DNA of 64,000 nt from Shinella fusca (GTDB taxonomy: Bacteria > Pseudomonadota > Alphaproteobacteria > Rhizobiales > Rhizobiaceae): positions 1 to 64,000 of the forward strand of contig NZ_JACHIK010000008.1 of NCBI RefSeq assembly GCF_014203155.1, read 5' to 3'. A model generated the notes under the pieces. It did no database searches, had not been told where the DNA came from, and worked only from the letters and a program-made list of their open reading frames with translations. Below, one piece after another: positions 1-64,000 of the stretch. Position numbers and translations under genes: made by a program. Every line of letters begins with the position of its first letter. Within the stretch, counting starts at the first letter, position 1.

Positions 1-69
1 ACAATGCGAAAACTCCTCACCATCCTCAACGCAATCATCCGCGACGGCAAACCATGGAAAAACGCTTGA
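1..69 (+). CDS. IS110-family transposase, C-terminal end (cut by window edge)
   Basis: The frame is open from the first base and ends at TGA 67-69, giving 22 residues that include KLLTILNAIIRDGKPW. This pattern (RKLLTILNA..RDGKPW) is the usual extreme C-terminus of IS110-family transposases, which are DEDD recombinases moving through circular intermediates. Only the tail is visible, so catalytic residues and completeness cannot be judged. The short tract after the stop codon leads straight into a palindromic repeat, which fits an IS inserted there. The family call rests on the tail motif alone. Confidence 0.6.
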   Translation, partial: TMRKLLTILNAIIRDGKPWKNA

Positions 70-89
70 CCACAAAGACAGTCGCTCTC
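1..89 (+). mobile_element. Right end of an IS110-like insertion sequence
   Basis: The sequence after the transposase stop codon (70-89) is short and non-coding and then passes into a chromosomal palindromic repeat without its usual left end. IS110 elements generally lack terminal inverted repeats, so the boundary near base 89 is inferred from where homology to the other repeat copies begins. The rest of the element lies outside the window. Confidence 0.4.
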
Positions 90-197
90 CCCGCAGGCGG
101 GGCGAAGGGAACAGGATGCACCGTTTTCCTCAAGCAATGCCGGTTCGCAGGGCAAGTCCCCTCTCCCCGCTTGCGGGGAAAGGGTTAGGGTGAGGGG
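90..197. repeat. RIME-like palindromic mosaic repeat, family A (left end missing)
   Basis: It holds two hairpins, one with the core CCCCGC-AG-GCGGGG and one with CCCCGC-TT-GCGGGG, joined by a spacer, and ends in GGTGAGGGG. The same architecture occurs at 5990-6130, 10950-11109 and 17771-17914. Those copies start with CCCCTCATCC or a close variant, which is absent here; the IS end takes its place. Confidence 0.65.
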
Positions 198-211
198 CAA
201 CCGCCACCGAC

Positions 212-2404
212 TTACATCGCGTTGAGCGGGCCGATGCCGAAGAACAGGGTCTCGCCGGAGGAATCGTCGACGCCGTCGTTGTCCGTCACGACGAAACCGT
301 TGCCGGCGGCGTCGATGGCAAAGCCCTCGACCTTGTCGACGACATAGCCGTTGCCGGCCTTGAGGTCGGGGATGAGGTCGCGGACCTCTTCCTTCCTCAC
401 CACCGGTAGTTCCCCGCCGAGCTTGGCCGGCTTCAGGTCGGCGAGCGCCACGCGATAGAGCTTCTTCAGCTTCGCGGCCGTGCCGATCAGGTTGTCGCGC
501 TCGATGATATAGGCGTGGTCGCCATGGGCCGCGATCTCCGAAAGGCCGACCCAGCCTTCCGCCGTCGTGTCGAGCGGATAGCGCACCGCACCCCATTCCT
601 TCGAGGAAGGCTTGTAGGAGACGAGCTTCACGAAGCCCTTCTCGTCGTCGCCCCATTCGCGCTGCATGGCCATCCAGAGGACCTCGTCGTCGCCTTCGCC
701 GACGCGGGTGATGCCCTCGAAGCCGAAGCGCTTCTCATGCGCCCGCAGCTCGGCGGGGATGGCGATCTCCCTGTCGATCTCGCCCTTCTCGTTCACATGG
801 AGGATGGCATGGGGAACGAGCTTGTCGGCATCGCCCTCGTTGGCGAGCCAGAAGCCGCCCTTCCCGCCCGGCGTCAGGCCTTCGCTGTCAAGCTTCTGGG
901 CGGGTGCGCCGTTGCGGGTGATGCGCAGCGCATCGACGATCTTCGCCGGCTTGGCCGTCGCGTCGATCGTGAAGATCGTCGGCTGCGCGGCGTAGAAGGA
1001 ATCGTTGACGGCATAGAGCATGCCCGGCTTGCCCTCGACCGGTGCGAGGCCGGAGAGCGCGCCGAAGCCGATCAGCTCGCCGTCCTTTTCCGTGGAGACG
1101 ATCTGCGGATAGGCCGCCTCGCCTTCGGCGCGCTCGTAGATCATGACATGCGAGCGGGCGCCGCCGTCTTCCACGAGGTCCGTCTCGTTGGCCGTTACCA
1201 GCAGGTTGCGGCCGGGGATGGCGACCGCACCTTCCGGGCCGATGCCCGACGGCAGGAGCTGGAGAAGCTCAGGCTCGGCGCCCGTATCCTCGTAGACGCC
1301 GACCACCGAGGCACGCTCCGCCAGCACGAAGAAGAGGTTGTCGTCGCCGAATTTCGCCGCCTCCAGGCCTTCCGGCTCGATGCCCTTCTTGTTGCGCTTG
1401 TCGGGATAGTGGCCGATCTTCGCCACCTCGCGTTCGAAGGACGCACCGCTCTCGTAGAGAACCTTGCCCTGCTTGTCGAAGATGGTGAAGCCGCGCGCGC
1501 CGCCCTTCCAGTCGCCTTCGTTGGCGACGACGAGGCGGTCGTCGTCCAGCCACTTCACGGCGTCGGGCTCGCGGGCGGCGTCCTTCATCTCGCCGGTGAA
1601 CGTCAGCGCACCGTCCTTCCTGGTGTCGATGCCTTCGAGGCTGACGGTGCCGGCGGAGAAATGCGTCTTCACGGCGCCCGTCCTGCCGTCGACGATGACG
1701 ATGTGGTTGTTCTCCTGAAGCGTGAGCGCCACTTCGTCGAGGCTGTTGAAGGAGACGAATTCCGGTTCCGGGTCGTCGCCGGCGATATCGGCAAGCCCGG
1801 TCAGCGCGACATGCCGGATCGAGCCGCAATCGACGACGCCGTCCTTGAGCGGGAGAAGAACGAGGTCGCCGGCCGGCATCTGCGGCAGATCGCCGTCATT
1901 GACCTCCTCGTCGCGCTCGTTTTCGATGGCGATGGCGGCGAGCGTCTTGTCCCTGTTGAGCGCGATGGAATCCGGCTGGCCGCCGAGATCGCAGGTCGCT
2001 TCCACTTTCCTCGTGGCGATATCCACCTGGGCGAGGATGCCGGAAGGCTTGGTAAAGCTCTCGCGCGTGTTGACGGCGACGAGCGCCTTGCCGGCGGCGA
2101 TGGTCACCGAGGTGGGCTCGCCGTCGAAGGGGACGATGCCGCCGGCCATCGGGGCCTTCGCGTCGGTGATGTCGATGAAGCCGATCGCCTTCAGCGGGCT
2201 GTCGGAATAGACGAGCGTGTTGCCGTCCTCGCTCGTCGCGATGATCTCGGACGAGGTGGGCGTCGCCTTGTCCTTGCCGTCCGGCAGGTTGTCGGCGACG
2301 GCGAAGGATGCAATGCGGTTGAATACGGGCTCGGCGCTGGCGGCGGGCGCCGCCGATGCGGCGAGGACCGCCGCGAGCGCGGCGGTGAGCGAACGGGTCT
2401 TCAT
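212..2404 (-). CDS. Exported phytase-like esterase (esterase-like activity of phytase family)
   Basis: A 730-residue exported protein. Residues 1-24 are a signal peptide (hydrophobic Ala/Leu core, cleavage after ASA). The N-terminal half looks like a beta-propeller (repeated strands such as LVYSDSPLKAIGFIDI and NHIVIVDGRTGAV). The C-terminal half (about 450-725) carries features of the phytase-like esterase domain, including GFGALSGLA, LDSEGLTPGGKGGFWLANE and FGFEGITRV. Such proteins are thought to release phosphate from organic phosphoesters in the periplasm; the exact substrate is unknown. ATG 2404 is the natural start because the signal peptide follows at once. A PHO-box-like site lies 53-70 bases upstream, supporting phosphate-starvation control. 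The gene stands alone. Confidence 0.8.
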   Translation of the reverse strand: MKTRSLTAALAAVLAASAAPAASAEPVFNRIASFAVADNLPDGKDKATPTSSEIIATSEDGNTLVYSDSPLKAIGFIDITDAKAPMAGGIVPFDGEPTSVTIAAGKALVAVNTRESFTKPSGILAQVDIATRKVEATCDLGGQPDSIALNRDKTLAAIAIENERDEEVNDGDLPQMPAGDLVLLPLKDGVVDCGSIRHVALTGLADIAGDDPEPEFVSFNSLDEVALTLQENNHIVIVDGRTGAVKTHFSAGTVSLEGIDTRKDGALTFTGEMKDAAREPDAVKWLDDDRLVVANEGDWKGGARGFTIFDKQGKVLYESGASFEREVAKIGHYPDKRNKKGIEPEGLEAAKFGDDNLFFVLAERASVVGVYEDTGAEPELLQLLPSGIGPEGAVAIPGRNLLVTANETDLVEDGGARSHVMIYERAEGEAAYPQIVSTEKDGELIGFGALSGLAPVEGKPGMLYAVNDSFYAAQPTIFTIDATAKPAKIVDALRITRNGAPAQKLDSEGLTPGGKGGFWLANEGDADKLVPHAILHVNEKGEIDREIAIPAELRAHEKRFGFEGITRVGEGDDEVLWMAMQREWGDDEKGFVKLVSYKPSSKEWGAVRYPLDTTAEGWVGLSEIAAHGDHAYIIERDNLIGTAAKLKKLYRVALADLKPAKLGGELPVVRKEEVRDLIPDLKAGNGYVVDKVEGFAIDAAGNGFVVTDNDGVDDSSGETLFFGIGPLNAM

Positions 2405-2456
2405 GAAAGCCTCCGGAATCCGGTTTCAAGGAACCCGGCGGTTCTGCGGCCTTCGT

Positions 2457-2474
2457 GTAACAGCCGCATGACAG
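2457..2474 (-). promoter_or_regulatory. Candidate PHO box (PhoB site) upstream of the phytase-like esterase
   Basis: On the minus strand the sequence reads CTGTCAT-GCGG-CTGTTAC. The first half matches the PhoB half-site CTGTCAT exactly, and the second half matches CTGTCAC with one change at the correct 11-bp period. It sits 53-70 bases before the start codon of a putative phosphoesterase, as expected for PhoB activation. No clear -10 element is visible downstream. Confidence 0.6.
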
Positions 2475-2495
2475 GCGGCCGTTCCTTGGCTCAAT

Positions 2496-2522
2496 AAAAA
2501 GGGGCCCGGAAAACCGGGCCCC
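2496..2522 (-). terminator. Rho-independent terminator (minus strand) downstream of hup
   Basis: A perfect 9-bp GC stem (GGGGCCCGG / CCGGGCCCC) with a 4-base loop is followed on the minus strand by five T residues. It would end transcripts coming from the hup side, about 150 bases past the hup stop codon, before the phytase-like gene's promoter. Confidence 0.8.
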
Positions 2523-2621
2523 GATCCTGAAATCCAGGATTTTGCGGCGGAGTGGATAACCGCTCTGCCCTGCAGCGCAGCGCGCCATGAATGACACATC
2601 AGGCGCTGCACGACATCGATA

Positions 2622-2667
2622 TGCCGCGTGATCCCTAAACCGCTTCCGACTTAGGGATCATGCGGCA
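2622..2667 (-). other. Long hairpin immediately downstream of hup
   Basis: The arms 2622-2638 and 2651-2667 form 17 pairs (one G-U) around a 12-base loop, starting 8 bases after the hup stop codon. There is no T-run next to it, so it is more likely a 3'-end stabiliser or attenuating structure than a terminator. The true terminator lies at 2496-2522. Confidence 0.5.
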
Positions 2668-2674
2668 CGAAGGA

Positions 2675-2950
2675 TCAGCCGTTGACGGCGTCCTTCAGGC
2701 CCTTGCCGGCCGAGAACTTCGGCACGTTGCGAGCCGGGATATCGATCTCGGCGCCGGTCGAAAGGTTGCGGCCCTTCGAAGCTTCGCGACGCGATACGGA
2801 GAAATTGCCGAAACCGACGAGACGAACGTCGCCACCGTTCTTGAGTTCGCCCTGGATCGTCTCGAAAACGGCGTCGACAGCCGATGCTGCGTCCGTCTTG
2901 GAGAGGCCGGACTTCTCAGCGACCGCGGATACGAGTTCATTCTTGTTCAT
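2675..2950 (-). CDS. hupB: DNA-binding protein HU
   Basis: A 91-residue histone-like nucleoid protein of the usual HU length. It starts MNKNELVSAVAEKSGLSK and has the GFGNFSVSRREASKGRNL arm region, followed by an IPA..VPKFSAGKGLKD C-terminus typical of rhizobial HU. It binds DNA as a dimer with little sequence preference and compacts the nucleoid. It lies downstream of lon on the same strand, separated by a terminator (3081-3109), so it has its own promoter in the 200-base gap. This is distinct from the IHF subunit at 33036-33374. Confidence 0.95.
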   Translation of the reverse strand: MNKNELVSAVAEKSGLSKTDAASAVDAVFETIQGELKNGGDVRLVGFGNFSVSRREASKGRNLSTGAEIDIPARNVPKFSAGKGLKDAVNG

Positions 2951-3080
2951 GTTTCCACCCCTTTCTTACGGTTTGAAACGACTCATACAAGTCGGGGGCA
3001 GAATACGCATCGCCCTTCGACCCGCAAGAATATTTCGCCGCAATCCCCTGAGAATCCGGGGTTTACACACGTTTTCAACG

Positions 3081-3109
3081 AAAAAGACCGGCCCGAAGGC
3101 CGGTCTTTC
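3081..3109 (-). terminator. lon terminator
   Basis: The stem AAGACCGGCC...GGCCGGTCTT is followed on the minus strand by a T-run, about 45 bases after the lon stop codon. Ts also follow on the plus strand, but no plus-strand gene ends here. Confidence 0.8.
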
Positions 3110-3151
3110 GCTTTTCCGCGCCGAAAACGCGGCAATGCGGGAGGCGAAGGC

Positions 3152-5575
3152 TCAGTGCGCGACGGCGCCTGCGCCCTCCTCGGACGATTCGACGGCAGGC
3201 ACCTTGGCCGCCTCGAGAGAGCCGTCCCATTCGATCGGCTCGGGCTTGCGCAGCAGCGCATGTTCGATGACCTCGCCCATGCGGGAGACCGGGACGATCT
3301 CCATGCTGTTCTTCACGTTGTCCGGAATATCCGCCAGATCCTTGGCGTTTTCTTCCGGGATCAGCACCTTCTTGATGCCGCCGCGAAGGGCTGCGAGCAG
3401 CTTCTCCTTGAGACCGCCGATCGGCAGGACCCGGCCGCGCAGCGTCACCTCGCCCGTCATCGCGATGTCCTTCGAGACCGGGATGCCGGTCATGATGGAC
3501 ACGATGGCGGTCGCCATGGCGATGCCGGCCGACGGGCCGTCCTTGGGCGTCGCGCCTTCCGGAACGTGGACGTGGATGTCCGTCTTGTCGAAGCGCGGCG
3601 GCTCGATGCCGAAATCGACGGCGCGCGAGCGGACATAGGAGGCCGCCGCCGAGATCGATTCCTTCATCACGTCCTTGAGGTTGCCGGTCACCGTCATGCG
3701 GCCCTTGCCACCCGGCAGGCTGACGCCTTCGATGGTGAGCAGCTCGCCGCCGACTTCCGTCCAGGCAAGGCCCGTGACGACACCGACCTGATCCTCGCGC
3801 TCGGCTTCGCCGTGGCGGAAGCGCGGAACGCCGAGGAAGTCGTGGATGTTCTCCGCCGTGACCTCGACCTTCTTCGCCTTGCCCTTGATGATCTCGGTGA
3901 CCGCCTTGCGGGCGAGCTTCATCAGTTCACGCTCGAAGTTACGAACGCCCGCCTCGCGGGTGTACTGCTGGATAACCGCCATCAGCGCGCCGTCGGTGAC
4001 CGAGAATTCCTTCGGCTGCAGCGCGTGGTCGCGGATCGCCTTGGGCAAGAGGTGCCTTTTGGCGATTTCCAGCTTTTCCTCTTCCGTGTAGCCGGCGATG
4101 CGGATCACTTCCATGCGGTCCATGAGGGGCGCGGGAATGTTCAGCGTATTCGCCGTCGTCACGAACATGACGTTGGAGAGATCGTATTCGACTTCCAGGT
4201 AGTGGTCCATGAAGGTCGAGTTCTGTTCCGGGTCCAGCACCTCAAGCAGGGCCGAAGACGGGTCGCCGCGGAAGTCCATGCCCATCTTGTCGATCTCGTC
4301 GAGCAGGAAGAGCGGGTTGGACTTCTTCGCCTTCTTCATCGACTGGATGACCTTGCCGGGCATCGAGCCGATATAGGTGCGGCGGTGACCGCGGATCTCG
4401 GCCTCGTCCCGCACGCCGCCGAGCGCCATGCGGACATATTCGCGGCCCGTCGCCTTGGCGATGGATTTCGCAAGCGAGGTCTTGCCGACGCCCGGAGGGC
4501 CGACGAGGCAAAGGATCGGGCCCTTGATCTTGTTGGACCGGGCCTGCACGGCGAGGTACTCGACGATGCGCTCCTTGACCTTGTCGAGGCCGAAATGATC
4601 CTCGTCGAGGATCTTTTCCGCGTTGTTGAGGTCGGTCTTGATCTTCGACTTCTTGCCCCACGGAATGCCCGTCAGCCAGTCGAGATAGTTGCGCACGACG
4701 GTGGCTTCGGCCGACATCGGGCTCATCTGGCGCAGCTTCTTGAGCTCGGCGTCCGCCTTCTCGCGGGCCTCCTTCGAGAGCTTGGCCTTGGCGATCTTCT
4801 CTTCCAGTTCGGCCATCTCGTCGCGGCCGTCCTCGCCGTCGCCGAGCTCCTTCTGGATCGCCTTCATCTGTTCGTTGAGGTAGTACTCGCGCTGGGTCTT
4901 CTCCATCTGGCGTTTTACACGCGAGCGGATTCTCTTCTCGACCTGCAGGACGGAGATTTCTCCTTCCATGAAGCCGAGCGCCTTTTCAAGGCGCAGCTTC
5001 ACGCTCGTCGTCTCCAGCATTTCCTGCTTCTCGACGATCTTGATGGAGAGGTGCGAAGCGACCGTGTCGGCGAGCTTCGAGTAGTCCTCGATCTGGCTCG
5101 CGGCGCCGACGACCTCGGGCGAGATCTTCTTGTTGAGCTTCACATAGTTCTCGAACTCGGAGACGACCGAGCGCGACAGCGCCTCGATCTCCACCGGGTC
5201 CTCTTCCGGCTCGGCCAGCACATGGGCCGTCGCCTCGTAGAATTCCTCGCGGTCGGTATAGCCGTCGATCTCGGCGCGCGCGCGGCCTTCGACCAGCACC
5301 TTGACGGTGCCGTCGGGCAGCTTGAGGAGCTGGAGAACGTTGGCGACGGTGCCGATGCGGTAGATGGCGTCGGTCTCCGGGTCGTCGTCGGAGGCGTTGA
5401 TCTGGGTGGCAAGCATGATCTGCCTGTCGGTGCCCATCACCTCTTCCAGCGCGCGGATCGACTTCTCGCGACCGACGAACAGCGGCACGATCATATGCGG
5501 GAACACCACGATGTCGCGCAGGGGCAGGACCGGGAAAGCGGTCGATTCGTGCGGCGCAGACGTCTTCTTCGTCAT
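3152..5575 (-). CDS. lon: ATP-dependent protease Lon
   Basis: An 807-residue cytosolic AAA+ serine protease that degrades misfolded and short-lived regulatory proteins. The N-terminal substrate domain begins [22 protein letters not shown]. The Walker A motif GPPGVGKT has its lysine at about residue 365. The protease domain carries the Ser-Lys dyad, Ser682 in DGPSAG and Lys725 in [11 protein letters not shown] chose ATG 5575 ([11 protein letters not shown]) because it follows a GAAAGGAA ribosome site; the frame stays open 28 codons further upstream without Lon similarity. The last 30 residues are Ala/Glu-rich. Lon lies next to clpX and clpP, a standard rhizobial arrangement. Confidence 0.97.
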
Positions 5576-5948
5576 GTCATTTCCTTTCAAACGTCCCGTT
5601 TCCGGGAACCGGACCGATCGGTGCTTGGGCTCACCGGGCCGGCGATCTTTTCCACCCACAAGTGGCGTGCGGTTAACGCTTTTTCAAGTACGGCCGCGGA
5701 GTGCCCCACCTCGCGGCGGACCGGATATGCGCTCACATGGAGAAAGCCTAGCCTGCGGCCCTGTCGCGGAACTTGCGGCCTTCTTCCGGCAAGACCGCCG
5801 GAGCATACGCGAGACAGAATCGAAGTCTTCCATTCTGGCGTGGCGCGCATCGTTTCGCAACGGCGCGCCAAAGCAGCGGAAGGTTGCGCATCATGCCCCT
5901 TCCCCCGGCGAACGACCAGTCACGAAATGTCGCTAGGCGGCTCACACG
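5576..5948. other. Intergenic region upstream of lon
   Basis: No convincing gene is present. It must hold the lon promoter. On the minus strand a CTTGAA hexamer (5683-5688), the -35 sequence of RpoH promoters, occurs about 110 bases upstream of the lon start, but no good RpoH -10 follows at 16-17 bases, so heat-shock control is only a possibility. Several frames stay open, as usual in high-GC DNA, without any recognisable protein. Confidence 0.4.
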
Positions 5949-5970
5949 AAAAGACCCGCCGCAGCGGGTC
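5949..5970 (-). terminator. clpX terminator
   Basis: The stem GACCCGC-CGCA-GCGGGTC is followed on the minus strand by TTTT. It lies about 180 bases after the clpX stop codon; the palindromic repeat at 5990-6130 sits between the gene and this terminator. Confidence 0.7.
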
Positions 5971-5989
5971 CCGGACCGTCGGCAAACAG

Positions 5990-6130
5990 CCCCTCATCCG
6001 CCTGCCGGCACCTTCTCCCCGCAAGCGGGGCGAAGGGAAAGGATGCCGGGGCTTCGCGAAACCGGAAACCGGTTCGGCATTCCCCTTCTCCCCGCTTGCG
6101 GGGAGAAGGTCGCGGCAGCGGGATGAGGGG
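5990..6130. repeat. RIME-like palindromic mosaic repeat, family A (complete)
   Basis: A 141-bp element bounded by the inverted ends CCCCTCATCC and GGATGAGGGG. Two hairpins with CCCCGC/GCGGGG cores (CTTCTCCCCGC type) flank a variable middle. It occupies most of the 3' untranslated region of clpX. Related copies are at 90-197, 10950-11109 and 17771-17914. Confidence 0.8.
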
Positions 6131-6146
6131 CCGTTCCGCCAGCCGG

Positions 6147-7424
6147 TCAGGCCGAAACGTTGGCCTTCTCTTCGGAGCGCTCCGAGTAGATGTAGAGCGG
6201 ACGGGCCGCGCCCTTGACCACCTCGTCGGAGATGACGACTTCGCGCACGCCTTCCAGCGTCGGCAGCTCGAACATCGTGTCGAGCAGGATCTTCTCCATG
6301 ATCGAGCGAAGGCCGCGGGCGCCGGTCTTGCGGACGATCGCCTTGCGGGCGATCTCGCGCAGCGCGTCCTCGTGGAAGGTGAGCTCCACGTCTTCCATCT
6401 CGAACAGGCGCTGGTACTGCTTGACGAGCGCGTTCTTCGGCTCGGACAGGATCTGGATCAGCGCGTCCTCGTCGAGATCCTCCAGCGTCGCCAGCACGGG
6501 CAGACGGCCGATGAACTCGGGGATGAGGCCGAACTTGACCAGGTCTTCCGGCTCCAGTTCGCGCAGGACCTCGCCGACGCGGCGGTCTTCCGGCGCACGC
6601 ACCGTCGCGCCGAAGCCGATGGAGGTCTTCTCGCCGCGGGCGGAGATGATCTTGTCGAGGCCGGCGAAGGCGCCGCCGCAGATGAACAGGATGTTCGTCG
6701 TGTCGACCTGCAGGAATTCCTGCTGCGGATGCTTGCGGCCGCCCTGCGGGGGAACGGAAGCGACCGTGCCTTCCATGATCTTCAGAAGCGCCTGCTGCAC
6801 GCCCTCGCCCGACACGTCCCGCGTGATGGACGGATTGTCGGACTTGCGCGAGATCTTGTCGACTTCGTCGATATAGACGATGCCGCGCTGGGCACGCTCG
6901 ACATTGTAGTCGGCCGCCTGCAGGAGCTTGAGGATGATGTTCTCCACGTCCTCGCCGACGTAACCGGCTTCGGTCAGCGTCGTGGCGTCGGCCATGGTGA
7001 AGGGCACGTCGATGATGCGGGCGAGCGTCTGGGCGAGGTAGGTCTTGCCGCAGCCCGTGGGGCCGACCAGCATGATGTTCGACTTCGCCAGTTCCACGTC
7101 CGAGCCCTTGGCGGCATGCGCCAGGCGCTTGTAGTGGTTGTGCACCGCGACCGACAGGATGCGCTTGGCCTGCTGCTGGCCGATGACGTATTCGTCGAGG
7201 ACCTTGATGATATCCTGGGGCGTGGGAACGCCGTCGCGGGATTTCACCATCGAGGTCTTGTTCTCTTCGCGGATGATGTCCATGCACAGTTCGACGCATT
7301 CATCGCAGATGAACACCGTCGGTCCGGCAATCAGCTTGCGGACCTCGTGCTGGCTCTTGCCGCAGAAGGAGCAGTAAAGGGTATTCTTGGAGTCGCCGCC
7401 GTTGCTGCCGCTGACCTTGCTCAT
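6147..7424 (-). CDS. clpX: ATP-dependent Clp protease ATP-binding subunit ClpX
   Basis: A 425-residue hexameric unfoldase that feeds substrates to ClpP. The N-terminal zinc-binding domain has C18-x2-C21 and C40-x2-C43. Walker A is GPTGCGKT at 121-128 and Walker B is [10 protein letters not shown]. The [13 protein letters not shown] and GFGAT pore-loop regions and the C-terminal [17 protein letters not shown] sensor-2 helix are intact. ATG 7424 ([10 protein letters not shown]) follows a GGAAGGAAA ribosome site; 31 upstream in-frame codons are not ClpX-like. clpP lies 293 bases upstream on the same strand. Confidence 0.97.
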
Positions 7425-7717
7425 ATCACTTTCCTTCCAGCACGCCGCCCATTCCTTGCGGAAGATGGCCGGACCACTCAAACCGCCCTTGCCGGAACCG
7501 CTCGCGCCATCCGTCAAAGGCTCCAGGGGTACTGACCGGAAAAGGGGCTGGGCCCCAGACCCGGTGGCAACGAATCCCCCACCGAAATACCGAATGCTAG
7601 GCTGTCACAAATCAACATAGCATTAACGGCCAATATTACCGCCTTTGCCGGGCGGATAAAGCCCCGTGGACCTTACAAATGTGTCACAATAGCTTCATCC
7701 GCGGCAAAACCATGACC

Positions 7718-8350
7718 TTACGCTGCGTCAGGTCCTTCGACCGCTTCGCGGCTCGTGATGACGCGGTCGACGAGGCCCCAGTCCTTCGCCTCGTCCGCGC
7801 TCATGAAATGGTCGCGGTCGAGCGTCTGCTCGACTTCCTCGTAGGTGCGCCCGCAATGCTTGACGTAGACCTCATTCAGCTTGCGCTTCATCTTGAGGAT
7901 GTCCTTGGCGTGGCGCTCGATGTCCGAGGCCTGGCCCTGGAAGCCGCCGGAGGGCTGGTGCACCATGATGCGGGCGTTCGGCGTGGCAAAGCGCATGTCC
8001 TTGTGGCCGGCGGCCAGAAGCAGCGAGCCCATCGAGGCGGCCTGGCCGATGCACAGCGTCGAGACGGCCGGCTTGATGAACTGCATCGTGTCGTAGATCG
8101 CCATGCCGGAGGTGACGACACCGCCCGGCGAATTGATGTAGAGCGCGATCTCCTTCTTCGGGTTCTCCGCCTCGAGGAAGAGAAGCTGCGCGCAGACGAG
8201 CGTGGCGATATGGTCCTCGACGGGACCCGTCAGGAAGATGATGCGCTCCTTCAGGAGGCGCGAATAGATGTCGTAGGAACGCTCGCCGCGGTTGGTCTGC
8301 TCGACGACCATCGGCACCAGAGCCATGGCGGTATCTACGGGATTTGTCAT
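7718..8350 (-). CDS. clpP: ATP-dependent Clp protease proteolytic subunit ClpP
   Basis: A 210-residue serine peptidase forming the double-heptamer chamber used with ClpX. The catalytic triad is Ser106 (GQAASMG), His131 (IMVHQPSGG) and Asp180 (LDRDHFM). The length and the ALYINSPGG strand are standard. The start ATG 8350 gives [19 protein letters not shown], the short propeptide seen in rhizobial ClpP1. It probably has its own promoter in 8351-8573, since the next upstream genes form a separate toxin-antitoxin unit. Confidence 0.96.
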
Positions 8351-8573
8351 GTCAATCCTTCATCTCAAGTGGCCCTGAAACCCGTCGCAAGCGTTGGGAA
8401 TCAGCAAGTTTCGTCCTCCCTACATAGAGTGTCAGGGTATCGGACTTCAAGACGGCCGCATGTTTTGCGGCGCTCTATGCCAGAATGCGGTTAACCGGCG
8501 CGCGGCCGAAGCGCGGATTTCCACAAGCGGATGGCGGACAGGGTGAAGGAAGGGTGAATCCTGCCGGGCAGGA

Positions 8574-8960
8574 TCACACGAGGCGGATCGGGCCGGGATA
8601 GGACGCCAGACGCCGGTCTGCGGTCAGTAGCAGGAGACCCTCGGTTCGCGCCTGGGCGACGAGCATGCGGTCGAAAGGATCGGCGTGAATGGCCGGCAGG
8701 TCCGCCACCGCAACCGCGTGCGCGGCATTGATCGGCAATTCCTCGTAGCCGTTTTCGAGGAGGCCGCGCCGGACAAGGGACGCATCGGCCGAGAAATCAT
8801 GCCGGTTCAGAGCCTGCTTGATCGCGATTTCCCAAATGCTTGCGGCACTGAAAACCAGCAGGTTATCCTCGTCGGCCATCAAGGAGACCGCCTCGGCGCT
8901 GAGGCGTTCAGGCCCTTCGGCGGCCCAGATCAGGAGATGGGTATCGATCAGCAGCCTCAT
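8574..8960 (-). CDS. VapC-type PIN-domain toxin
   Basis: A 128-residue PIN nuclease. The acidic active-site residues are in place: Asp6 (LLIDTHLL), Glu in SIWEIAIK, Asp in ADPFDRMLVAQA, and Asp in LLTADRRL. VapC toxins cleave tRNA or rRNA and stop translation when not bound by antitoxin. The ATG overlaps the antitoxin's TGA (ATGA), showing translational coupling. It is the second gene of a two-gene operon with the Phd-like antitoxin. Confidence 0.85.
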   Translation of the reverse strand: MRLLIDTHLLIWAAEGPERLSAEAVSLMADEDNLLVFSAASIWEIAIKQALNRHDFSADASLVRRGLLENGYEELPINAAHAVAVADLPAIHADPFDRMLVAQARTEGLLLLTADRRLASYPGPIRLV

Positions 8961-9205
8961 TCGTCACCGCTGAACAGTTTTTCGATTTCCCCCTCGCCCA
9001 TCCTGTCGAAATCCGCGGGAACCTTCAGTTGCCCCCGAAGGAACCCGAAGCGACGCGGAGCCGCCCTGGCAGTGCCGCTCTCCAACGGCACGACGCGCAC
9101 CATCGGCTTTCCCGCCTTGGCGATGACGAAGGCCTCGCCCTCTGCCGCCTGCTCGACAAGGCGGGAAAGGTGGGTCTTGGCTTCATGGATGTTGACGACA
9201 CGCAC
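8957..9205 (-). CDS. Phd/YefM-type antitoxin
   Basis: An 82-residue protein starting RVVNIHEAKTHLSRLVEQAA, the DNA-binding fold of the Phd/YefM family, followed by a disordered acidic C-terminus that should wrap the toxin. The start is GTG 9205 with GAGGGGG upstream. It should neutralise the VapC-like partner and autorepress from the repeated half-sites at 9220-9246. Confidence 0.85.
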   Translation of the reverse strand: MRVVNIHEAKTHLSRLVEQAAEGEAFVIAKAGKPMVRVVPLESGTARAAPRRFGFLRGQLKVPADFDRMGEGEIEKLFSGDE

Positions 9206-9219
9206 GGGCGCCCCCTCAT

Positions 9220-9246
9220 GGACTTAGTCCACTAAACTTAGTTCAC
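9220..9246. promoter_or_regulatory. Candidate operator of the Phd/VapC-type pair
   Basis: Alternating half-sites TTAGT (9224-9228), ACTAA (9231-9235) and TTAGT (9238-9242) occur at a 7-bp period, and GGACT-T-AGTCC (9220-9230) overlaps them. They lie directly upstream of the antitoxin start and are AT-rich against a GC-rich background, as expected for a Phd-family autoregulatory site. Confidence 0.55.
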
Positions 9247-9305
9247 TTCATCCTCATTGTCGAATCGCTCTTTCCGACGGGCGCCAAATGGATTAGCTCT
9301 CGGCC

Positions 9306-10556
9306 ATGACGACGACGCACCTGCCCTTCCTCAACATCGATCCCGCCAGCCGCCGCGTTTCGCTCGACGGCCGCAATCCCGATTTCTACCGCGATCCGAA
9401 TCCGGCCTATGCGGCGCTGCATGCGCACTGTCCCACCTTCTGGTGGGAAGAGCAGAAGATGTGGTATTTCACCGGCTACGACCATGTGAACGCGCTCCTG
9501 CGCGACCGCCGCTTCGGCCGGCAGATCCTGCATGTGGCGACGCGCGAGGAACTCGGGATGCCGGCGCCCCAGCCGCATCTTGCCCATTTCGACGCCGCCG
9601 AGGCCTGGTCGCTGCTGGAGCTGGAGCCGCCGGAGCACACGCGGCTGCGCACCCTCGTCAACCGCGCCTTCGTCTCGCGCATGATCGAGAAGCTGACGCC
9701 GGAGATCGCCGCGCTCTGCCATGAGGCGATCGACCGTTTCGAGAGGGACGGCAGGGTCGAACTGCTGTCCGCCTTCGCCGATATCCTGCCGGTGACGATG
9801 ATCGCCCGCATGATCGGCATTCCCGACGCGATGGGGCCGCAGCTCCTGAAATGGTCGCATGCCTATGTGCGCATGTACATGTTCGGCCGCACCCGCGAGG
9901 ACGAGGTCAATGCCGACAGGGCGGCCGAGGAATTTTCCGACTACGTGCGCGGCGTGATCGCCGAGCGCCGGGCCGAGCCGCGCGACGACCTGCTCTCGCA
10001 CATGGTGCACACCGAGCACCGCGGCCAGCTCCTCACCGAGGACGAACTGGTCTCCACCACCATCGTGCTGCTCAATGCCGGCCACGAGGCGACGGTGCAC
10101 CAGATCGGCAATGCCGTGCGCACCATCCTCGAAAACGGCGCCGATCCGGCCATGCTCTTCGCCGATGCGAAAACGACGGAGCGCACGGTGGAGGAATGCC
10201 TGCGCATCTCCGCGCCGGTGCACATCTTCCAGCGCTATGCGCTCGAGGACGTCGAACTCGACGGCATCCGGTTCCGCCGCGGCGAGAAGGTGGCGATGAT
10301 CCTCGCCGCTGCCAATCTCGACCCGAAGAAATTCACCGACCCGCTCACCTTCAGGCCGGATCGCGACGAGGGCGCGAACCTCTCCTTCGGCGCCGGCATC
10401 CATTTCTGCATCGGCGCGCCGCTTGCCCGTCTGGAGCTGAACGTCGCCCTGCCGATCCTCTTCCAGCGCCTGCCCGGCCTCAGGATCGAGAAGAAGCCCG
10501 TGGTGAAGGACGTCTATCACTTCCACGGGCTGGAGGCGCTGGAACTCGCATGGTGA
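9306..10556 (+). CDS. Cytochrome P450
   Basis: A 416-residue soluble bacterial P450 of standard length. The heme-binding loop FGAGIHFCIGAPLAR has the ligand Cys368, the ExxR motif is E297-x-x-R300, and PERF-like FRPDRDEG follows. The I-helix reads AGHEAT (258-263): the acid Glu261 is present, but the residue normally Thr is Ala262. This threonine usually helps O2 activation; its loss is known in a few P450s such as EryF. No ferredoxin or reductase gene lies nearby, so electron donors must come from elsewhere. The substrate is unknown. ATG 9306 has no strong ribosome site. Confidence 0.93.
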   Translation: MTTTHLPFLNIDPASRRVSLDGRNPDFYRDPNPAYAALHAHCPTFWWEEQKMWYFTGYDHVNALLRDRRFGRQILHVATREELGMPAPQPHLAHFDAAEAWSLLELEPPEHTRLRTLVNRAFVSRMIEKLTPEIAALCHEAIDRFERDGRVELLSAFADILPVTMIARMIGIPDAMGPQLLKWSHAYVRMYMFGRTREDEVNADRAAEEFSDYVRGVIAERRAEPRDDLLSHMVHTEHRGQLLTEDELVSTTIVLLNAGHEATVHQIGNAVRTILENGADPAMLFADAKTTERTVEECLRISAPVHIFQRYALEDVELDGIRFRRGEKVAMILAAANLDPKKFTDPLTFRPDRDEGANLSFGAGIHFCIGAPLARLELNVALPILFQRLPGLRIEKKPVVKDVYHFHGLEALELAW

Positions 10557-10574
10557 TCACGGCATGCGAAAAAC

Positions 10575-10919
10575 CTAAAGCCGGATGACGTAATCCTTGC
10601 GAGTCGTTTCAACGACTTCCCAGGTTCCCTTGAAGCCGGGCCTGAGGATCAGGCGGTCGCCGGCCTTCAGGTGCGTGGTCTCGCCGTTTTCCGAAACGAT
10701 GATCGATTGTCCTTCGAGGATGTGGAAATATTCCCACTCGTCGTACTGGATGCGCCATTTGCCCGGCGTCGACTGCCAGATGCCGGCATAAAGGCCGCCA
10801 TCGGCTTCTTCGATGTTCCAGGTGGTGAAGACCGGGTCGCCCGCGATCAGCCGGTCGGCGGCAGGGCGGCCCGTCTCGGGCTCGATGCCGGTAATGTCGA
10901 AATCGCGTATCTTGGTCAT
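10575..10919 (-). CDS. Cupin-domain protein
   Basis: A 114-residue single-cupin protein. The two cupin motifs are represented by YDEWEYFHILEGQ and LKAGDRLILRPGFKGTWEV, resembling the small DUF861/EutQ-like cupins. WEYFHILEG lacks the full HxH..E..H metal set, so catalytic activity is uncertain. It is convergent with the P450 gene, with 18 bases between the stop codons. No function can be assigned from context. Confidence 0.8.
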   Translation of the reverse strand: MTKIRDFDITGIEPETGRPAADRLIAGDPVFTTWNIEEADGGLYAGIWQSTPGKWRIQYDEWEYFHILEGQSIIVSENGETTHLKAGDRLILRPGFKGTWEVVETTRKDYVIRL

Positions 10920-10949
10920 AAGGCTATCCGTTCCTTCGTGAGCGAAGCG

Positions 10950-11109
10950 CCCCTCGTCCGGCTGCCGCTACCTTCTCCCCGCAAGCGGGGCGAAGGGGAT
11001 GTTGCGCCGGCCTCCTCAAGCATTGCAGGCGATGAACGGGAAAGGCGCCCCGCATGTTTCCTTCTCCCCGCCCCGCGGGGAGAAGATGGCCGGCAGGCCG
11101 GATGAGGGG
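10950..11109. repeat. RIME-like palindromic mosaic repeat, family A with a family-B module
   Basis: Its ends are CCCCTCGTCC and GGATGAGGGG, with two CTTCTCCCCGC hairpins in between. Its right end contains GATGGCCGGCAGGCC, which is otherwise diagnostic of family B (44278-44449, 59443-59594), so this copy is a hybrid. It fills the gap between metY and the cupin gene. Confidence 0.75.
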
Positions 11110-11119
11110 CGATCCCGCC

Positions 11120-12403
11120 TCAAGCCTTGGCCAGCGCCTGCTCGATATCGGCGATGATGTCGGCGACGTCCTCAAGACCGATGGACAGGCGCACGACATC
11201 CGGGCCCGCGCCGGCGGCCACCTGCTGCTCCTCGGAAAGCTGGCGGTGCGTGGTGGAGGCCGGGTGGATGACCAGCGAGCGCGTGTCGCCGATATTGGCG
11301 AGGTGCGAGAGCATTTCCAGCCCCTCGACGAAGCGCTTGCCCGATTCGTAGCCGCCCTTGAGGCCGAAGGTGAAGACGGCCCCCGCCCCCTTCGGCGAAT
11401 AGCGCTGCTGGAGGGCGTGGTTCTCGTTGTCCTCAAGGCCGGCATAGTTGACCCAGGCCACCTTGTCATGGGTCTTCAGCCACTTGGCGACGGCAAGCGC
11501 ATTGTCGCAATGGCGCTGCATGCGAAGCGGCAGCGTCTCGATGCCGTTGAGGATCTGGAAGGCGTTGAACGGCGAGATGGCCGGGCCGAAATCGCGCAGG
11601 CCCAGCACCCGGCAGGCGATGGCGAAGGCGAAGTTGCCGAAGGTGGCGTGCAGCACGATGCCGGCATAATCCGGCCGCGGCTCGGACAGCGCCGGATATT
11701 TCCCGGAGGCCGACCAGTCGAAGGTGCCGCCGTCGACGATGATGCCCCCCATCGACGTGCCGTGGCCGCCCATGAACTTGGTCAGCGACTGCACGACGAT
11801 GTCGGCGCCGTGCTCCAGCGGGCGCAGGAGATAGGGCGTCGCCATGGTGTTGTCGACGATGAGCGGCAGGCCGTGGCGATGGGCGATCTCGGCGATGGCC
11901 GCGATATCGACGAAGGTGCCGCCGGGATTGGCCGGGCTCTCGATGAAGATAGCCTTGGTTTTGTCGTCGATCTGGCTTTCGAAGGCGGAAAGATCGAGCG
12001 GATCGACCCAGCGCACATGCCAGTCGAAGCTCTTGAAGGCATTGCCGAACTGGTTGATCGAGCCGCCATAGAGCCGGCGCGCGGCGATGAAATTGTCGCC
12101 GGGCCGCATGATCGTGTGGAAGACGAGGAGCTGGGCGGCATGGCCCGAGGCGACGGCGAGCGCCGCCGTGCCGCCTTCAAGCGCCGCGACGCGCTCTTCG
12201 AGCACCGCCTGCGTCGGGTTCATGATGCGGGTGTAGATATTGCCGAAAGCCTGCAGGCCGAAGAGCGCGGCGGCATGGTCCGTGTCGTTGAAGACGAAGC
12301 TGGTGGTCTGGTAGATCGGCGTCGCCCGCGCGCCGGTCGTCGGGTCCGGCTGGGCGCCGGCATGGATGGCGAGCGTGGAAAATCCGGGCTTGTTCTTCGT
12401 CAT
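11120..12403 (-). CDS. metY: O-acetylhomoserine sulfhydrylase (aminocarboxypropyltransferase)
   Basis: A 427-residue PLP enzyme of the Cys/Met metabolism family that makes homocysteine from O-acetylhomoserine and sulfide. The PLP lysine is K209 in [10 protein letters not shown], with D184 in VDNTMATP pairing with the cofactor nitrogen. The length and the [19 protein letters not shown] insertion match MetY rather than the shorter MetZ or MetB. ATG 12403 follows GGGAGG. I looked for a SAM-II riboswitch in the leader and did not find one. Confidence 0.92.
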
Positions 12404-12514
12404 GAATGGGGCCTCCCTGGCTGAGTTCCGGCACTATTTCAGAGAGATAGGGGGCGGTCAAAGAAAGATTTTCCGCCAGGAAGGCAAGGCGCAGGGCGCG
12501 CTTTGCGGAAATCT

Positions 12515-12943
12515 TCAGGCGACGAGGCGCGGATATTCGATCGCCGGGCAGCGGTCCATCACCACCTTGACGCCGGCGGCCTCGGCCTTGGCGGCCGCCG
12601 CATCGTTGCGCACGGAGAGCTGGCCCCAGATCGCCTTGGGCAGAGGGTCGAGCGCCAGCGCCTCATCGACGACGGAGGGCAGCGCATCGGCCGCGCGGAA
12701 GACGTCGATCATGTCGATCGGCTCGAGGATATCGGCAAGGCGGGCGACGACGGGCTGGCCGAGGATCTCCTTGCCGGCCTGCCCCGGATTGACCGGGATG
12801 ACCCGGTAGCCCTTGCGCAGGAGGAAACCCATGACCCGGTAGCTCGGCCGCTCGGGGTTCGGCGAGGCGCCGACGAGCGCGATCACCTTGGTCGAGCGCA
12901 GGATGTCGGCGAGATAATAGTCCGGATAAGAATCGTGATTCAT
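12515..12943 (-). CDS. CoA-binding protein (YccU-like), copy 1
   Basis: A 142-residue single-domain Rossmann protein of the CoA-binding/YccU family: VIALVGASPNPERPSYRVMGFLLRKG is the nucleotide-binding strand-loop, then VIPVNPG and IDMIDVFRAADALPSVVDEAL. Family members bind CoA in structures, but their physiological role is unclear. The next gene upstream (13009-13446) is a close paralogue in the same orientation, so this is a tandem duplication. Confidence 0.85.
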   Translation of the reverse strand: MNHDSYPDYYLADILRSTKVIALVGASPNPERPSYRVMGFLLRKGYRVIPVNPGQAGKEILGQPVVARLADILEPIDMIDVFRAADALPSVVDEALALDPLPKAIWGQLSVRNDAAAAKAEAAGVKVVMDRCPAIEYPRLVA

Positions 12944-13008
12944 GGCGTTACCCCGTTTCTCGGCGGAGAATTGGGATAACGCAACGTGAAGTCAATATGC
13001 GCCCTGCG

Positions 13009-13446
13009 TCACGACGCCTTGAGCATCAGCACCGGATATTCCGTCACCGGGCAGCGGTCCATGACGACCCGGATGCCCGCCGCTTCCGCACGGGCGGCGG
13101 CGGCATCGTCGCGCACCGTGAACTGGCCCCACAGCACGGACGGCAGCGGGCAGAGCGCCAGCACCTCGTCGACGACGGAGGGGAACTGGCTTGCCGCGCG
13201 GAAGACGTCGACCATGTCGATCGGCTCGGGGATGTCGGCAAGGCGGGCATAGACGGTCTGCCCGAGGATCTCTCTGCCGGCATGGCCGGGATTGACCGGG
13301 ATGACATGATAGCCCTTGCCGAGCAGGAAACCCATGACGCCGTGGCTCGGTCGCGCATCGTTCGGCGAGGCGCCGAGCACGGCGATCGTGTGCACGGATT
13401 TCAGGATCTGGCGGATATAGCCGTCGGGATAGTGATCGTGGTTCAT
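13009..13446 (-). CDS. CoA-binding protein (YccU-like), copy 2
   Basis: A 145-residue paralogue of the preceding protein with the same order of motifs: VLGASPNDARPSHGVMGFLL, VIPVNPGHAGREILGQ, EPIDMVDVFRAASQFPSVVDE and a shared VVMDRCP..EYP end. ATG 13446 has AAGGAGG upstream; the frame extends 43 codons further without similarity. About 65 bases separate it from copy 1. The pair may be co-transcribed; the functional difference is unknown. Confidence 0.85.
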   Translation of the reverse strand: MNHDHYPDGYIRQILKSVHTIAVLGASPNDARPSHGVMGFLLGKGYHVIPVNPGHAGREILGQTVYARLADIPEPIDMVDVFRAASQFPSVVDEVLALCPLPSVLWGQFTVRDDAAAARAEAAGIRVVMDRCPVTEYPVLMLKAS

Positions 13447-13690
13447 CGCTGCCTCCTTCGGCGTTGGCGACTGTCTCTCACACGTCTTCCAGGCCGATAC
13501 CCTAGCGCAAAACCTTAAAGAAGCGGACCGCGCCGCCAGCCGTTGGGGCGGGCAGATTGTGCCAATCCGGGGCACATCCGGCCGTTTTCACCGCACTTGA
13601 CCGGCCTTGGCGGAAAATTCCGGATTGCAAATCGCCGGCTTTGGGCGGAAGAAGGGCTTCCCTTCGCCTGCCCGCCCCCGAGGTTCCAGA

Positions 13691-14527
13691 TTGCCGCTCG
13701 ACGTCCTCTTCCTCGTGCTCTTCGGCGCGGCCCTGCATGCGACCTGGAACGCCATCGTCAAGGCCGGCACGGACAAGTCGCTGGATGCGGCGATGGTGGC
13801 GCTCGGCGCGGGCGCCGTCGGCCTTTTCTTCCTGCCCTTCGTGCCGCTACCGAAGCCGGAGGCCTGGCCGTTCATCCTCGTCTCGGCCTTCCTGCAGTTC
13901 GCCTATTTCCAGCTCGTGGCGGGCGCCTACCGGGCCGGCGACATCGGGCTCGTCTATCCGCTGATGCGCGGCACCGCCCCCCTTCTCGTCGCCATGACGA
14001 GCGGCGTGGTGCTCGGCGAGCACCTGACGCCCGCGGCCATGGCCGGCGTCCTCGTCATCTCGGCCGGCGTCCTGACGCTCGCCTTCGAATCGCGCCGCGG
14101 CGGGCGGCACGCCATCCTGCTCGCGCTCGCCAATGCCGTGGTGATCGCCACCTACACCTTCGTCGACGGCGCGGGCGCGCGCGTCTCCGGCAATGCCGTT
14201 TCCTATACGCTGTGGATGTCGCTGCTGCCGCCGGTGCTGCTCTTCGGCTGGGCCGTTATGCGCCGCGGCAAGGCCACCGTCTGGAACCACGTCCGGCGCA
14301 ACTGGGCACGCGGCCTCTTCGGCGGCGCCGGCTCCATCGCCTCCTACGGCCTTGCCCTCTGGGCGATGACGAAGGCCCCCGTCGCCACCGTCGCGGCGCT
14401 GCGCGAGACCGCCATCGTCTTCGCCCTCCTCATCTCGGTCTTCGTGCTGAAGGAGAAAGCCAGCGTCTGGCGCTACCTCGCCGGCGCGGTGATCGCAGCC
14501 GGCGTGCTGGTGCTGAAACTGGCGTGA
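13691..14527 (+). CDS. EamA/DMT-superfamily transporter
   Basis: An inner-membrane protein of about 278 residues with ten predicted hydrophobic segments in two EamA repeats (LFLVLFGAALHATWNAIVKAG first, IVFALLISVFVLKEKASVWR near the end). Substrates of such drug/metabolite transporters cannot be inferred. I prefer TTG 13691, with GAGG 7 bases upstream, because family proteins begin PLDVLFLVLFG; an upstream TTG at 13607 would add 28 non-conserved residues. It converges with the higA-like gene, with 3 bases between the stop codons. Confidence 0.85.
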   Translation: MPLDVLFLVLFGAALHATWNAIVKAGTDKSLDAAMVALGAGAVGLFFLPFVPLPKPEAWPFILVSAFLQFAYFQLVAGAYRAGDIGLVYPLMRGTAPLLVAMTSGVVLGEHLTPAAMAGVLVISAGVLTLAFESRRGGRHAILLALANAVVIATYTFVDGAGARVSGNAVSYTLWMSLLPPVLLFGWAVMRRGKATVWNHVRRNWARGLFGGAGSIASYGLALWAMTKAPVATVAALRETAIVFALLISVFVLKEKASVWRYLAGAVIAAGVLVLKLA

Positions 14528-14530
14528 CGA

Positions 14531-14809
14531 TCAGGCGGCGGGCAGAACTTCCCTCGATATCCGTTCGCCGCTTTCCCGCCGCACGACAGCCAGGTCATAG
14601 GCGGCCTGCAGTCCCAGCCAGAACTGCGGGTCATTGCCGAAATACCGCCCAAGGCGGAGCGCGGTATCGGCGGAAATTCCCCGCTTGCCACTCAATATCT
14701 CCGATACGCGGCCGGAATTGATCCGTAGCGCAAGCGCGAGCGCATTTCCGCTCATCTGCCGCGCCTCAAGCTCTTCCTTCAGGATGGAACCGGGATGAAC
14801 CTCGAACAT
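14531..14809 (-). CDS. higA: HigA-type antitoxin (XRE family)
   Basis: A 92-residue helix-turn-helix protein: HPGSILKEELEARQMSGNALALAL followed by INSGRVSEILSGKRGISADTALRLGRYFG, the signature of HigA/VapI antitoxins. ATG 14809 is chosen because a strong GAGGAG site precedes it and overlaps the end of higB. It binds and inactivates HigB and represses the operon. The antitoxin is downstream of the toxin, the usual higBA order. Confidence 0.88.
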   Translation of the reverse strand: MFEVHPGSILKEELEARQMSGNALALALRINSGRVSEILSGKRGISADTALRLGRYFGNDPQFWLGLQAAYDLAVVRRESGERISREVLPAA

Positions 14810-14820
14810 CCGTTTTCTCC

Positions 14821-15099
14821 TCAATGATAATCGACGATTTCAACGTCATAGGCGTCGCCGTTCTCGAAACGGAAACAAAGCCGCCATGGCCCGTTGATCG
14901 TCATCGCCCACTGCCCCTTGCGATCACCCGTCAGCTTGTGAAGCCCGATCGAGCGCAGGGGAGATATGTCGTCCAGGCTCCGCGCTGCGTTCAGCACGTT
15001 CAAACGCGCCATCGCCTTCGCAGGATCAAGCCCGGAAAACCGTGACTTGCCCGTCTCCACGAATTGTCGTGTCGCCGTGTCCGCAATGGACTTGATCAT
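14821..15099 (-). CDS. higB: HigB-type toxin (RelE/ParE superfamily)
   Basis: A 92-residue toxin. ATRQFVETGKSRFSGLD, RSIGLHKLTGDRKGQWAMTINGPWRLCFRF and DVEIVDYH are the conserved blocks of HigB/RelE-like ribosome-dependent mRNA endonucleases. The higA start is 11 bases downstream. An inverted repeat just upstream (15110-15128) is a likely autoregulatory site. Confidence 0.88.
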   Translation of the reverse strand: MIKSIADTATRQFVETGKSRFSGLDPAKAMARLNVLNAARSLDDISPLRSIGLHKLTGDRKGQWAMTINGPWRLCFRFENGDAYDVEIVDYH

Positions 15100-15109
15100 C
15101 CGCCAAGCA

Positions 15110-15128
15110 TACTCCGCTTTCCGGAGTA
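15110..15128. promoter_or_regulatory. Candidate higBA operator
   Basis: The 7-bp perfect inverted repeat TACTCCG-CTTTC-CGGAGTA begins 10 bases upstream of the higB start codon, the expected place for HigA autorepression. Confidence 0.55.
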
Positions 15129-15131
15129 CGT

Positions 15132-15148
15132 CTAACGCAAAACGTTAG
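15132..15148 (-). other. Inverted repeat spanning the enoyl-CoA hydratase stop codon
   Basis: CTAACG-CAAAA-CGTTAG is a perfect 6-bp inverted repeat containing the TAA stop (15145-15147) of the upstream gene. It could be a weak transcription end or a second operator half for higBA. It lacks a T-run. Confidence 0.35.
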
Positions 15149-15960
15149 TTCCACTCCGGCATGCGCTTGCCGAGGAAGGCGCCGATGCCTTCCTTCGCGT
15201 CGTCCACCAGCATGTTGTCCGTCATGGTGGCGACGGCGATGTCGTAGGCTTCGGCGAGCGGCAGGCCGGCCTGGGCGCGGAAGGCGGCCTTGCCGATGCG
15301 CAGGGCCTGCGGCGATTTCGAGGCGATGACGGCGGCGTATTTGTCGACCACCTGACGCAGATATTGCTGCGGCACGATACGGTTGACGAGGCCGAAATCC
15401 TTGGCGGTGGAGGCGTCGATCGTCTCACCGGTCAAAAGCATCTCCATCGCCTGCTTGGGGTGGGCCGCGCGGGAGACCGCAACCATCGGCGTCGAGCAGA
15501 AAAGGCCGATATTGACGCCCGGCGTGCAGAAGGCCGAAGTATCGGTGCAGACGGCAAGATCGCAACTTGCGACGAGCTGGCAGCCGGCGGCCGTGGCGAG
15601 CCCGTCGACCTCGGCGACCACGGGCTGCGGCAGCGCGGCGATCTTCAGCATGATATCTGCCGCCATGCGCATGGTCTTCTCGAAGAAGGCGCGCCCGCCG
15701 TCGGCATCCGCGCGCCGTGCGGTCATTTCCTTGAGGTCGTGGCCGGCCGAGAAGACCTTGCCCGTCGAGGCGAGCACGACGACGCGGATGGCATCGTCGG
15801 CCGCGGCGGCATCGAGGGCCGCGCCGAGCGCTTCCATCGTGGCGATGGAAAGGGCGTTCGCCGGCGGATTGTCGAGGGTGATCCTGAGGATCGGCTCCGC
15901 GCGCTCGACGCGCACCAGGCCGGCCGCTTCCTCTTTCCTGAACGTCACCACATCCGCCAT
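15145..15960 (-). CDS. Enoyl-CoA hydratase/isomerase family protein
   Basis: A 271-residue crotonase-fold protein. LDNPPANALS, FSAGHDLKEM (oxyanion-hole strand) and EVDGLATAAGCQLVASCDLAV are conserved. At the usual second glutamate of true hydratases the sequence reads STPMVAVSR, so the exact reaction is uncertain; similar proteins are often named ECHDC3-like. ATG 15960 follows AAAGGAGG. It probably acts in acyl-CoA metabolism; the divergent thioesterase-like gene (16093) may be related. Confidence 0.85.
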   Translation of the reverse strand: MADVVTFRKEEAAGLVRVERAEPILRITLDNPPANALSIATMEALGAALDAAAADDAIRVVVLASTGKVFSAGHDLKEMTARRADADGGRAFFEKTMRMAADIMLKIAALPQPVVAEVDGLATAAGCQLVASCDLAVCTDTSAFCTPGVNIGLFCSTPMVAVSRAAHPKQAMEMLLTGETIDASTAKDFGLVNRIVPQQYLRQVVDKYAAVIASKSPQALRIGKAAFRAQAGLPLAEAYDIAVATMTDNMLVDDAKEGIGAFLGKRMPEWN

Positions 15961-16092
15961 GATCGCCTCCTTTCCGTTCTCTCCTTGCGGTCTACGCTTC
16001 ACCGCCAAGGCTTTCAAGCGCAACGGCATAGACTTTGAGAGGGCTTGCCGCGCCCGCCGGACCGACTGTAAAGCAGGCGGGAGGAGATGCCC

Positions 16093-16524
16093 ATGCAACT
16101 GACGCCGATCATGGACCCGGAGGCGCTGAACCGCTTCCTCGAAGCCGACTTTCCGCAGCTTCATACGGACGGCAAGGTCTTCGAGGTGATGGAGGTCGGC
16201 CCCGGCACGGTGATCATGCGGCTTATGCCCAACGAGCGGCACCTGCGCCCCGGCGGCACGATTTCCGGGCCCACCCTCTTCGCGCTCGCCGATGTCGGCG
16301 CCTGGTGCGCGGTGCTCGCCCATATCGGCCCGGTGGCCCTCGCCGTCACCACCAATCTCAACATCAATTTCCTGCGCAAGCCCGCGCCCGGCCCCCTCTC
16401 CTGCACCTGCCGGCTCCTCAAGCTCGGCAAGCGGCTGGCTGTGGTGGAGGCCTCGATCTTCGATGCTGACAGCGAGGATCTGGTGGCCCATGCCACCGCA
16501 ACCTACTCGATTCCGCCGCGATAA
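16093..16524 (+). CDS. PaaI-family hotdog thioesterase
   Basis: A 143-residue hotdog-fold protein. MRLMPNERHLRPGGTISGPTLFALAD is the PaaI/YigI-type motif with the HxxxGG..G..hotdog helix, followed by VTTNLNINFLRKP. It should hydrolyse an acyl- or aryl-CoA thioester. ATG 16093 is preferred over 16087 because the GGAGGAG site lies 7 bases before it. It is divergent from the enoyl-CoA hydratase gene. Confidence 0.85.
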   Translation: MQLTPIMDPEALNRFLEADFPQLHTDGKVFEVMEVGPGTVIMRLMPNERHLRPGGTISGPTLFALADVGAWCAVLAHIGPVALAVTTNLNINFLRKPAPGPLSCTCRLLKLGKRLAVVEASIFDADSEDLVAHATATYSIPPR

Positions 16525-16601
16525 TTTGCGGTATTGAGATACCACACAATTAAGCCATTGTTTTTGCTTATCTATCTTTAGCGCTTCCCGGATCGCATCT
16601 C

Positions 16602-16630
16602 TTGACGCCCCATCCGCTCTCGCTTATAAG
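16602..16630 (+). promoter_or_regulatory. Sigma-70 promoter of rplM-rpsI
   Basis: TTGACG (16602-16607), a 17-base spacer and TATAAG (16625-16630) form a near-consensus housekeeping promoter. The inferred start near 16637 gives a leader of about 115 bases rich in GC palindromes before rplM, room for ribosomal-protein feedback control. Confidence 0.8.
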
Positions 16631-16753
16631 CCGCCGAGATCGCGGTCCCCTCGGGCCGCGTTCGATTTTTGGCATCCGCAAGGGAGCCAAACCAAGCAAC
16701 AAGAAACGCCCGCGGCCCGCAAGGCTCCGGGACCCAAGGAAAGAGCTACTCCC

Positions 16754-17218
16754 ATGGCAACCTTCGTACAGAAGCCCGCCGAGGTAGAGAAGAAGTGGAT
16801 CCTCATCGACGCCGAAGGCCTCGTTGTCGGTCGCCTCGCTACCCTCATCGCGAACCGCCTGCGTGGCAAGCATAAGGCCACCTTCACGCCCCACGTCGAC
16901 GACGGCGACAACGTCATCGTCATCAACGCCGACAAGGTCGTCTTCACCGGCAAGAAGTACTCCGACAAGAAGTACTACTGGCATACCGGCTACCCGGGCG
17001 GCATCAAGGAGCGTACGGCTCGCCAGATCATCGAAGGCCGCTTCCCGGAGCGCGTCCTCGAAAAGGCCGTCGAACGCATGGTTCCGCGCGGCCCGCTCGG
17101 CCGTCGCCAGATGAAGAACCTGCGCGTCTACGCCGGCTCCAACCATCCGCATGAAGCCCAGCAGCCCGTCGCCCTCGACGTCGCCAAGCTGAACAGCAAG
17201 AACACAAGGAGCGCCTGA
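16754..17218 (+). CDS. rplM: 50S ribosomal protein L13
   Basis: A 154-residue L13 of the alphaproteobacterial length. It contains [51 protein letters not shown] and HPHEAQQP. It is an early-assembly protein of the large subunit. The rpsI start codon is 2 bases after its stop codon, and the pair shares the promoter at 16602-16630. Confidence 0.98.
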
Positions 17219-17220
17219 TA

Positions 17221-17697
17221 ATGGCCGACCTCTCCTCGCTCAAGGACCTCGGCGTCGCCGCTGCAGCTCCGGCCGCTTCCGCCCCGGTTCACGTCAAGAA
17301 GGTTGACGCCCAGGGCCGTTCCTACGCCACCGGCAAGCGCAAGGACGCCGTTGCCCGCGTGTGGGTCAAGCCGGGCTCCGGCAAGATCACCGTCAACGGC
17401 AAGTCTTTCGAAGCCTATTTCGCACGCCCGGTCCTGCAGATGATCCTGCAGCAGCCGATCGTCGCGGCTGCCCGTGACGGCCAGTTCGACATCGACGCCA
17501 CCGTTGCCGGCGGCGGCCTTTCCGGCCAGGCCGGTGCCGTTCGTCACGGCATCTCCAAGGCGCTGACCTACTTCGAGCCGGGCCTGCGCTCGATCCTCAA
17601 GAAGGGCGGCTTCCTGACCCGCGACTCGCGCGTCGTCGAACGCAAGAAGTACGGCAAGGCCAAGGCCCGTCGTTCGTTCCAGTTCTCCAAGCGCTGA
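17221..17697 (+). CDS. rpsI: 30S ribosomal protein S9
   Basis: A 158-residue S9. After an Ala-rich N-terminus come [27 protein letters not shown] and [19 protein letters not shown]. The C-terminus [23 protein letters not shown] is the basic tail that reaches the P-site tRNA. It is second in the rplM-rpsI operon and is followed by a strong terminator. Confidence 0.98.
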
Positions 17698-17723
17698 TCG
17701 CTCGGAAGACGTGTTCTTCAGGA

Positions 17724-17749
17724 AAGGCCGGGGTTCGCCCCGGCCTTTT
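17724..17749 (+). terminator. rplM-rpsI terminator
   Basis: The stem AAGGCCGGGG-TTCG-CCCCGGCCTT is followed by TTTTCGTTTT, 26 bases after the rpsI stop codon. The UUCG-type tetraloop makes it especially stable. Confidence 0.9.
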
Positions 17750-17770
17750 CGTTTTGGGGACAGGCGCTTG

Positions 17771-17914
17771 CCCCTCATCCGCCTGCCGGCACCTTCTCCC
17801 CGCATGCGGGGAGAAGGGCATTGTGGCAACGTCCTGCCAAACGGGCGGAAGGCAGCGCGGCAGTGTTCCTTCTCCACGCTTGCGGGGAGAAGGTCGCTGC
17901 AGCGGGATGAGGGG
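17771..17914. repeat. RIME-like palindromic mosaic repeat, family A (complete)
   Basis: A 144-bp copy with CCCCTCATCC and GGATGAGGGG ends and two CTTCTCC-type hairpins. It lies between the rpsI terminator and the agmatinase gene. The left hairpin CTTCTCCCCGCA/TGCGGGGAGAAG is perfect. Confidence 0.8.
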
Positions 17915-18024
17915 CAGCCTTGCCACGGCCTGAAAGTGACCCATCCTTGCCCGCCGCCCCATTTACCCCCTTGCCTAAAACGCCGCGATTGGCGAACGTC
18001 CGCCAGATTTCGGAGGGGATTTTC

Positions 18025-18978
18025 ATGGCCAACAAGACCATCGACCACGCCATTACGGCCAGAACGCTGAAGAGCGCCGCATCGGACCCGACCCATGCCG
18101 GCATCCTCTCCTTCATGCGCCGGCGCTATACCAAGGTGCTGAAGGACGTGGACGCGGTGGTCTGGGGCATTCCCTTCGATGCCGCCACCTCCAACCGGCC
18201 CGGCGCGCGCTTCGGACCGCAGGCCATCCGCCGCGCCTCGGCAATCATGGACAACGACCCGCAATACCCCTTCGAGCGCGACCTCTTCGAGGACATGGCC
18301 GTCATCGACTACGGCGACTGCCTGCTCGACTACGGCAACCACCAGAAGACGCCGGCGACCATCGAGCGGGAAGCCCGCAAGATCCTGAAATCCGGCGCCT
18401 ATATGCTGACGCTCGGCGGCGACCATTTCGTCACCCTGCCGCTGCTGCGGGCGCATGCGGAAAAATACGGCCCCCTCTCCCTGGTGCAGTTCGACGCCCA
18501 TCAGGATACCTGGCCGGACGAGAAGGGCCGCATCGACCACGGCTCCTTCGTCGGCACCGCCATGCGCGAGGGCCTGATCGACGCAGAAAGCTCGATCCAG
18601 ATCGGCATCCGCACCCATGCGCCGGAAGATTGCGGCGTCCGCATCGTCTACGGCTACGAGGTGGAGGAGATGAGCGCGGGCGAGCTTGCCGACACGATCG
18701 TGCGTCATGTCGGCGCGCACTCGACCTACCTCACATTCGATATCGACTGCCTCGACCCGGCCTATGCGCCCGGCACCGGCACGCCGGTCTCCGGCGGGCC
18801 TTCCAGTGCAAAGATCCTCTCGGTGCTGCGCAAGCTCGGCGCGCTGCATGTGGTGGGCTCCGACGTCGTGGAGGTGGCGCCGGCCTACGACCATGCCGAC
18901 ATCACCGCCATCGCCGGCTCGACCATTGCCATGTACATGCTCGGCCTTCGCGCCGAATGGCTCGCCGAACGGCGTTGA
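18025..18978 (+). CDS. speB: Agmatinase
   Basis: A 317-residue ureohydrolase that splits agmatine to putrescine and urea. The binuclear Mn ligands are H134 (GGDHF), D157/H159/D161 (FDAHQD) and D239/D241 (FDIDCLDP). ATG 18025 follows GGAGGGG; the upstream extension of 35 codons is not conserved. Some alphaproteobacterial members are guanidinobutyrases, so substrate assignment stays at family level. argC follows 56 bases downstream on the same strand. Confidence 0.88.
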
Positions 18979-19034
18979 ATGCGACACGGCAAGGGTCTAT
19001 ATCGGCGGCAAATCATGAAAAGGATGGATGGCAG

Positions 19035-19967
19035 ATGAAACCGAAGATCTTCATCGATGGCGAACACGGCACGACGGGTCTGCAGATCCGCACGCGCATG
19101 GCCGGCCGCAGCGATGTCGAGCTCCTGTCCATTCCCGAAGCCGAGCGCCGCAATGCGAAGCTGCGCGAGGACATGCTGAACAGCGCCGACGTCGCGATCC
19201 TCTGCCTGCCGGACGACGCCTCGAAGGAAGCCGTCGCCATGGTTTCCGGCAACAACCAGGTGCGCATCATCGACACCTCGACCGCGCACCGCGTCAATCC
19301 GGACTGGACCTACGGCTTTGCCGAGATGGACCGCGAGCAGGCGAAGAAGATCGCCGGCGCCCGCTGCGTCGCCAATCCCGGCTGCTATCCGACGGGCGCC
19401 ATCGGGCTCCTGCGTCCGCTCCGCCTTGCCGGCATCCTGCCGGAGGACTATCCGGTCACGGTCAACGCGGTCTCGGGCTATACGGGCGGCGGCAAGCAGC
19501 TCATCGCGCAGATGGAGAACGCCGACCATCCCGAGCACATCGACGCGCCGCACTTCCTCTACGGCCTTTCCCTCAAGCACAAGCATGTGCCGGAAATGCA
19601 GGTGCACGGCCTTCTCTCCCGCACGCCCCTCTTCTCGCCTTCGGTCGGAAAATTCGCGCAGGGCATGATCGTCCAGGTGCCGCTCTACCTTGCCGACCTC
19701 AACGACAATGCCTCGCTCGGCTCGATCCACGAGGCGCTGGCCGATCATTATGCCGGCCAGGACATCGTCGAGGTGGTGGGTCTTAAGGAAAGCGCGGCGC
19801 TCCCGCGCGTCAACGCCGTGGAGCTGGCCGACACGGACCGCATGAAGCTCTACGTCTTCGGCACCGCCGGCACCCCGCACGTCAACCTCGTCGCCCTCCT
19901 CGACAATCTCGGCAAGGGCGCCTCGGGCGCGGCGGTGCAGAACATGGACCTGATGCTGAACGGCTGA
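19035..19967 (+). CDS. argC: N-acetyl-gamma-glutamyl-phosphate reductase (type 2)
   Basis: A 310-residue enzyme, the third step of arginine synthesis, reducing N-acetylglutamyl phosphate with NADPH. The N-terminus [15 protein letters not shown] and the active-site Cys117 in NPGCYPTG identify the short type 2 AGPR family common in rhizobia, rather than the ~345-residue type 1. ATG 19035 follows AAGGATGG. It may be co-transcribed with the agmatinase gene, which would join two arginine-related steps. Confidence 0.95.
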
Positions 19968-19973
19968 GGCGGT

Positions 19974-20366
19974 TCAGCCGAGAGCGGAGCGCAAGTCGGT
20001 CTGGCCGAAATCGTTGCCCTTGAAGAGCAAGGGCTCGTCGAGAGCCTTTGCCAGCGCATAGGAAAAGCAATCGCCGATATTGAGGCCGGCGGGATGCCGG
20101 CCTTTTCCGTAGGCGCGGAACGCCTCTATGGCGAGAGCGGCTTGTCTCGAATCGACAGGTATCGTTTCCGCATCGAGCGCCTCGAGCAAGGCCTCCAATG
20201 CCGTGCGTCCGGCTTCGCCCCTGCGTCCCTCGACCACGAACGCGATTTCAACGAGCGTGACCGTGGACAGGAAGCTTTTTCGTGCGCCGGCCAGCGCCTC
20301 CGCATAGCGTTCGGCATCGTCTTCCATGAAAAGAATGGCCGCGATTGCCGAGGTATCGACGACCAT
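19974..20366 (-). CDS. vapC: VapC-type PIN-domain toxin
   Basis: A 130-residue PIN nuclease with active-site acids in VVDTSAIAAIL, VEIAFVVEG, NIGDCFSYALAKA and FKGNDFGQTDL. This is the classic VapC pattern, different from the DTHLLIWA-type toxin at 8574. ATG 20366 overlaps the antitoxin's TGA by one base (TGATG), so translation is coupled. It converges with argC at a distance of 6 bases. Confidence 0.88.
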   Translation of the reverse strand: MVVDTSAIAAILFMEDDAERYAEALAGARKSFLSTVTLVEIAFVVEGRRGEAGRTALEALLEALDAETIPVDSRQAALAIEAFRAYGKGRHPAGLNIGDCFSYALAKALDEPLLFKGNDFGQTDLRSALG

Positions 20367-20620
20367 CACCAAAGCCCGTCTTCGTCATATCCGATAATCT
20401 CGTCCGCGGAGCGGCCGTCCCGTTCCGGCAGGGCGGCGCAGGCCGCACCGATCGCAAGCAGACGGCCTTTCAGGTCGGTCGAACGCCCGCGGCGGCGGCG
20501 TTCCCGATCGAGCCGCTCGGCAAGAGCGTTGCGGATCGCCGTCGTCAGGCTTTCGCCGGTCAGCGCCGCCACTTCCCGGGCGAGCCGATCCGTTTCCGTA
20601 TCCTTCAGGCTGAGCGCCAT
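20366..20620 (-). CDS. vapB: VapB-type antitoxin
   Basis: An 84-residue antitoxin. ALSLKDTETDRLAREVAALTGESLTTAIRNAL is a ribbon-helix-helix-like DNA-binding segment of the Rv0623/PSK type. The C-terminus ERDGRSADEIIGYDEDGLW is the toxin-binding tail. ATG 20620 has AGAGGTG upstream. It should bind the palindrome at 20630-20658. Confidence 0.87.
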   Translation of the reverse strand: MALSLKDTETDRLAREVAALTGESLTTAIRNALAERLDRERRRRGRSTDLKGRLLAIGAACAALPERDGRSADEIIGYDEDGLW

Positions 20621-20629
20621 AGGGCACCT

Positions 20630-20658
20630 CTTCTATAAAATCATCGAGATTATAGAAG
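20630..20658. promoter_or_regulatory. vapBC operator palindrome
   Basis: Perfect 9-bp arms CTTCTATAA and TTATAGAAG are separated by 11 bases, centred about 24 bases upstream of the antitoxin start. The AT-rich arms likely also contain the -10 region. The arrangement fits cooperative binding of two VapB dimers. Confidence 0.7.
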
Positions 20659-20673
20659 AATTCGCTCCTCAAG

Positions 20674-21753
20674 TCACGGACGTTCCATTTCCCCGTAGAA
20701 CCCGCGCCAATGCGCGACGGCGAAGCCAAGCACGATGAGAGCGCCGGCCTGGTGGGCGAGCGCCCAGCCGAGGGGGACCTGCCAGACCAGCGTGAGGATG
20801 CCGAGCGTCGCCTGGAGACAGACGAGGGCGAAGAGGACGAGCGAGCGGCGGGCATGGGTCGTCTGCGGCGCGGCGCGGAGCGAGACGATCAGGTTGACCA
20901 GCACCAGCGTGAAGAGCACGTAGGCGCCGACGCGGTGCACGAACTGCACGGTCTTCGGGTTCTCGAAGAGGTTGATCCACCACGGCTGCTGCACGAAGAG
21001 ACCGCCCGGCACGACCGCGCCGTCCATCAGCGGCCAGGTGTTGTAGGAAAGGCCGGCATCGAGACCGGCGACGAGCGCGCCGAGATAGATCTGGAAGATC
21101 GCCATGCAGGCGATGATGCCGGCCATGCGCCGGGAGCTCGCCGCAGGCGCCGGATCGTCGCTGTGCGGCGCAAGCGCGCGCATCAGCCACATCGTACCGG
21201 TGAAGATGAGACAGGCGATGGTGAGGTGCGTGGCAAGCCTGTACTGGCTGACCGAGACGCGGTCGGCAAGGCCGGAGGAGACCATCCACCAGCCGATGAA
21301 GCCCTGGAAGCCGCCGAGCGCGAGAAGGCCGACGAGCGGCCAGCGCATCTTCTTCTCGATGCGGCCGGTCAGCCAGAAGAAGGCGAGCGGCACGGCGAAG
21401 ACGAAGCCGATGGAGCGCGCGATCAGCCGGTGCGCCCATTCCCACCAGAAGATCGTCTTGAACGCCTCGATGGTCATGCCCTTGTTGATCTGCTCATATT
21501 GCGGGATGCGCTTGTAGAGGTCGAATTCCTCCTGCCAGTCCTTTTCGCTGAGCGGCGGGATGGCGCCGTGGATGGGGTTCCACTCGGTGATGGAAAGGCC
21601 CGATTCGGTGAGCCGCGTCGCGCCGCCGACGAGCACCAGCACGAACAGCGTGAAGAGGACGAAGCCCAGCCAGATGCGGATCTGCCGGCGGTTGCGGTCG
21701 ATCCTGTCCGTCTCGTTGCCGCTGCGATAGGCGGTGGCGGTCGTGGCGCTCAT
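20674..21753 (-). CDS. ctaA: Heme A synthase (COX15/CtaA type 2)
   Basis: A 359-residue inner-membrane enzyme with about eight transmembrane helices that oxidises heme O to heme A for cytochrome c oxidase. Conserved blocks are GGATRLTESGLSITEWNPIHGAIPP, the heme-ligand histidine in WEWAHRLIAR, QGFIGWWMVSSGL, ATHLTIA, and the second pair in VQFVHRVGAY and LAHQAGA. ATG 21753 (MSATTATAYRSGN) follows CCGAGGAA; the 40 upstream codons are not conserved. Confidence 0.95.
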   Translation of the reverse strand: MSATTATAYRSGNETDRIDRNRRQIRIWLGFVLFTLFVLVLVGGATRLTESGLSITEWNPIHGAIPPLSEKDWQEEFDLYKRIPQYEQINKGMTIEAFKTIFWWEWAHRLIARSIGFVFAVPLAFFWLTGRIEKKMRWPLVGLLALGGFQGFIGWWMVSSGLADRVSVSQYRLATHLTIACLIFTGTMWLMRALAPHSDDPAPAASSRRMAGIIACMAIFQIYLGALVAGLDAGLSYNTWPLMDGAVVPGGLFVQQPWWINLFENPKTVQFVHRVGAYVLFTLVLVNLIVSLRAAPQTTHARRSLVLFALVCLQATLGILTLVWQVPLGWALAHQAGALIVLGFAVAHWRGFYGEMERP

Positions 21754-21935
21754 TTCCTCGGCTCCTCTGTCCGGAAGGCGGATGGCCGGCCGGCATTTGA
21801 CGCGATTGCAACGGCAAAACCGCAGATGCGGCGCCGCCAGCGTTGATTTGCCCGACCAGCCCGTGCAAAACAAGGCCCGAACCTTTGCGGCATGCCGTCG
21901 CGGCCATGCCCTCCCCTGAATCCGGAAGACCGTCC

Positions 21936-22154
21936 ATGCCTCCTCGCCTCAGAAAGCTGATCGGCACGATCCTCATCATCATCCTCGTGCTCGCCTATGC
22001 GCTGATCGCGACGACCGTCGCCTCGGCCACGCTCGGGCAATCGGCCTGGTACATCCATCTTCTCTATTTCGCGGTGACGGGGCTTTTGTGGATCCTGCCG
22101 GCCATGCTCATCATCAAGTGGATGGAAAAGCCGGGCAAGCCGCGCGGCAGGTAG
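21936..22154 (+). CDS. Small membrane protein (DUF2842-like)
   Basis: A 72-residue protein with two hydrophobic helices (IGTILIIILVLAYALIATTVA and LLYFAVTGLLWILPAMLIIKWM) and a basic C-terminus. The pattern matches DUF2842, an alphaproteobacterial family without known function. ATG 21936 has GGAAGA upstream; an ATG at 21906 is an alternative. It is divergent from ctaA. Confidence 0.7.
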   Translation: MPPRLRKLIGTILIIILVLAYALIATTVASATLGQSAWYIHLLYFAVTGLLWILPAMLIIKWMEKPGKPRGR

Positions 22155-22304
22155 GCCGGCCCTCCCCCCGCGTTATCCAATCGCTAACCGCACCCGGCGA
22201 TTCCCGCCGGCCCAAAGCCGGGGTTAAACCAATCGGCAGGCCCTGCGGCTATGCTTGTCCTGCGGCGATACGGCCGCGGACAAAAGGCGCATGGGCCGCT
22301 AGCG

Positions 22305-23549
22305 ATGCAACTCCATTTTCAGACCGCGCCATCCGAGCAGGCCTTCACGGGTGCGGCGGACGCTTCTCGCGGCTCGGCCGCCCCCGGGCCGCTCTCCTTC
22401 CGCCTGCACGAGCGCATGGAGCCGCTGGAAGCCGCCTGGCGGGCACTGGAAGCGGAGAACGGCCTTTCCCTTCACCAAGGCTACGACTGGTGCCGTGCCT
22501 GGACCGGAAGCCATGGCGGGCGGATCCTCGTCGTCGAAGGGGTTTGCGCCGGGCGCACCCATCTTCTCCTGCCGCTCGGCATCACCCGCCTCGGCCCCTT
22601 GCGTATCGCGCGCCTGCTCGCCAGCGATTTCAGCAACATCAACACGGGGCTTCATACGCCCGCCTTCCGCTCCCTTGCCGCGTCGGGAGAATTCGGAAAG
22701 GCGCTGCGGCAGGCGCGCGGCCTCTTCGCCCGCCATTTCGACCTCCTGCTGCTGGACAAGGTGCCGCTTGCCTGGCGCGGGCAGCAAAGCCCCTTCTCCG
22801 CGCTTGCCGGCCTGCGCAACCAGAATGCCTCGTTCCAGTTGCCGATCTTTGCGGATTTCGACGAGACGCTGGCGCAGCTCAACGCCAAGCGCCGTCGCAA
22901 GAAGTTCCGGGCGTCCGAGCGACGGATCGCCGCCGTCGGCGGCTATGAGCACATCGTTGCGGAACCCGGCGCCGAAGCCGTCGCGCTTCTGGAAACCTTC
23001 TTCCGCCAGAAAGCCGCGCGCTTCGAGGCGATGGGCCTGCCGGACGCCTTCCGCAGCGAGGAAACGCGCAACTTCTTCCGCGCGCTCGTCGCGGTGCCGC
23101 ACGCGCGCGAAACCTATCCGCTCCGCCTTCACGCCGTGCGCCTCAAGGGCGAACACGAGGGGCATATCGTCGCCATCGCCGGCATGTCGCGCAAGGGCGA
23201 CCATGCGATCTGCCAGTTCGGTTCCATCGACGAGACCGTCGCGGCGGATGCAAGCCCCGGCGAGATGCTGTTCTTCCTCATCATCCGCCAGCTCTGCGAG
23301 GACGGCGCGCGCCTCTTCGATTTCGGCATCGGCGACCAGCCTTACAAGCGGTCCTGGTGCACGCTGGAAACGACGCAGCACGATCTCTTCTGGGCGGCCT
23401 CCACCGCCGGACAGGCGGCCGCCGCCCTCCACCGCATGAAGACGGGGGCAAAGCGCCTCATCAAGCAGAACGCGGCGGTCTATTCCTTCGTGCAGCGCCT
23501 CCGCTCCGGCCGGCGACAGCCGGCACCGGCGGACGCCGAGACGGACTGA
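22305..23549 (+). CDS. CelD/BcsL-like GNAT acyltransferase of the polysaccharide cluster
   Basis: About 414 residues. The C-terminal half is a GNAT-type fold like CelD of cellulose loci: KRRRKKFRASERRIAAVGGYEHIV, FRQKAARFEAMGLPDAF, HIVAIAGMSRKGDHAICQFGSID, and the closing FDFGIGDQPYKRSWC, a hallmark of the family. It probably acetylates the sugar chain or its lipid-linked precursor in the cytosol. The start is uncertain: ATG 22305 or ATG 22251, neither with a good ribosome site. It runs toward the Wzc-like gene, with stop codons 3 bases apart. Confidence 0.78.
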   Translation: MQLHFQTAPSEQAFTGAADASRGSAAPGPLSFRLHERMEPLEAAWRALEAENGLSLHQGYDWCRAWTGSHGGRILVVEGVCAGRTHLLLPLGITRLGPLRIARLLASDFSNINTGLHTPAFRSLAASGEFGKALRQARGLFARHFDLLLLDKVPLAWRGQQSPFSALAGLRNQNASFQLPIFADFDETLAQLNAKRRRKKFRASERRIAAVGGYEHIVAEPGAEAVALLETFFRQKAARFEAMGLPDAFRSEETRNFFRALVAVPHARETYPLRLHAVRLKGEHEGHIVAIAGMSRKGDHAICQFGSIDETVAADASPGEMLFFLIIRQLCEDGARLFDFGIGDQPYKRSWCTLETTQHDLFWAASTAGQAAAALHRMKTGAKRLIKQNAAVYSFVQRLRSGRRQPAPADAETD

Positions 23550-23552
23550 CCG

Positions 23553-25796
23553 TCAGGCCGCGTGGCGGCCGGGACGGCGCGGCGGCTCGCCCGCCTCGCC
23601 CGTCATCAGCACGATCTCGCTGTAGCCCGCCTCGCCGAACGCGCCGATCAGGTCGACGATCCGGTCCTCGTCGGCACCGGGGATGGAGAGGATGATATTG
23701 GTCTCCTGCCCGCGGGTCAGGCGGCGCACGCCCTCCACGTCCGCCGGGCCGCATTCCACGATCACGGTGTCGTAGGCGTCGGAAAGCGAGCCGATCACCA
23801 TGGCGAGCCGGTCGATACCGCGCATGGCCCGCTTGATGTCGGCATTGCCGCGCGGGATGATATGGGCGGCGGAGAGCCGGTCGCCGTGGATGATGTCGCC
23901 GAAGGCGGCGTCGCCGACGAGAAGATCGGTGATGCCGGGCACGTCGGTCGACTGCGCCATCAGCCGCGTCGGGCAGGCCGAGCCGGTCAGGTCGATAACC
24001 AGCGTCTTGCGCTCGTCCCCGGCGATCCGCCGGGCGAGCATCACGGTGGCCGTGGAACCGCGGTCGCCGGAGGGCGAGACGGAAACAGCGATGGCGATAT
24101 CGTTGTCGATCATGTGCCGGGCGACCGCGGCGACCGAGAAATTGTCCTCGTCGCCGAGGGCGGAGGCGGGCGATGCCTCGGATGCTTCCGCCTCTTCCTC
24201 TTCCAGGTCCTCTTCCGGGCCGACATCGGCAAGGAGGGAGCGCGCCGGTGCGGGCACGTCGCGAACGCTCGCAAGGTTCTCGCGAACCGCAGGCTTGCGG
24301 ATGAGGACCGGCCCCTCGACCGTCACGGCGGGCTCGATTTCCTCCTCGGTCCCGTCTTCCTCGCGGCGGCCTTGCACGGCCGCAACGCCGCCGACCGGCC
24401 TCAGGGCGCGGCCGCTGAAGAGCTCGGCCAGCAGGATGGCGATGGCGCTGAGGACGAAGCCCGCGACGCCGCCGACGATGGTGATCGGCATGACCTTCGG
24501 GAAGGAGACCTCCGTGGGCTCGACGGCGGCGGAAATGACGCGGGCATCGGCCGGCGTCGCGCCGCTGCTGGTGCGCGAGGTCGCCTCGCGGTAGCGGGCA
24601 AGATAGGTTTCGAGAAGCTGGCGCTGGGCGGCCGCCTCGCGCTCCAGCGCCTTGAGGCCCACCTCGTCCTCGCCCGCGCGCGCCGTGTCCGCCTTCAGCG
24701 TGTTGAGCTGCTGGACGAGCTGTTTCTCGCGAAACTGCGCGGTCTTTGCCTCGGTCTCCAGGCTCGTCAGGATCTTCTGCGTTTCCGTCTTGATCTGCGT
24801 GCGGATGCCGGCGAGCTGCGAGCGCAGGCCCTTCAACCGCGGATGGCCTTCGAGCAGCGATGTCGAAAGGTCCGATATCTGCGACTGGATCTGCGCCTCG
24901 TTTTCCTTGAGGCGCTGGATCATCTGGGAATCGACGACGGCCGGAAGGGTATCGGGTGCCCCGCCGCTCTTCAGCACGGTGCGTACGCTCTCCGCGCGCG
25001 CTTCCGCGCTGGCGCGCTCGCCGCGAACCCGCGCCAGTTCGGTCGAGATATCGTTGAGCTGGCGCACGGCGAAGGTGGAATTGTCGCCGGTCGGCAGGAG
25101 ATCGGATTGCGAGCGGTATTCGGCGACCTTCTGCTCGGCCTCGCGCACCTTCTCGCGCAGGTTGGCGATTTCCGGCTCCAGCCAGCGCGTCGCCTCCGAA
25201 TTGGTGTCGAGCTTGGCGCCGCTCTGCAGGGAAAGGTAGACCTTGGCCATCTCGTTCGGGATGTCGGCGGCAAGCCGCGGGTCCTTCGAGCTGAACTCGA
25301 TGCCGATGACGCGCGACTTCTCCACCTGGTAGACGACCAGCTTGTCGTTGAACTCCTTCAGCACGCGCTCTTCCGGCGGCAGCTCCAGCGGGTTCTTCTT
25401 GAGGCCGAGGAGGACGAGGAGGTCGGAGATCGCGGAGGGCTTGGCGGTCGGGTCGAATTCCTCAAGCTCATAGAGCTTCATGTTGCGGGCGACCTGCTTG
25501 ATGAGGTCGGCGGACTTCAGGAGCTGGACCTGGCTGGCGATGCCCAGTTCGTCGAGGGCCGGCCGTTCGCGGTCCTGGGTGCGGTCCTGCCCTGTCGTGA
25601 AGGCCGGCTCGCGCGTCTCGATGAGAAGGCGCGCCTCGCCCTTGTATTTCGGCGTGATCAGGTTCGCCGCCACGAAGGCGACGCCCGCGCAGGCGACCGT
25701 CGCCATGAGGACACGCATGCGCCTGCGCCAGATCGCGCCGAACAGACCGCCAAGGTCGATATCGACATCCTGCTGGCTCCCGTGAACGCCCGACAT
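23553..25796 (-). CDS. Wzc/GumC-like polysaccharide co-polymerase with degenerate kinase domain
   Basis: A 747-residue inner-membrane protein. The N-terminal Wzz domain starts VDIDLGGLFGAIWRRR with TM1 (VLMATVACAGVAFVAANLI); a long periplasmic coiled coil spans about 190-420; TM2 is ITIVGGVAGFVLSAIAILLAEL. The C-terminal domain (about 560-745) resembles a BY-kinase, but the P-loop reads SPSGDRGSTATV with Gly580 where lysine is required, and no C-terminal tyrosine cluster is present. It should control chain length and export but probably not phosphorylate. ATG 25796 has GGAG upstream. It is divergent from the Wza-like gene. Confidence 0.85.
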   Translation of the reverse strand: MSGVHGSQQDVDIDLGGLFGAIWRRRMRVLMATVACAGVAFVAANLITPKYKGEARLLIETREPAFTTGQDRTQDRERPALDELGIASQVQLLKSADLIKQVARNMKLYELEEFDPTAKPSAISDLLVLLGLKKNPLELPPEERVLKEFNDKLVVYQVEKSRVIGIEFSSKDPRLAADIPNEMAKVYLSLQSGAKLDTNSEATRWLEPEIANLREKVREAEQKVAEYRSQSDLLPTGDNSTFAVRQLNDISTELARVRGERASAEARAESVRTVLKSGGAPDTLPAVVDSQMIQRLKENEAQIQSQISDLSTSLLEGHPRLKGLRSQLAGIRTQIKTETQKILTSLETEAKTAQFREKQLVQQLNTLKADTARAGEDEVGLKALEREAAAQRQLLETYLARYREATSRTSSGATPADARVISAAVEPTEVSFPKVMPITIVGGVAGFVLSAIAILLAELFSGRALRPVGGVAAVQGRREEDGTEEEIEPAVTVEGPVLIRKPAVRENLASVRDVPAPARSLLADVGPEEDLEEEEAEASEASPASALGDEDNFSVAAVARHMIDNDIAIAVSVSPSGDRGSTATVMLARRIAGDERKTLVIDLTGSACPTRLMAQSTDVPGITDLLVGDAAFGDIIHGDRLSAAHIIPRGNADIKRAMRGIDRLAMVIGSLSDAYDTVIVECGPADVEGVRRLTRGQETNIILSIPGADEDRIVDLIGAFGEAGYSEIVLMTGEAGEPPRRPGRHAA

Positions 25797-25996
25797 ATCC
25801 CTGCTCCAAACACGATGATTTCCCCGCAAGGTAAACAAAGATGGTAACCCAAGCGTTAATCACTTTCGGTTGTCTTTCTAAATACATGCGCTCTTGAAGA
25901 GAAAACCGCCGCCGGCAGCAAGGGCCCTTTACCAGCCATTAACCCTAACGGATCGATAACAGGCCCACACATCTGATTTGCGGGATTGGACAGCGA

Positions 25997-26572
25997 ATGA
26001 CATTCGCATCGATCAACAAGGGCTTACTGCTCGCGCTGGCGCTCGTCGTGCTGGCGGTTTCGGGCTGCAGCGGCTACCGCCCTGCCCCAAAGGCCTTCCA
26101 CGAGGCGACCATCCAGCCCTACCGGCTCGATAGCGGCGATCGCCTGCGCATCACCGTCTTCGAGCAGACCGGCCTCAGCAACACCTACACCATCGACCAG
26201 GCGGGATACATCGCCTTCCCGCTCATCGGCCCCGTGCCGGCGCGCGGCAAGTCGATCCAGGAGCTCGAAAGCATCATCGCGGCGAAGCTGCGCCAAGGCT
26301 ACCTTCGCGATCCGGACGTCTCCATCGAGGTCGACCGCTACCGCTCGATCTACATCATGGGCGAGGTCGGCCAGGCCGGGCAGTACAGCTATGTCGCCGG
26401 CATGACGATCCAGAACGCCATTGCGGTAGCCGGCGGCTTCTCGCCGCGCGCCAACCAGCGCGACGTCGACGTCACCCGCAAGATCAACGGCAAGATCATC
26501 ACCGGCCGCGTCTCCATCTCCGATCCGGTGCTGGCCGGCGACACGATCTATGTCCGCGAACGGCTGTTCTAA
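25997..26572 (+). CDS. Wza-like polysaccharide export lipoprotein
   Basis: A 191-residue outer-membrane polysaccharide export (OPX) protein of the short class. The lipobox is LAVSGC with Cys24. The poly_export domain (about 42-115: YRLDSGDRLRITVFEQTGLS..IDQAGYIAFPLIG) is followed by a SLBB domain (VDRYRSIYIMGEVGQAGQYSYVAGMTIQNAIAVAGGF). It lacks the C-terminal helix that forms the E. coli Wza barrel, as in UppC/HfsD-type proteins. It is the first gene of the plus-strand polysaccharide operon. Confidence 0.9.
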   Translation: MTFASINKGLLLALALVVLAVSGCSGYRPAPKAFHEATIQPYRLDSGDRLRITVFEQTGLSNTYTIDQAGYIAFPLIGPVPARGKSIQELESIIAAKLRQGYLRDPDVSIEVDRYRSIYIMGEVGQAGQYSYVAGMTIQNAIAVAGGFSPRANQRDVDVTRKINGKIITGRVSISDPVLAGDTIYVRERLF

Positions 26573-26577
26573 GCATC

Positions 26578-27744
26578 ATGGCGGACGATGGGCCTCTGCG
26601 CATCATTCACTGCTTCCGGTCGCCCATCGGCGGGATTTTCCGCCATGTGCGCGACCTTGCCGAATTCCATGCCAAGGCCGGCCATGACATCGGCATCATC
26701 TGCGACAGCCTCACGGGCAGCGCCTTCGAGGATTCGCTCTTCGACGAGATCCGCCCCTATCTCTCGCTCGGCCTCGTGCGCCTGCCGATCAGCCGGTCGA
26801 TCAGCCCGCGCGACCTCTTCGCCTTCCGGGAAAGCTATCGTGAAATAAAAGGTTTGCGGCCGGACGTGCTGCACGGGCACGGCGCCAAGGGTGGCGCCAT
26901 CGCCCGGCTCATCGGCTCAGCCCTGCGGGTCAACAGGTATCGCGTAGCCCGCCTCTATTCGCCGCACGGCGGCAGCCTGCACTACAGGCGCAACACCGCG
27001 TCGGGTCTTGCGATCCTGACCGCCGAACGGCTGCTCGAACCGCTCGGCGACGGGCTCACCTTCGTCTGCGACTACGAGCGCGACGTCTACGAGGCCCGGG
27101 TCGGCAAGCCGCGCGTGCGCGCCGAGCGCATCTACAACGGCATCCACGATCGCGACTTCGAGACCGTCCATCCGCGCGAGGATGCCGTCGACTTCCTCTA
27201 TATCGGCATGCTGCGCGACCTGAAGGGGCCGGACCTCTTCGTCGACGCCTTCGCCCGCACGGAGCGCCTCGTCGGCCGCCCGCTCTCGGCGCTGATGGTC
27301 GGCGACGGGCCGGACAGGGAGAAATACGCGCAGATGATGCTCCAGCGCGGGCTCGCCCGCCGCATCGGCCTGCTGCCCGCCATGAAGGCGCGGGAGGCCT
27401 TCGCCCTCACCCGCAACGTCGTGGTGCCCTCGCGCGCCGAGGCGATGCCCTATATCGTCCTGGAAGCACTCGCCGCGCGCAAGCCGGTCATCGCCAGCCG
27501 CGTCGGCGGCATTCCCGAAGTGCTCGGCCCCGGCAGCATCGCGCTGACCGAGCCGGGCGATGCACAGTCGCTCGCCGCCGTCATGGCCGAGGCTATCAGC
27601 GACCATAACTGGTTCGGCAAGGCGATGCCGGAGCCCGCCGCCTTCAAGCAGGCCTTCTCGGCCTCCGCCATGTCGAGCGCGCTCCTTGGCCTCTACCGCG
27701 ACATCCTCGCCGGCCAGGATGGCGGAAAACGGCACGCCCGGTAA
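26578..27744 (+). CDS. Glycosyltransferase family 4
   Basis: A 388-residue GT-B enzyme. The N-terminal domain has IIHCFRSPIGGIFRHVRDLAEFH and LRPDVLHGHGAKGGAIARLIG. The C-terminal donor domain has FLYIGMLRDLKGPDLFVDAF, LMVGDGP, and the EX7E-like VVVPSRAEAMPYIVLEALAARKPVIASRVGGIPEVL. It adds a hexose from a nucleotide sugar to the lipid-linked repeat unit at the inner face of the membrane. Five bases separate it from the Wza-like gene. Donor and linkage cannot be read from sequence. Confidence 0.88.
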   Translation: MADDGPLRIIHCFRSPIGGIFRHVRDLAEFHAKAGHDIGIICDSLTGSAFEDSLFDEIRPYLSLGLVRLPISRSISPRDLFAFRESYREIKGLRPDVLHGHGAKGGAIARLIGSALRVNRYRVARLYSPHGGSLHYRRNTASGLAILTAERLLEPLGDGLTFVCDYERDVYEARVGKPRVRAERIYNGIHDRDFETVHPREDAVDFLYIGMLRDLKGPDLFVDAFARTERLVGRPLSALMVGDGPDREKYAQMMLQRGLARRIGLLPAMKAREAFALTRNVVVPSRAEAMPYIVLEALAARKPVIASRVGGIPEVLGPGSIALTEPGDAQSLAAVMAEAISDHNWFGKAMPEPAAFKQAFSASAMSSALLGLYRDILAGQDGGKRHAR

Positions 27745-27823
27745 AGCTCGCTCCTCCCGCTACGTAAACGTTTCTTAGGGCCTTCATGCTATCTCCGGCA
27801 GAAACCTCCTGCAGAGGCCTGCC

Positions 27824-29389
27824 ATGAACCATGTCGACAAGCACGAGTCCTTCGATCCGGAAGCCCTGAGGCGCAAGGCCTCGGAAATCCGGACGATCTC
27901 GGCCGAATCCCCGCCGGACAACGCCAACGGCGAGAAGGTGGCCGCGCTCAACCCGCTTGCCCGCAAGATCGCCCAGCAGTTCCGCGACGACAGCTATTCG
28001 CCGGCGATGATCACCGGCCTCCTGCGCCTTGCCGAATTCGCCGCGCTCCTGGCCATCGGCTATTGCATCCATGTGTTCTACGTCAGCATGGCGATCACGG
28101 TGTTCTATGTCGCCGTGCTCGTCGGCGGCGCGGCCATCGGCGTGCTGCTGCTCCAGCTTGCCGACGCCTACCAGGTCCCTGCGCTCCGCTCGCCGCTGCG
28201 CATGACGCCGCGCATCCTCGCGGCCTGGGCGATCGCGTTCGCCACCATGGCGCTCGCCCTCTTCTTCTTCAAATCGGGCGGAGAATATTCCCGCGTCTGG
28301 TTCGCCTCGTGGTTCGCGGTCGGCGCCGTCTACCTCGCCGTCGAGCGGCAGGTGATCGCCTATGCCATCCGCCGCTGGGCGCGCAACGGCACCATGGAGC
28401 GCCGCGCCGTCATCGTCGGCGGCGGCGAGCCCGCCAAGGAACTCATCCGCTCGCTCGAGCACCAGCCGGAAAACGACATCCGCATCTGCGGCATCTTCGA
28501 CGACCGCGACGAGCGCCGCTCGCCCTCGATCATCGCCGGCTATCCCAAGCTCGGCACGGTGGCCGAGCTCGTGGAATTCGCCCGCCTCGCGCGCATCGAC
28601 ATGCTGATCATCTCGCTGCCGCTCTCGGCCGAGGCACGCATCCTGGCGCTGCTCAAGAAGCTCTGGGTGCTGCCCGTCGACATCCGCCTTGCCGCCCATG
28701 CCAAGGGCCTGCGCTTCCGCCCGCGCAGCTATTCCCAGGTCGGCAACCTGCCGATGCTCGACATCTTCGACAAGCCGATCGCCGACTGGGACAATGTCGC
28801 CAAGCGCATCTTCGACCTCTTCTTCAGCGTGGTCGCGCTGGTGCTGCTCTGGCCGCTCATGCTCGGCGCGGCGGCGGCGGTGAAACTCTCCTCGCCGGGG
28901 CCGGTCATCTTCAAGCAGAAGCGCCACGGCTTCAACAACGAGGTCATCGAGGTCTACAAGTTCCGCTCGATGTACACGCACCTTTCCGACCCGACGGCCC
29001 GTGCCGCGGTGACGAAGGGCGACCCGCGCGTGACCCCCGTCGGCCGCTTCATCCGCAAGACCTCCATCGACGAGCTGCCGCAGATCTTCAACGTGCTGAA
29101 GGGCCAGCTTTCCCTCGTCGGCCCGCGCCCGCACGCCGTCGAGGCACAGACCCACGACCGCAGGTATGTCGACGTGGTCGACGGCTACTTCGCCCGCCAC
29201 CGCGTCAAGCCGGGCGTCACCGGCTGGGCGCAGATCAACGGCTGGCGCGGCGAGATCGACCATGACGACAAGATCCGCTTCCGCACGGAATTCGACCTTT
29301 ACTACATCGAGAACTGGTCGCTCTGGCTGGACCTGAAGATCCTGTTCCTGACGCCGTTCCGCCTGCTCAACACGGAAAACGCCTATTGA
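27824..29389 (+). CDS. Undecaprenyl-phosphate hexose-1-phosphate transferase (polyprenyl glycosylphosphotransferase)
   Basis: A 521-residue initiating transferase. About four N-terminal TM helices (70-170) and a CoA-binding-like Rossmann domain (RRAVIVGGGEPAKELIRSL) precede TM5 (IFDLFFSVVALVLLWPLML). The catalytic bacterial sugar transferase domain has SSPGPVIFKQKRHGFNN, EVYKFRSMYTH, SIDELPQIFNVLKGQLSLVGPRPHA and PGVTGWAQINGWRGE. It loads the first sugar phosphate on the C55 carrier, like WcaJ/PssZ and UppE of Agrobacterium. AGAGG precedes ATG 27824. Confidence 0.93.
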   Translation: MNHVDKHESFDPEALRRKASEIRTISAESPPDNANGEKVAALNPLARKIAQQFRDDSYSPAMITGLLRLAEFAALLAIGYCIHVFYVSMAITVFYVAVLVGGAAIGVLLLQLADAYQVPALRSPLRMTPRILAAWAIAFATMALALFFFKSGGEYSRVWFASWFAVGAVYLAVERQVIAYAIRRWARNGTMERRAVIVGGGEPAKELIRSLEHQPENDIRICGIFDDRDERRSPSIIAGYPKLGTVAELVEFARLARIDMLIISLPLSAEARILALLKKLWVLPVDIRLAAHAKGLRFRPRSYSQVGNLPMLDIFDKPIADWDNVAKRIFDLFFSVVALVLLWPLMLGAAAAVKLSSPGPVIFKQKRHGFNNEVIEVYKFRSMYTHLSDPTARAAVTKGDPRVTPVGRFIRKTSIDELPQIFNVLKGQLSLVGPRPHAVEAQTHDRRYVDVVDGYFARHRVKPGVTGWAQINGWRGEIDHDDKIRFRTEFDLYYIENWSLWLDLKILFLTPFRLLNTENAY

Positions 29390-29394
29390 GCGAC

Positions 29395-30633
29395 ATGGCC
29401 CTCCCCCACGCCCCGGTGTTCCGGCCGCAGCTTGCGGCCGTCGGCGTTGCCGGCTCGGCGCTGGTGACGGTGGGCGTGTTCCTGTCGGGCTTCGTCATCA
29501 GCGAGCCCGCGCCCTACGAAGTCTTCATGGCCGCGCTCATCGGCCTGTGGGCGATCGTCGGCCTGCGCATCTCGCGGGGCGTCGCGCCCCTCCTCATCCT
29601 GCTTCTTCTCTTCAATCTCGGCGGCATGCTCTCGCTGACGGTGATGGACGATATTGCCGACGGGCCGATGTACATCGCCGTCTCGACCTTCCTCGCGCTC
29701 TCCTGCGTCTTCTTCGCCGCCATCGTCGAAGCGCGGCCGGCGCGGCTCGACCTCATCTTCCGCGCCTGGGTGGCGAGCGCCCTCATCACCTCCATCCTCG
29801 GCATCCTCGGCTATTTCCATGCCTTTCCGGGCTCGGAGGTGTTCACGCTCTACGACCGCGCCAAGGGCGCGTTCCAGGATCCGAACGTCTTCGGCCCCTT
29901 CCTCGTCGCGCCCTCGCTCTACCTGGTGCACGGGCTGCTGGCCGGGCGCCTTGCCGGCGCGCCGCTGAAGGTCGCCGGCGTCCTCATCCTGGCGCTCGGC
30001 CTCTTCCTCTCCTTCTCGCGCGCGGCCTGGGCGCTCTATCTCTTCTCCGTGATGGCGCTCGTCTTCGTCATGCTTTTGAAGGAGCGCACCGGCGCCTTCC
30101 GGCTGAAGATCCTCGTCCTCAGCCTCCTCGCCGCCGTCATCCTCGTCCTTGCCCTCGTCGTCGCGCTGCAATCGGACAAGGTCTCCGACCTCTTCTCCAA
30201 CCGCACCCAGCTCGTGCAGGAGTATGACGGCGGCCATCTCGGCCGTTTCGAGCGCCACCGCATCGGCTTCCTGATGGCGATGGAAAAGCCGCTCGGCATC
30301 GGCCCCATGGTCTTCAGCACCATCTTCCCGGAGGACGAGCACAATATCTGGCTGAAATCGCTGACGACCTACGGCTGGCTCGGCTTCTCCTGCTATTTCG
30401 CCCTGATCGTCTGGACGCTTTGCGCCGGCTTCAAGGCTCTGTTGCGCAACCGCCCCTGGCAGCCCTACCTGATGATCGCCTACATCTGCGTCGCCGGGCA
30501 CACCGCCATCGGCTTCGTCATCGACACCGACCACTGGCGGCACGCCTATCTGCAGATCGGCATCGTCTGGGGGTGCCTTGCGCTGGAGCGCCGCTACAAC
30601 CGGCAGGCAGCGCCGGCCGCGAGCCCGTCATGA
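29395..30633 (+). CDS. Wzy-like O-antigen ligase/polymerase family membrane protein
   Basis: About 412 residues with ten or more transmembrane helices and a periplasmic loop containing DRAKGAFQDPNVFGPFL and, later, GIGPMVFSTIFPEDEHNIWLKSLTTYGWLG. This pattern (short motifs, DEHN..W) is that of Wzy_C/O-antigen ligase proteins, which polymerise repeat units in the periplasm. ATG 29395 is taken as start; a TTG at 29386 overlapping the previous stop codon is possible. The next gene overlaps its TGA (ATGA). Confidence 0.83.
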   Translation: MALPHAPVFRPQLAAVGVAGSALVTVGVFLSGFVISEPAPYEVFMAALIGLWAIVGLRISRGVAPLLILLLLFNLGGMLSLTVMDDIADGPMYIAVSTFLALSCVFFAAIVEARPARLDLIFRAWVASALITSILGILGYFHAFPGSEVFTLYDRAKGAFQDPNVFGPFLVAPSLYLVHGLLAGRLAGAPLKVAGVLILALGLFLSFSRAAWALYLFSVMALVFVMLLKERTGAFRLKILVLSLLAAVILVLALVVALQSDKVSDLFSNRTQLVQEYDGGHLGRFERHRIGFLMAMEKPLGIGPMVFSTIFPEDEHNIWLKSLTTYGWLGFSCYFALIVWTLCAGFKALLRNRPWQPYLMIAYICVAGHTAIGFVIDTDHWRHAYLQIGIVWGCLALERRYNRQAAPAASPS

Positions 30634-31784
30634 CCGAGACGCCCGAACGGACCCAGCGACCGCTCCGCCTGATGCAGGTGCTGGAGCCGAGCGGCGGCGG
30701 CTCGGGCCGCCATTTCATCGACCTGTGCCGGGGCCTGCAGGCGCGCGGCCATGTCGTGCACGCCGTCTATTCGCCGGTGCGCGCGGAGGACCGCTTCGTC
30801 GCGGAACTGCGAAGCCTCGATCTTGCCGGCATTCATGTCGTCGCCATGGCGCGCTCGCCCGGCCCTTCGGATTTCGGCGCATGGCGGGCGCTGCGCGGCC
30901 TCATGCGGCAGGCCGGTCCCTTCGATGTCGTCCACGGCCACAGCTCCAAGGCGGGCGCGCTCCTGCGCCTTCATCTTCCCGGCCGGCATGTGCCGCGGGT
31001 CTATACGCCGCACGCCTTCCGCACCATGGATCCCGGCCTCGGCAATCTCGGCAAAAAGGTCTACGGCTCGATCGAGAAACTGCTCGCGCGCGGCTTCACC
31101 GACCGGCTGATCTGCGTGTCGGCGGACGAATACGCCCATGCCCGCGCGCTCGGCGTGCCGCGCCGCAAACTTTCCATCGTCATCAACGGGGTGGAGACGC
31201 CGCCGGACGATTGCCGTGCGGCCGTGCGCGATGCGCTCGGCATTCCGGCCGATGCCCTCACCTTCGGCTTCGTCGGCCGCCTCTGTCACCAGAAGGCGCC
31301 GGAGCGCCTCGTTGCCGCCTTCGACCTTGCGGCGCGCAGCCTGCCGGATGCCCATCTGCTGATGGTCGGCTCGGGCGAGGCGGAAGGCGATGTCCGCACG
31401 CGGATCGCGGCCTCGGCCCATCCGGAGCGCATCCACCTGACGGCCGGCTTCACCGGCGCGAAGGCCATGGCGGCCATCGACGCGCTCGTCATGCCGAGCC
31501 GCTACGAGGCGATGTCCTATGTGATGCTGGAAGCGGCGGCCGCCGGAAAGCCGATGATCCTCACCGATGTCGGCGGCGTCTCGACGGTGCTCAGGCACGG
31601 CGAGAACGGCGAGGTGCTGGAAAACAGCGACGACCCGCAGCCGCTGGCCGATGCGATGCTACGCCTTGCCGAGCCGGACCGGCTCGCCCGCCATGCCGAC
31701 GCCGCCCGCGCCCGCAGCCGGGACTACGGCCTCGAGCGCATGATCTGCGATACCGAGGCGATCTACCGGAGCCTCATCGCGTAA
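30630..31784 (+). CDS. Glycosyltransferase family 4
   Basis: A 384-residue GT-B enzyme: LMQVLEPSGGGSGRHFIDLCRGL at the acceptor side, VVHGHSSKAGALLRLHLPG, and the donor side GFVGRLCHQKAPERLVAAF, LMVGSGEAEGDV, VMPSRYEAMSYVMLEAAAAGKPMILTDVGGV. ATG 30630 overlaps the TGA of the Wzy-like gene (ATGA), so translation is coupled. It is the last gene of the polysaccharide operon and a second, distinct transferase for the repeat unit. Confidence 0.9.
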   Translation: MTETPERTQRPLRLMQVLEPSGGGSGRHFIDLCRGLQARGHVVHAVYSPVRAEDRFVAELRSLDLAGIHVVAMARSPGPSDFGAWRALRGLMRQAGPFDVVHGHSSKAGALLRLHLPGRHVPRVYTPHAFRTMDPGLGNLGKKVYGSIEKLLARGFTDRLICVSADEYAHARALGVPRRKLSIVINGVETPPDDCRAAVRDALGIPADALTFGFVGRLCHQKAPERLVAAFDLAARSLPDAHLLMVGSGEAEGDVRTRIAASAHPERIHLTAGFTGAKAMAAIDALVMPSRYEAMSYVMLEAAAAGKPMILTDVGGVSTVLRHGENGEVLENSDDPQPLADAMLRLAEPDRLARHADAARARSRDYGLERMICDTEAIYRSLIA

Positions 31785-31815
31785 AGGCCGCCTCCCCCCA
31801 AGGGGAAGCGGCCTG
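31785..31815 (-). terminator. Terminator between the polysaccharide operon and the small membrane protein gene
   Basis: The stem GGCCGC..GCGGCC, with inner pairs CCCC/GGGG, starts right after the plus-strand stop codon. On the minus strand it is followed by TTTA, and on the plus strand by no T-run, so it mainly serves the gene at 31837-32088. Confidence 0.5.
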
Positions 31816-31836
31816 AAACAGTCCATGCCGGCGATG

Positions 31837-32088
31837 CTATCGCCGGATCGCCCGTCCGATCGCGATGAGGATGCAGGCGCCGATGAAGCCGGCCACCAGA
31901 TAGCCGAGCCAGCCGCCGAGCGAGACGCCGATCAGCCCCAGCAGAATGTTCGCCACCGCTGCGCCGACGATGCCGAGCACGATGTTCATCAGCACGCCCA
32001 TGTTGCTTTTCATGAACATTTCGGCGAGCCAGCCGGCGATGCCCCCGATGATGATGGCTGCGATCCAGCCGATACCTGCGTCTTCCAT
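31837..32088 (-). CDS. GlsB/YeaQ/YmgE-family small membrane protein
   Basis: An 83-residue protein with three hydrophobic, glycine-rich segments: GWIAAIIIGGIAGWLAEMFMK, GVLMNIVLGIVGAAVANILLGLIG and LGGWLGYLVAGFIGACILIAIGR. This is the transglycosylase-associated (Tag) family of stress-related inner-membrane proteins; the biochemical role is unknown. ATG 32088 (MEDAGIGW) follows GAGACGGGA. The frame extends upstream into the tRNA gene, so the short start is the right one. Confidence 0.85.
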   Translation of the reverse strand: MEDAGIGWIAAIIIGGIAGWLAEMFMKSNMGVLMNIVLGIVGAAVANILLGLIGVSLGGWLGYLVAGFIGACILIAIGRAIRR

Positions 32089-32204
32089 TCCCGTCTCCTC
32101 ACGTTGGGATGCCGCCGCCCCAAATGGCCGGCGGGAGGAAACGCAAAAACCGCCCCAAAGTTCCATGACGGAACCGGGCGGGCATTCGGCGGGTGAAGAG
32201 AAAA

Positions 32205-32281
<77 letters not shown>

Positions 32282-32294
32282 GACCGCGCAAACC

Positions 32295-32322
32295 CCTATA
32301 GTCTCGGACACTTGGATGCAAG
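32295..32322 (-). promoter_or_regulatory. Candidate promoter of tRNA-Pro
   Basis: On the minus strand TTGCAT (32317-32322) and TATAGG (32295-32300) are separated by 16 bases, putting transcription start a few bases before the tRNA 5' end. Confidence 0.4.
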
Positions 32323-32384
32323 CCAAAAAATCGGCGGGCGGGAACAAATACGGTGTTTTCGCCCGCCCCTGGGGATAGTGCCGC

Positions 32385-32915
32385 CTACCGCACCTGATCG
32401 AGCAGGCGCTTGCATTCGAGGAGATCGTAAAGGGCCTCCTGCAGGAGGGCGCGGTCCTCCTTGCCGACGCTCGTCTTGCCGATGGAGATTTCCGGCGCCT
32501 CGTCCGTGCCGCCAACGAAGGAGAAGAAACGGCGGCTGGCGGGCGCCTTGGCGCGGCCGACGATCTGGTCCTCGTCGCTGCCGGCCTTGGGCGGCGGCGG
32601 CTCCTCGTGGCTTGCGGCCGCCAGCGCCTCGACGGTCGCAAGGTCGCCGCTCGCGATGGCGGCGACGAACTTGTTGCCGTTGACCTTGAGCAGCTTCTGC
32701 ACGCCCTTGATCGTATAGCCGTGATCGTAGAGGAGATGGCGGATGCCCTTGAGGAGGTCGACGTCCTCCGGCCGATAGTAGCGCCGGCCGCCGCCGCGCT
32801 TCATCGGCTTGATCTGCGTGAAGCGCGTCTCCCAGAACCGCAGCACATGCTGCGGCAGGTCGAGATCGTCTGCGACTTCGCTGATGGTGCGGAACGCGTC
32901 CGGACTCTTGTCCAT
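32385..32915 (-). CDS. MerR-family transcriptional regulator
   Basis: A 176-residue regulator. The winged-helix N-terminus [46 protein letters not shown] is characteristic of the MerR protein found beside ihfA in many alphaproteobacteria. The C-terminus has no cysteine metal site; it is rich in charged residues and ends [17 protein letters not shown] 32915 follows GAGGGTAG. It is the distal gene of the plsX-fabH-ihfA group. Confidence 0.88.
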
Positions 32916-33035
32916 TCTACCCTCGATGAAAAGCCAGCGGCGGCATTCTGACACGAATGCCGCCGAATCGCATTCATTTCAGCGGGTTGCCGAACAATAT
33001 TCAAGCATCGATTCGCCTTTGGCAGGCCGAAGCGC

Positions 33036-33374
33036 TCAGGAAGCGGGGGATGCCGGCTTCTGTTTCGCCTTGCGCGCGAGATGGGCCTTCAGCACGCGCT
33101 GCTTGAGAACGTTCGAGGCCTTGAAGGTCATGACGCGGCGGGGCGAGATCGGCACTTCCTCGCCGGTCTTGGGATTGCGGCCGATGCGCTCGTTCTTGTC
33201 GCGCACCTGGAACGTGGCGAAGGAGGAGAGCTTCACGCTCTCGCCGCGCACGATGGCGTTGCAGATCTCGTCGATCACGGTCTCGACGAGCTCTGCCGAT
33301 TCGGTCCTGGAAAGGCCGACCTTCCGGAAAACCGATTCGGCCAGATCTGCGCGTGTCACCGTTTTGCCGCTCAT
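33036..33374 (-). CDS. ihfA: Integration host factor subunit alpha
   Basis: A 112-residue HU/IHF-fold protein. [27 protein letters not shown] starts the dimerisation part. [29 protein letters not shown] includes the RNPKTGE beta-arm with the intercalating proline. The Lys/Ala/Pro tail is longer than in enterobacteria. It bends DNA at specific sites as a heterodimer with IhfB. The gene lies about 100 bases downstream of fabH. Confidence 0.93.
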
Positions 33375-33474
33375 CGTTCCTCACCGATTTCTTATTGAAA
33401 GCGCATGGTTAAGTGGCGGAAGAGTATTGTCCTTGCCCCCCGTGGTCAAGCGGCGCGACGGGCGCGCCGTTCAC

Positions 33475-34446
33475 CTACCAGCGAAGCAGCACCGCGCCCC
33501 AGGTGAAGCCGCCGCCCATGGCCTCCAGGAGGACGAGGTCGCCTTCCTTGATCCGGCCGTCGGCAGCCGCCGCGGCAAGCGCCAGCGGGATGGAGGCGGC
33601 CGAGGTGTTGCCGTGCTGGTCGACGGTGACGACGACCTTCTCCAGCGGGATGCCGAGCTTCCTGGCGGAGCCGTCGATGATGCGCTTGTTGGCCTGGTGC
33701 GGCACCAGCCAGTCGATGTCGTCGGCGGAAAAGCCCGTCGCATCGAAGGCCGAGACGATGACGTCCGTGATCATGCCGACGGCATGCTTGAAGACCTCGC
33801 GGCCTTCCATGCGAAGGTGCCCGACGGTGCCGGTGGTGGACGGGCCGCCGTCGACATAGAGCTTCTCGCGGTGCGCGCCGTCGGAGCGCAGCTGCGCCGT
33901 CAGCACGCCGCGGTCGGCGGTGGTGCCGCTGCCCTCCTGCCCTTCCAGCACGATGGCGCCGGCGCCGTCGCCGAAGAGCACGCAGGTCGTGCGGTCGGTC
34001 CAGTCGAGGATGCGCGAGAAGGTCTCCGCGCCGATGACGAGGACGCGTTTGGCAAGGCCGCCGCGGATATAGGCGTCCGCCGTCGCCACCGCATAGACGA
34101 AGCCGGAACAGACGGCCTGCACGTCGAAGGCGAAGCCGTGGTGCATGCCGAGGCGGTTCTGGATGTTGACGGCGGTGGCCGGGAAAGTGTTGTCCGGCGT
34201 GGAGGTCGCGACGATGATGAGGTCGATGTCGGCCGGCGTCAGCCCGCCCTTGTCGAGCGCGGCGCGCGCGGCGGCCTCGCCGAGCGAGGCGGTCGTCTCG
34301 CCCTCGCCGGCGATGTAGCGCTGGCGGATGCCGGTGCGCTGCACGATCCACTCGTCGGACGTGTCGACCATGCTTTCCAGCTCGGCATTGGTGAGCACCC
34401 GCTTGGGAAGCGCCGTCCCGAAACCGCGGACCACTGAACGAATCAT
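33475..34446 (-). CDS. fabH: Beta-ketoacyl-ACP synthase III
   Basis: A 323-residue thiolase-fold enzyme that condenses acetyl-CoA with malonyl-ACP to begin fatty acid synthesis. The catalytic triad is Cys113 (AVCSGFVYA), His in [11 protein letters not shown], and Asn in [14 protein letters not shown]. The C-terminal [13 protein letters not shown] is standard. It starts 5 bases after the plsX stop codon, so the two are co-transcribed. Confidence 0.97.
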
Positions 34447-34451
34447 TCTGT

Positions 34452-35507
34452 CTATACCTCGTCGCTCACGCCCTGCGCGCCTTCGACAGGCCGGCCCGCG
34501 TGATACTTCTGCAAATCTCTTTCGATCTTGTCCTTGAGGCCGTTGCGGACCATGTCGTAGCCGACATCCACCGCCGCGGCGAAGCCCTCGGCATCCGTGC
34601 CGCCATGGCTCTTGATGACGATGCCGTTGAGGCCGAGGAACACGCCGCCGTTGACCTTGCGCGGATCCATCTTCTCGCGCACCCGGTCGAAGGCGCTCTT
34701 GGCGAGCACGTAGCCGAGCTTGGCGAGCCAGGTGCGCGACATGGCCGCGCGCAGGTACTCGGCGATCTGCCGCGCCGTCCCCTCCGCCGCCTTCAGCGCA
34801 ATGTTGCCGGCAAAACCTTCCGTGACCACCACGTCCACCGTGCCGCGACCGATATCGTCGCCCTCGACGAAGCCATAATACTCGATCGTGTCGAAATTGG
34901 CCTCGCGGATGAGCTGGCCGGCGGCCTTGACCTCTTCCTGTCCCTTGATCTCCTCGACGCCGACATTGAGCAGGCCCACCGTCGGCCGGTCGATCTCGAA
35001 GAGGGCGCGCGCCATGGCGCCGCCCATCAGGGCGAAATCGAAGAGCTGGTTGGCGTCGGCGCCGATGGTCGCGCCGATATCGAGCACGATGCTTTCACCC
35101 CTGAGGGTCGGCCAGATGCCGGCGATCGCCGGGCGCTCGATGTTCGACATCATGCGCAGGCAGAACTTCGACATGGCCATCAGCGCGCCGGTATTGCCGG
35201 CTGAGACGGCGACATCCGCCTCGCCCTTCGCCACCGCCTCGATCGCCAGCCACATGGAGGATTTTCCCCGCCCGCGGCGCAGCGCCTGGCTGGGCTTCTC
35301 GTCCATGGCGACGGCGATCTCGCAGTGATGGAAGGTGCTGGCCGCCTTCAGCTTGGGATGCTGCGCCAGAAGCGGCTCGCATTCGGCGGCATTACCATAA
35401 AGCGCAAAGCGGACTTCGGGGTGGCGCTCCAGAGCCTTGGCTGCGCCTGGGATGGCGACCTTCGGGCCGAAATCGCCACCCATGACATCGACGGAAATTC
35501 TGACCAC
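34452..35507 (-). CDS. plsX: Phosphate acyltransferase PlsX
   Basis: A 351-residue enzyme converting acyl-ACP to acyl-phosphate for phospholipid synthesis. It begins [12 protein letters not shown] and contains [48 protein letters not shown] and [20 protein letters not shown]. The start is GTG 35507 with AAGG upstream; no ATG fits the conserved N-terminus. It is grouped with DUF177 upstream and fabH downstream, the common rhizobial order. Confidence 0.97.
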
Positions 35508-35625
35508 GCGTGCTTTGCCTTAATTCTTGTTTCCAACGGCAGAAGAGCCGCCGCGGCGGGGGTTGCGCCAAAATAGCGCTTTTCGCCGGGGGCACAACTG
35601 AATTATCGGGCGCCTCAAAGGCCGT

Positions 35626-36180
35626 TCAGTCTTTTTTCCAGTCCTTGAGAGCCGCGAAAGGCGAAGGCTTGCGGTCGTCCGCCTCGGTGCTTTCGATATG
35701 GCCGGAAAAGGCGACGTCGGCCCTGCGCGGATAGGGATCTATGGCGAGCGCCGCATGCTCGGCGGCGACCGCGCCGGCATCGATCGTGTCGCCCGTGAAG
35801 ACTTCCGGCGCGTCCGGGCCGTCCGGGTCTAGCAGCATTTCGCCGGTCTCGTTCGTCACCGCCATGCGCGCCAGCTTCGAGCCTTCCGGCACGAAGACGA
35901 CCTCGACCGGCTCGTCGATATGGGACGAGACGGGATCGAGCGTGACGACGCAGGCCTGCACGATATCCGCCGTGACGCGGCCCTTGAGGCGCACGCCGTC
36001 GCGCTTCCAGCGCCGGATCTCGAAGGTCGCCGAAAGGGCCTTCACCTCCAGCACCGACCAGAGTTCGGCGAGCCCCGCACGCTCCTGCGCGTCGGCGCTG
36101 ATCGTCACCTCGACCGGATTGGCCGAGATGTGCCCCACCTTGACCGGGTAGGAGAACGGCGTGTCGTCGTCTTGTCTCAT
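35626..36180 (-). CDS. DUF177 (YceD-like) protein
   Basis: A 184-residue DUF177 protein. The conserved core VQACVVTLDPVSSHIDEPVEVVFVPEG holds the single cysteine typical of the family. Family members are tied to 23S rRNA/large-subunit maturation (YceD/Rrp14-like) and normally precede rpmF-plsX; here plsX follows and rpmF is absent. 18 bases separate it from the upstream chaperone gene. Confidence 0.88.
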   Translation of the reverse strand: MRQDDDTPFSYPVKVGHISANPVEVTISADAQERAGLAELWSVLEVKALSATFEIRRWKRDGVRLKGRVTADIVQACVVTLDPVSSHIDEPVEVVFVPEGSKLARMAVTNETGEMLLDPDGPDAPEVFTGDTIDAGAVAAEHAALAIDPYPRRADVAFSGHIESTEADDRKPSPFAALKDWKKD

Positions 36181-36198
36181 CTTTCGCCTTCCGCCGCC

Positions 36199-36756
36199 TC
36201 AGGCGGCCTGTTCTGCCGGGCCGGGCGCGATGACGTCGAGCGCGCCGACCGCCACCTCGTCCTCGCCCACCTCGGCCATCGCCCTCTCGGCGGTGAAGAG
36301 ATAGGCGGCAAGGCCCTCCATCGACGGCGCGCCCTCGCCCGCCTGCGGATGGATATTGCGCCGGAGCGCCCCGGCAAGCGCCTCGCGGTCGCCGCCATCG
36401 AGCGCGGCCGCGTAGGATTCCAGCCGGCCGTAGAACATGCCGGCGAATTTCTTCATGCGCTTGGGCACGCCGACATCGCCGACGCCGAGTTCGCGAATCG
36501 AGTGGTCCACGTCCTCGAAGAAGGCATCGATGATCTCCTGGGCGATCTCCTGGCCCGACGTGGCGCTGGCGCGCGTGCGGCGGAAGTAGAGGATCAGCAT
36601 GGCCGAGAGCATCTCGAAACGGCCCATCACCGTGTCGGGAACATCAAGCGCTTCATAGAGATAGGGGTGGCGCGCCGCCTTTGTAAGCGTCGCGTACTGC
36701 TTTTCGACGATGCGCCGGTTGCCGTTTTTTTTGCCGAACAGGCCGAAAATCATCAT
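36199..36756 (-). CDS. Ubiquinol-cytochrome c chaperone (CBP3-like)
   Basis: A 185-residue member of the Cbp3/UQCC1 family: VEKQYATLTKAARHPYLYEALDVPDTVMGRFEMLSAMLIL, then EIIDAFFEDVDHSIRELGVGDVGVPKRMKKFAGMFYGR. In mitochondria Cbp3 helps cytochrome b assembly of the bc1 complex; the same is inferred here. ATG 36756 (or 36753, ATGATG) follows AGG; upstream codons are not conserved. It is divergent from bamE. Confidence 0.87.
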   Translation of the reverse strand: MMIFGLFGKKNGNRRIVEKQYATLTKAARHPYLYEALDVPDTVMGRFEMLSAMLILYFRRTRASATSGQEIAQEIIDAFFEDVDHSIRELGVGDVGVPKRMKKFAGMFYGRLESYAAALDGGDREALAGALRRNIHPQAGEGAPSMEGLAAYLFTAERAMAEVGEDEVAVGALDVIAPGPAEQAA

Positions 36757-36905
36757 AAAGCCTAGTTTTGCCCGATTCAAACCATGGAGCCATTGCAAGC
36801 CATGTTGCATGACGCTCGAAGCTGGTTTACCGAAGCAGGCACGAATTGCAATGGCTGCGCAGCCATCATCGTCCCGGGGATATTGTGAAGAGAGATGCCG
36901 TGAAT

Positions 36906-37373
36906 ATGAAGCTGTTGCGTAATGCCGCCGTTGCCGTCACCCTCTCCGCATCCGTGCTCGCAGCCTGCCAGGGCCCCAGCGAAGTGCTCTACCAGGGCTA
37001 TGTCGTCGACGAGGAAACGCTGGCGCTCGCTCCGGTCGGTTCTTCGCGCGAACAGGTGCTGCTCTCGCTCGGCACGCCGTCCTCGACCGCGACCTTCGAC
37101 AACGAAGTGTTCTACTACATCTCGCAGAAGCGCAAGCGCCCCGTCGCCTTCATGAAGCCGAAGCTGGTGGAGCAGAGCGTGCTCGCCGTCTATTTCGACA
37201 AGGACGGCAACGTGGCGCGGCTTGCCCATTACACGCTGCAGGACGGCAAGGTCTTCGACATGATCTCGCGCGTCACGCCGACGGGCGGCGCCGAAACCAC
37301 CTTCCTCGGCCAGTTGCTGCGCGGCGGCGCGAACCCCGGCTCGGTCATCAAGAACGTTTTCGGCAACAACTGA
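36906..37373 (+). CDS. bamE: Outer-membrane assembly lipoprotein BamE (SmpA/OmlA)
   Basis: A 155-residue lipoprotein with lipobox VLAAC (Cys21). The SmpA/OmlA fold is seen in YVVDEETLALAPVGSSREQVLLSLGTPSSTATF and EQSVLAVYFDKDGNVARLAHYTLQDG. It belongs to the BAM complex inserting beta-barrel proteins. ATG 36906 is used; a GTG at 36900 would add two residues. It is followed by a bidirectional terminator shared with hppA. Confidence 0.9.
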   Translation: MKLLRNAAVAVTLSASVLAACQGPSEVLYQGYVVDEETLALAPVGSSREQVLLSLGTPSSTATFDNEVFYYISQKRKRPVAFMKPKLVEQSVLAVYFDKDGNVARLAHYTLQDGKVFDMISRVTPTGGAETTFLGQLLRGGANPGSVIKNVFGNN

Positions 37374-37403
37374 TCGCCGCCTTCGCAAGAAGGCAAAAGG
37401 AAA

Positions 37404-37430
37404 CCGCGGGGATCGCTCCCCGCGGTTTTT
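37404..37430. terminator. Bidirectional terminator between bamE and hppA
   Basis: The stem CCGCGGGGA...TCCCCGCGG is followed by TTTTTG on the plus strand and preceded by AAA, giving T residues on the minus strand. It lies between two convergent genes. Confidence 0.85.
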
Positions 37431-37446
37431 GTTTGTGCCGTCAGGC

Positions 37447-39582
37447 TCAGGCGAGAACGGCGAGCAGAAGCAGCGCGACGATATTGGTGATCTTGATCGC
37501 CGGGTTCACCGCGGGGCCTGCCGTATCCTTGTAGGGGTCGCCGACCGTGTCGCCGGTGACGGAGGCCTTGTGGGCTTCCGAGCCCTTGAGGTGCCGCTGG
37601 CCGTCCTTGTCGACGAAGCCGTCCTCGAAGCTCTTCTTCGCATTGTCCCATGCGCCCCCGCCGGAGGTCATGGAGATCGCCACGAAGAGGCCGTTGACGA
37701 TGACGCCGAGCAGCGATGCGCCGAGCGCGGCGAAGGCCGAGGCCTTGGAGCCGGAAATGGCGAGCACGCCGAAATAGACGACGAGCGGCGCCAGCACCGG
37801 CAGCAGCGAGGGCACGACCATTTCCCGGATCGCTGCCTTGGTGAGAAGGTCGACCGCGCGGCCGTAGTCCGGCCGCTCAGTTCCGGCCATGATGCCGGGC
37901 TTCTCGCGGAACTGCCTGCGCACCTCCTCGACGATCGAGCCCGCCGCACGGCCGACGGACGTCATCGCGATGCCGCCGAAGAGGTACGGGATGAGGCCGC
38001 CGAAGATGAGGCCGGCAACGACATAGGGGTTGGAGAGGTCGAACGAGATCGTGCCGATATCCACGAAATACGGATACTTGTCGCCATTGGCGGCGAAGTA
38101 GGCAAGGTCGTTCGAATAGGCGGCGAAGAGCACCAGCGCGCCGAGGCCGGCCGAGCCGATGGCATAGCCCTTGGTGACGGCCTTGGTCGTGTTGCCGACG
38201 GCGTCGAGCGCGTCGGTGGACTTGCGCACCTCGGGGTCGAGGCCGGACATCTCGGCGATGCCGCCGGCATTGTCCGTCACCGGGCCGAAGGCGTCGAGCG
38301 CCACGATCATGCCGGCAATGCCGAGCATGCCGGTGACGGCGATGCCGGTGCCGAAGAGGCCGGCGAGCTGGTAGGTGGCGATGATGCCGCCGACGATGAC
38401 GATCGCCGGCAGGGCCGTCGATTCCAGCGAGACGGCAAGGCCCTGGATGACGTTCGTGCCGTGGCCGGTGACGGAGGCCTGGGCGATGGAGTTCACCGGG
38501 CGCTTGTTGGTGCCGGTATAGTATTCGGTGATCACCACGATGAGCGCCGTCACCAGGAGGCCGACGAGGCCGCAGATGAAGAGGTGCGTGCCGGTGATCT
38601 CCTTGCCGGCGACCGTGCCGACCGTATCCCAGCCGATGGTGAGCGACGTCGCCGCGCCGAGGCCGAGGATGGAGAGCACGCCCGTGACGATGAGGCCCTT
38701 GTAGAGCGCGCCCATGATCGATCCGTTCGCGCCGAGCTTGACGAAGAACGTGCCGATGATCGAGGTGATGATGCAGGCGCCGCAAATGGCCAGCGGATAG
38801 ATCATCGCGCTGGCAAGGGTCGGCGTGCCGGCGAAGAAGATGGCCGCGAGAACCATGGTGGCGACGACCGTCACCGCATAGGTCTCGAAGAGGTCGGCCG
38901 CCATGCCGGCGCAGTCGCCGACATTGTCGCCCACGTTGTCGGCGATGGTCGCCGGGTTGCGCGGGTCGTCTTCCGGAATGCCGGCCTCCACCTTGCCGAC
39001 GAGGTCGCCGCCGACGTCCGCGCCCTTGGTGAAGATGCCGCCGCCGAGGCGGGCGAAGATGGAGATCAGCGAGGCGCCGAAGCCGAGCGCGACGAGCGCG
39101 TCGATGACCTCGCGGGAAGCCGGCTCGTGGCCGAGCGGGCCGGTGAGGACCCAGTAGTAGATCGAGACGCCGAGAAGGGCGAGGCCCGCCACCAGCATGC
39201 CGGTGATGGCGCCTGACTTGAAGGCGATGTCGAGACCCGAGGACAGGCTGACGGACGCGGCCTGCGCCGTGCGCACGTTGGCGCGGACGGAGACATGCAT
39301 GCCGATGAAGCCGGCAACGCCCGACAGCACGGCGCCGATCAGGAAGCCGACGGCAGCCGTAGCGGAAAGCAGCAGCCAGGCGCCGACGAAGACGACGACC
39401 CCGACGATGGCAATGGTTCTGTACTGACGGGTGAGATAGGCCTGCGCCCCTTCCCGGATATAACCTGCAATTTCCTGCATGCGGGCATTCCCCTGGTCGG
39501 CGGCAAGCACCGACCGCGTCGCCCAGATGGCATAGACCACCGAGAGCAACCCGCATGCGACAACGCCAAACAATATGGTCAT
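37447..39582 (-). CDS. hppA: K+-independent H+-translocating pyrophosphatase
   Basis: A 711-residue membrane pump with about 16 helices that uses PPi hydrolysis to move protons out of the cytosol. The PPi-binding motif is [20 protein letters not shown], with acidic [39 protein letters not shown] has Lys where K+-dependent enzymes have Ala, so K+-independence is predicted. ATG 39582 follows AAGGAGG; the 49 upstream codons are not conserved. Confidence 0.96.
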
Positions 39583-39753
39583 TTCGCTCTGTCCTCCTTG
39601 GAGGCCGCAGGGTCCTCTCCCCGCAGCCGATACGCGTCCGCTCCCGTTTGCCTCCTCACAAGCCGGGCGCCGGCGCGCGGCCAGAGTGCGATTGCGAATC
39701 GGTTGCGTCAAGCCGCTGCACCGCGGCAAGCGCTTCTGGGAAACGGATTTTTT

Positions 39754-40980
39754 TCAGGCGGCCGCGCGGCGGGAGCGCACAAGCAGCAGAAGGACGAGAA
39801 CGAGGCTGACGCCGGTGATCGGCCAGAACACCAGGTTGATGGTCTGCCAGCCATAGGCGTTGAACACCTTGCCGGAGGAGAAGGAGGCGAGCGCCACGGC
39901 GCCGAACAGGATGATGTCGTGGAAGCCCTGCACCTTGTCGGCCTCGTGCGGGCGGTAGCTGGAGGCGACGATGGCGGTGGCGCCGATGAAGCCGAAGTTC
40001 CAGCCGATGCCGAGAAGGATGAGCGCGCCCCAGAAATTCCAGAGCGCGATGCCGGCATGGGCGACGGCCGCGCAGCCCATGAGGATGAGGAGACCGGCGG
40101 CGACGACCTTCTCCGTGCCGAGGCGCTGGATCAGCATGCCGGTGACGAAGCTGGGGGCGAACATGGCGAGCACATGCCACTGGATGCCGAGCGTCGCCAT
40201 TTCCGGCGAGAAGCCGCAGCCGATCACCATGGCGAGCGGCGCGCCGGTCATCATGAAGGTCATCAGCGCATAGGAGGAGATGCCGCAGAACATGCCCGTC
40301 AGGAAGCGCTGCGTCAGCACGATCTCGCGCAGCGGACGGACGGCCTCGCCGCCGGCCATCCCGGCCGCCTTGTGGTCGGGCAGGCGCAGGAAGAGGAAGA
40401 GGACGATGGCGGCAAGGGAGAGCGGGGCGAGCGCCACGAAGGCGCCGGCGAAGAGTACCGGCTCGAAGAGGTCCTTGGTGAAGATCACCACCTGGGGGCC
40501 GAGCACCGCCGAGATGACGCCGCCGGCAAGGATCCAGGAAATGGCGCGCGGCTTGTAGAAGGAGGGCGAGGCATCGGCTGCGGCGAAGCGGATCTTCTGC
40601 GCGAAGCCGCTCGAAATGCCGATCAGCACGAAGCCGGCGGCAAAGAGCCAGAAATCGCTGCGGAAGAGTGCGATGGCGGCGAGCAGCCCGCCTCCTGCCC
40701 CGACGAGCGCGCCGACGATGAAGCCATGGGCCCGCCCGAGCATGCGCGCGGCAATGGCGACGAGCACGGCGCCGAGCGCCACGCCGATGTTGAAGCCGGT
40801 GAGCGGGGCGGTGGCGAGCGACTTGTCCGGCCCGAGCAGGTCGTAGCCGGCAAGGCCGCCGACGGAGAACGCGATGGGACCGGAGGAGCCGAGCAGCGCC
40901 TGCGCGAACATCAAAAGGGAGACGTTCCGGCGCGCGGCCGAAAGCTCCCGTTCAAGACCTTCGACCGTTCCCGTGCTCAT
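39754..40980 (-). CDS. Major facilitator superfamily transporter
   Basis: A 408-residue protein with twelve hydrophobic segments. The MFS loop 2-3 region reads AIAARMLGRAHGFIVGALVGAGGGLLAA, and RFAAADASPSFYKPRAISWILAGGVISAVLGP is a feature of a proteobacterial MFS subgroup without known substrate. It lies 12 bases downstream of nusB and may share its transcript. Confidence 0.85.
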   Translation of the reverse strand: MSTGTVEGLERELSAARRNVSLLMFAQALLGSSGPIAFSVGGLAGYDLLGPDKSLATAPLTGFNIGVALGAVLVAIAARMLGRAHGFIVGALVGAGGGLLAAIALFRSDFWLFAAGFVLIGISSGFAQKIRFAAADASPSFYKPRAISWILAGGVISAVLGPQVVIFTKDLFEPVLFAGAFVALAPLSLAAIVLFLFLRLPDHKAAGMAGGEAVRPLREIVLTQRFLTGMFCGISSYALMTFMMTGAPLAMVIGCGFSPEMATLGIQWHVLAMFAPSFVTGMLIQRLGTEKVVAAGLLILMGCAAVAHAGIALWNFWGALILLGIGWNFGFIGATAIVASSYRPHEADKVQGFHDIILFGAVALASFSSGKVFNAYGWQTINLVFWPITGVSLVLVLLLLVRSRRAAA

Positions 40981-40992
40981 CGCGCCTACCGT

Positions 40993-41475
40993 TTACTTGC
41001 GGGTGTCGGGCCGGACCTGCCTGGCGATGCGGTCGAGCACCGCGTTCACCAGCTTCGGCTCCTCGTCCTCGAAGAACGCCTTGGCGATCTCGACATATTC
41101 CGTGACGATCACGGCGACCGGAACATCCTTGCGCTCGCGCAGCTCGAAGGTGCCGGCGCGCAGGATGGCGCGCACGGTGGAATCGAGCCGGGACAGCGCC
41201 CAGTCGTCCTGCAGCGCGGAACCGATCATCGGGTCGAGCAGGCGCTGGTCGCGCACGACGCCCGAGACGATCGAGCGGAACCACGAGGGGTCCGCCTTGA
41301 GATAGGTGTCGCCGTCGAGTTCCTGGCCGAGGCGGTGCGCCTCGTATTCGGCGACGATCTCCAGCACGCCGGTGCCGCCGATATCCATCTGGTAGAGCGC
41401 CTGCACGGCGGCGAGGCGCGCCGCGCCGCGCTGGTTGGCCGGCTTGACCGGCTGCTGGTTCTTCTCGTCGGTCAC
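40993..41475 (-). CDS. nusB: Transcription antitermination protein NusB
   Basis: A 160-residue all-helical protein that pairs with S10 (NusE) at boxA of rRNA transcripts. [20 protein letters not shown] and [59 protein letters not shown] are the family blocks. The GTG start (41475) overlaps the ribH TGA (GTGA), so translation is coupled. Confidence 0.95.
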
Positions 41476-41933
41476 TGTTCGCCGCCCAGTTTCTTCTTCA
41501 GCCCGATCATGGTGAGGGCCGCGCGCGCGGCGAAGCCGCCCTTGTCGCCTTCCGAGCGGCGGGCGCGCGCCCAGCCCTGCTCGTCGTTCTCGACCGTCAG
41601 GATGCCGTTGCCGATCGGCAGAGCCTCGCTGACCGAGAGGTCCATCAGCGCGCGGCTCGATTCGTTGGCGACGATGTCGAAATGGTAGGTCTCGCCGCGG
41701 ATGACCATGCCGAGCGCGACGAAGCCGTCATACCAGGTGCCGCCGTTTTCCATGCCGTCGAGCGCCATGGAGATGGCGGCCGGGATTTCCAGCGCGCCCA
41801 TGACGGTCACGATGTCGTAGGTGGCGCCGGCGGCATCGAGCGCGTGCTTGGCGCCGTCGAGCATCGCATCGGCCATGTCGTCGTAGAAGCGGGCTTCCAC
41901 GATGAGGAGATGGGCATTGTCGGTGTTGGCCAT
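41472..41933 (-). CDS. ribH: 6,7-dimethyl-8-ribityllumazine synthase
   Basis: A 153-residue subunit forming an icosahedral or pentameric lumazine synthase. [39 protein letters not shown] and [30 protein letters not shown] carry the active-site residues, including His in YHFDIV. It is located next to nusB as in most proteobacteria. Rhizobia often have a second, divergent RibH; none is in this window. No FMN riboswitch is visible upstream. Confidence 0.95.
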
Positions 41934-42045
41934 GTATCACCTGAAAATTGGAGGCGTGCCGCCATCATGGGGGATAAGGCGGCGGTCAAACCACGACGGG
42001 CGGGGCTTGGCAAGCCTTTTCCGTTTTACGAGGCCATTTCAGGGC

Positions 42046-43182
42046 TCAGGCGGCGAGCGAGACGCAGTTGCGGCCGTTGCGTTTCGACAGATAGAGCGCA
42101 TTGTCGGCATTGCTGAGGAGGCAATCGAAGCTCGCACCCTCCGCGCTGCCGAAGGCGATGCCGGCGCTGACCGTGCAGGTGATCGACCGGCCCCCGGCGG
42201 GAATGAGCTTTGCCGCGAAATCGGCGCGGATGCGCTCGGCGATGCGGTGCGCGCGGTCCGGCAGGGTGCGGTCCAGCACGACGACGAACTCCTCGCCGTC
42301 GAGGCGCGCCATGCAGGCCGCATGGCCGCAGGCATCGCGCACGACCCCGGCGAAGACCTTCAGCACCGCATCGCCCGCGGCATGGCCGTAGCGGTCGTTG
42401 ACGGACTTGAAGGCATCGAGGTCGAAGGCGATGGCCGCCGTCTGGTCGCTCATCGCCTGCTCTCCGTAGCGGTCGAACAGGGCGCGGCGGTTCAGGAGGC
42501 CCGTCAGCGCGTCCGTATTGGCGGCGCGCTGGTGGCTGGCGGCGACACGCCACTGGTTGAGCGCCAGCGACATGGCGCCGATGCCGGTGATGCCAACGAT
42601 CGCCACGACGAGGTTCAGGGTCTCCGCCCAGTTCTGCGGCGCATGGCCGAGCACCGCCCGTCCGTCATGAATGAGCGCGGCCGCGCAGAGGATGAAGGAC
42701 AGAGCGGTCAGCAGGTAGAGGATGACGATGCCGGTGAGCGGCAGGGGCGCTTCCGCCCGGCCTCGCCAGTATTCCGAGGCCGTCGCGGCAAGCGCGGCGG
42801 CGATCAGCAGGTTGAGCAGGATGAAGGCGATACCGTCATAGCCGGCGGCAAGCCACGGCAGGGCGACGGCCGAGCTTGCCGTGAAGACGAGGAACACGCG
42901 CCGGCGCCCGCGCAGGCCGGTGCGGAACCGATAGGCCGCGCCATAGATGAAGGCGAAGCCGAGGAACTGCAGCATGAAGGCAAGGCAGCCGAGGCGGAAG
43001 CCGGGGGCCTCGATATAAAGGCTGTAGACGATGACGGCCGGCACGATGCAGCCGATGCCGAGCGACCAGGAGAGCAGGAAGCGCTCGACCCTCGCGGACA
43101 TCCACGAGGCGAAGAGCGTCGCCGAAAGACAAAAACCGGACAGCCCTATCGCCAGAAGCAGGGTCGTGTAGTCAGGCGTCAT
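42046..43182 (-). CDS. Membrane GGDEF-domain protein (putative diguanylate cyclase)
   Basis: 378 residues. Six or seven transmembrane helices (1-210) form an uncharacterised sensor region. The GGDEF domain (about 220-378) begins NTDALTGLLNRRALFDRYG, with FDLDAFKSVNDRYGHAAGDAVL intact. The signature reads LDGEEF (D295-F299): the first glycine is Asp, the rest is catalytically acceptable. No RxxD I-site precedes it, so product inhibition is unlikely. It is inserted between ribE and ribH, with about 110-130 bases on either side, so it probably has its own promoter. It could affect adhesin production through c-di-GMP. Confidence 0.88.
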   Translation of the reverse strand: MTPDYTTLLLAIGLSGFCLSATLFASWMSARVERFLLSWSLGIGCIVPAVIVYSLYIEAPGFRLGCLAFMLQFLGFAFIYGAAYRFRTGLRGRRRVFLVFTASSAVALPWLAAGYDGIAFILLNLLIAAALAATASEYWRGRAEAPLPLTGIVILYLLTALSFILCAAALIHDGRAVLGHAPQNWAETLNLVVAIVGITGIGAMSLALNQWRVAASHQRAANTDALTGLLNRRALFDRYGEQAMSDQTAAIAFDLDAFKSVNDRYGHAAGDAVLKVFAGVVRDACGHAACMARLDGEEFVVVLDRTLPDRAHRIAERIRADFAAKLIPAGGRSITCTVSAGIAFGSAEGASFDCLLSNADNALYLSKRNGRNCVSLAA

Positions 43183-43313
43183 GCTGGACGGTCTCCAATC
43201 ATCGGATGGTGCACCCTAGAGATGGAGAGGTATCGATATCGTTACCATCGACCGGGCCCAGCGGCCCGATCCTGTGCCGATACGAGGCGTATCACCCGCC
43301 TGTCACGCCCGCG

Positions 43314-43931
43314 TCACGCCTTGGGCGCAGGGAACTCCGCCAGCCGCGCCGCATAGCGCGCCATGGTGTCGACCTCGAAGTTGACGAAGTCGCCCGCCCT
43401 GCGCTCGCCCCAGGTGGTGACTTCCAGCGTATGGCGGATGAGAAGCACGTCGAAGACCGCGCCGTCGACCGCGTTGACGGTGAGCGAGGTGCCGTCGAGC
43501 GCGACGGAGCCCTTCGGCGCGACGAAGCGCTCGAAGCCCTCCGGCGCGCGGATGCGGAAGCGGGTGGCGTCGCCCTCGGCCTCCACGGAGAGGATTTCCG
43601 CCCTGCCGTCGACATGGCCGGAGACGATGTGGCCGCCAAGTTCGTCGCCGATCTTCAGCGAGCGCTCGAGATTGATCTTCGTGCCCGCCTTCCAGCCGGA
43701 AATCGTCGTCAGCCGCAGGGCCTCTTCCCAGGCCTCGACCTCGAACCAGCGGGCGTTCGTGCCCGCCTCCGGCAGCGCCGTGACGGTGAGGCAGGTGCCG
43801 GAATGGGCGATGGAGGCGCCCATGTCGATGGTGGCGGGGTCATAGTTGGTGCGCACGCGCAGGCGCACGCCCTCGTTCATGGGCTCGACCTTCTCGACCG
43901 TTCCGATATCCGTGACAATGCCGGTGAACAT
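43314..43931 (-). CDS. ribE: Riboflavin synthase, alpha subunit
   Basis: A 205-residue enzyme with two lumazine-binding barrels: MFTGIVTDIGTV...SIAHSGTCLTV...INLERSL and GGHIVSGHVDGRAEI...VALDGTSLTVNAVDG...TTWGERRAGDFVNFEVD. It dismutates two lumazines to riboflavin. ATG 43931 overlaps the ribD TGA by one base (TGATG), so it is coupled to ribD. Confidence 0.95.
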   Translation of the reverse strand: MFTGIVTDIGTVEKVEPMNEGVRLRVRTNYDPATIDMGASIAHSGTCLTVTALPEAGTNARWFEVEAWEEALRLTTISGWKAGTKINLERSLKIGDELGGHIVSGHVDGRAEILSVEAEGDATRFRIRAPEGFERFVAPKGSVALDGTSLTVNAVDGAVFDVLLIRHTLEVTTWGERRAGDFVNFEVDTMARYAARLAEFPAPKA

Positions 43932-45235
43932 CACTCGTCTCTTTCGTATTCTTCGAAAATATCCGCGCCGTAGCGCGCCGTATGGCGAAGCGCAAAGCCC
44001 TGCGGCATCCGCCCGGACACACATGGGGATGCGATCCCGCCCTTGCCAATGGCCTTCGGGCCGGTGAACAGCATTATCCGGTCGACAAGGCCGGCGTCGA
44101 GGAAGGACCGCGCCGTCCGCGCCCCGCCTTCCACCAGCAGCGAGGAAATACCGCGCGTCGCCAGCGCCGCGAGAAGATCGTCGAGCCGGCGCGGATCGCA
44201 GATCAGCACCTCGACGCCCAGGGCCTCCAGCGCGGCGGCGCGGGCACGCCAGTCGCCGGGCACGGCGGCCGGGTTATCCCCCTCTGGCCTGCCGGCCATC
44301 TCCCCCTCAAGGGGGGAGATCGATGGAGAGATGGTTTCCTTCCCATCGCTCCGCGGTGCGGCAGATTCTTCGTTTTCTGAAGAGGAAAACGATGACTCCC
44401 AGCCAATCTCCCCCCTTGAGAGGGAGATGGCCGGCAGGCCAGAGGGGGGTGTTCCGGGCACATCCGCCTCCCCCTCCCGCGCCGCCACCACGATCACCGG
44501 CACGTCCCGCGCCGACCGGGCCAGGTTCGACGCCGACGGTAATTCCACCCGCGGGTCGAGCACGATGCGCACCGGCGAGCGGCTTTCCAGTCCCGGCAGG
44601 CGGCAGGTGAGCTCCGGATCGTCGGCGAGCGCCGTGCCGATGCCGATGAGGATCGCGTCCGTCTCGGCGCGCGCGACATGCACCTGCCCGCGCGAGACCG
44701 GGCCGGTAATCGCCACCTGCCCCTCGCCCAGCCGGCCGAGCATGCCGTCGCTCGAAACGGCAAGCTTGAGAGTCACATGCGGCCGCTTCTTCGTCTGGCG
44801 CGTCAGGTAGGCGGCAAGCGCCGCGCGGCCTTCCGCCTCCAGAACGCCCGTCTCGACCGCGATGCCGGCATCGCGCAGCATGGAAAGCCCCCTGCCCGCC
44901 ACGCGCTCGTCCGGATCGGTGACCGAGACGACGACGCGCGCAACGCCGGAGGAAATCAGCGCGTCGGCGCAGGGCGGCGTCTTGCCGTGGTGCGAGCAGG
45001 GCTCGAGGGTGACATAGGCCGTCGCCCCGCGTGCCGCCTCGCCGGCCATGGCCAGCGCCTGCGTTTCCGCATGCGGCCGGCCGCCCGGCGCGGTGACGGC
45101 CGAGCCGACGACCACGCCGTCCCTGACGATCAGGCAGGCGACGGAAGGATTGGTGGCTGTAAGACCGAGATTGCGGCGGCTGAGGCGGATCGCCGCCGCC
45201 ATGAAGCGCTCGTCGTCCGGCACGACGGCGGACAT
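43931..45235 (-). CDS. ribD: Bifunctional diaminohydroxyphosphoribosylaminopyrimidine deaminase/reductase with repeat-encoded insertion
   Basis: 434 residues; family members are usually about 370. The deaminase domain (1-145) has the zinc motif PHAETQAL and PCSHHGKTPPCADAL. The reductase domain has KLAVSSDGMLG, TDAILIGIGTALADDPELTCRLPG and LLVEGGARTARSFLDAGLVDR. Between VIVVAAREGEAD and ALEALGVEVLICD lies an extra stretch of about 58 residues (roughly 263-320) encoded by a palindromic intergenic repeat (44278-44449), in frame and without stop codons. It falls in a loop, so function may survive. ATG 45235 lies 2 bases after the nrdR stop codon. Confidence 0.93.
   Translation of the reverse strand: MSAVVPDDERFMAAAIRLSRRNLGLTATNPSVACLIVRDGVVVGSAVTAPGGRPHAETQALAMAGEAARGATAYVTLEPCSHHGKTPPCADALISSGVARVVVSVTDPDERVAGRGLSMLRDAGIAVETGVLEAEGRAALAAYLTRQTKKRPHVTLKLAVSSDGMLGRLGEGQVAITGPVSRGQVHVARAETDAILIGIGTALADDPELTCRLPGLESRSPVRIVLDPRVELPSASNLARSARDVPVIVVAAREGEADVPGTPPSGLPAISLSRGEIGWESSFSSSENEESAAPRSDGKETISPSISPLEGEMAGRPEGDNPAAVPGDWRARAAALEALGVEVLICDPRRLDDLLAALATRGISSLLVEGGARTARSFLDAGLVDRIMLFTGPKAIGKGGIASPCVSGRMPQGFALRHTARYGADIFEEYERDE
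44278..44449. repeat. Palindromic mosaic repeat, family B, inside ribD
   Basis: The ends CCCCTCTGGCCTGCCGGCC and GGCCGGCAGGCCAGAGGGG are inverted copies of each other. Inside are GGGAGATCG near the left arm and CAATCTCCCCCCTT near the right. The same ends and internal blocks are found in the intergenic copy at 59443-59594, and a half copy is at 51126-51166. Confidence 0.85.
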
Positions 45236-45237
45236 CC

Positions 45238-45717
45238 TCAACTATCCGCGCCCGGATCGCGGGCGATCTTGGCGGCGACTTCCGAAAGGATCTTCTCGAA
45301 GTCGTCGACATGGGAGAAGTCGCGGTAGACCGAGGCGTAGCGCACAAAGCCCACGTCATCCAGCGCCTTCAGCGCCTCCAGCACCTGGAGGCCGATTTCC
45401 TCGGAAGCGATCTCCGTCTCGCCGGAGCTTTCGAGCCGGCGGACGATCCCTGAGACCGCGCGCTCGATGCGGTCGCGGTCGACGGGCCGCTTGCGAAGCG
45501 CGATCTCGAAGGATTTCAGGAGCTTGTCGCGGTCGAAGGGAGCCTTTCGGCCCGTCTTCTTGACAACCATCAACTCGCGGAGCTGCACCCGTTCGAAGGT
45601 CGTGAACCGACCGCCGCAATCCGGGCAGATGCGCCGGCGGCGAATGGCGGCCCCGTCCTCTGCCGGACGGGAATCCTTCACCTGCGTATCTTCCGAACCG
45701 CAATAGGGGCAGCGCAT
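45238..45717 (-). CDS. nrdR: Transcriptional repressor NrdR
   Basis: A 159-residue regulator. It begins [22 protein letters not shown], then [20 protein letters not shown], a four-cysteine zinc ribbon, followed by an ATP-cone ([28 protein letters not shown]). It represses ribonucleotide reductase genes when dATP is high. It lies between glyA (9-base gap) and ribD (2-base gap) in a single operon. Confidence 0.97.
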
Positions 45718-45726
45718 CGGTTTTCC

Positions 45727-47025
<1,299 letters not shown>

Positions 47026-47165
47026 CCTCGAGGCTCCTTAGGGCTGGTGGCACGGTGTTTATCGTCCTCGCATGGCAAGGGCAATATCCGCTCCACGGTT
47101 TGCGCCATTTCCGCGCAGCTTATGGGATAAAAACGACATGGCCGCTGCCCGCGGGCGAGCAAAGC

Positions 47166-47197
47166 AAAAGACCGCGCTCTCGTTTGCGAAAGCGCGG
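47166..47197 (-). terminator. ldtP terminator
   Basis: The stem CCGCGCT/AGCGCGG, extended by inner CG pairs, is followed on the minus strand by TCTTTT. It lies 28 bases after the L,D-transpeptidase stop codon and before the glyA promoter. Confidence 0.7.
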
Positions 47198-47224
47198 CCT
47201 CGGGAAGTCGTCTTGCGGCGTGTC

Positions 47225-48550
47225 TTATTGCGGCAGCAGGTCTTCGTCCGGGGAGCCGGCGGGCTTTTCCATGCCGTAGCCGGTCTGGAGCGCGAGTTCC
47301 GTGGCGCCGTCCATGCCGTAGATGTCGTCGCGGAACTGGACGATACGGTCGCGGGCCGACCAGGCGGAGATGTAGACGAAATAGACCGGGACCTCGACGG
47401 CCAGCTTGATCGGCGTGTTGACACGCTCGCCGATCACCTTCTCGATCTGCTGGCGCGACCAGCCGGGCGTGTCGCGCAGGAGCCAGGTCACCAGGTCGCG
47501 CACGTTCTGCACGCGCACGCAGCCGGACGATTCGAAGCGCATCAGCTTGTTGAACAGGCCCTGCTGGGGCGTGTCGTGCATGTATTCGTTGTTCTGGTTG
47601 TAGAAGTTGATCTTCGTCGAGGCCATGGCGTTGATCTTGCCGGGGTCCTGGCGGAACATCAGGTTCGGCGCCTTGTCGGCGAACCAGTCCACCGTCTCCG
47701 GCGCCACTTCCTGGCCGTTGCCGTCGAGAAGACGGATATTGTTGCGCGTAAGGTAGGTCGGGTCCTTGCGCATCAGCGGCACGATGTCCTTCTCGACGAT
47801 CGAGCGCGGCGCGGTCCAGTAGGGATTGAGGATGACCTCGTAGATCTTGGAATTGAGGATATGCGTCGGGCGGCTGCTGCGGCCGACGACGGCGACGTGG
47901 TGCAACGCGACGCGCCCGTCCTCCACGGCCTCGACGGAGGCGGCCGGGATGTTCACCATCACGTAGCGCTGGCCGAGATCGCCGGACATGGTCTGCAGGC
48001 GCACCAGGTTGGTGTTGAGCTGGCTGAGGCGCGTGGTGGCGGGCACGTTCATGGCCTTCAGCGTGTATTCGCCGAGCACGCCGTCCTGCGGCAGGCCGTG
48101 GCGGGCCTGGAAGCGCTTCACGGCGCCATCGACGTAGGAATCGAAGGAATCGGAAATGCCGGCCGAGCGCGCAAGGTCGCCGGAGATCATCAGGCGCTGG
48201 CGCAGCGCCTGCACGCCCGGATCGACCACGCCGATCCGCAGCTTCTGCTCCGAGCCGACCTGCGGCCAGCCGCCGGCGGAGACGATCTGCTGGTAATCGG
48301 CGATCGCCTGCTGGATGTTCGGGACGGCGCCGGCGCCGAGGGTGGGATTGTTGGAGCTGACGGCGGCGGCGGCGCGCGAGGCCTTGGCGTCGAACTGGTC
48401 GTCCCAGTTGCCGCGGCGCGGAGCGTTGAGAATGTCGTCGAGTGTCGACTGCGCGAAGGCCTGCCCGGCCACGGCGGCAGCGCCGAAGGTTGCGGCAGAG
48501 CGCAGGAACGCGCGGCGCGAGAACACATCAATTCCGGTTTTGCGAGACAT
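47225..48550 (-). CDS. ldtP: Tat-exported L,D-transpeptidase
   Basis: A 441-residue cell-wall enzyme. The Tat signal is SRRAFLRSAATFGAAAVAGQAFA (about 11-33). A peptidoglycan-binding segment (YVDGAVKRFQARHGLPQDGVLGEYTLKAMN) is followed by the YkuD domain with VNIPAASVEAV, HHVAVVGRSSRPT, and the active-site HDTPQQ...RFESSGCVRV (catalytic Cys). It forms 3-3 cross-links or anchors proteins in the periplasm. The next gene upstream encodes an LdtR-like regulator; the pairing supports the ldtP name. Confidence 0.92.
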   Translation of the reverse strand: MSRKTGIDVFSRRAFLRSAATFGAAAVAGQAFAQSTLDDILNAPRRGNWDDQFDAKASRAAAAVSSNNPTLGAGAVPNIQQAIADYQQIVSAGGWPQVGSEQKLRIGVVDPGVQALRQRLMISGDLARSAGISDSFDSYVDGAVKRFQARHGLPQDGVLGEYTLKAMNVPATTRLSQLNTNLVRLQTMSGDLGQRYVMVNIPAASVEAVEDGRVALHHVAVVGRSSRPTHILNSKIYEVILNPYWTAPRSIVEKDIVPLMRKDPTYLTRNNIRLLDGNGQEVAPETVDWFADKAPNLMFRQDPGKINAMASTKINFYNQNNEYMHDTPQQGLFNKLMRFESSGCVRVQNVRDLVTWLLRDTPGWSRQQIEKVIGERVNTPIKLAVEVPVYFVYISAWSARDRIVQFRDDIYGMDGATELALQTGYGMEKPAGSPDEDLLPQ

Positions 48551-48821
48551 CTATCCTACCATCTCCTGAACGCCGCTATGGCGGCGCGGTGCATGCAGCA
48601 CGGCGACCAAGGGGTCCTTACCCGATGCAGCTATCACGAACAGGGTTAATAAACGCAAACCGGCCCCGCCGCCCGCGCATACCTTAAGCCCAGGGTCCGG
48701 GTGTCACAGCAATATGGCCAATTCGTGTCTCGGGCCCGGGAGGCGGGGTCAGAACGCCGAAAGCCGGACGCGCAGGGAACGCGGCCGGCTTTTCTGGAGG
48801 AGGTCGGGAAAACGCCCGGAA

Positions 48822-49334
48822 TTACAGGCGATAGAGGATGCTGTCGTTCCAGAAGCGGTCGAGGCGCTGGAGCAGCTTGTTCATCTGGCTGAACTCGCCC
48901 TCGCCGATGCCGCCGACCTTCTGGATCGAGCCGATATGGCGCTCGTAGAGGCCTGCGACCGTCTCGGCGACTTCCTGGCCGCTTTCCGTGAGCGAGATGC
49001 GGACGGAACGGCGGTCGATGCGCGAGCGCTGGTGGTTGATGAAGCCGAGGTCGACCAGCTTCTTGACGTTGTAGGAGACGTTCGAGCCGAGATAGTAGCC
49101 GCGCGAGCGCAGTTCCCCTGCCGTCAGTTCCGAGTTGCCGATGTTGAAGAGCAGGAGCGCCTGGACGGCGTTGACGTCGGAGCGGCCGGCGCGGTCGAAC
49201 TCGTCCTTGATGACGTCGAGCAGGCGGCGGTGCAGGCGTTCGACGAGGTGGAGGGATTCGAGGTAGAGGTTGCGGATCGCGTCTTCCTGCGGATCGATGG
49301 CGGGAGCCGCCTGCGGCTTGATCTTGGTGTTCAT
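48822..49334 (-). CDS. ldtR: MarR-family regulator LdtR
   Basis: A 170-residue winged-helix protein: LVERLHRRLLDVIKDEFDRAGRSDVNAVQALLLFNIG, then ELTAGELRSRGYYLGSNVSYNVKKLVDLGFINHQRSRIDRRSVRISLT is the MarR DNA-binding region. The sequence and its place beside the L,D-transpeptidase match LdtR, known in Liberibacter and Sinorhizobium to activate ldtP in osmotic stress. 271 bases separate the two genes, room for an LdtR-controlled ldtP promoter. Confidence 0.9.
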   Translation of the reverse strand: MNTKIKPQAAPAIDPQEDAIRNLYLESLHLVERLHRRLLDVIKDEFDRAGRSDVNAVQALLLFNIGNSELTAGELRSRGYYLGSNVSYNVKKLVDLGFINHQRSRIDRRSVRISLTESGQEVAETVAGLYERHIGSIQKVGGIGEGEFSQMNKLLQRLDRFWNDSILYRL

Positions 49335-49463
49335 GTTACTGCCTCACTGTTTCGTTTGGCGGTGTTGGTTTGTTTCCCGCCTTGAGTGAGAACCTAGCGA
49401 ATGCATCTAAAATTCTACTTAAACCGCAGCCTTAACAGCGCCTTACCGGAAGGCGACCCTGTC

Positions 49464-49901
49464 TCAGGGTGAATCAGTCCTTACCGTGCGGGCCTGCCGG
49501 CGGCGCTGGAGGAAGAGCGCGATGCGGAAAAGGACGAAGACGGCGGCGACTGCAAGGTGCGTCACGACCAGCAGCCGGTTGATGCCGAAGATCGAGGGAT
49601 AGACCTCGTGCATGGCGATCTCGGTGGCGGCCGCAAGCAGCCAGATCACCGGCCCCCAGGAGACGAGGAGCCAGAGGCCCACGGCGGCGACGGGAAAGAG
49701 CACGGCCAGCACCGTGGAGGCCGCCTTCCAGGCCGGCGGCAGGAGATCGAACCGCCCGCGCCCGTCGAAGGAGAAGCCCGTGAGCATCGCCCAGTATTGC
49801 AGGGCGAACCACAGGGACGCCACCGCCACCAGCCGCAGGAACAGCGCGAACAGCGTTTCGGTCAGGCTTGGTCTCGGGCCCTTGGCAGAATCAGCAACCA
49901 T
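49464..49901 (-). CDS. Membrane protein of unknown function (DUF6163-like)
   Basis: A 145-residue protein with four hydrophobic helices (FALFLRLVAVASLWFALQYW, AASTVLAVLFPVAAVGLWLLV, GPVIWLLAAATEIAMHEVYP, VVTHLAVAAVFVLFRIALFL) and a basic tail. It is conserved between ldtR and hemB in rhizobia; I recall the family as DUF6163. No function is known. It is divergent from hemB. Confidence 0.78.
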   Translation of the reverse strand: MVADSAKGPRPSLTETLFALFLRLVAVASLWFALQYWAMLTGFSFDGRGRFDLLPPAWKAASTVLAVLFPVAAVGLWLLVSWGPVIWLLAAATEIAMHEVYPSIFGINRLLVVTHLAVAAVFVLFRIALFLQRRRQARTVRTDSP

Positions 49902-50055
49902 CCGGGGACAGTAAGGGCAAGGCCGGCGCGCATAAAGCCTTCAAAGCGCGTCATGCACGGCCATATGCCGCAGCGCCCCCTTCCCCCACGCGATTTGATT
50001 GGCCCGCCCGGCATGATAAGGAGGCGAAAAAACATCCATGCAAGGAAATGGCATC

Positions 50056-51060
50056 ATGAACATCGTCGATGAGATCACCGGCCATCGCCGCATGCGGCGC
50101 AACCGGAAGGCCGACTGGACGCGCCGGATGGTGCAGGAGAACCGCCTGACGGTGGACGACCTTATCTGGCCGGTCTTCGTGGTGCCGGGCGAAAATATCG
50201 TCGATCCGGTCGCCGCCATGCCGGGCGTCGACCGCATGAGCGTCGACAGGCTGGTGGAGGCGGCGAAGGAAGCGGCCGATCTCGGCATCCCGGCCATCGC
50301 CACCTTCCCCAATATCGACATGAACCTGCGCGACGAGACAGGCTCCAACAGCCTTGCGGCCGACAACCTCATCAACGAAGCCACGCGGGCGATCAAGAAG
50401 GCCGTGCCGAACATCGGCGTCATCACCGACGTCGCGCTCGACCCCTTCACCAGCCACGGCCATGACGGGGTGCTGCGCGGCGACGTCATCGTCAACGACG
50501 AGACGGTCGAGCTGGTGGCCAAGGCCGCTGTCCTCCAGGCCGATGCCGGCTCGGACATCATCGCCCCGTCCGAGATGATGGACGGGCGCATCGGCGCGAT
50601 CCGCCATGCGCTGGACGACGCCGGGCACCAGGACGTCGGCATCATGTCCTATGCCACCAAGTTCGCGTCCGCCTTCTACGGCCCCTATCGCGATGCCATC
50701 GGCACGGGCGGCCTGCTCAAGGGCGACAAGAAGACCTATTACATCGATCCCGCCAACGGCACCGAGGCGATGCGCGACGCCGCGCTCGACGTCGAGGAAG
50801 GGGCGGACATGATGATGGTCAAGCCCGGCCTTCCCTATCTGGACATCTGTTGGCGCATGAAGGAGGCGTTCGGCCTGCCGGTCTTCGCATACCAGGTCTC
50901 GGGCGAGTACAGCCAGATCAAGGCCGCCGCCCTCAACGGCTGGATCGACGGCGAGCGCGTCATGCTGGAAACCCTGCTCTCCTTCAAGCGCGCCGGCTGC
51001 GACGGCATCCTCACCTATTTCGCGATGGACGTGGCGCGGCTGCTGGCGAAGAAGGGGTAG
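50056..51060 (+). CDS. hemB: Delta-aminolevulinic acid dehydratase (porphobilinogen synthase)
   Basis: A 334-residue enzyme joining two 5-aminolevulinate molecules in heme synthesis. The Schiff-base lysines are in SYATKFASAFYGP and MMMVKPGLPYLD. The metal loop reads DVALDPFTSHGHDG, with Asp where zinc enzymes have Cys, so this is the Mg-dependent type known from rhizobia. ATG 50056 (MNIVDEITGHRRM) has AAGG 9 bases upstream; an ATG at 50038 is a weaker option. Confidence 0.96.
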   Translation: MNIVDEITGHRRMRRNRKADWTRRMVQENRLTVDDLIWPVFVVPGENIVDPVAAMPGVDRMSVDRLVEAAKEAADLGIPAIATFPNIDMNLRDETGSNSLAADNLINEATRAIKKAVPNIGVITDVALDPFTSHGHDGVLRGDVIVNDETVELVAKAAVLQADAGSDIIAPSEMMDGRIGAIRHALDDAGHQDVGIMSYATKFASAFYGPYRDAIGTGGLLKGDKKTYYIDPANGTEAMRDAALDVEEGADMMMVKPGLPYLDICWRMKEAFGLPVFAYQVSGEYSQIKAAALNGWIDGERVMLETLLSFKRAGCDGILTYFAMDVARLLAKKG

Positions 51061-51125
51061 GCAGAGGGACTTACATCGCGGCACCCTCTGCGGGAAAATG
51101 GGGAAGGAAGAGCAAGCCGCCAGCC

Positions 51126-51166
51126 TTTCTCCCCCCTTGTGGGTGAGATGCCGGCAGGCAGAGAGG
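51126..51166. repeat. Half copy of palindromic repeat family B
   Basis: CTCCCCCCTTGTGGGTGAGATG followed by CCGGCAGGCAGAGAGGG matches the right arm of family B with several changes. The left arm is missing. It lies between hemB and the RDD gene. Confidence 0.6.
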
Positions 51167-51251
51167 GTCTTCGTGGCCCCACACCCTCACCCGTTGTTTT
51201 CCCCTAAAACATCCCCATATGTGAGCCATGTTCCATTCCGGAGACAATGAG

Positions 51252-51716
51252 ATGAGCGCAGACTTCAACGAGACGCGGGTTCCGACGACGGACTGGCAGG
51301 CCTATCGCGGCGTGCTGTCGCGGCGGATCTTCGCCTTTCTGATCGACTACGCCATCATCGCGCTCCTGTGGGTCCCGGCGGCCGTGGTGGTGTTCTTCCT
51401 CGGCATCCTGACCTTCGGCCTCGGCTTCTTCCTCTATCCGGCGCTCTTCGCCATCGTCGCCATGCTCTACTTCGGCCTGACGATGGGCGGGCCGAGCCAG
51501 GCGAGCGCCGGCATGAACGTCATGGGCCTTGCCCTTGCGCGCGTCGACGGCCGGCCGGTCGATTTCCTGACGGCCATCGTCCATCTCGTGCTGTTCTGGA
51601 TCGGCAATGCGCTGCTGACACCGTTCATCGTGCTCATCGGCCTCTTCACGGATCGCGGCCGCCTGCTGCACGACCTCCTGCTCGGCACGGTGATGGTTCG
51701 CCGCGGCCGGTATTGA
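51252..51716 (+). CDS. RDD-family membrane protein
   Basis: A 154-residue protein with RDD-domain features: YRGVLSRRIFAFLIDYAIIALLW (Arg and Asp of TM1), LTMGGPSQASAGMNVMGLALARVDGRP and FTDRGRLLHDLLLGTVMV (the final Asp). Three to four helices. Function unknown; some RDD proteins act in ion exchange. ATG 51252 follows GGAGA; ATG 51228 is an alternative. It precedes bpt, a common rhizobial neighbourhood. Confidence 0.87.
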   Translation: MSADFNETRVPTTDWQAYRGVLSRRIFAFLIDYAIIALLWVPAAVVVFFLGILTFGLGFFLYPALFAIVAMLYFGLTMGGPSQASAGMNVMGLALARVDGRPVDFLTAIVHLVLFWIGNALLTPFIVLIGLFTDRGRLLHDLLLGTVMVRRGRY

Positions 51717-51822
51717 GGACCGTCAAAAGCCGCGGGCGAAATCCTCCAGTTGACCTTTTGCCGAACTGCGCCATGGTATTGGCAGAGAAACGTCATACAG
51801 CGACGGAGTCGCCCCACGGCCG

Positions 51823-52593
51823 ATGAACACGCAGGCAACATCCTCTCCCCAGTTCTATCTCACCGCGCCGGCGGCATGTCCCTACCTGCCGCAGGAGATG
51901 GAGAGGAAGGTGTTCACCCATCTCGTGGGTGAGCGCGCGCCGGAGCTCAACGACCTCCTGACCCAGGGCGGTTTCCGCCGCTCGCAGAACATCGCCTATC
52001 GCCCCGCCTGCGAGACCTGCCGGGCCTGCATCTCCGTTCGCATCCTCGTCAACGAGTTCGAGCCGCGCCGCACCATGCGCCGCGTGCTTTCCGCCAATGC
52101 CGACCTCGTCTCGCGCGAATACCCGGCCGAGCCCTCCAGCGAGCAATATTCGCTCTTCCGCCAGTATCTCGACGCCCGCCACCAGAAGGGCGGCATGTCG
52201 GACATGTCCGTGCTCGACTATGCGATGATGGTGGAGGACACGCATGTCCACACCAAGATCATCGAGTACCGCCTGCGCGAGGAAGGCTCCGGCCTCAAGG
52301 AGCGCCCGCAGGGCGAGCTCATGGCCGTGGCGCTGACCGACCGGATGGGCGACGGCCTGTCGATGGTCTATTCCTTCTACAATCCCGGCCTCGACCACCG
52401 CTCGCTCGGCACCTTCATGATCCTCGACCACATCCGCCGCGCCAGGGCGCTCGGCCTGCCGCACGTCTATCTCGGCTACTGGGTCAAGGGATCGCGCAAA
52501 ATGGACTACAAAACAAAGTTTTTGCCGCAGGAGCACCTGATGCCGCGTGGCTGGGAGCGCTATGACGGGGAAACGCCTGAAACCCAGCCCTAG
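51823..52593 (+). CDS. bpt: Aspartate/glutamate leucyltransferase (arginyltransferase family)
   Basis: A 256-residue Ate1/Bpt-family protein. The N-terminal region holds [16 protein letters not shown] and the cysteine cluster [12 protein letters not shown]. The transferase core has [22 protein letters not shown] and [23 protein letters not shown]. It moves an amino acid from tRNA to N-terminal acidic residues, marking proteins for ClpAP through the N-end rule. Rhizobial members are annotated either as arginyl- or leucyltransferase. Confidence 0.92.
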
Positions 52594-52607
52594 AATCGGT
52601 CCCCGCC

Positions 52608-53525
52608 TTGTCCCAGACGAACGACCCCGCCCTGCACCGCAAGGGCCTTCTCATCACCGCCATGGGCGGCCTTGCCCTTTCCTTCGACATTCCGCTGATC
52701 CGCTCCGCCGCCGGCGAGGTCTGGTCGGTGCTGGCGACCCGCAGCATCGCCACCTTCGTAACGGCCATGGTCGCCTGGTCGGTCCTGCGCTTCGTGCTCG
52801 GCAGGCGCACGGCGCTGATCCCCGGCCCCATGGGCCTCCTGATCGGCATCTTCTACGGCATCAATTCGCTGACCTTCATGCTGGCGGTGTTCAACACGAC
52901 GACGGCCAACGTCGTCTTCATCCTCGCCTTCACGTCGATGTTCGCGGCGATCCTCTCCTGGGTCTTCCTCGGCGAGCGGCCCGCCAACGCCACGCTCCTC
53001 ACCATGGCGGCGATGGTCGCCGGCGTTGCGCTGATCGTCCATGACGGCCTTGCGAGCGGCAACATCTTCGGCGATGCCATGGCGGCCTGTTCGGCCCTCC
53101 TGCTCGCCTCCGCCATCACGCTGAGCCGCCGCAGCGGCCTCGACATGGGCTTCGTGCCGCTCGTCACCGCCCTCGTTCCCGGCATCGCCGCGCTGTTCCT
53201 CCTGCCCGATACCGGGTTCGAGATCGCCCATCCCGGCTTCATCCTGTTCAACGGGCTCGTCATGATCCCGTTCGCCTTCTTCTGCCTGGCGACGGGCCCG
53301 CGCTACCTCTCCGCGCCGGAAGTGGGCATGTTCTACCTGCTCGAAACGGTGCTCGCGCCCATCTGGGTGTGGATCGTCTTTGCCGAGACGCCCACCACGC
53401 AGACCCTCATCGGCGGCTCCATCCTCATCCTCGCCCTCCTCGCCCACTCGCTCTGGCAGATGCGCTCGAAAGCCCGCGCCGCCCGCGAAAGCGACGCAGC
53501 GGCGGAGTTTCCGTTCACGGGATGA
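52608..53525 (+). CDS. EamA/DMT-superfamily transporter
   Basis: A 305-residue inner-membrane protein with ten hydrophobic segments in two EamA repeats: LLITAMGGLALSFDIPLIRSA at the start, VFILAFTSMFAAILSWVFLGERP, and LETVLAPIWVWIVFAETP near the end. The substrate is unknown. A TTG (52608) is the only start that keeps the conserved N-terminus; no good ribosome site is seen. It is not related closely to the transporter at 13691. Confidence 0.85.
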   Translation: MSQTNDPALHRKGLLITAMGGLALSFDIPLIRSAAGEVWSVLATRSIATFVTAMVAWSVLRFVLGRRTALIPGPMGLLIGIFYGINSLTFMLAVFNTTTANVVFILAFTSMFAAILSWVFLGERPANATLLTMAAMVAGVALIVHDGLASGNIFGDAMAACSALLLASAITLSRRSGLDMGFVPLVTALVPGIAALFLLPDTGFEIAHPGFILFNGLVMIPFAFFCLATGPRYLSAPEVGMFYLLETVLAPIWVWIVFAETPTTQTLIGGSILILALLAHSLWQMRSKARAARESDAAAEFPFTG

Positions 53526-53566
53526 GGTGGTAAGCTGCGGCTCCGCCGCCAACATGAGGTGCGACC

Positions 53567-53698
53567 GTGACGCAGAAAGACGAAAAGCGCGATCCTCCGC
53601 CACCTGCCGCTGACGAGGATGTGGAAAGGCAACTGGCAGCGGCTTGGCTTTTCATGGAGAAGTACAAGGAAGCTCTGCGAGAACTTGCAAAGCACTAA
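53567..53698 (+). CDS. Small hypothetical protein (43 residues)
   Basis: A GTG start with GAGGTG 5 bases upstream opens a 43-codon frame ending at TAA. It begins TQKDEKRDPPPPAADED and ends with a predicted amphipathic helix (ERQLAAAWLFMEKYKEAL). The codon use is less GC-rich at its end than in its neighbours. No family is recognised. It sits between a transporter gene and the end of parC. Confidence 0.45.
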   Translation: MTQKDEKRDPPPPAADEDVERQLAAAWLFMEKYKEALRELAKH

Positions 53699-53742
53699 CG
53701 ACGCGCTTCGTGCGCGACGTCAGCGTCCCCTATTCCGGCTGA

Positions 53743-55995
53743 TCAGCCGCTGAACTTGCCGCTGCGCGGAAAACCCTTCGGAACGGTACGGCCGGCGCCG
53801 GCGCGGTCGGCGAGCCATTCGGTGAGCTCGTCCTTCGTGCGCACGAAGGTGCGGCCGGCGCTGTCGTCCCAGGAAAGGCCCTCGGCCAGCGTGAAGCAGC
53901 GGATGTCGGAGACGCCGCCGTCCTTGTAGCGCTGGAGGCGCACGCCCTTGCCGCGCGACATTTCCGGAAGCTGCGCGAGCGGGAAGATCAGCATCTTGCG
54001 GTTCTCGCCGACGACGGCGACATGGTCGCCGCGCACTGGCACGACCAGTTTCGCCTCGTCCGGCATGCCGACATTCATCACCTGCTTGCCCTTGCGGGTA
54101 TTGGCGACCATCTCGCTCTCGGCCACCACGAAGCCGTTGCCGGCCTGCGAGGCGACGATGACCTTGAGCGCGGGATCGTGGACGAAGGCCGTCAGCACGT
54201 CCTGGTCGTTCTCCATGTCGACCATGATGCGCAGCGGCTCGCCGTGGCCGCGCCCGCCCGGCAGCTTGTCTGCGCCGAGCGTATAGACCTTGCCGCCCGT
54301 CGTCATGACGAGCACCTTGTCCGTCGTCTGTGCCGGGAAAGCCACCTTCAGCGCGTCGCCCTCCTTGAACTGGAGGCCGGACGTGTCGGCGATATGGCCC
54401 TTCAGCGCGCGGATCCAGCCCTTTTCCGAGATGACGACCGTGATCGGCTCCTTCTCGATCATCGCCTGCTGGATGGCCTCGACATCGGCCTCGGGCGCGC
54501 TCGCGAACTGGGTGCGGCGGCGGCCGATCTCGGTCGCCTTGGCGAAGGTCTTGCGGACCTCGCCGATCTCCCAGGCGACGGTCTGCCACTGCTTCTCGTC
54601 GGAGGCAAGCAGCGCCTCGATCTCCGCCTTCTCCTTCGACAGGTTGTCGAATTCGGTACGAATCTCGAATTCCTCGAGCTTGCGGAGAGACCGCAGGCGC
54701 ATGTTGAGGATCGCTTCGGCCTGCACATCGGTGAGCGAGAAGGTCTCCATGAGGACGGCCTTCGGCTCGTCGTCCTCTCGGATGATGCGGATCACCTCGT
54801 CGAGGTTGAGATAGGCGACGAGGTAGCCGCCGAGGATTTCAAGACGCCGGTCGATGGCGGCAAGCCGGTGGCGCGAGCGGCGCTGGAGCACTTCGCGCCG
54901 GTGGGCGAGCCATTCGACGAGAACGTCCTTGAGGCCCATGACCTTCGGCACGCGCCCCATGGAGAGCACGTTCATGTTGAGCGGGATGCGGCTTTCGAGT
55001 TCGGAGAGCTTGAAGAGCGATTCCATCAGGATCGTCGGATCGACCGTGCGGCTCTTCGGCACCAGCACGATGCGCACGTCCTCGGCCGATTCGTCCCGGA
55101 TGTCCTCCAGCAGCGGCAGCTTGCGGGCGATCAGCAGCTCAGCGATCTTCTCGATCAGGCGCGACTTCTGCACCTGGTAGGGGATTTCGGTGACGACGAT
55201 CTGGTAGCCGCCGCGGCCGAGGTCCTCGGTCACCCATTTCGAGCGCACGCGAAAACCGCCGCGGCCCGTCTTGTAGGCCTCGATGATGCTTTCGCGGCTG
55301 TCGATGATGATGCCGCCGGTCGGAAGGTCGGGGCCCTGCACGAATTCGACGAGCTTTTCGACATCCGCCTCCGGGTTGCGGATGAGATGGAGCGCCGCGT
55401 CGCACAGTTCATGCGCGTTGTGCGAGGGAATGGACGTCGCCATGCCGACGGCAATGCCGGAGGAACCGTTCGCCAGCAGGTTCGGGAAGGCACCCGGCAG
55501 GACGACCGGCTCCTCGTCCTCCTCGTTGTAGGTCGGGCGGAAATCGACCGCGTCCTCGCCGATGCCTTCCAGCAGCAGCGAGGCGACCTCGGTCATGCGC
55601 GCCTCGGTGTATCGGTAGGCGGCCGCATTGTCGCCATCGATATTGCCGAAGTTGCCCTGCCCGTCGACGATGGGATAGCGCTGCGAGAAATCCTGCGCGA
55701 GGCGCACCAGCGCGTCGTAGACCGACTGGTCGCCGTGCGGGTGGAACTTACCGATGACGTCGCCGACGATACGCGCGCATTTCTTGAAGGAGGAATTGGA
55801 CCGAAGGCCCATTTCGCTCATCGCGTGGATGATGCGGCGGTGCACCGGCTTCAGGCCGTCGCGAACGTCCGGAAGGGCGCGCTGGGTGATCGTCGACAGC
55901 GCATAGGCAAGGTAGCGCTCTTCCAGCGCCGCCTTGAGATCGACGGGTTGAATGTGGTCGTCTCCGCCATCGGGCGGCAAAGTGTTTTGTCCCAT
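53743..55995 (-). CDS. parC: DNA topoisomerase IV subunit A
   Basis: A 750-residue type II topoisomerase subunit that, with ParE, decatenates daughter chromosomes. The breakage-reunion domain has the catalytic Tyr129 in [11 protein letters not shown] and [15 protein letters not shown] in the quinolone-binding region. [12 protein letters not shown] and the C-terminal beta-propeller repeats ([36 protein letters not shown]) follow. The length fits ParC; GyrA would have a longer tail with a GyrA box. Confidence 0.95.
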
Positions 55996-56205
55996 GGGTC
56001 TTGACTAGACCTCCTGCCGATTCGCGGCAAGGAATCGGGGCGATCGGGCTGTGGATAGCGGTTTATAAAGGCTGTTCGAAAACTGTCGCGGCGGGCAGAG
56101 AATCCCGTGGAAAGTCCATGCGGCATGAATATATTTGCCGCACCGCCCGTCTAGGAGCGGTAACGGCAAGGCAGCCGTCCAAGAAATCAGAAAGAGAGCC
56201 TATCC

Positions 56206-57399
56206 ATGATGCGCACCTCCCACTTCCGCACCCTTCTTGCGGGCGCCGCGCTCGCCACCCTGGCAAGCCCCGCCTTCGCACTCGACGGTGCGGACCTGCT
56301 GGCCAAGCTGAATGCGACCTATGCCACGAGCGGCGTCACCCTCACCTCCTCGAACGTCGCCGTCGATGGCTCGACCGTCACGCTGGAAGGCGCAGAGCTG
56401 AAGGCCACGGGCTCCGAGGCGCCGCTCAAGCTCGGCACCGTCACCATGGAAGGCGTCGAGGAAGCCGACGACGGCGGCTACACGATCGAGACGGTCTCCT
56501 TCGAGGACATCAACGTGACGGAACCCGACACGACGGTTTCGGCGAAGGATATCTCGGTAAGCGGCGTTTCCATTCCCGGCAAGGTCGTTCCCGGCACGCT
56601 CGATTCGCTGATGATGTACGAATCGGCCACCACCGGCCCGGTCAGCGTCACCGCCAAGGGCAAGGAAGTCTTCTCCATGTCCGGCGTGGAAGCGAACCTC
56701 TCGCGCATGGACGATGATGCCGGCCTCGAATTCGACGCCACGCTCTCCGACCTCAAGGCCGACCTGTCGACGGTCGAGGACCCCAAGACCAAGGACGCGC
56801 TGGACACGCTCGGCATCCATTCGCTGGAAGGCGAAGTCACCATGTCGGGGAGCTGGGAACTGGCGAGCGGCAAGCTGGCCGTGGACGAATACGCCTTCGA
56901 CTTCAAGGATATCGGCCGCCTGAACCTCAGCCTTGCCTTCTCCGGCTACACGCTCGACTTCCTGAAGAACGTGCAGGAAGCGCTGAAGACCGCCGAGGCC
57001 AACCCGAACAAGGACGAGGCGAACGCCGCCATGGGCATGGCCATGATGGGCCTCGTCCAGCAGCTCACCTTCAACAACGCCTCCATCACCTTCGAGGACG
57101 CCTCCATCACCAAGAAGCTGCTCGACTATGCCGGCAAGGAACAGGGCGTGACGGGCGACCAGCTCGCGCAGTCGCTGAAGGGCATGGTGCCGCTGATGAT
57201 CGCCCAGCTCAACATGCCCGACCTGCAGAACCAGATCTCGGCCGCCGTGAACACCTATCTCGACGACCCGAAGAGCCTGAAGATCAGCGCCGAGCCGAAG
57301 GAGCCGGTGCCGTTCCCGATGATCATGGGCGCCGCCATGGGCGCGCCGCAGACCATTCCGCAGGTCCTCGGTGTCTCCGTCACGGCCAACGCCGAATAA
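56206..57399 (+). CDS. Secreted protein of unknown function
   Basis: A 397-residue protein with signal peptide MMRTSHFRTLLAGAALATLASPAFA (cleaved after residue 25). The mature part is rich in short beta-strands with Thr/Ser/Val (for example VAVDGSTVTLEGAELKA, VSVTAKGKEVFSMSGVEANL), suggesting a stacked beta structure. A helical region follows near 265-345. No catalytic motif or known family is recognised. It would act in the periplasm or at the surface. It is divergent from parC and has its own terminator. Confidence 0.75.
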   Translation: MMRTSHFRTLLAGAALATLASPAFALDGADLLAKLNATYATSGVTLTSSNVAVDGSTVTLEGAELKATGSEAPLKLGTVTMEGVEEADDGGYTIETVSFEDINVTEPDTTVSAKDISVSGVSIPGKVVPGTLDSLMMYESATTGPVSVTAKGKEVFSMSGVEANLSRMDDDAGLEFDATLSDLKADLSTVEDPKTKDALDTLGIHSLEGEVTMSGSWELASGKLAVDEYAFDFKDIGRLNLSLAFSGYTLDFLKNVQEALKTAEANPNKDEANAAMGMAMMGLVQQLTFNNASITFEDASITKKLLDYAGKEQGVTGDQLAQSLKGMVPLMIAQLNMPDLQNQISAAVNTYLDDPKSLKISAEPKEPVPFPMIMGAAMGAPQTIPQVLGVSVTANAE

Positions 57400-57426
57400 G
57401 CCTTCCGGCACCCCACGAAAACACGA

Positions 57427-57456
57427 AAGCCCGGAGCGTCGCCGCTCCGGGCTTTT
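57427..57456 (+). terminator. Terminator after the secreted-protein gene
   Basis: The stem AAGCCCGGAGCG-TCGC-CGCTCCGGGCTT is followed by TTTT, 28 bases after the stop codon. Confidence 0.9.
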
Positions 57457-57505
57457 TCCTGTCTTGCCGGGGCATGAGGCCGGGCAAGCCCGGCCTTTCG
57501 CGGGC

Positions 57506-59293
57506 TCAGTCCTTCTTGGACGGAACGACGCGGAGCGCGAGTTCCCGAAGCTGCGTCGGCGTTGCCGGCGACGGCGCGTTCATCAGGAGGTCCTGCGCCT
57601 GCTGGTTCATCGGGAAGAGCGAGATCTCGCGGAGATTCTTCGCACCGACGAGCAGCATGACCACGCGGTCGATGCCGAAGGCGCAGCCGCCGTGCGGCGG
57701 GGCGCCGTACTGGAAGGCGCGGTAGAGGCCGCCGAAGCGCTCTTCCACATCGGCCTGCGAGAGGCCGACCTTCTCGAAGGCCTTGACCATCAGTTCCGGC
57801 GACTGGTTACGGATCGAGCCGGAGGCGATCTCGAAGCCGTTGCAGACGGCGTCGTACTGGTAGGCCTTGAGCTCCAGCGGATCCTTGCTGTCGAAGGCTT
57901 CAAGGCCCCCCTGCGGCATGGAGAAGGGGTTGTGCGCGAAGTCGATCTTCTTTTCGTCCTCGTTCCATTCGTAGAACGGGAAATCGACGATCCAGCACAT
58001 TTCGAAGCGGTCGCGGTCGACGAGGTTCAGTTCCTCGCCGGCGCGGGTGCGCGCTTCGCCTGCGAACTTGTAGAACTTGGCCGGATCGCCGGCGACGAAG
58101 AAGCAGGCATCGCCGTCATCGAGGCCAAGCTGGGTGCGGATCGCCTCCGTGCGCTCCTCGCCGATGTTCTTGGCAAGGGGACCTGCGCCTTCCAGCTTCT
58201 CGCCTTCCTTGCGCCAGAAGATGTAGCCGAGGCCCGGCTGGCCGGTCGACTGCGCCCAGGCGTTCATGCGGTCGCAGAAGGCGCGGGAGCCGCCGGTCCT
58301 GGCCGGGATCGCCCAGACTTCCACCTTCGGGTTCGACGCGATCATGTTCGCGAAGACCTTGAAGCCGGAGCCGGCGAAGTGGTCGGTAACGGCCTGCATG
58401 ACGATCGGGTTGCGCAGGTCCGGCTTGTCGGAGCCGTATTTGCGGATCGCCTCGTCGTAGGGAATACGCGGCCAGTTCTTCGTGACGGGCTTGCCTTCGG
58501 CAAACTCCTCGAACACGGCCGTCATCATCGGCTCCATCGTCTCCCAGACGTCTTCCTGGGTGACGAAGCTCATCTCGACGTCGAGCTGGTAGAACTCGCC
58601 CGGCAGGCGGTCGGCGCGCGGGTCCTCGTCGCGGAAGCACGGCGCGATCTGGAAATAGCGGTCGAAGCCGGCGACCATCAGGAGCTGCTTGTACTGCTGC
58701 GGGGCCTGCGGCAGGGCGAAGAACTTGCCCTCGTGGATGCGGGACGGCACGAGGAAGTCGCGCGCGCCTTCCGGCGAGGAGGCCGTCAGGATCGGCGTCG
58801 TGTATTCGGCAAAGCCGGCCTCGCCCATGCCGCGGCGCATGGCGGAGATGATCTGCGTGCGCTTGACGATGTTCCGGTGCAGCGTCTCGCGGCGGAGGTC
58901 GATGAAGCGATACTTCAGGCGCACGTCTTCGGGATAGTCCGGCTCGCCGAAGACCGGCAGCGGCAGTTCCTTTGCGGCGGACAGCACCTCGATCTCATGG
59001 GCGTAAAGCTCGATCTCGCCGGTCGGCATGGCCTTGTTGACCGTCTCCTCGGTGCGCGCCTTGACGAGGCCGTCGATGCGGATGACCCATTCGCCGCGCA
59101 CGGCCTCGGCCAGCTTGAACGCCTTCGAATCGGGGTCGGCGACGACCTGGGTGATGCCGTAATGGTCGCGCAGGTCGATGAAGAGCACGCCGCCATGGTC
59201 GCGGACGCGGTGGACCCAGCCGGAAAGGCGGACGGTCTCGCCGACATCCGACTTGCGAAGGGCGGCGCAGGTGTGGCTGCGGTAACGGTGCAT
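57506..59293 (-). CDS. aspS: Aspartyl-tRNA synthetase (non-discriminating type likely)
   Basis: A 595-residue class II synthetase. An N-terminal OB fold ([26 protein letters not shown]) binds the anticodon. Motif 2 is [19 protein letters not shown], with a GAD-like insertion in the middle, and motif 3 is [14 protein letters not shown]. The long bacterial form in bacteria with GatCAB usually charges both tRNA-Asp and tRNA-Asn. I chose ATG 59293 ([13 protein letters not shown]); the upstream frame is repeat DNA. Confidence 0.96.
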
Positions 59294-59442
59294 CGTGGTA
59301 TCCTGAAATGCTGACGGGCCGCGCGGGAGGAACCCGGCGCAGCTACCCAAGAAAATCGCGCGGAAAAGCGCATGGCCGGGCTCGTTTGTCAAGGCTTGAG
59401 GGGTATTCGCCTGCGGAAGCAAAGCGCGTCGTCGCGGATTTA

Positions 59443-59594
59443 CCCCCCTCTGGCCTGCCGGCCATCTCCCCCACAAGGAGGGAGATCGGCTAGAAGCGAA
59501 GACGGCAATCAATAACAGCGTCAAAGTTTGGCGAAACGCCCCTACATCCAATCTCCCCCCTTGTGGGGGAGATGGCCGGCAGGCCAGAGGGGGG
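59443..59594. repeat. Palindromic mosaic repeat, family B (complete, intergenic)
   Basis: A 152-bp copy with CCCCTCTGGCCTGCCGGCC and GGCCGGCAGGCCAGAGGGG inverted ends and the shared blocks GGGAGATCG and CAATCTCCCCCCTT. It lies between aspS and the Nudix gene and is the intergenic counterpart of the copy in ribD. Confidence 0.8.
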
Positions 59595-59605
59595 TGCTAC
59601 AGCAC

Positions 59606-60202
59606 TCAGCCGGCAAACTCCCGATTGAGCATCAGCCATTGCAGCATCATCATCGTCTTGGCGTCGACGATGCCGCCGGAGGGAACGAGGGTGCAGGCCT
59701 CGTCGATCGGCATCTCGACGATCTCGATGTCCTCCCCCTCGCCGTCGACGCCGCCGCCCCGGCCCTCGCGCTTAGCGCTGTCGATATGCGCGGCGAAGCA
59801 CGAGACGCGCTCCGTCAGCGTGCCGGGGCTCGAATAGGTGTCGAAGAGGTGGATGAGGTCGGAGACGGCGTAGCCGGTCTCCTCCATCGCCTCGCGGGCG
59901 ATGGCGTCTTCCGGGCTGTCGTCGTCGAGAAGGCCGGCCGGCACCTCCAGGAGGAAGCCGTCCGGGTGGCCGCCGAAGAAAGCGCCGGGGCGGAACTGGC
60001 GCACGAGGACGACCGACCGGCGCACGGGATCGACCAGCAGGATCGCCGCGGCCGCACCGTGGTCATGCACCTCGCGGTCGAGCCATTCGACGCGTCCGTC
60101 CTTGCGGGTCTGTTCCAGAACGAGCGTGCGCAGGTGAATGAAGCGCTTCCACACCGTGTTCTGCTCGACGATGCGGATGGGCGAAACGGTTTCGGCCGGC
60201 AT
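59606..60202 (-). CDS. Nudix hydrolase (ADP-ribose pyrophosphatase-like)
   Basis: A 198-residue Nudix protein. The Nudix box GLLDDDSPEDAIAREAMEETGY carries the metal-binding REAMEE. Upstream EVPAG and downstream TLTERVSCFAA resemble GDP-mannose or ADP-ribose pyrophosphatases of the NudK/NudF type. It follows the molybdopterin oxidoreductase gene by 9 bases and probably shares its transcript. Confidence 0.87.
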   Translation of the reverse strand: MPAETVSPIRIVEQNTVWKRFIHLRTLVLEQTRKDGRVEWLDREVHDHGAAAAILLVDPVRRSVVLVRQFRPGAFFGGHPDGFLLEVPAGLLDDDSPEDAIAREAMEETGYAVSDLIHLFDTYSSPGTLTERVSCFAAHIDSAKREGRGGGVDGEGEDIEIVEMPIDEACTLVPSGGIVDAKTMMMLQWLMLNREFAG

Positions 60203-60211
60203 GAAAACTCC

Positions 60212-62326
60212 TCAGGCCTTGCGCAGCCAGACGCGGTTGTCGTGGAAGGCCGCGCCGCCATAGGGCGCGATGGGATCGGACCCCGTCAGCACGTTGATGC
60301 CCTCGCCGTCGAGATGGGCGGAGTTCGGCCAGATGCCCTCGGCGATCAGCACGCCGGGCTTGGCCTCGCCCGTGATGCGGGCATGGAGGCGGATATCCCC
60401 GCGCGTGTTGCCGAGGCGCACGACCGCGCCGTCCTCGATGCCGTTGGCCGCCGCATCCTCGGGATGGATCATCACCTCCGGCCGGCCCTCGCGCTCACGC
60501 GAAACCTTCGTCTCGCTGAAGGTGGAATTGAGGAAGGAGCGGTTCGGCGAGGTGGCGAGGCGGAAGGGATGCTCTTCGTCCGCCGCCTCGATGACCTCGA
60601 CATAATCCGGAAGGACCGGCAGCGCCGCGTGCGGGCCGAAGGCGCCGAGCACCTTGGGCGGCTTGTTGGGCGCGGGCGTTCCCGTCCAGTCCGGGCGGAA
60701 GCGGAATTTTCCGTCCAGGAAGCCGAAGCCCTTGAGGAAATGCGAGGCCTCGAAATCCGGCTGGCAGTCGATCCACCTTTCTTCCTTCAACCCGTCGAAG
60801 TCCGTTTCGTAATAGGGCAGCATGCGCGTGATGTGCTCGCGCTCGGAAAGGCCGAAGCCCGGCATGTCGGCGACGCCGAGGCGTTTTGCCAGTTCCTCGA
60901 TGACGAAGAGATTGGTGCGCACCGTCGCGGGCGGCTCGACGAGCTTCGGCCCGAGCAGGATATGCTGGTGGCCGCCGCCGCGATAGATGTCGTCATGCTC
61001 GACGAACATGGTGGCGGGCAGCACGATATCGGCGAGTTTCGCCGTATCGGTCATGAACTGCTCGTGGACGGCGACGAAAATATCCTCGCGCAGGAAGCCC
61101 CGCTTCACGAGGCGCTGTTCGGGTGCGACATTCGCGGGATTGGTGTTCTGGATGAGCATCGCCGTCACGGGCCCTCGACCGCGCAGCGCCACGGGATCCC
61201 CCGTCAGGATGGGACCGATCTGCGACTGGTCGAGCACGCGGATATCCGGGTCGACGAGCTTCAGGCCCATCAGCTCGGACCGGCGCAGGTGGAAGATGCC
61301 GGAATTGCTGTGGAAGGCGCCGCCGCCCTCATATTGCCAGGAGCCGAGCACGGTGGCGATGGAAAGCGCCGCGTGCATGGAGACCGCGCCGTTGCGCCCG
61401 CGCGAAAAGCCGTAGCCCAGGCGGAAGAAGCTGCGCTTCGTGCGCCCGACCAATGCGGCGAAGGCCTCGATCTCCTCCACCGAGAGGCCGGTGATCGCCG
61501 CCGCCCAGACGGGATCGCGGCTTGCAAGATGGGCCTCGAGGCCGGCCGGGTCGTCGGCGAACTTTTCCATGTAGGCGCGGTCGGCATGGCCGTCGCGGAA
61601 GGCGACGTGCATGACGGCGCAGGCGAGCGCCGCGTCCGTGCCGGGGCGCAGCTTCAGCGCGAGGTCGGCCTGCTTCATCGTCGGGTTGTCATAGACGTCG
61701 ACGACGACGATCTTCGCACCCCGCTCCTTGCGCGCCTTTACGGCGTGGGTCATCACGTTGACCTGCGTGGAGACGGCGTTCGTGCCCCAAATCACCACGC
61801 AATCGGACTTCGCCATCTCGCGCGGATCGGGCCCGCGCAGCGTGCCGGCGCCCATGGTGAAGCCGGTCCAGGCGGGATTGGTGCAGATGGAATCGAAGAA
61901 GCCGGAATAGCGCTTGGCATGACGCAGGCGCTCGATGGAATCGCGCTGCACGAGCCCCATCGTGCCGGCGTAGAAATAAGGCCAGACGGCCTCGCTGCCG
62001 TGTTTCTGCTCGGCCTTGACGAAGTTCTCGGCGATGGCGTCGAGCGCGGCCTCCCAGGAGATGTCGGCCCAGTCGCCGCTGCCCTTCTCGCCCCGGCGCA
62101 CCAACGGCTTCATCAGCCGGTCGGGATGGTAGAGGCGGTCGGCATAGCGGGCGACCTTGGCGCAGATGACGCCGGCCGTGTAGCTGTTGTCGGCGCTGCC
62201 CTTGACGCGGCCCATGCGGCCGTCCGCGCTGATCTCGACATCGAGCGCGCAGGTGGAGGGACAGTCGTGCGGACAGGCCGAATGGCCGATGCGCGGTTTT
62301 CCGAGATTGGGGGTCGCAACGTTCAT
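60212..62326 (-). CDS. Molybdopterin-dependent oxidoreductase
   Basis: A 704-residue member of the DMSO reductase family. The N-terminal 4Fe-4S ligands are CPHDCPSTC and, further on, VICAKV. The Mo-bisMGD domains follow: VVIWGTNAVSTQVN, TNPANVAPEQ, LADIVLPATMFVEHDDIYRGGG, and C-terminal SREREGRPEVMIHPEDAAANGI. No Tat or Sec signal is present, so it is cytosolic. The probable Mo ligand region is DSICTNPAWTG. The substrate is unknown. ATG 62326 is supported by the conserved start of the Fe-S region. Confidence 0.87.
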   Translation of the reverse strand: MNVATPNLGKPRIGHSACPHDCPSTCALDVEISADGRMGRVKGSADNSYTAGVICAKVARYADRLYHPDRLMKPLVRRGEKGSGDWADISWEAALDAIAENFVKAEQKHGSEAVWPYFYAGTMGLVQRDSIERLRHAKRYSGFFDSICTNPAWTGFTMGAGTLRGPDPREMAKSDCVVIWGTNAVSTQVNVMTHAVKARKERGAKIVVVDVYDNPTMKQADLALKLRPGTDAALACAVMHVAFRDGHADRAYMEKFADDPAGLEAHLASRDPVWAAAITGLSVEEIEAFAALVGRTKRSFFRLGYGFSRGRNGAVSMHAALSIATVLGSWQYEGGGAFHSNSGIFHLRRSELMGLKLVDPDIRVLDQSQIGPILTGDPVALRGRGPVTAMLIQNTNPANVAPEQRLVKRGFLREDIFVAVHEQFMTDTAKLADIVLPATMFVEHDDIYRGGGHQHILLGPKLVEPPATVRTNLFVIEELAKRLGVADMPGFGLSEREHITRMLPYYETDFDGLKEERWIDCQPDFEASHFLKGFGFLDGKFRFRPDWTGTPAPNKPPKVLGAFGPHAALPVLPDYVEVIEAADEEHPFRLATSPNRSFLNSTFSETKVSREREGRPEVMIHPEDAAANGIEDGAVVRLGNTRGDIRLHARITGEAKPGVLIAEGIWPNSAHLDGEGINVLTGSDPIAPYGGAAFHDNRVWLRKA

Positions 62327-62418
62327 GGCTTTTCTATAGGACAGAGCCGGAACGGCCAAAAGGCAAAACGTTCGGCCATCGCAACAATTCATCGTCGCAT
62401 CAGGGCGCGTTATCCCGC

Positions 62419-63279
62419 ATGAACTATCGCCACATCTACCATGCCGGCAATTTCGCGGACGTGCTGAAACATGCCGTCCTCGCCCGCCTCGTCCTCTACA
62501 TGCAGGGCAAGGACAAGGCCTTCCGCGTGCTCGACACCCATGCCGGCATCGGCCTCTACGACCTTTCCAGCCAGGAGGCGCAGAAGACCGGCGAATGGAA
62601 GGACGGGATCGGCCGGCTGCTGGACGGCGACATGCCGGCCGAGGCGGCCGCGATCCTTGCACCATATCTTGAAGCCGTTCGCACATTGAATCCGCAAGGC
62701 GGGCTAACCCTTTATCCCGGCTCGCCGAAACTTGCCCGCATGCTCTTCCGCCCGCAGGACCGGCTCTCCGCCATGGAGCTGCATCCGGACGACTACGAGA
62801 CGCTGCACCGGCTCTTCGACGGCGACTTCCAGAGCCGCATCACCCGTCTCGACGGCTGGCTCTCGCTCGGTGCGCACCTGCCGCCGAAGGAAAAGCGCGG
62901 CATCGTGCTGGTCGATCCGCCCTTCGAGGTCGAGGGCGAGTACGAGCGGCTGGTGGACGGGCTCGAAAAAGCCGTTCGCCGCTTTGCCGGCGGGGTCTAT
63001 TGCCTGTGGTATCCCTTGAAGAAGGGAGCGCCCGTCGCCGCCTTCCACAAGGCGCTGAAGGAGACGGGCATTCCCAAGATGCTCTGCGCCGAGCTTGTCG
63101 TGCGGAGCGACCGCGAGACGACGGGGCTCACGGGCTCCGGCCTCATCGTCGTCAACCCGCCCTATACGCTCAAGCAGGAACTCGACGTGCTGCTGCCCTT
63201 CCTCAAGGAGCGGCTGGCGCAGGACCGTTTCGCCTCGGCGCGCAGCTTCTGGATCGCCGGCGAGGCGAAGGCCCCTTGA
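62419..63279 (+). CDS. rlmJ: 23S rRNA (adenine(2030)-N6)-methyltransferase RlmJ
   Basis: A 286-residue methyltransferase. It begins NYRHIYHAGNFADVLKHAVL, the invariant start of RlmJ. SAM-binding residues lie in VLDTHAGIGLYDL, and the catalytic motif is VDPPFE, with later NPPYTL. It methylates A2030 of 23S rRNA. It is divergent from the oxidoreductase gene. Confidence 0.95.
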   Translation: MNYRHIYHAGNFADVLKHAVLARLVLYMQGKDKAFRVLDTHAGIGLYDLSSQEAQKTGEWKDGIGRLLDGDMPAEAAAILAPYLEAVRTLNPQGGLTLYPGSPKLARMLFRPQDRLSAMELHPDDYETLHRLFDGDFQSRITRLDGWLSLGAHLPPKEKRGIVLVDPPFEVEGEYERLVDGLEKAVRRFAGGVYCLWYPLKKGAPVAAFHKALKETGIPKMLCAELVVRSDRETTGLTGSGLIVVNPPYTLKQELDVLLPFLKERLAQDRFASARSFWIAGEAKAP

Positions 63280-63329
63280 CCTTTGCCCGGCGGCGGCAAC
63301 AATCGCCCGCCGAACCGGAGACCCTGACG

Positions 63330-64000
63330 ATGCCCCTTTCCGCCCGCCTCTTCTGCCTGCTCGCCGCCGGCCTTGCCGCGCTGGCCGCCTGCAGCGAGGA
63401 GAAGCCGGCGGAAAAGCCGAAGACGGAGGCAAGCCGCAAGGCGCCGCTGGCAAAGACGGAGGTTCCACGCGGAAAAGGCTTCGACTTCTACGTCCTCTCG
63501 CTTTCCTGGTCGCCGACCTGGTGCGCGGAAAACGATGCCGGCGGCCGCACGCAGCAATGCCGGCGCGGCGAGGATCACGGCTTCATCCTGCACGGGCTCT
63601 GGCCGCAGAACGACCGGGGCTACCCCGAATATTGCGCGACGCGCGAACCGGACCGCGTGCCCGAAAGCCTCGGCCGCACGCTGCTCGACATCATCCCCTC
63701 GATGGGCCTGATCGGCCACGAATGGCGCAAGCACGGCAGTTGTTCCGGCCTTTCGCAGAAGGAATATTTCACCGTCGCCCGCGCGGCCTTCGAGCGCGTC
63801 CGCGTCCCGGCGGAGCTCGATGCCGCGCACAAGGCCGCGCGCCTTTCGCCCGATGCGGTGGAAGAGGCCTTCACCGCCGCCAATCCGGGCCTTGCGCGCA
63901 ACGGCATCGCCGTCACCTGCGCGGGCGGGCGGCTGGAGGAGGTACGCATCTGCATGACGGCCGACCTTGCCTTCCGCCCCTGCCCCGCCGTCGACCGGGC
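63330..64000 (+). CDS. Ribonuclease T2-family lipoprotein (3' end outside the window)
   Basis: 223 codons are visible and the frame is open at the window edge. The N-terminus LLAAGLAALAAC (Cys21) is a lipobox, followed by a Lys/Ala/Glu linker to about residue 48. The RNase T2 active-site blocks are complete: GFILHGLWPQ (CAS I) and GHEWRKHGSCSG (CAS II), with the usual cysteines. It would degrade RNA in the periplasm. ATG 63330 has GGAG upstream. A lipoprotein form with a long charged linker is less common than the plain secreted form. Confidence 0.9.
   Translation, partial: MPLSARLFCLLAAGLAALAACSEEKPAEKPKTEASRKAPLAKTEVPRGKGFDFYVLSLSWSPTWCAENDAGGRTQQCRRGEDHGFILHGLWPQNDRGYPEYCATREPDRVPESLGRTLLDIIPSMGLIGHEWRKHGSCSGLSQKEYFTVARAAFERVRVPAELDAAHKAARLSPDAVEEAFTAANPGLARNGIAVTCAGGRLEEVRICMTADLAFRPCPAVDR

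Follow-up and report, generated by a model that had tools for sequence, protein, structure and literature searches.

In Shinella fusca, the ribD gene contains a dispersed palindromic element in complete form, which is open, lies in frame, and adds 58 residues to the encoded protein. In our interpretation, which we regard as likely, this segment is a dispersed palindromic element of Rhizobiaceae whose in-frame insertion hit a permissive loop of the reductase domain, and the spacer between its arms inverts in place. The window, i.e., the whole stretch of DNA that was analyzed, comprises 64,000 nucleotides, and its relevant features are collected in Table 1.

Table 1. Positions of the ribD element, its parts, and associated features in the window
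Feature	Position	Strand	Remark
Complete palindromic element in ribD	44269..44457		Inverted repeat; genome-wide, about 40 related places
Arm 1, the right arm in ribD coding orientation	44269..44320	+	Two small hairpins possible
Variable spacer between the arms	44321..44405		Counterparts in G015 and G003 mutually inverted
Arm 2, the left arm in ribD coding orientation	44406..44457	+	
ribD codons supplied by the element	44276..44449	-	58 codons, residues 265-322
ribD, deaminase and reductase, 436 aa with the insert	43931..45241	-	Pfam PF00383, PF01872; fold match to RibD structures
ribE-like gene	43314..43931	-	ATG overlaps the ribD stop
Intergenic copy, used for comparison and as query	59440..59596		No open frame spans it with 60 nt on each side

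The arms of the ribD copy, 52 nt each, are 90% complementary and stand 85 nt apart, and the ribD reading frame continues without interruption across all 436 residues. Thus, the palindromic repeat in frame within ribD, as given in the preliminary description, is confirmed, and so is the number of about 58 added residues, with the repeat-encoded stretch starting at 44276 rather than at 44278. In the intergenic copy, the arms (59442-59489 and 59548-59595) are 48 nt long and 96% complementary. The two copies had been described as matching in both ends and internal blocks; the ends indeed align closely, whereas the middles do so only in part. Downstream, the stop codon of ribD overlaps the following ATG in the sequence TGATG (43933-43929). 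Because of this overlap, translational coupling to the following gene is plausible; of the linkage claimed earlier, the overlap is real and coupling itself is not shown. The name of this gene, which we take to be ribE-like, follows the preliminary description, with no family search behind it. In an Rfam scan of the window, only a tRNA reached the gathering score, and no family was reported at the ribD element.

A search of the S. fusca genome for the element yielded 109 blast rows at E<=1e-5, which were merged by hand into 40 places; this number shows that the likeness to the ribD repeat exceeds chance. Both ends are present in 33 of the 40 places. The core of these two-ended copies is 142-144 nt in 25 cases; the eight exceptions measure 108, 136, 137, or 163 nt, the ribD copy having the longest core (163 nt). 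The element as a whole is mostly about 155 bp long. Most of the 33 copies have ACCCCC...GGGGGT ends; no constant target-site duplication was seen among them, as judged by eye. Each of the 29 remaining full-length copies has at least one open frame among the six, so read-through is easy. For four of the 40 places, location within a gene, with conserved protein on both sides, could be demonstrated: cobN holds two of them, and ribD and a gene for a zinc-type alcohol dehydrogenase hold one each (31 of the 45 spanning open frames were covered by the Pfam scan). These additional in-frame copies answer the question, raised in the preliminary description, of whether other members of the family lie within reading frames.

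The two arms of one element are more similar to each other (on average 1.2 mismatched positions) than are the left arms of different elements (2.5), and unequal arm pairs are found in 10 of the 33 two-ended copies. Each arm is able to form two hairpins. Positions 6 and 15 of the arm covary (C-G 34, G-C 27, T-A 2, other 3; n=66), and selection for the hairpins could therefore be a source of arm conservation. Several other arm positions were fixed by the pattern used to find the ends, and covariation was counted at free positions only. As a separate observation, a half-element match occurs near the start of the annotated cadA gene of Neorhizobium galegae (L322, 1501-1577), where the frame was not checked.

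In the RibD protein, both the deaminase and the reductase domains are recognized by Pfam, in agreement with the claim that both keep their motifs. The AlphaFold model built from 59 sequences has a pLDDT of 87.3 and a pTM of 0.84 (a run limited to 20 close sequences reached a pLDDT of only 59.1 and was not used). It matches experimentally solved structures of RibD: 3zpc (Z 40.6, rmsd 2.2, 344 aligned residues), 2b3z (Z 39.4, rmsd 2.5, 347 residues), and 2g6v (Z 38.0, rmsd 2.4, 337 residues). The pLDDT falls below 50 only at residues 273-295 and 297-322, which the model places between a strand (249-253) and a helix (331-340). The insert had been assigned to a likely loop between conserved reductase segments, and the otherwise confident model supports this assignment; the insert is probably a floppy loop, its disorder being inferred from low model confidence. 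Since the genome search gave a single ribD (E<=1e-30), the enzyme with its insert is probably functional, as proposed before; no expression, peptide, or enzyme data are available. The PDB entries 8dq9, 8dqb, and 8dqc, titled as Klebsiella 3-dehydroquinate dehydratase, also match RibD in fold, and 8dq9 matches it in sequence as well; their title may be wrong.

The distribution of the insert was surveyed in 21 genomes of the genus, including that of S. fusca. The ribD element is in frame in four (G000, G015, G003, and G006), frame-broken in one (G012), reduced to the remnant PPSGLP in one (G008), and absent from the remaining 15. Among the insert-free genomes, RibD is 365-366 aa long in 14 and 376 aa long in one, so the whole loop in S. 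fusca is about 70 residues longer. The comparison with close relatives thus had the expected outcome: the segment is missing from 15 of 21 genomes, and the flanking protein is common to carriers and non-carriers and conserved in their alignment. Whether the insert had a single origin in the genus remains undecided, since support at the base of the tree is poor and three changes of the character state are needed. Of 13 plasmid records hit by the insert peptide, the top three are from Shinella.

The broken copy in G012 contains an internal tandem copy of the element, and the ribD frame is lost; the cobN gene of this genome is also out of frame at the element (L035/L052, L188/L209). The frame loss in ribD may be real or may reflect a sequencing error in a G run, and for cobN, too, either real damage or a sequencing error is possible. 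This genome is the one point in favor of ribD being a decaying pseudogene with a harmless repeat. We find this scarcely credible for S. fusca, given that no second ribD was found, the frame is kept in four of the five full insertions in the genus, the RibD flanks are 84-90% identical among carriers, and the predicted fold is confident.

Other genera have in-frame elements of this family in the corresponding ribD loop: they occur in g30 (G212, G267), g48 (G358), and g18 (G208, G311), as well as in Rhizobium esperanzae CNPSo 668 (L061). The family-level sample comprised 346 genomes, of which 335 gave matches, and among the matches listed, 20 ribD regions were read, being picked as full-length, long, or unusual. 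The arm letters vary among the ribD-loop elements of other genera. These data point to the loop as a permissive site that was occupied more than once; a single old ribD insertion followed by homogenization is not excluded for this first family. The same loop contains another repeat-like peptide, PSPR...GE...RRADEG and its variants, in g46 (L144, L148, L149, L150) and g48 (L153), with an inverted repeat in the corresponding DNA of L144 and L150 only. The contigs of L147, L158, L159, and L065 end at or just before the ribD loop, as expected if a repeat is located there; L158 and L065, whose contigs have the same length of 178,389, probably represent a single genome.

The two cobN sites provide further examples of coding insertion. 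An in-frame element is present at site 1 in G000, G015, G003, G020, and G006, and at site 2 in the same five genomes and in G005. Site 1 was resolved for 8 and site 2 for 18 of the 21 genomes; the others were missed by the search pattern. Altered copies occur as well: cobN of G012 is split at site 2, G008 retains a left-arm remnant at site 2, and G011 has a seemingly degraded in-frame copy at site 1, whose palindrome appears to have decayed to ordinary sequence. In RibD and CobN, the arms are read in one common frame; the alcohol dehydrogenase copy reads its left arm in a different frame, and all measured insert lengths are multiples of three. The dehydrogenase element is in frame in G000 and G020 (L211, L212), and a short loop occupies the site in G003, G007, G017, G018, and G019; this loop was resolved for 7 of 12 loci.

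Comparison of carriers shows that the two parts of the element evolve differently. The arms differ at 0-12 of 90 nt between carriers, although the flanks are only 72-92% identical in codons that encode the same residue, and the spacers are far more divergent than the arms. The extreme case is cobN site 2 of G000, G015, and G005, where none of the 90 arm positions differ, yet 22-28% of the same-residue flanking codons have changed; all three species have the same unequal arm pair. Some spacers resemble another spacer of their own genome more than they resemble the spacer at the corresponding site of other genomes, e.g., those of cobN1 and cobN2 in G000 (z 11.2) and of ribD and cobN1 in G006 (z 9.7). 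This within-genome likeness suggests that exchange between copies or fresh insertions may operate besides in-place inversion.

Reversal of the spacer is seen when the close species G015 and G003 are compared. Their ribD spacers, both of 84 nt, match as reverse complements (z 10.0, 62/85 identical positions) and not in forward orientation (z 1.4, 49/92). The cobN1 spacers, both of 81 nt, behave in the same way (reversed z 11.6, 62/82; forward z 0.2, 43/89), and the spacers of cobN site 2 have the same orientation in the two genomes (forward z 17.5, reversed 1.5). In the two flipped pairs, the lengths are equal and the frame is open either way. Among further syntenic copies, the spacer is flipped in 8 of 12 cases in G015/G003, and G018/G017, a closer pair, show this in 1 case of 9. 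The former count leaves out one pair with weak flanks, and the latter includes one pair that matches in neither orientation; elements were recognized at 36/39 loci in G015, 18/20 in G003, 15/20 in G018, and 11/18 in G017. The gene context of the 12 copies is undetermined, and since each of them in G015 is spanned by an open frame of at least 444 nt, we do not claim that they are non-coding. Where the two sides differ in the base just inside the arm, this base is swapped in six flipped pairs and kept in three unflipped ones (partial output). Three genomes in 4 to 7 contigs (G011, G016, and G019) could not be used for the flip test, since their yields at E<=1e-15 were just 2, 7, and 1 rows, respectively. 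G015 and G003 are sisters in the tree of RibD and CobN combined (94/97, below the starred level), whereas in the RibD-only tree G003 groups with G008 and not with G015 (81/63), so the sister relation suggested by these sequences is not firm.

All 14 inverted coding inserts are open. With codon shuffling, the chance of this is 0.61-1.00 for each and about 0.16 for the product, and selection for openness in both orientations is not claimed.

An alternative origin of these patterns is independent insertion or exchange at the same hot loops, which would explain the presence of the element, its near-identical arms, and its opposite orientations without any inversion in place. It gains from the differing arm variants in the ribD loop of g30, g48, and g18 and from the spacer similarity within genomes; however, the G015 and G003 spacers of ribD and cobN1 agree in length and sequence only when one of them is reversed, and in Rhizobium plasmids one recognizable spacer is found in two orientations at one syntenic site. 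The unequal cobN2 arm pair common to G000, G015, and G005 also speaks against it, with the reservation that unequal arms are not rare. We therefore hold this explanation to be unlikely as a full account, although it is the most serious of the competitors, and prefer inversion of the spacer in place.

Since G015 and G003 are drafts, Rhizobium plasmid records were examined. In records described as complete, the spacer of the element in the annotated hutH-hutG gap has one orientation in 10 and the reverse in 5, so that 50 of 105 record pairs are flipped, none of them being ambiguous. The set contained 40 records covering most of the query; the query and 18 of the 39 others were used, and two more were element-free. 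On the tree of the flanks (19 records, of which four failed the end pattern, their orientation being scored by motif), there are five changes of orientation, and well-supported branches force at least three of them. The two orientations do not cluster on this tree (500 of 500 shuffles gave as low a number), as expected under frequent flipping; exchange between strains could contribute. A plasmid copy from Sinorhizobium meliloti was considered for the flip test and rejected, as no inverted repeat is present there.

The flips in complete plasmid records argue against an assembly artifact. Errors across the inverted arms might be suspected in drafts such as G003, with about 100 contigs, and G015, with about 30, especially as some contigs end at the ribD loop. 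Yet the 30-contig G017 agrees with the 4-contig G018 at seven of nine sites, with one flipped and one unresolved, and we judge it very unlikely that the differences in orientation have this cause. In-place inversion of the spacer is thus well supported for the element family; for ribD and cobN it may be inferred only from the sequences of two drafts.

Intragenic invertons are segments of DNA inside genes that are flanked by inverted repeats and are found in two orientations. The ribD and cobN1 elements meet this description in the drafts of G015 and G003, where inverted arms flank a spacer that is open either way, and a reversible switch could be imagined, in which a dedicated site-specific recombinase inverts the spacer within a population and produces two variants of RibD or CobN. 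Unlike invertons, the differences observed here are between species and not within a switching population, and the intergenic hutH-hutG copy flips too, where a protein switch makes no sense. Moreover, a single flip among nine sites in the closer pair G018/G017 would be slow for a switch. Such a switch seems quite improbable to us.

The preferred scenario, with in-place inversion, can be outlined as follows. The dispersed element would have inserted in frame into the permissive reductase loop of RibD, and selection would then keep the ribD frame open, the extra peptide presumably being tolerated and not needed. Switching of DNA polymerase between the arms as templates would both homogenize the arms and flip the spacer, so that one process could account for the near-identical arms and the inverted spacers. 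Selection for hairpins and exchange between copies are possible contributors. More broadly, and with less confidence than even odds would warrant, we suggest that Rhizobiaceae harbor self-inverting coding inserts in which the arms are fixed and the spacer flips in frame. Loops of RibD and CobN would then change by segment reversal rather than by point mutation, possibly also within populations, and decayed copies would turn into ordinary protein, as seems to be the case at cobN site 1 of G011.

Several known systems share features with this element. Like miniature inverted-repeat elements (MITEs), the ribD element has terminal inverted repeats. Template switching that homogenizes the arms of inverted repeats and inverts the spacer, with changes of up to five neighboring residues, is described for coding DNA of yeast (PMC8604942); there, the inverted repeats are short and lie in genes, whereas here the element is dispersed, about 155 bp long, and has coding spacers of 57-87 nt. 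In Nematomorpha mitochondria, inverted repeats lie within functional protein genes and both arms encode conserved protein (PMC6649704), whereas the ribD element forms an added loop. Rhizobial genomes contain other palindromic repeats in dozens or more copies, among them RIME, Sm-repeats, and the AB/C palindromes (PMC2573895) and Br-REP1 and Br-REP2 of Bradyrhizobium (PMC5082802). In the excerpts consulted, all of these are described as intergenic, and the printed Br-REP consensus is, by eye, unlike the arms of the Shinella element. Among the literature matches listed, from which subscription literature is mostly missing, there was no description of coding palindromic repeats in rhizobia, nor of a dispersed palindrome that both lies in frame and has a spacer inverting in place. 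New here is the inversion itself, which, like the additional in-frame sites in cobN, in the alcohol dehydrogenase gene, and in the ribD loop of other genera, goes beyond the preliminary description.

The closest parallel is provided by the Rickettsia palindromic elements, which are about 150 bp long, occur in many copies, and lie in frame within genes in nearly half of the cases according to a review (PMC10969869). The Shinella element likewise is a dispersed palindrome, in about 40 places, and has entered unrelated genes in frame: ribD, cobN twice, and the alcohol dehydrogenase gene. The resemblance noted in the preliminary description thus holds at the level of behavior; homology was not tested, and membership is not claimed. 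The differences are a host from another bacterial order and the inversion of the spacer in place, which is not mentioned for the Rickettsia elements in the available parts of two sources (PMC10969869, PMC3733652). With this comparison, the range of protein-coding palindromic repeats grows beyond Rickettsia to include rhizobia and conserved enzymes, RibD among them; programs that call genes or search for domains should allow for inserts of this kind. A stretch of protein would here be rewritten at once, by reverse complementation of a spacer between fixed arms with the frame still open. As a single genus offers presence, absence, remnant, and decay for comparison at each site, it is directly testable in Shinella what happens to a repeat once it has become protein.
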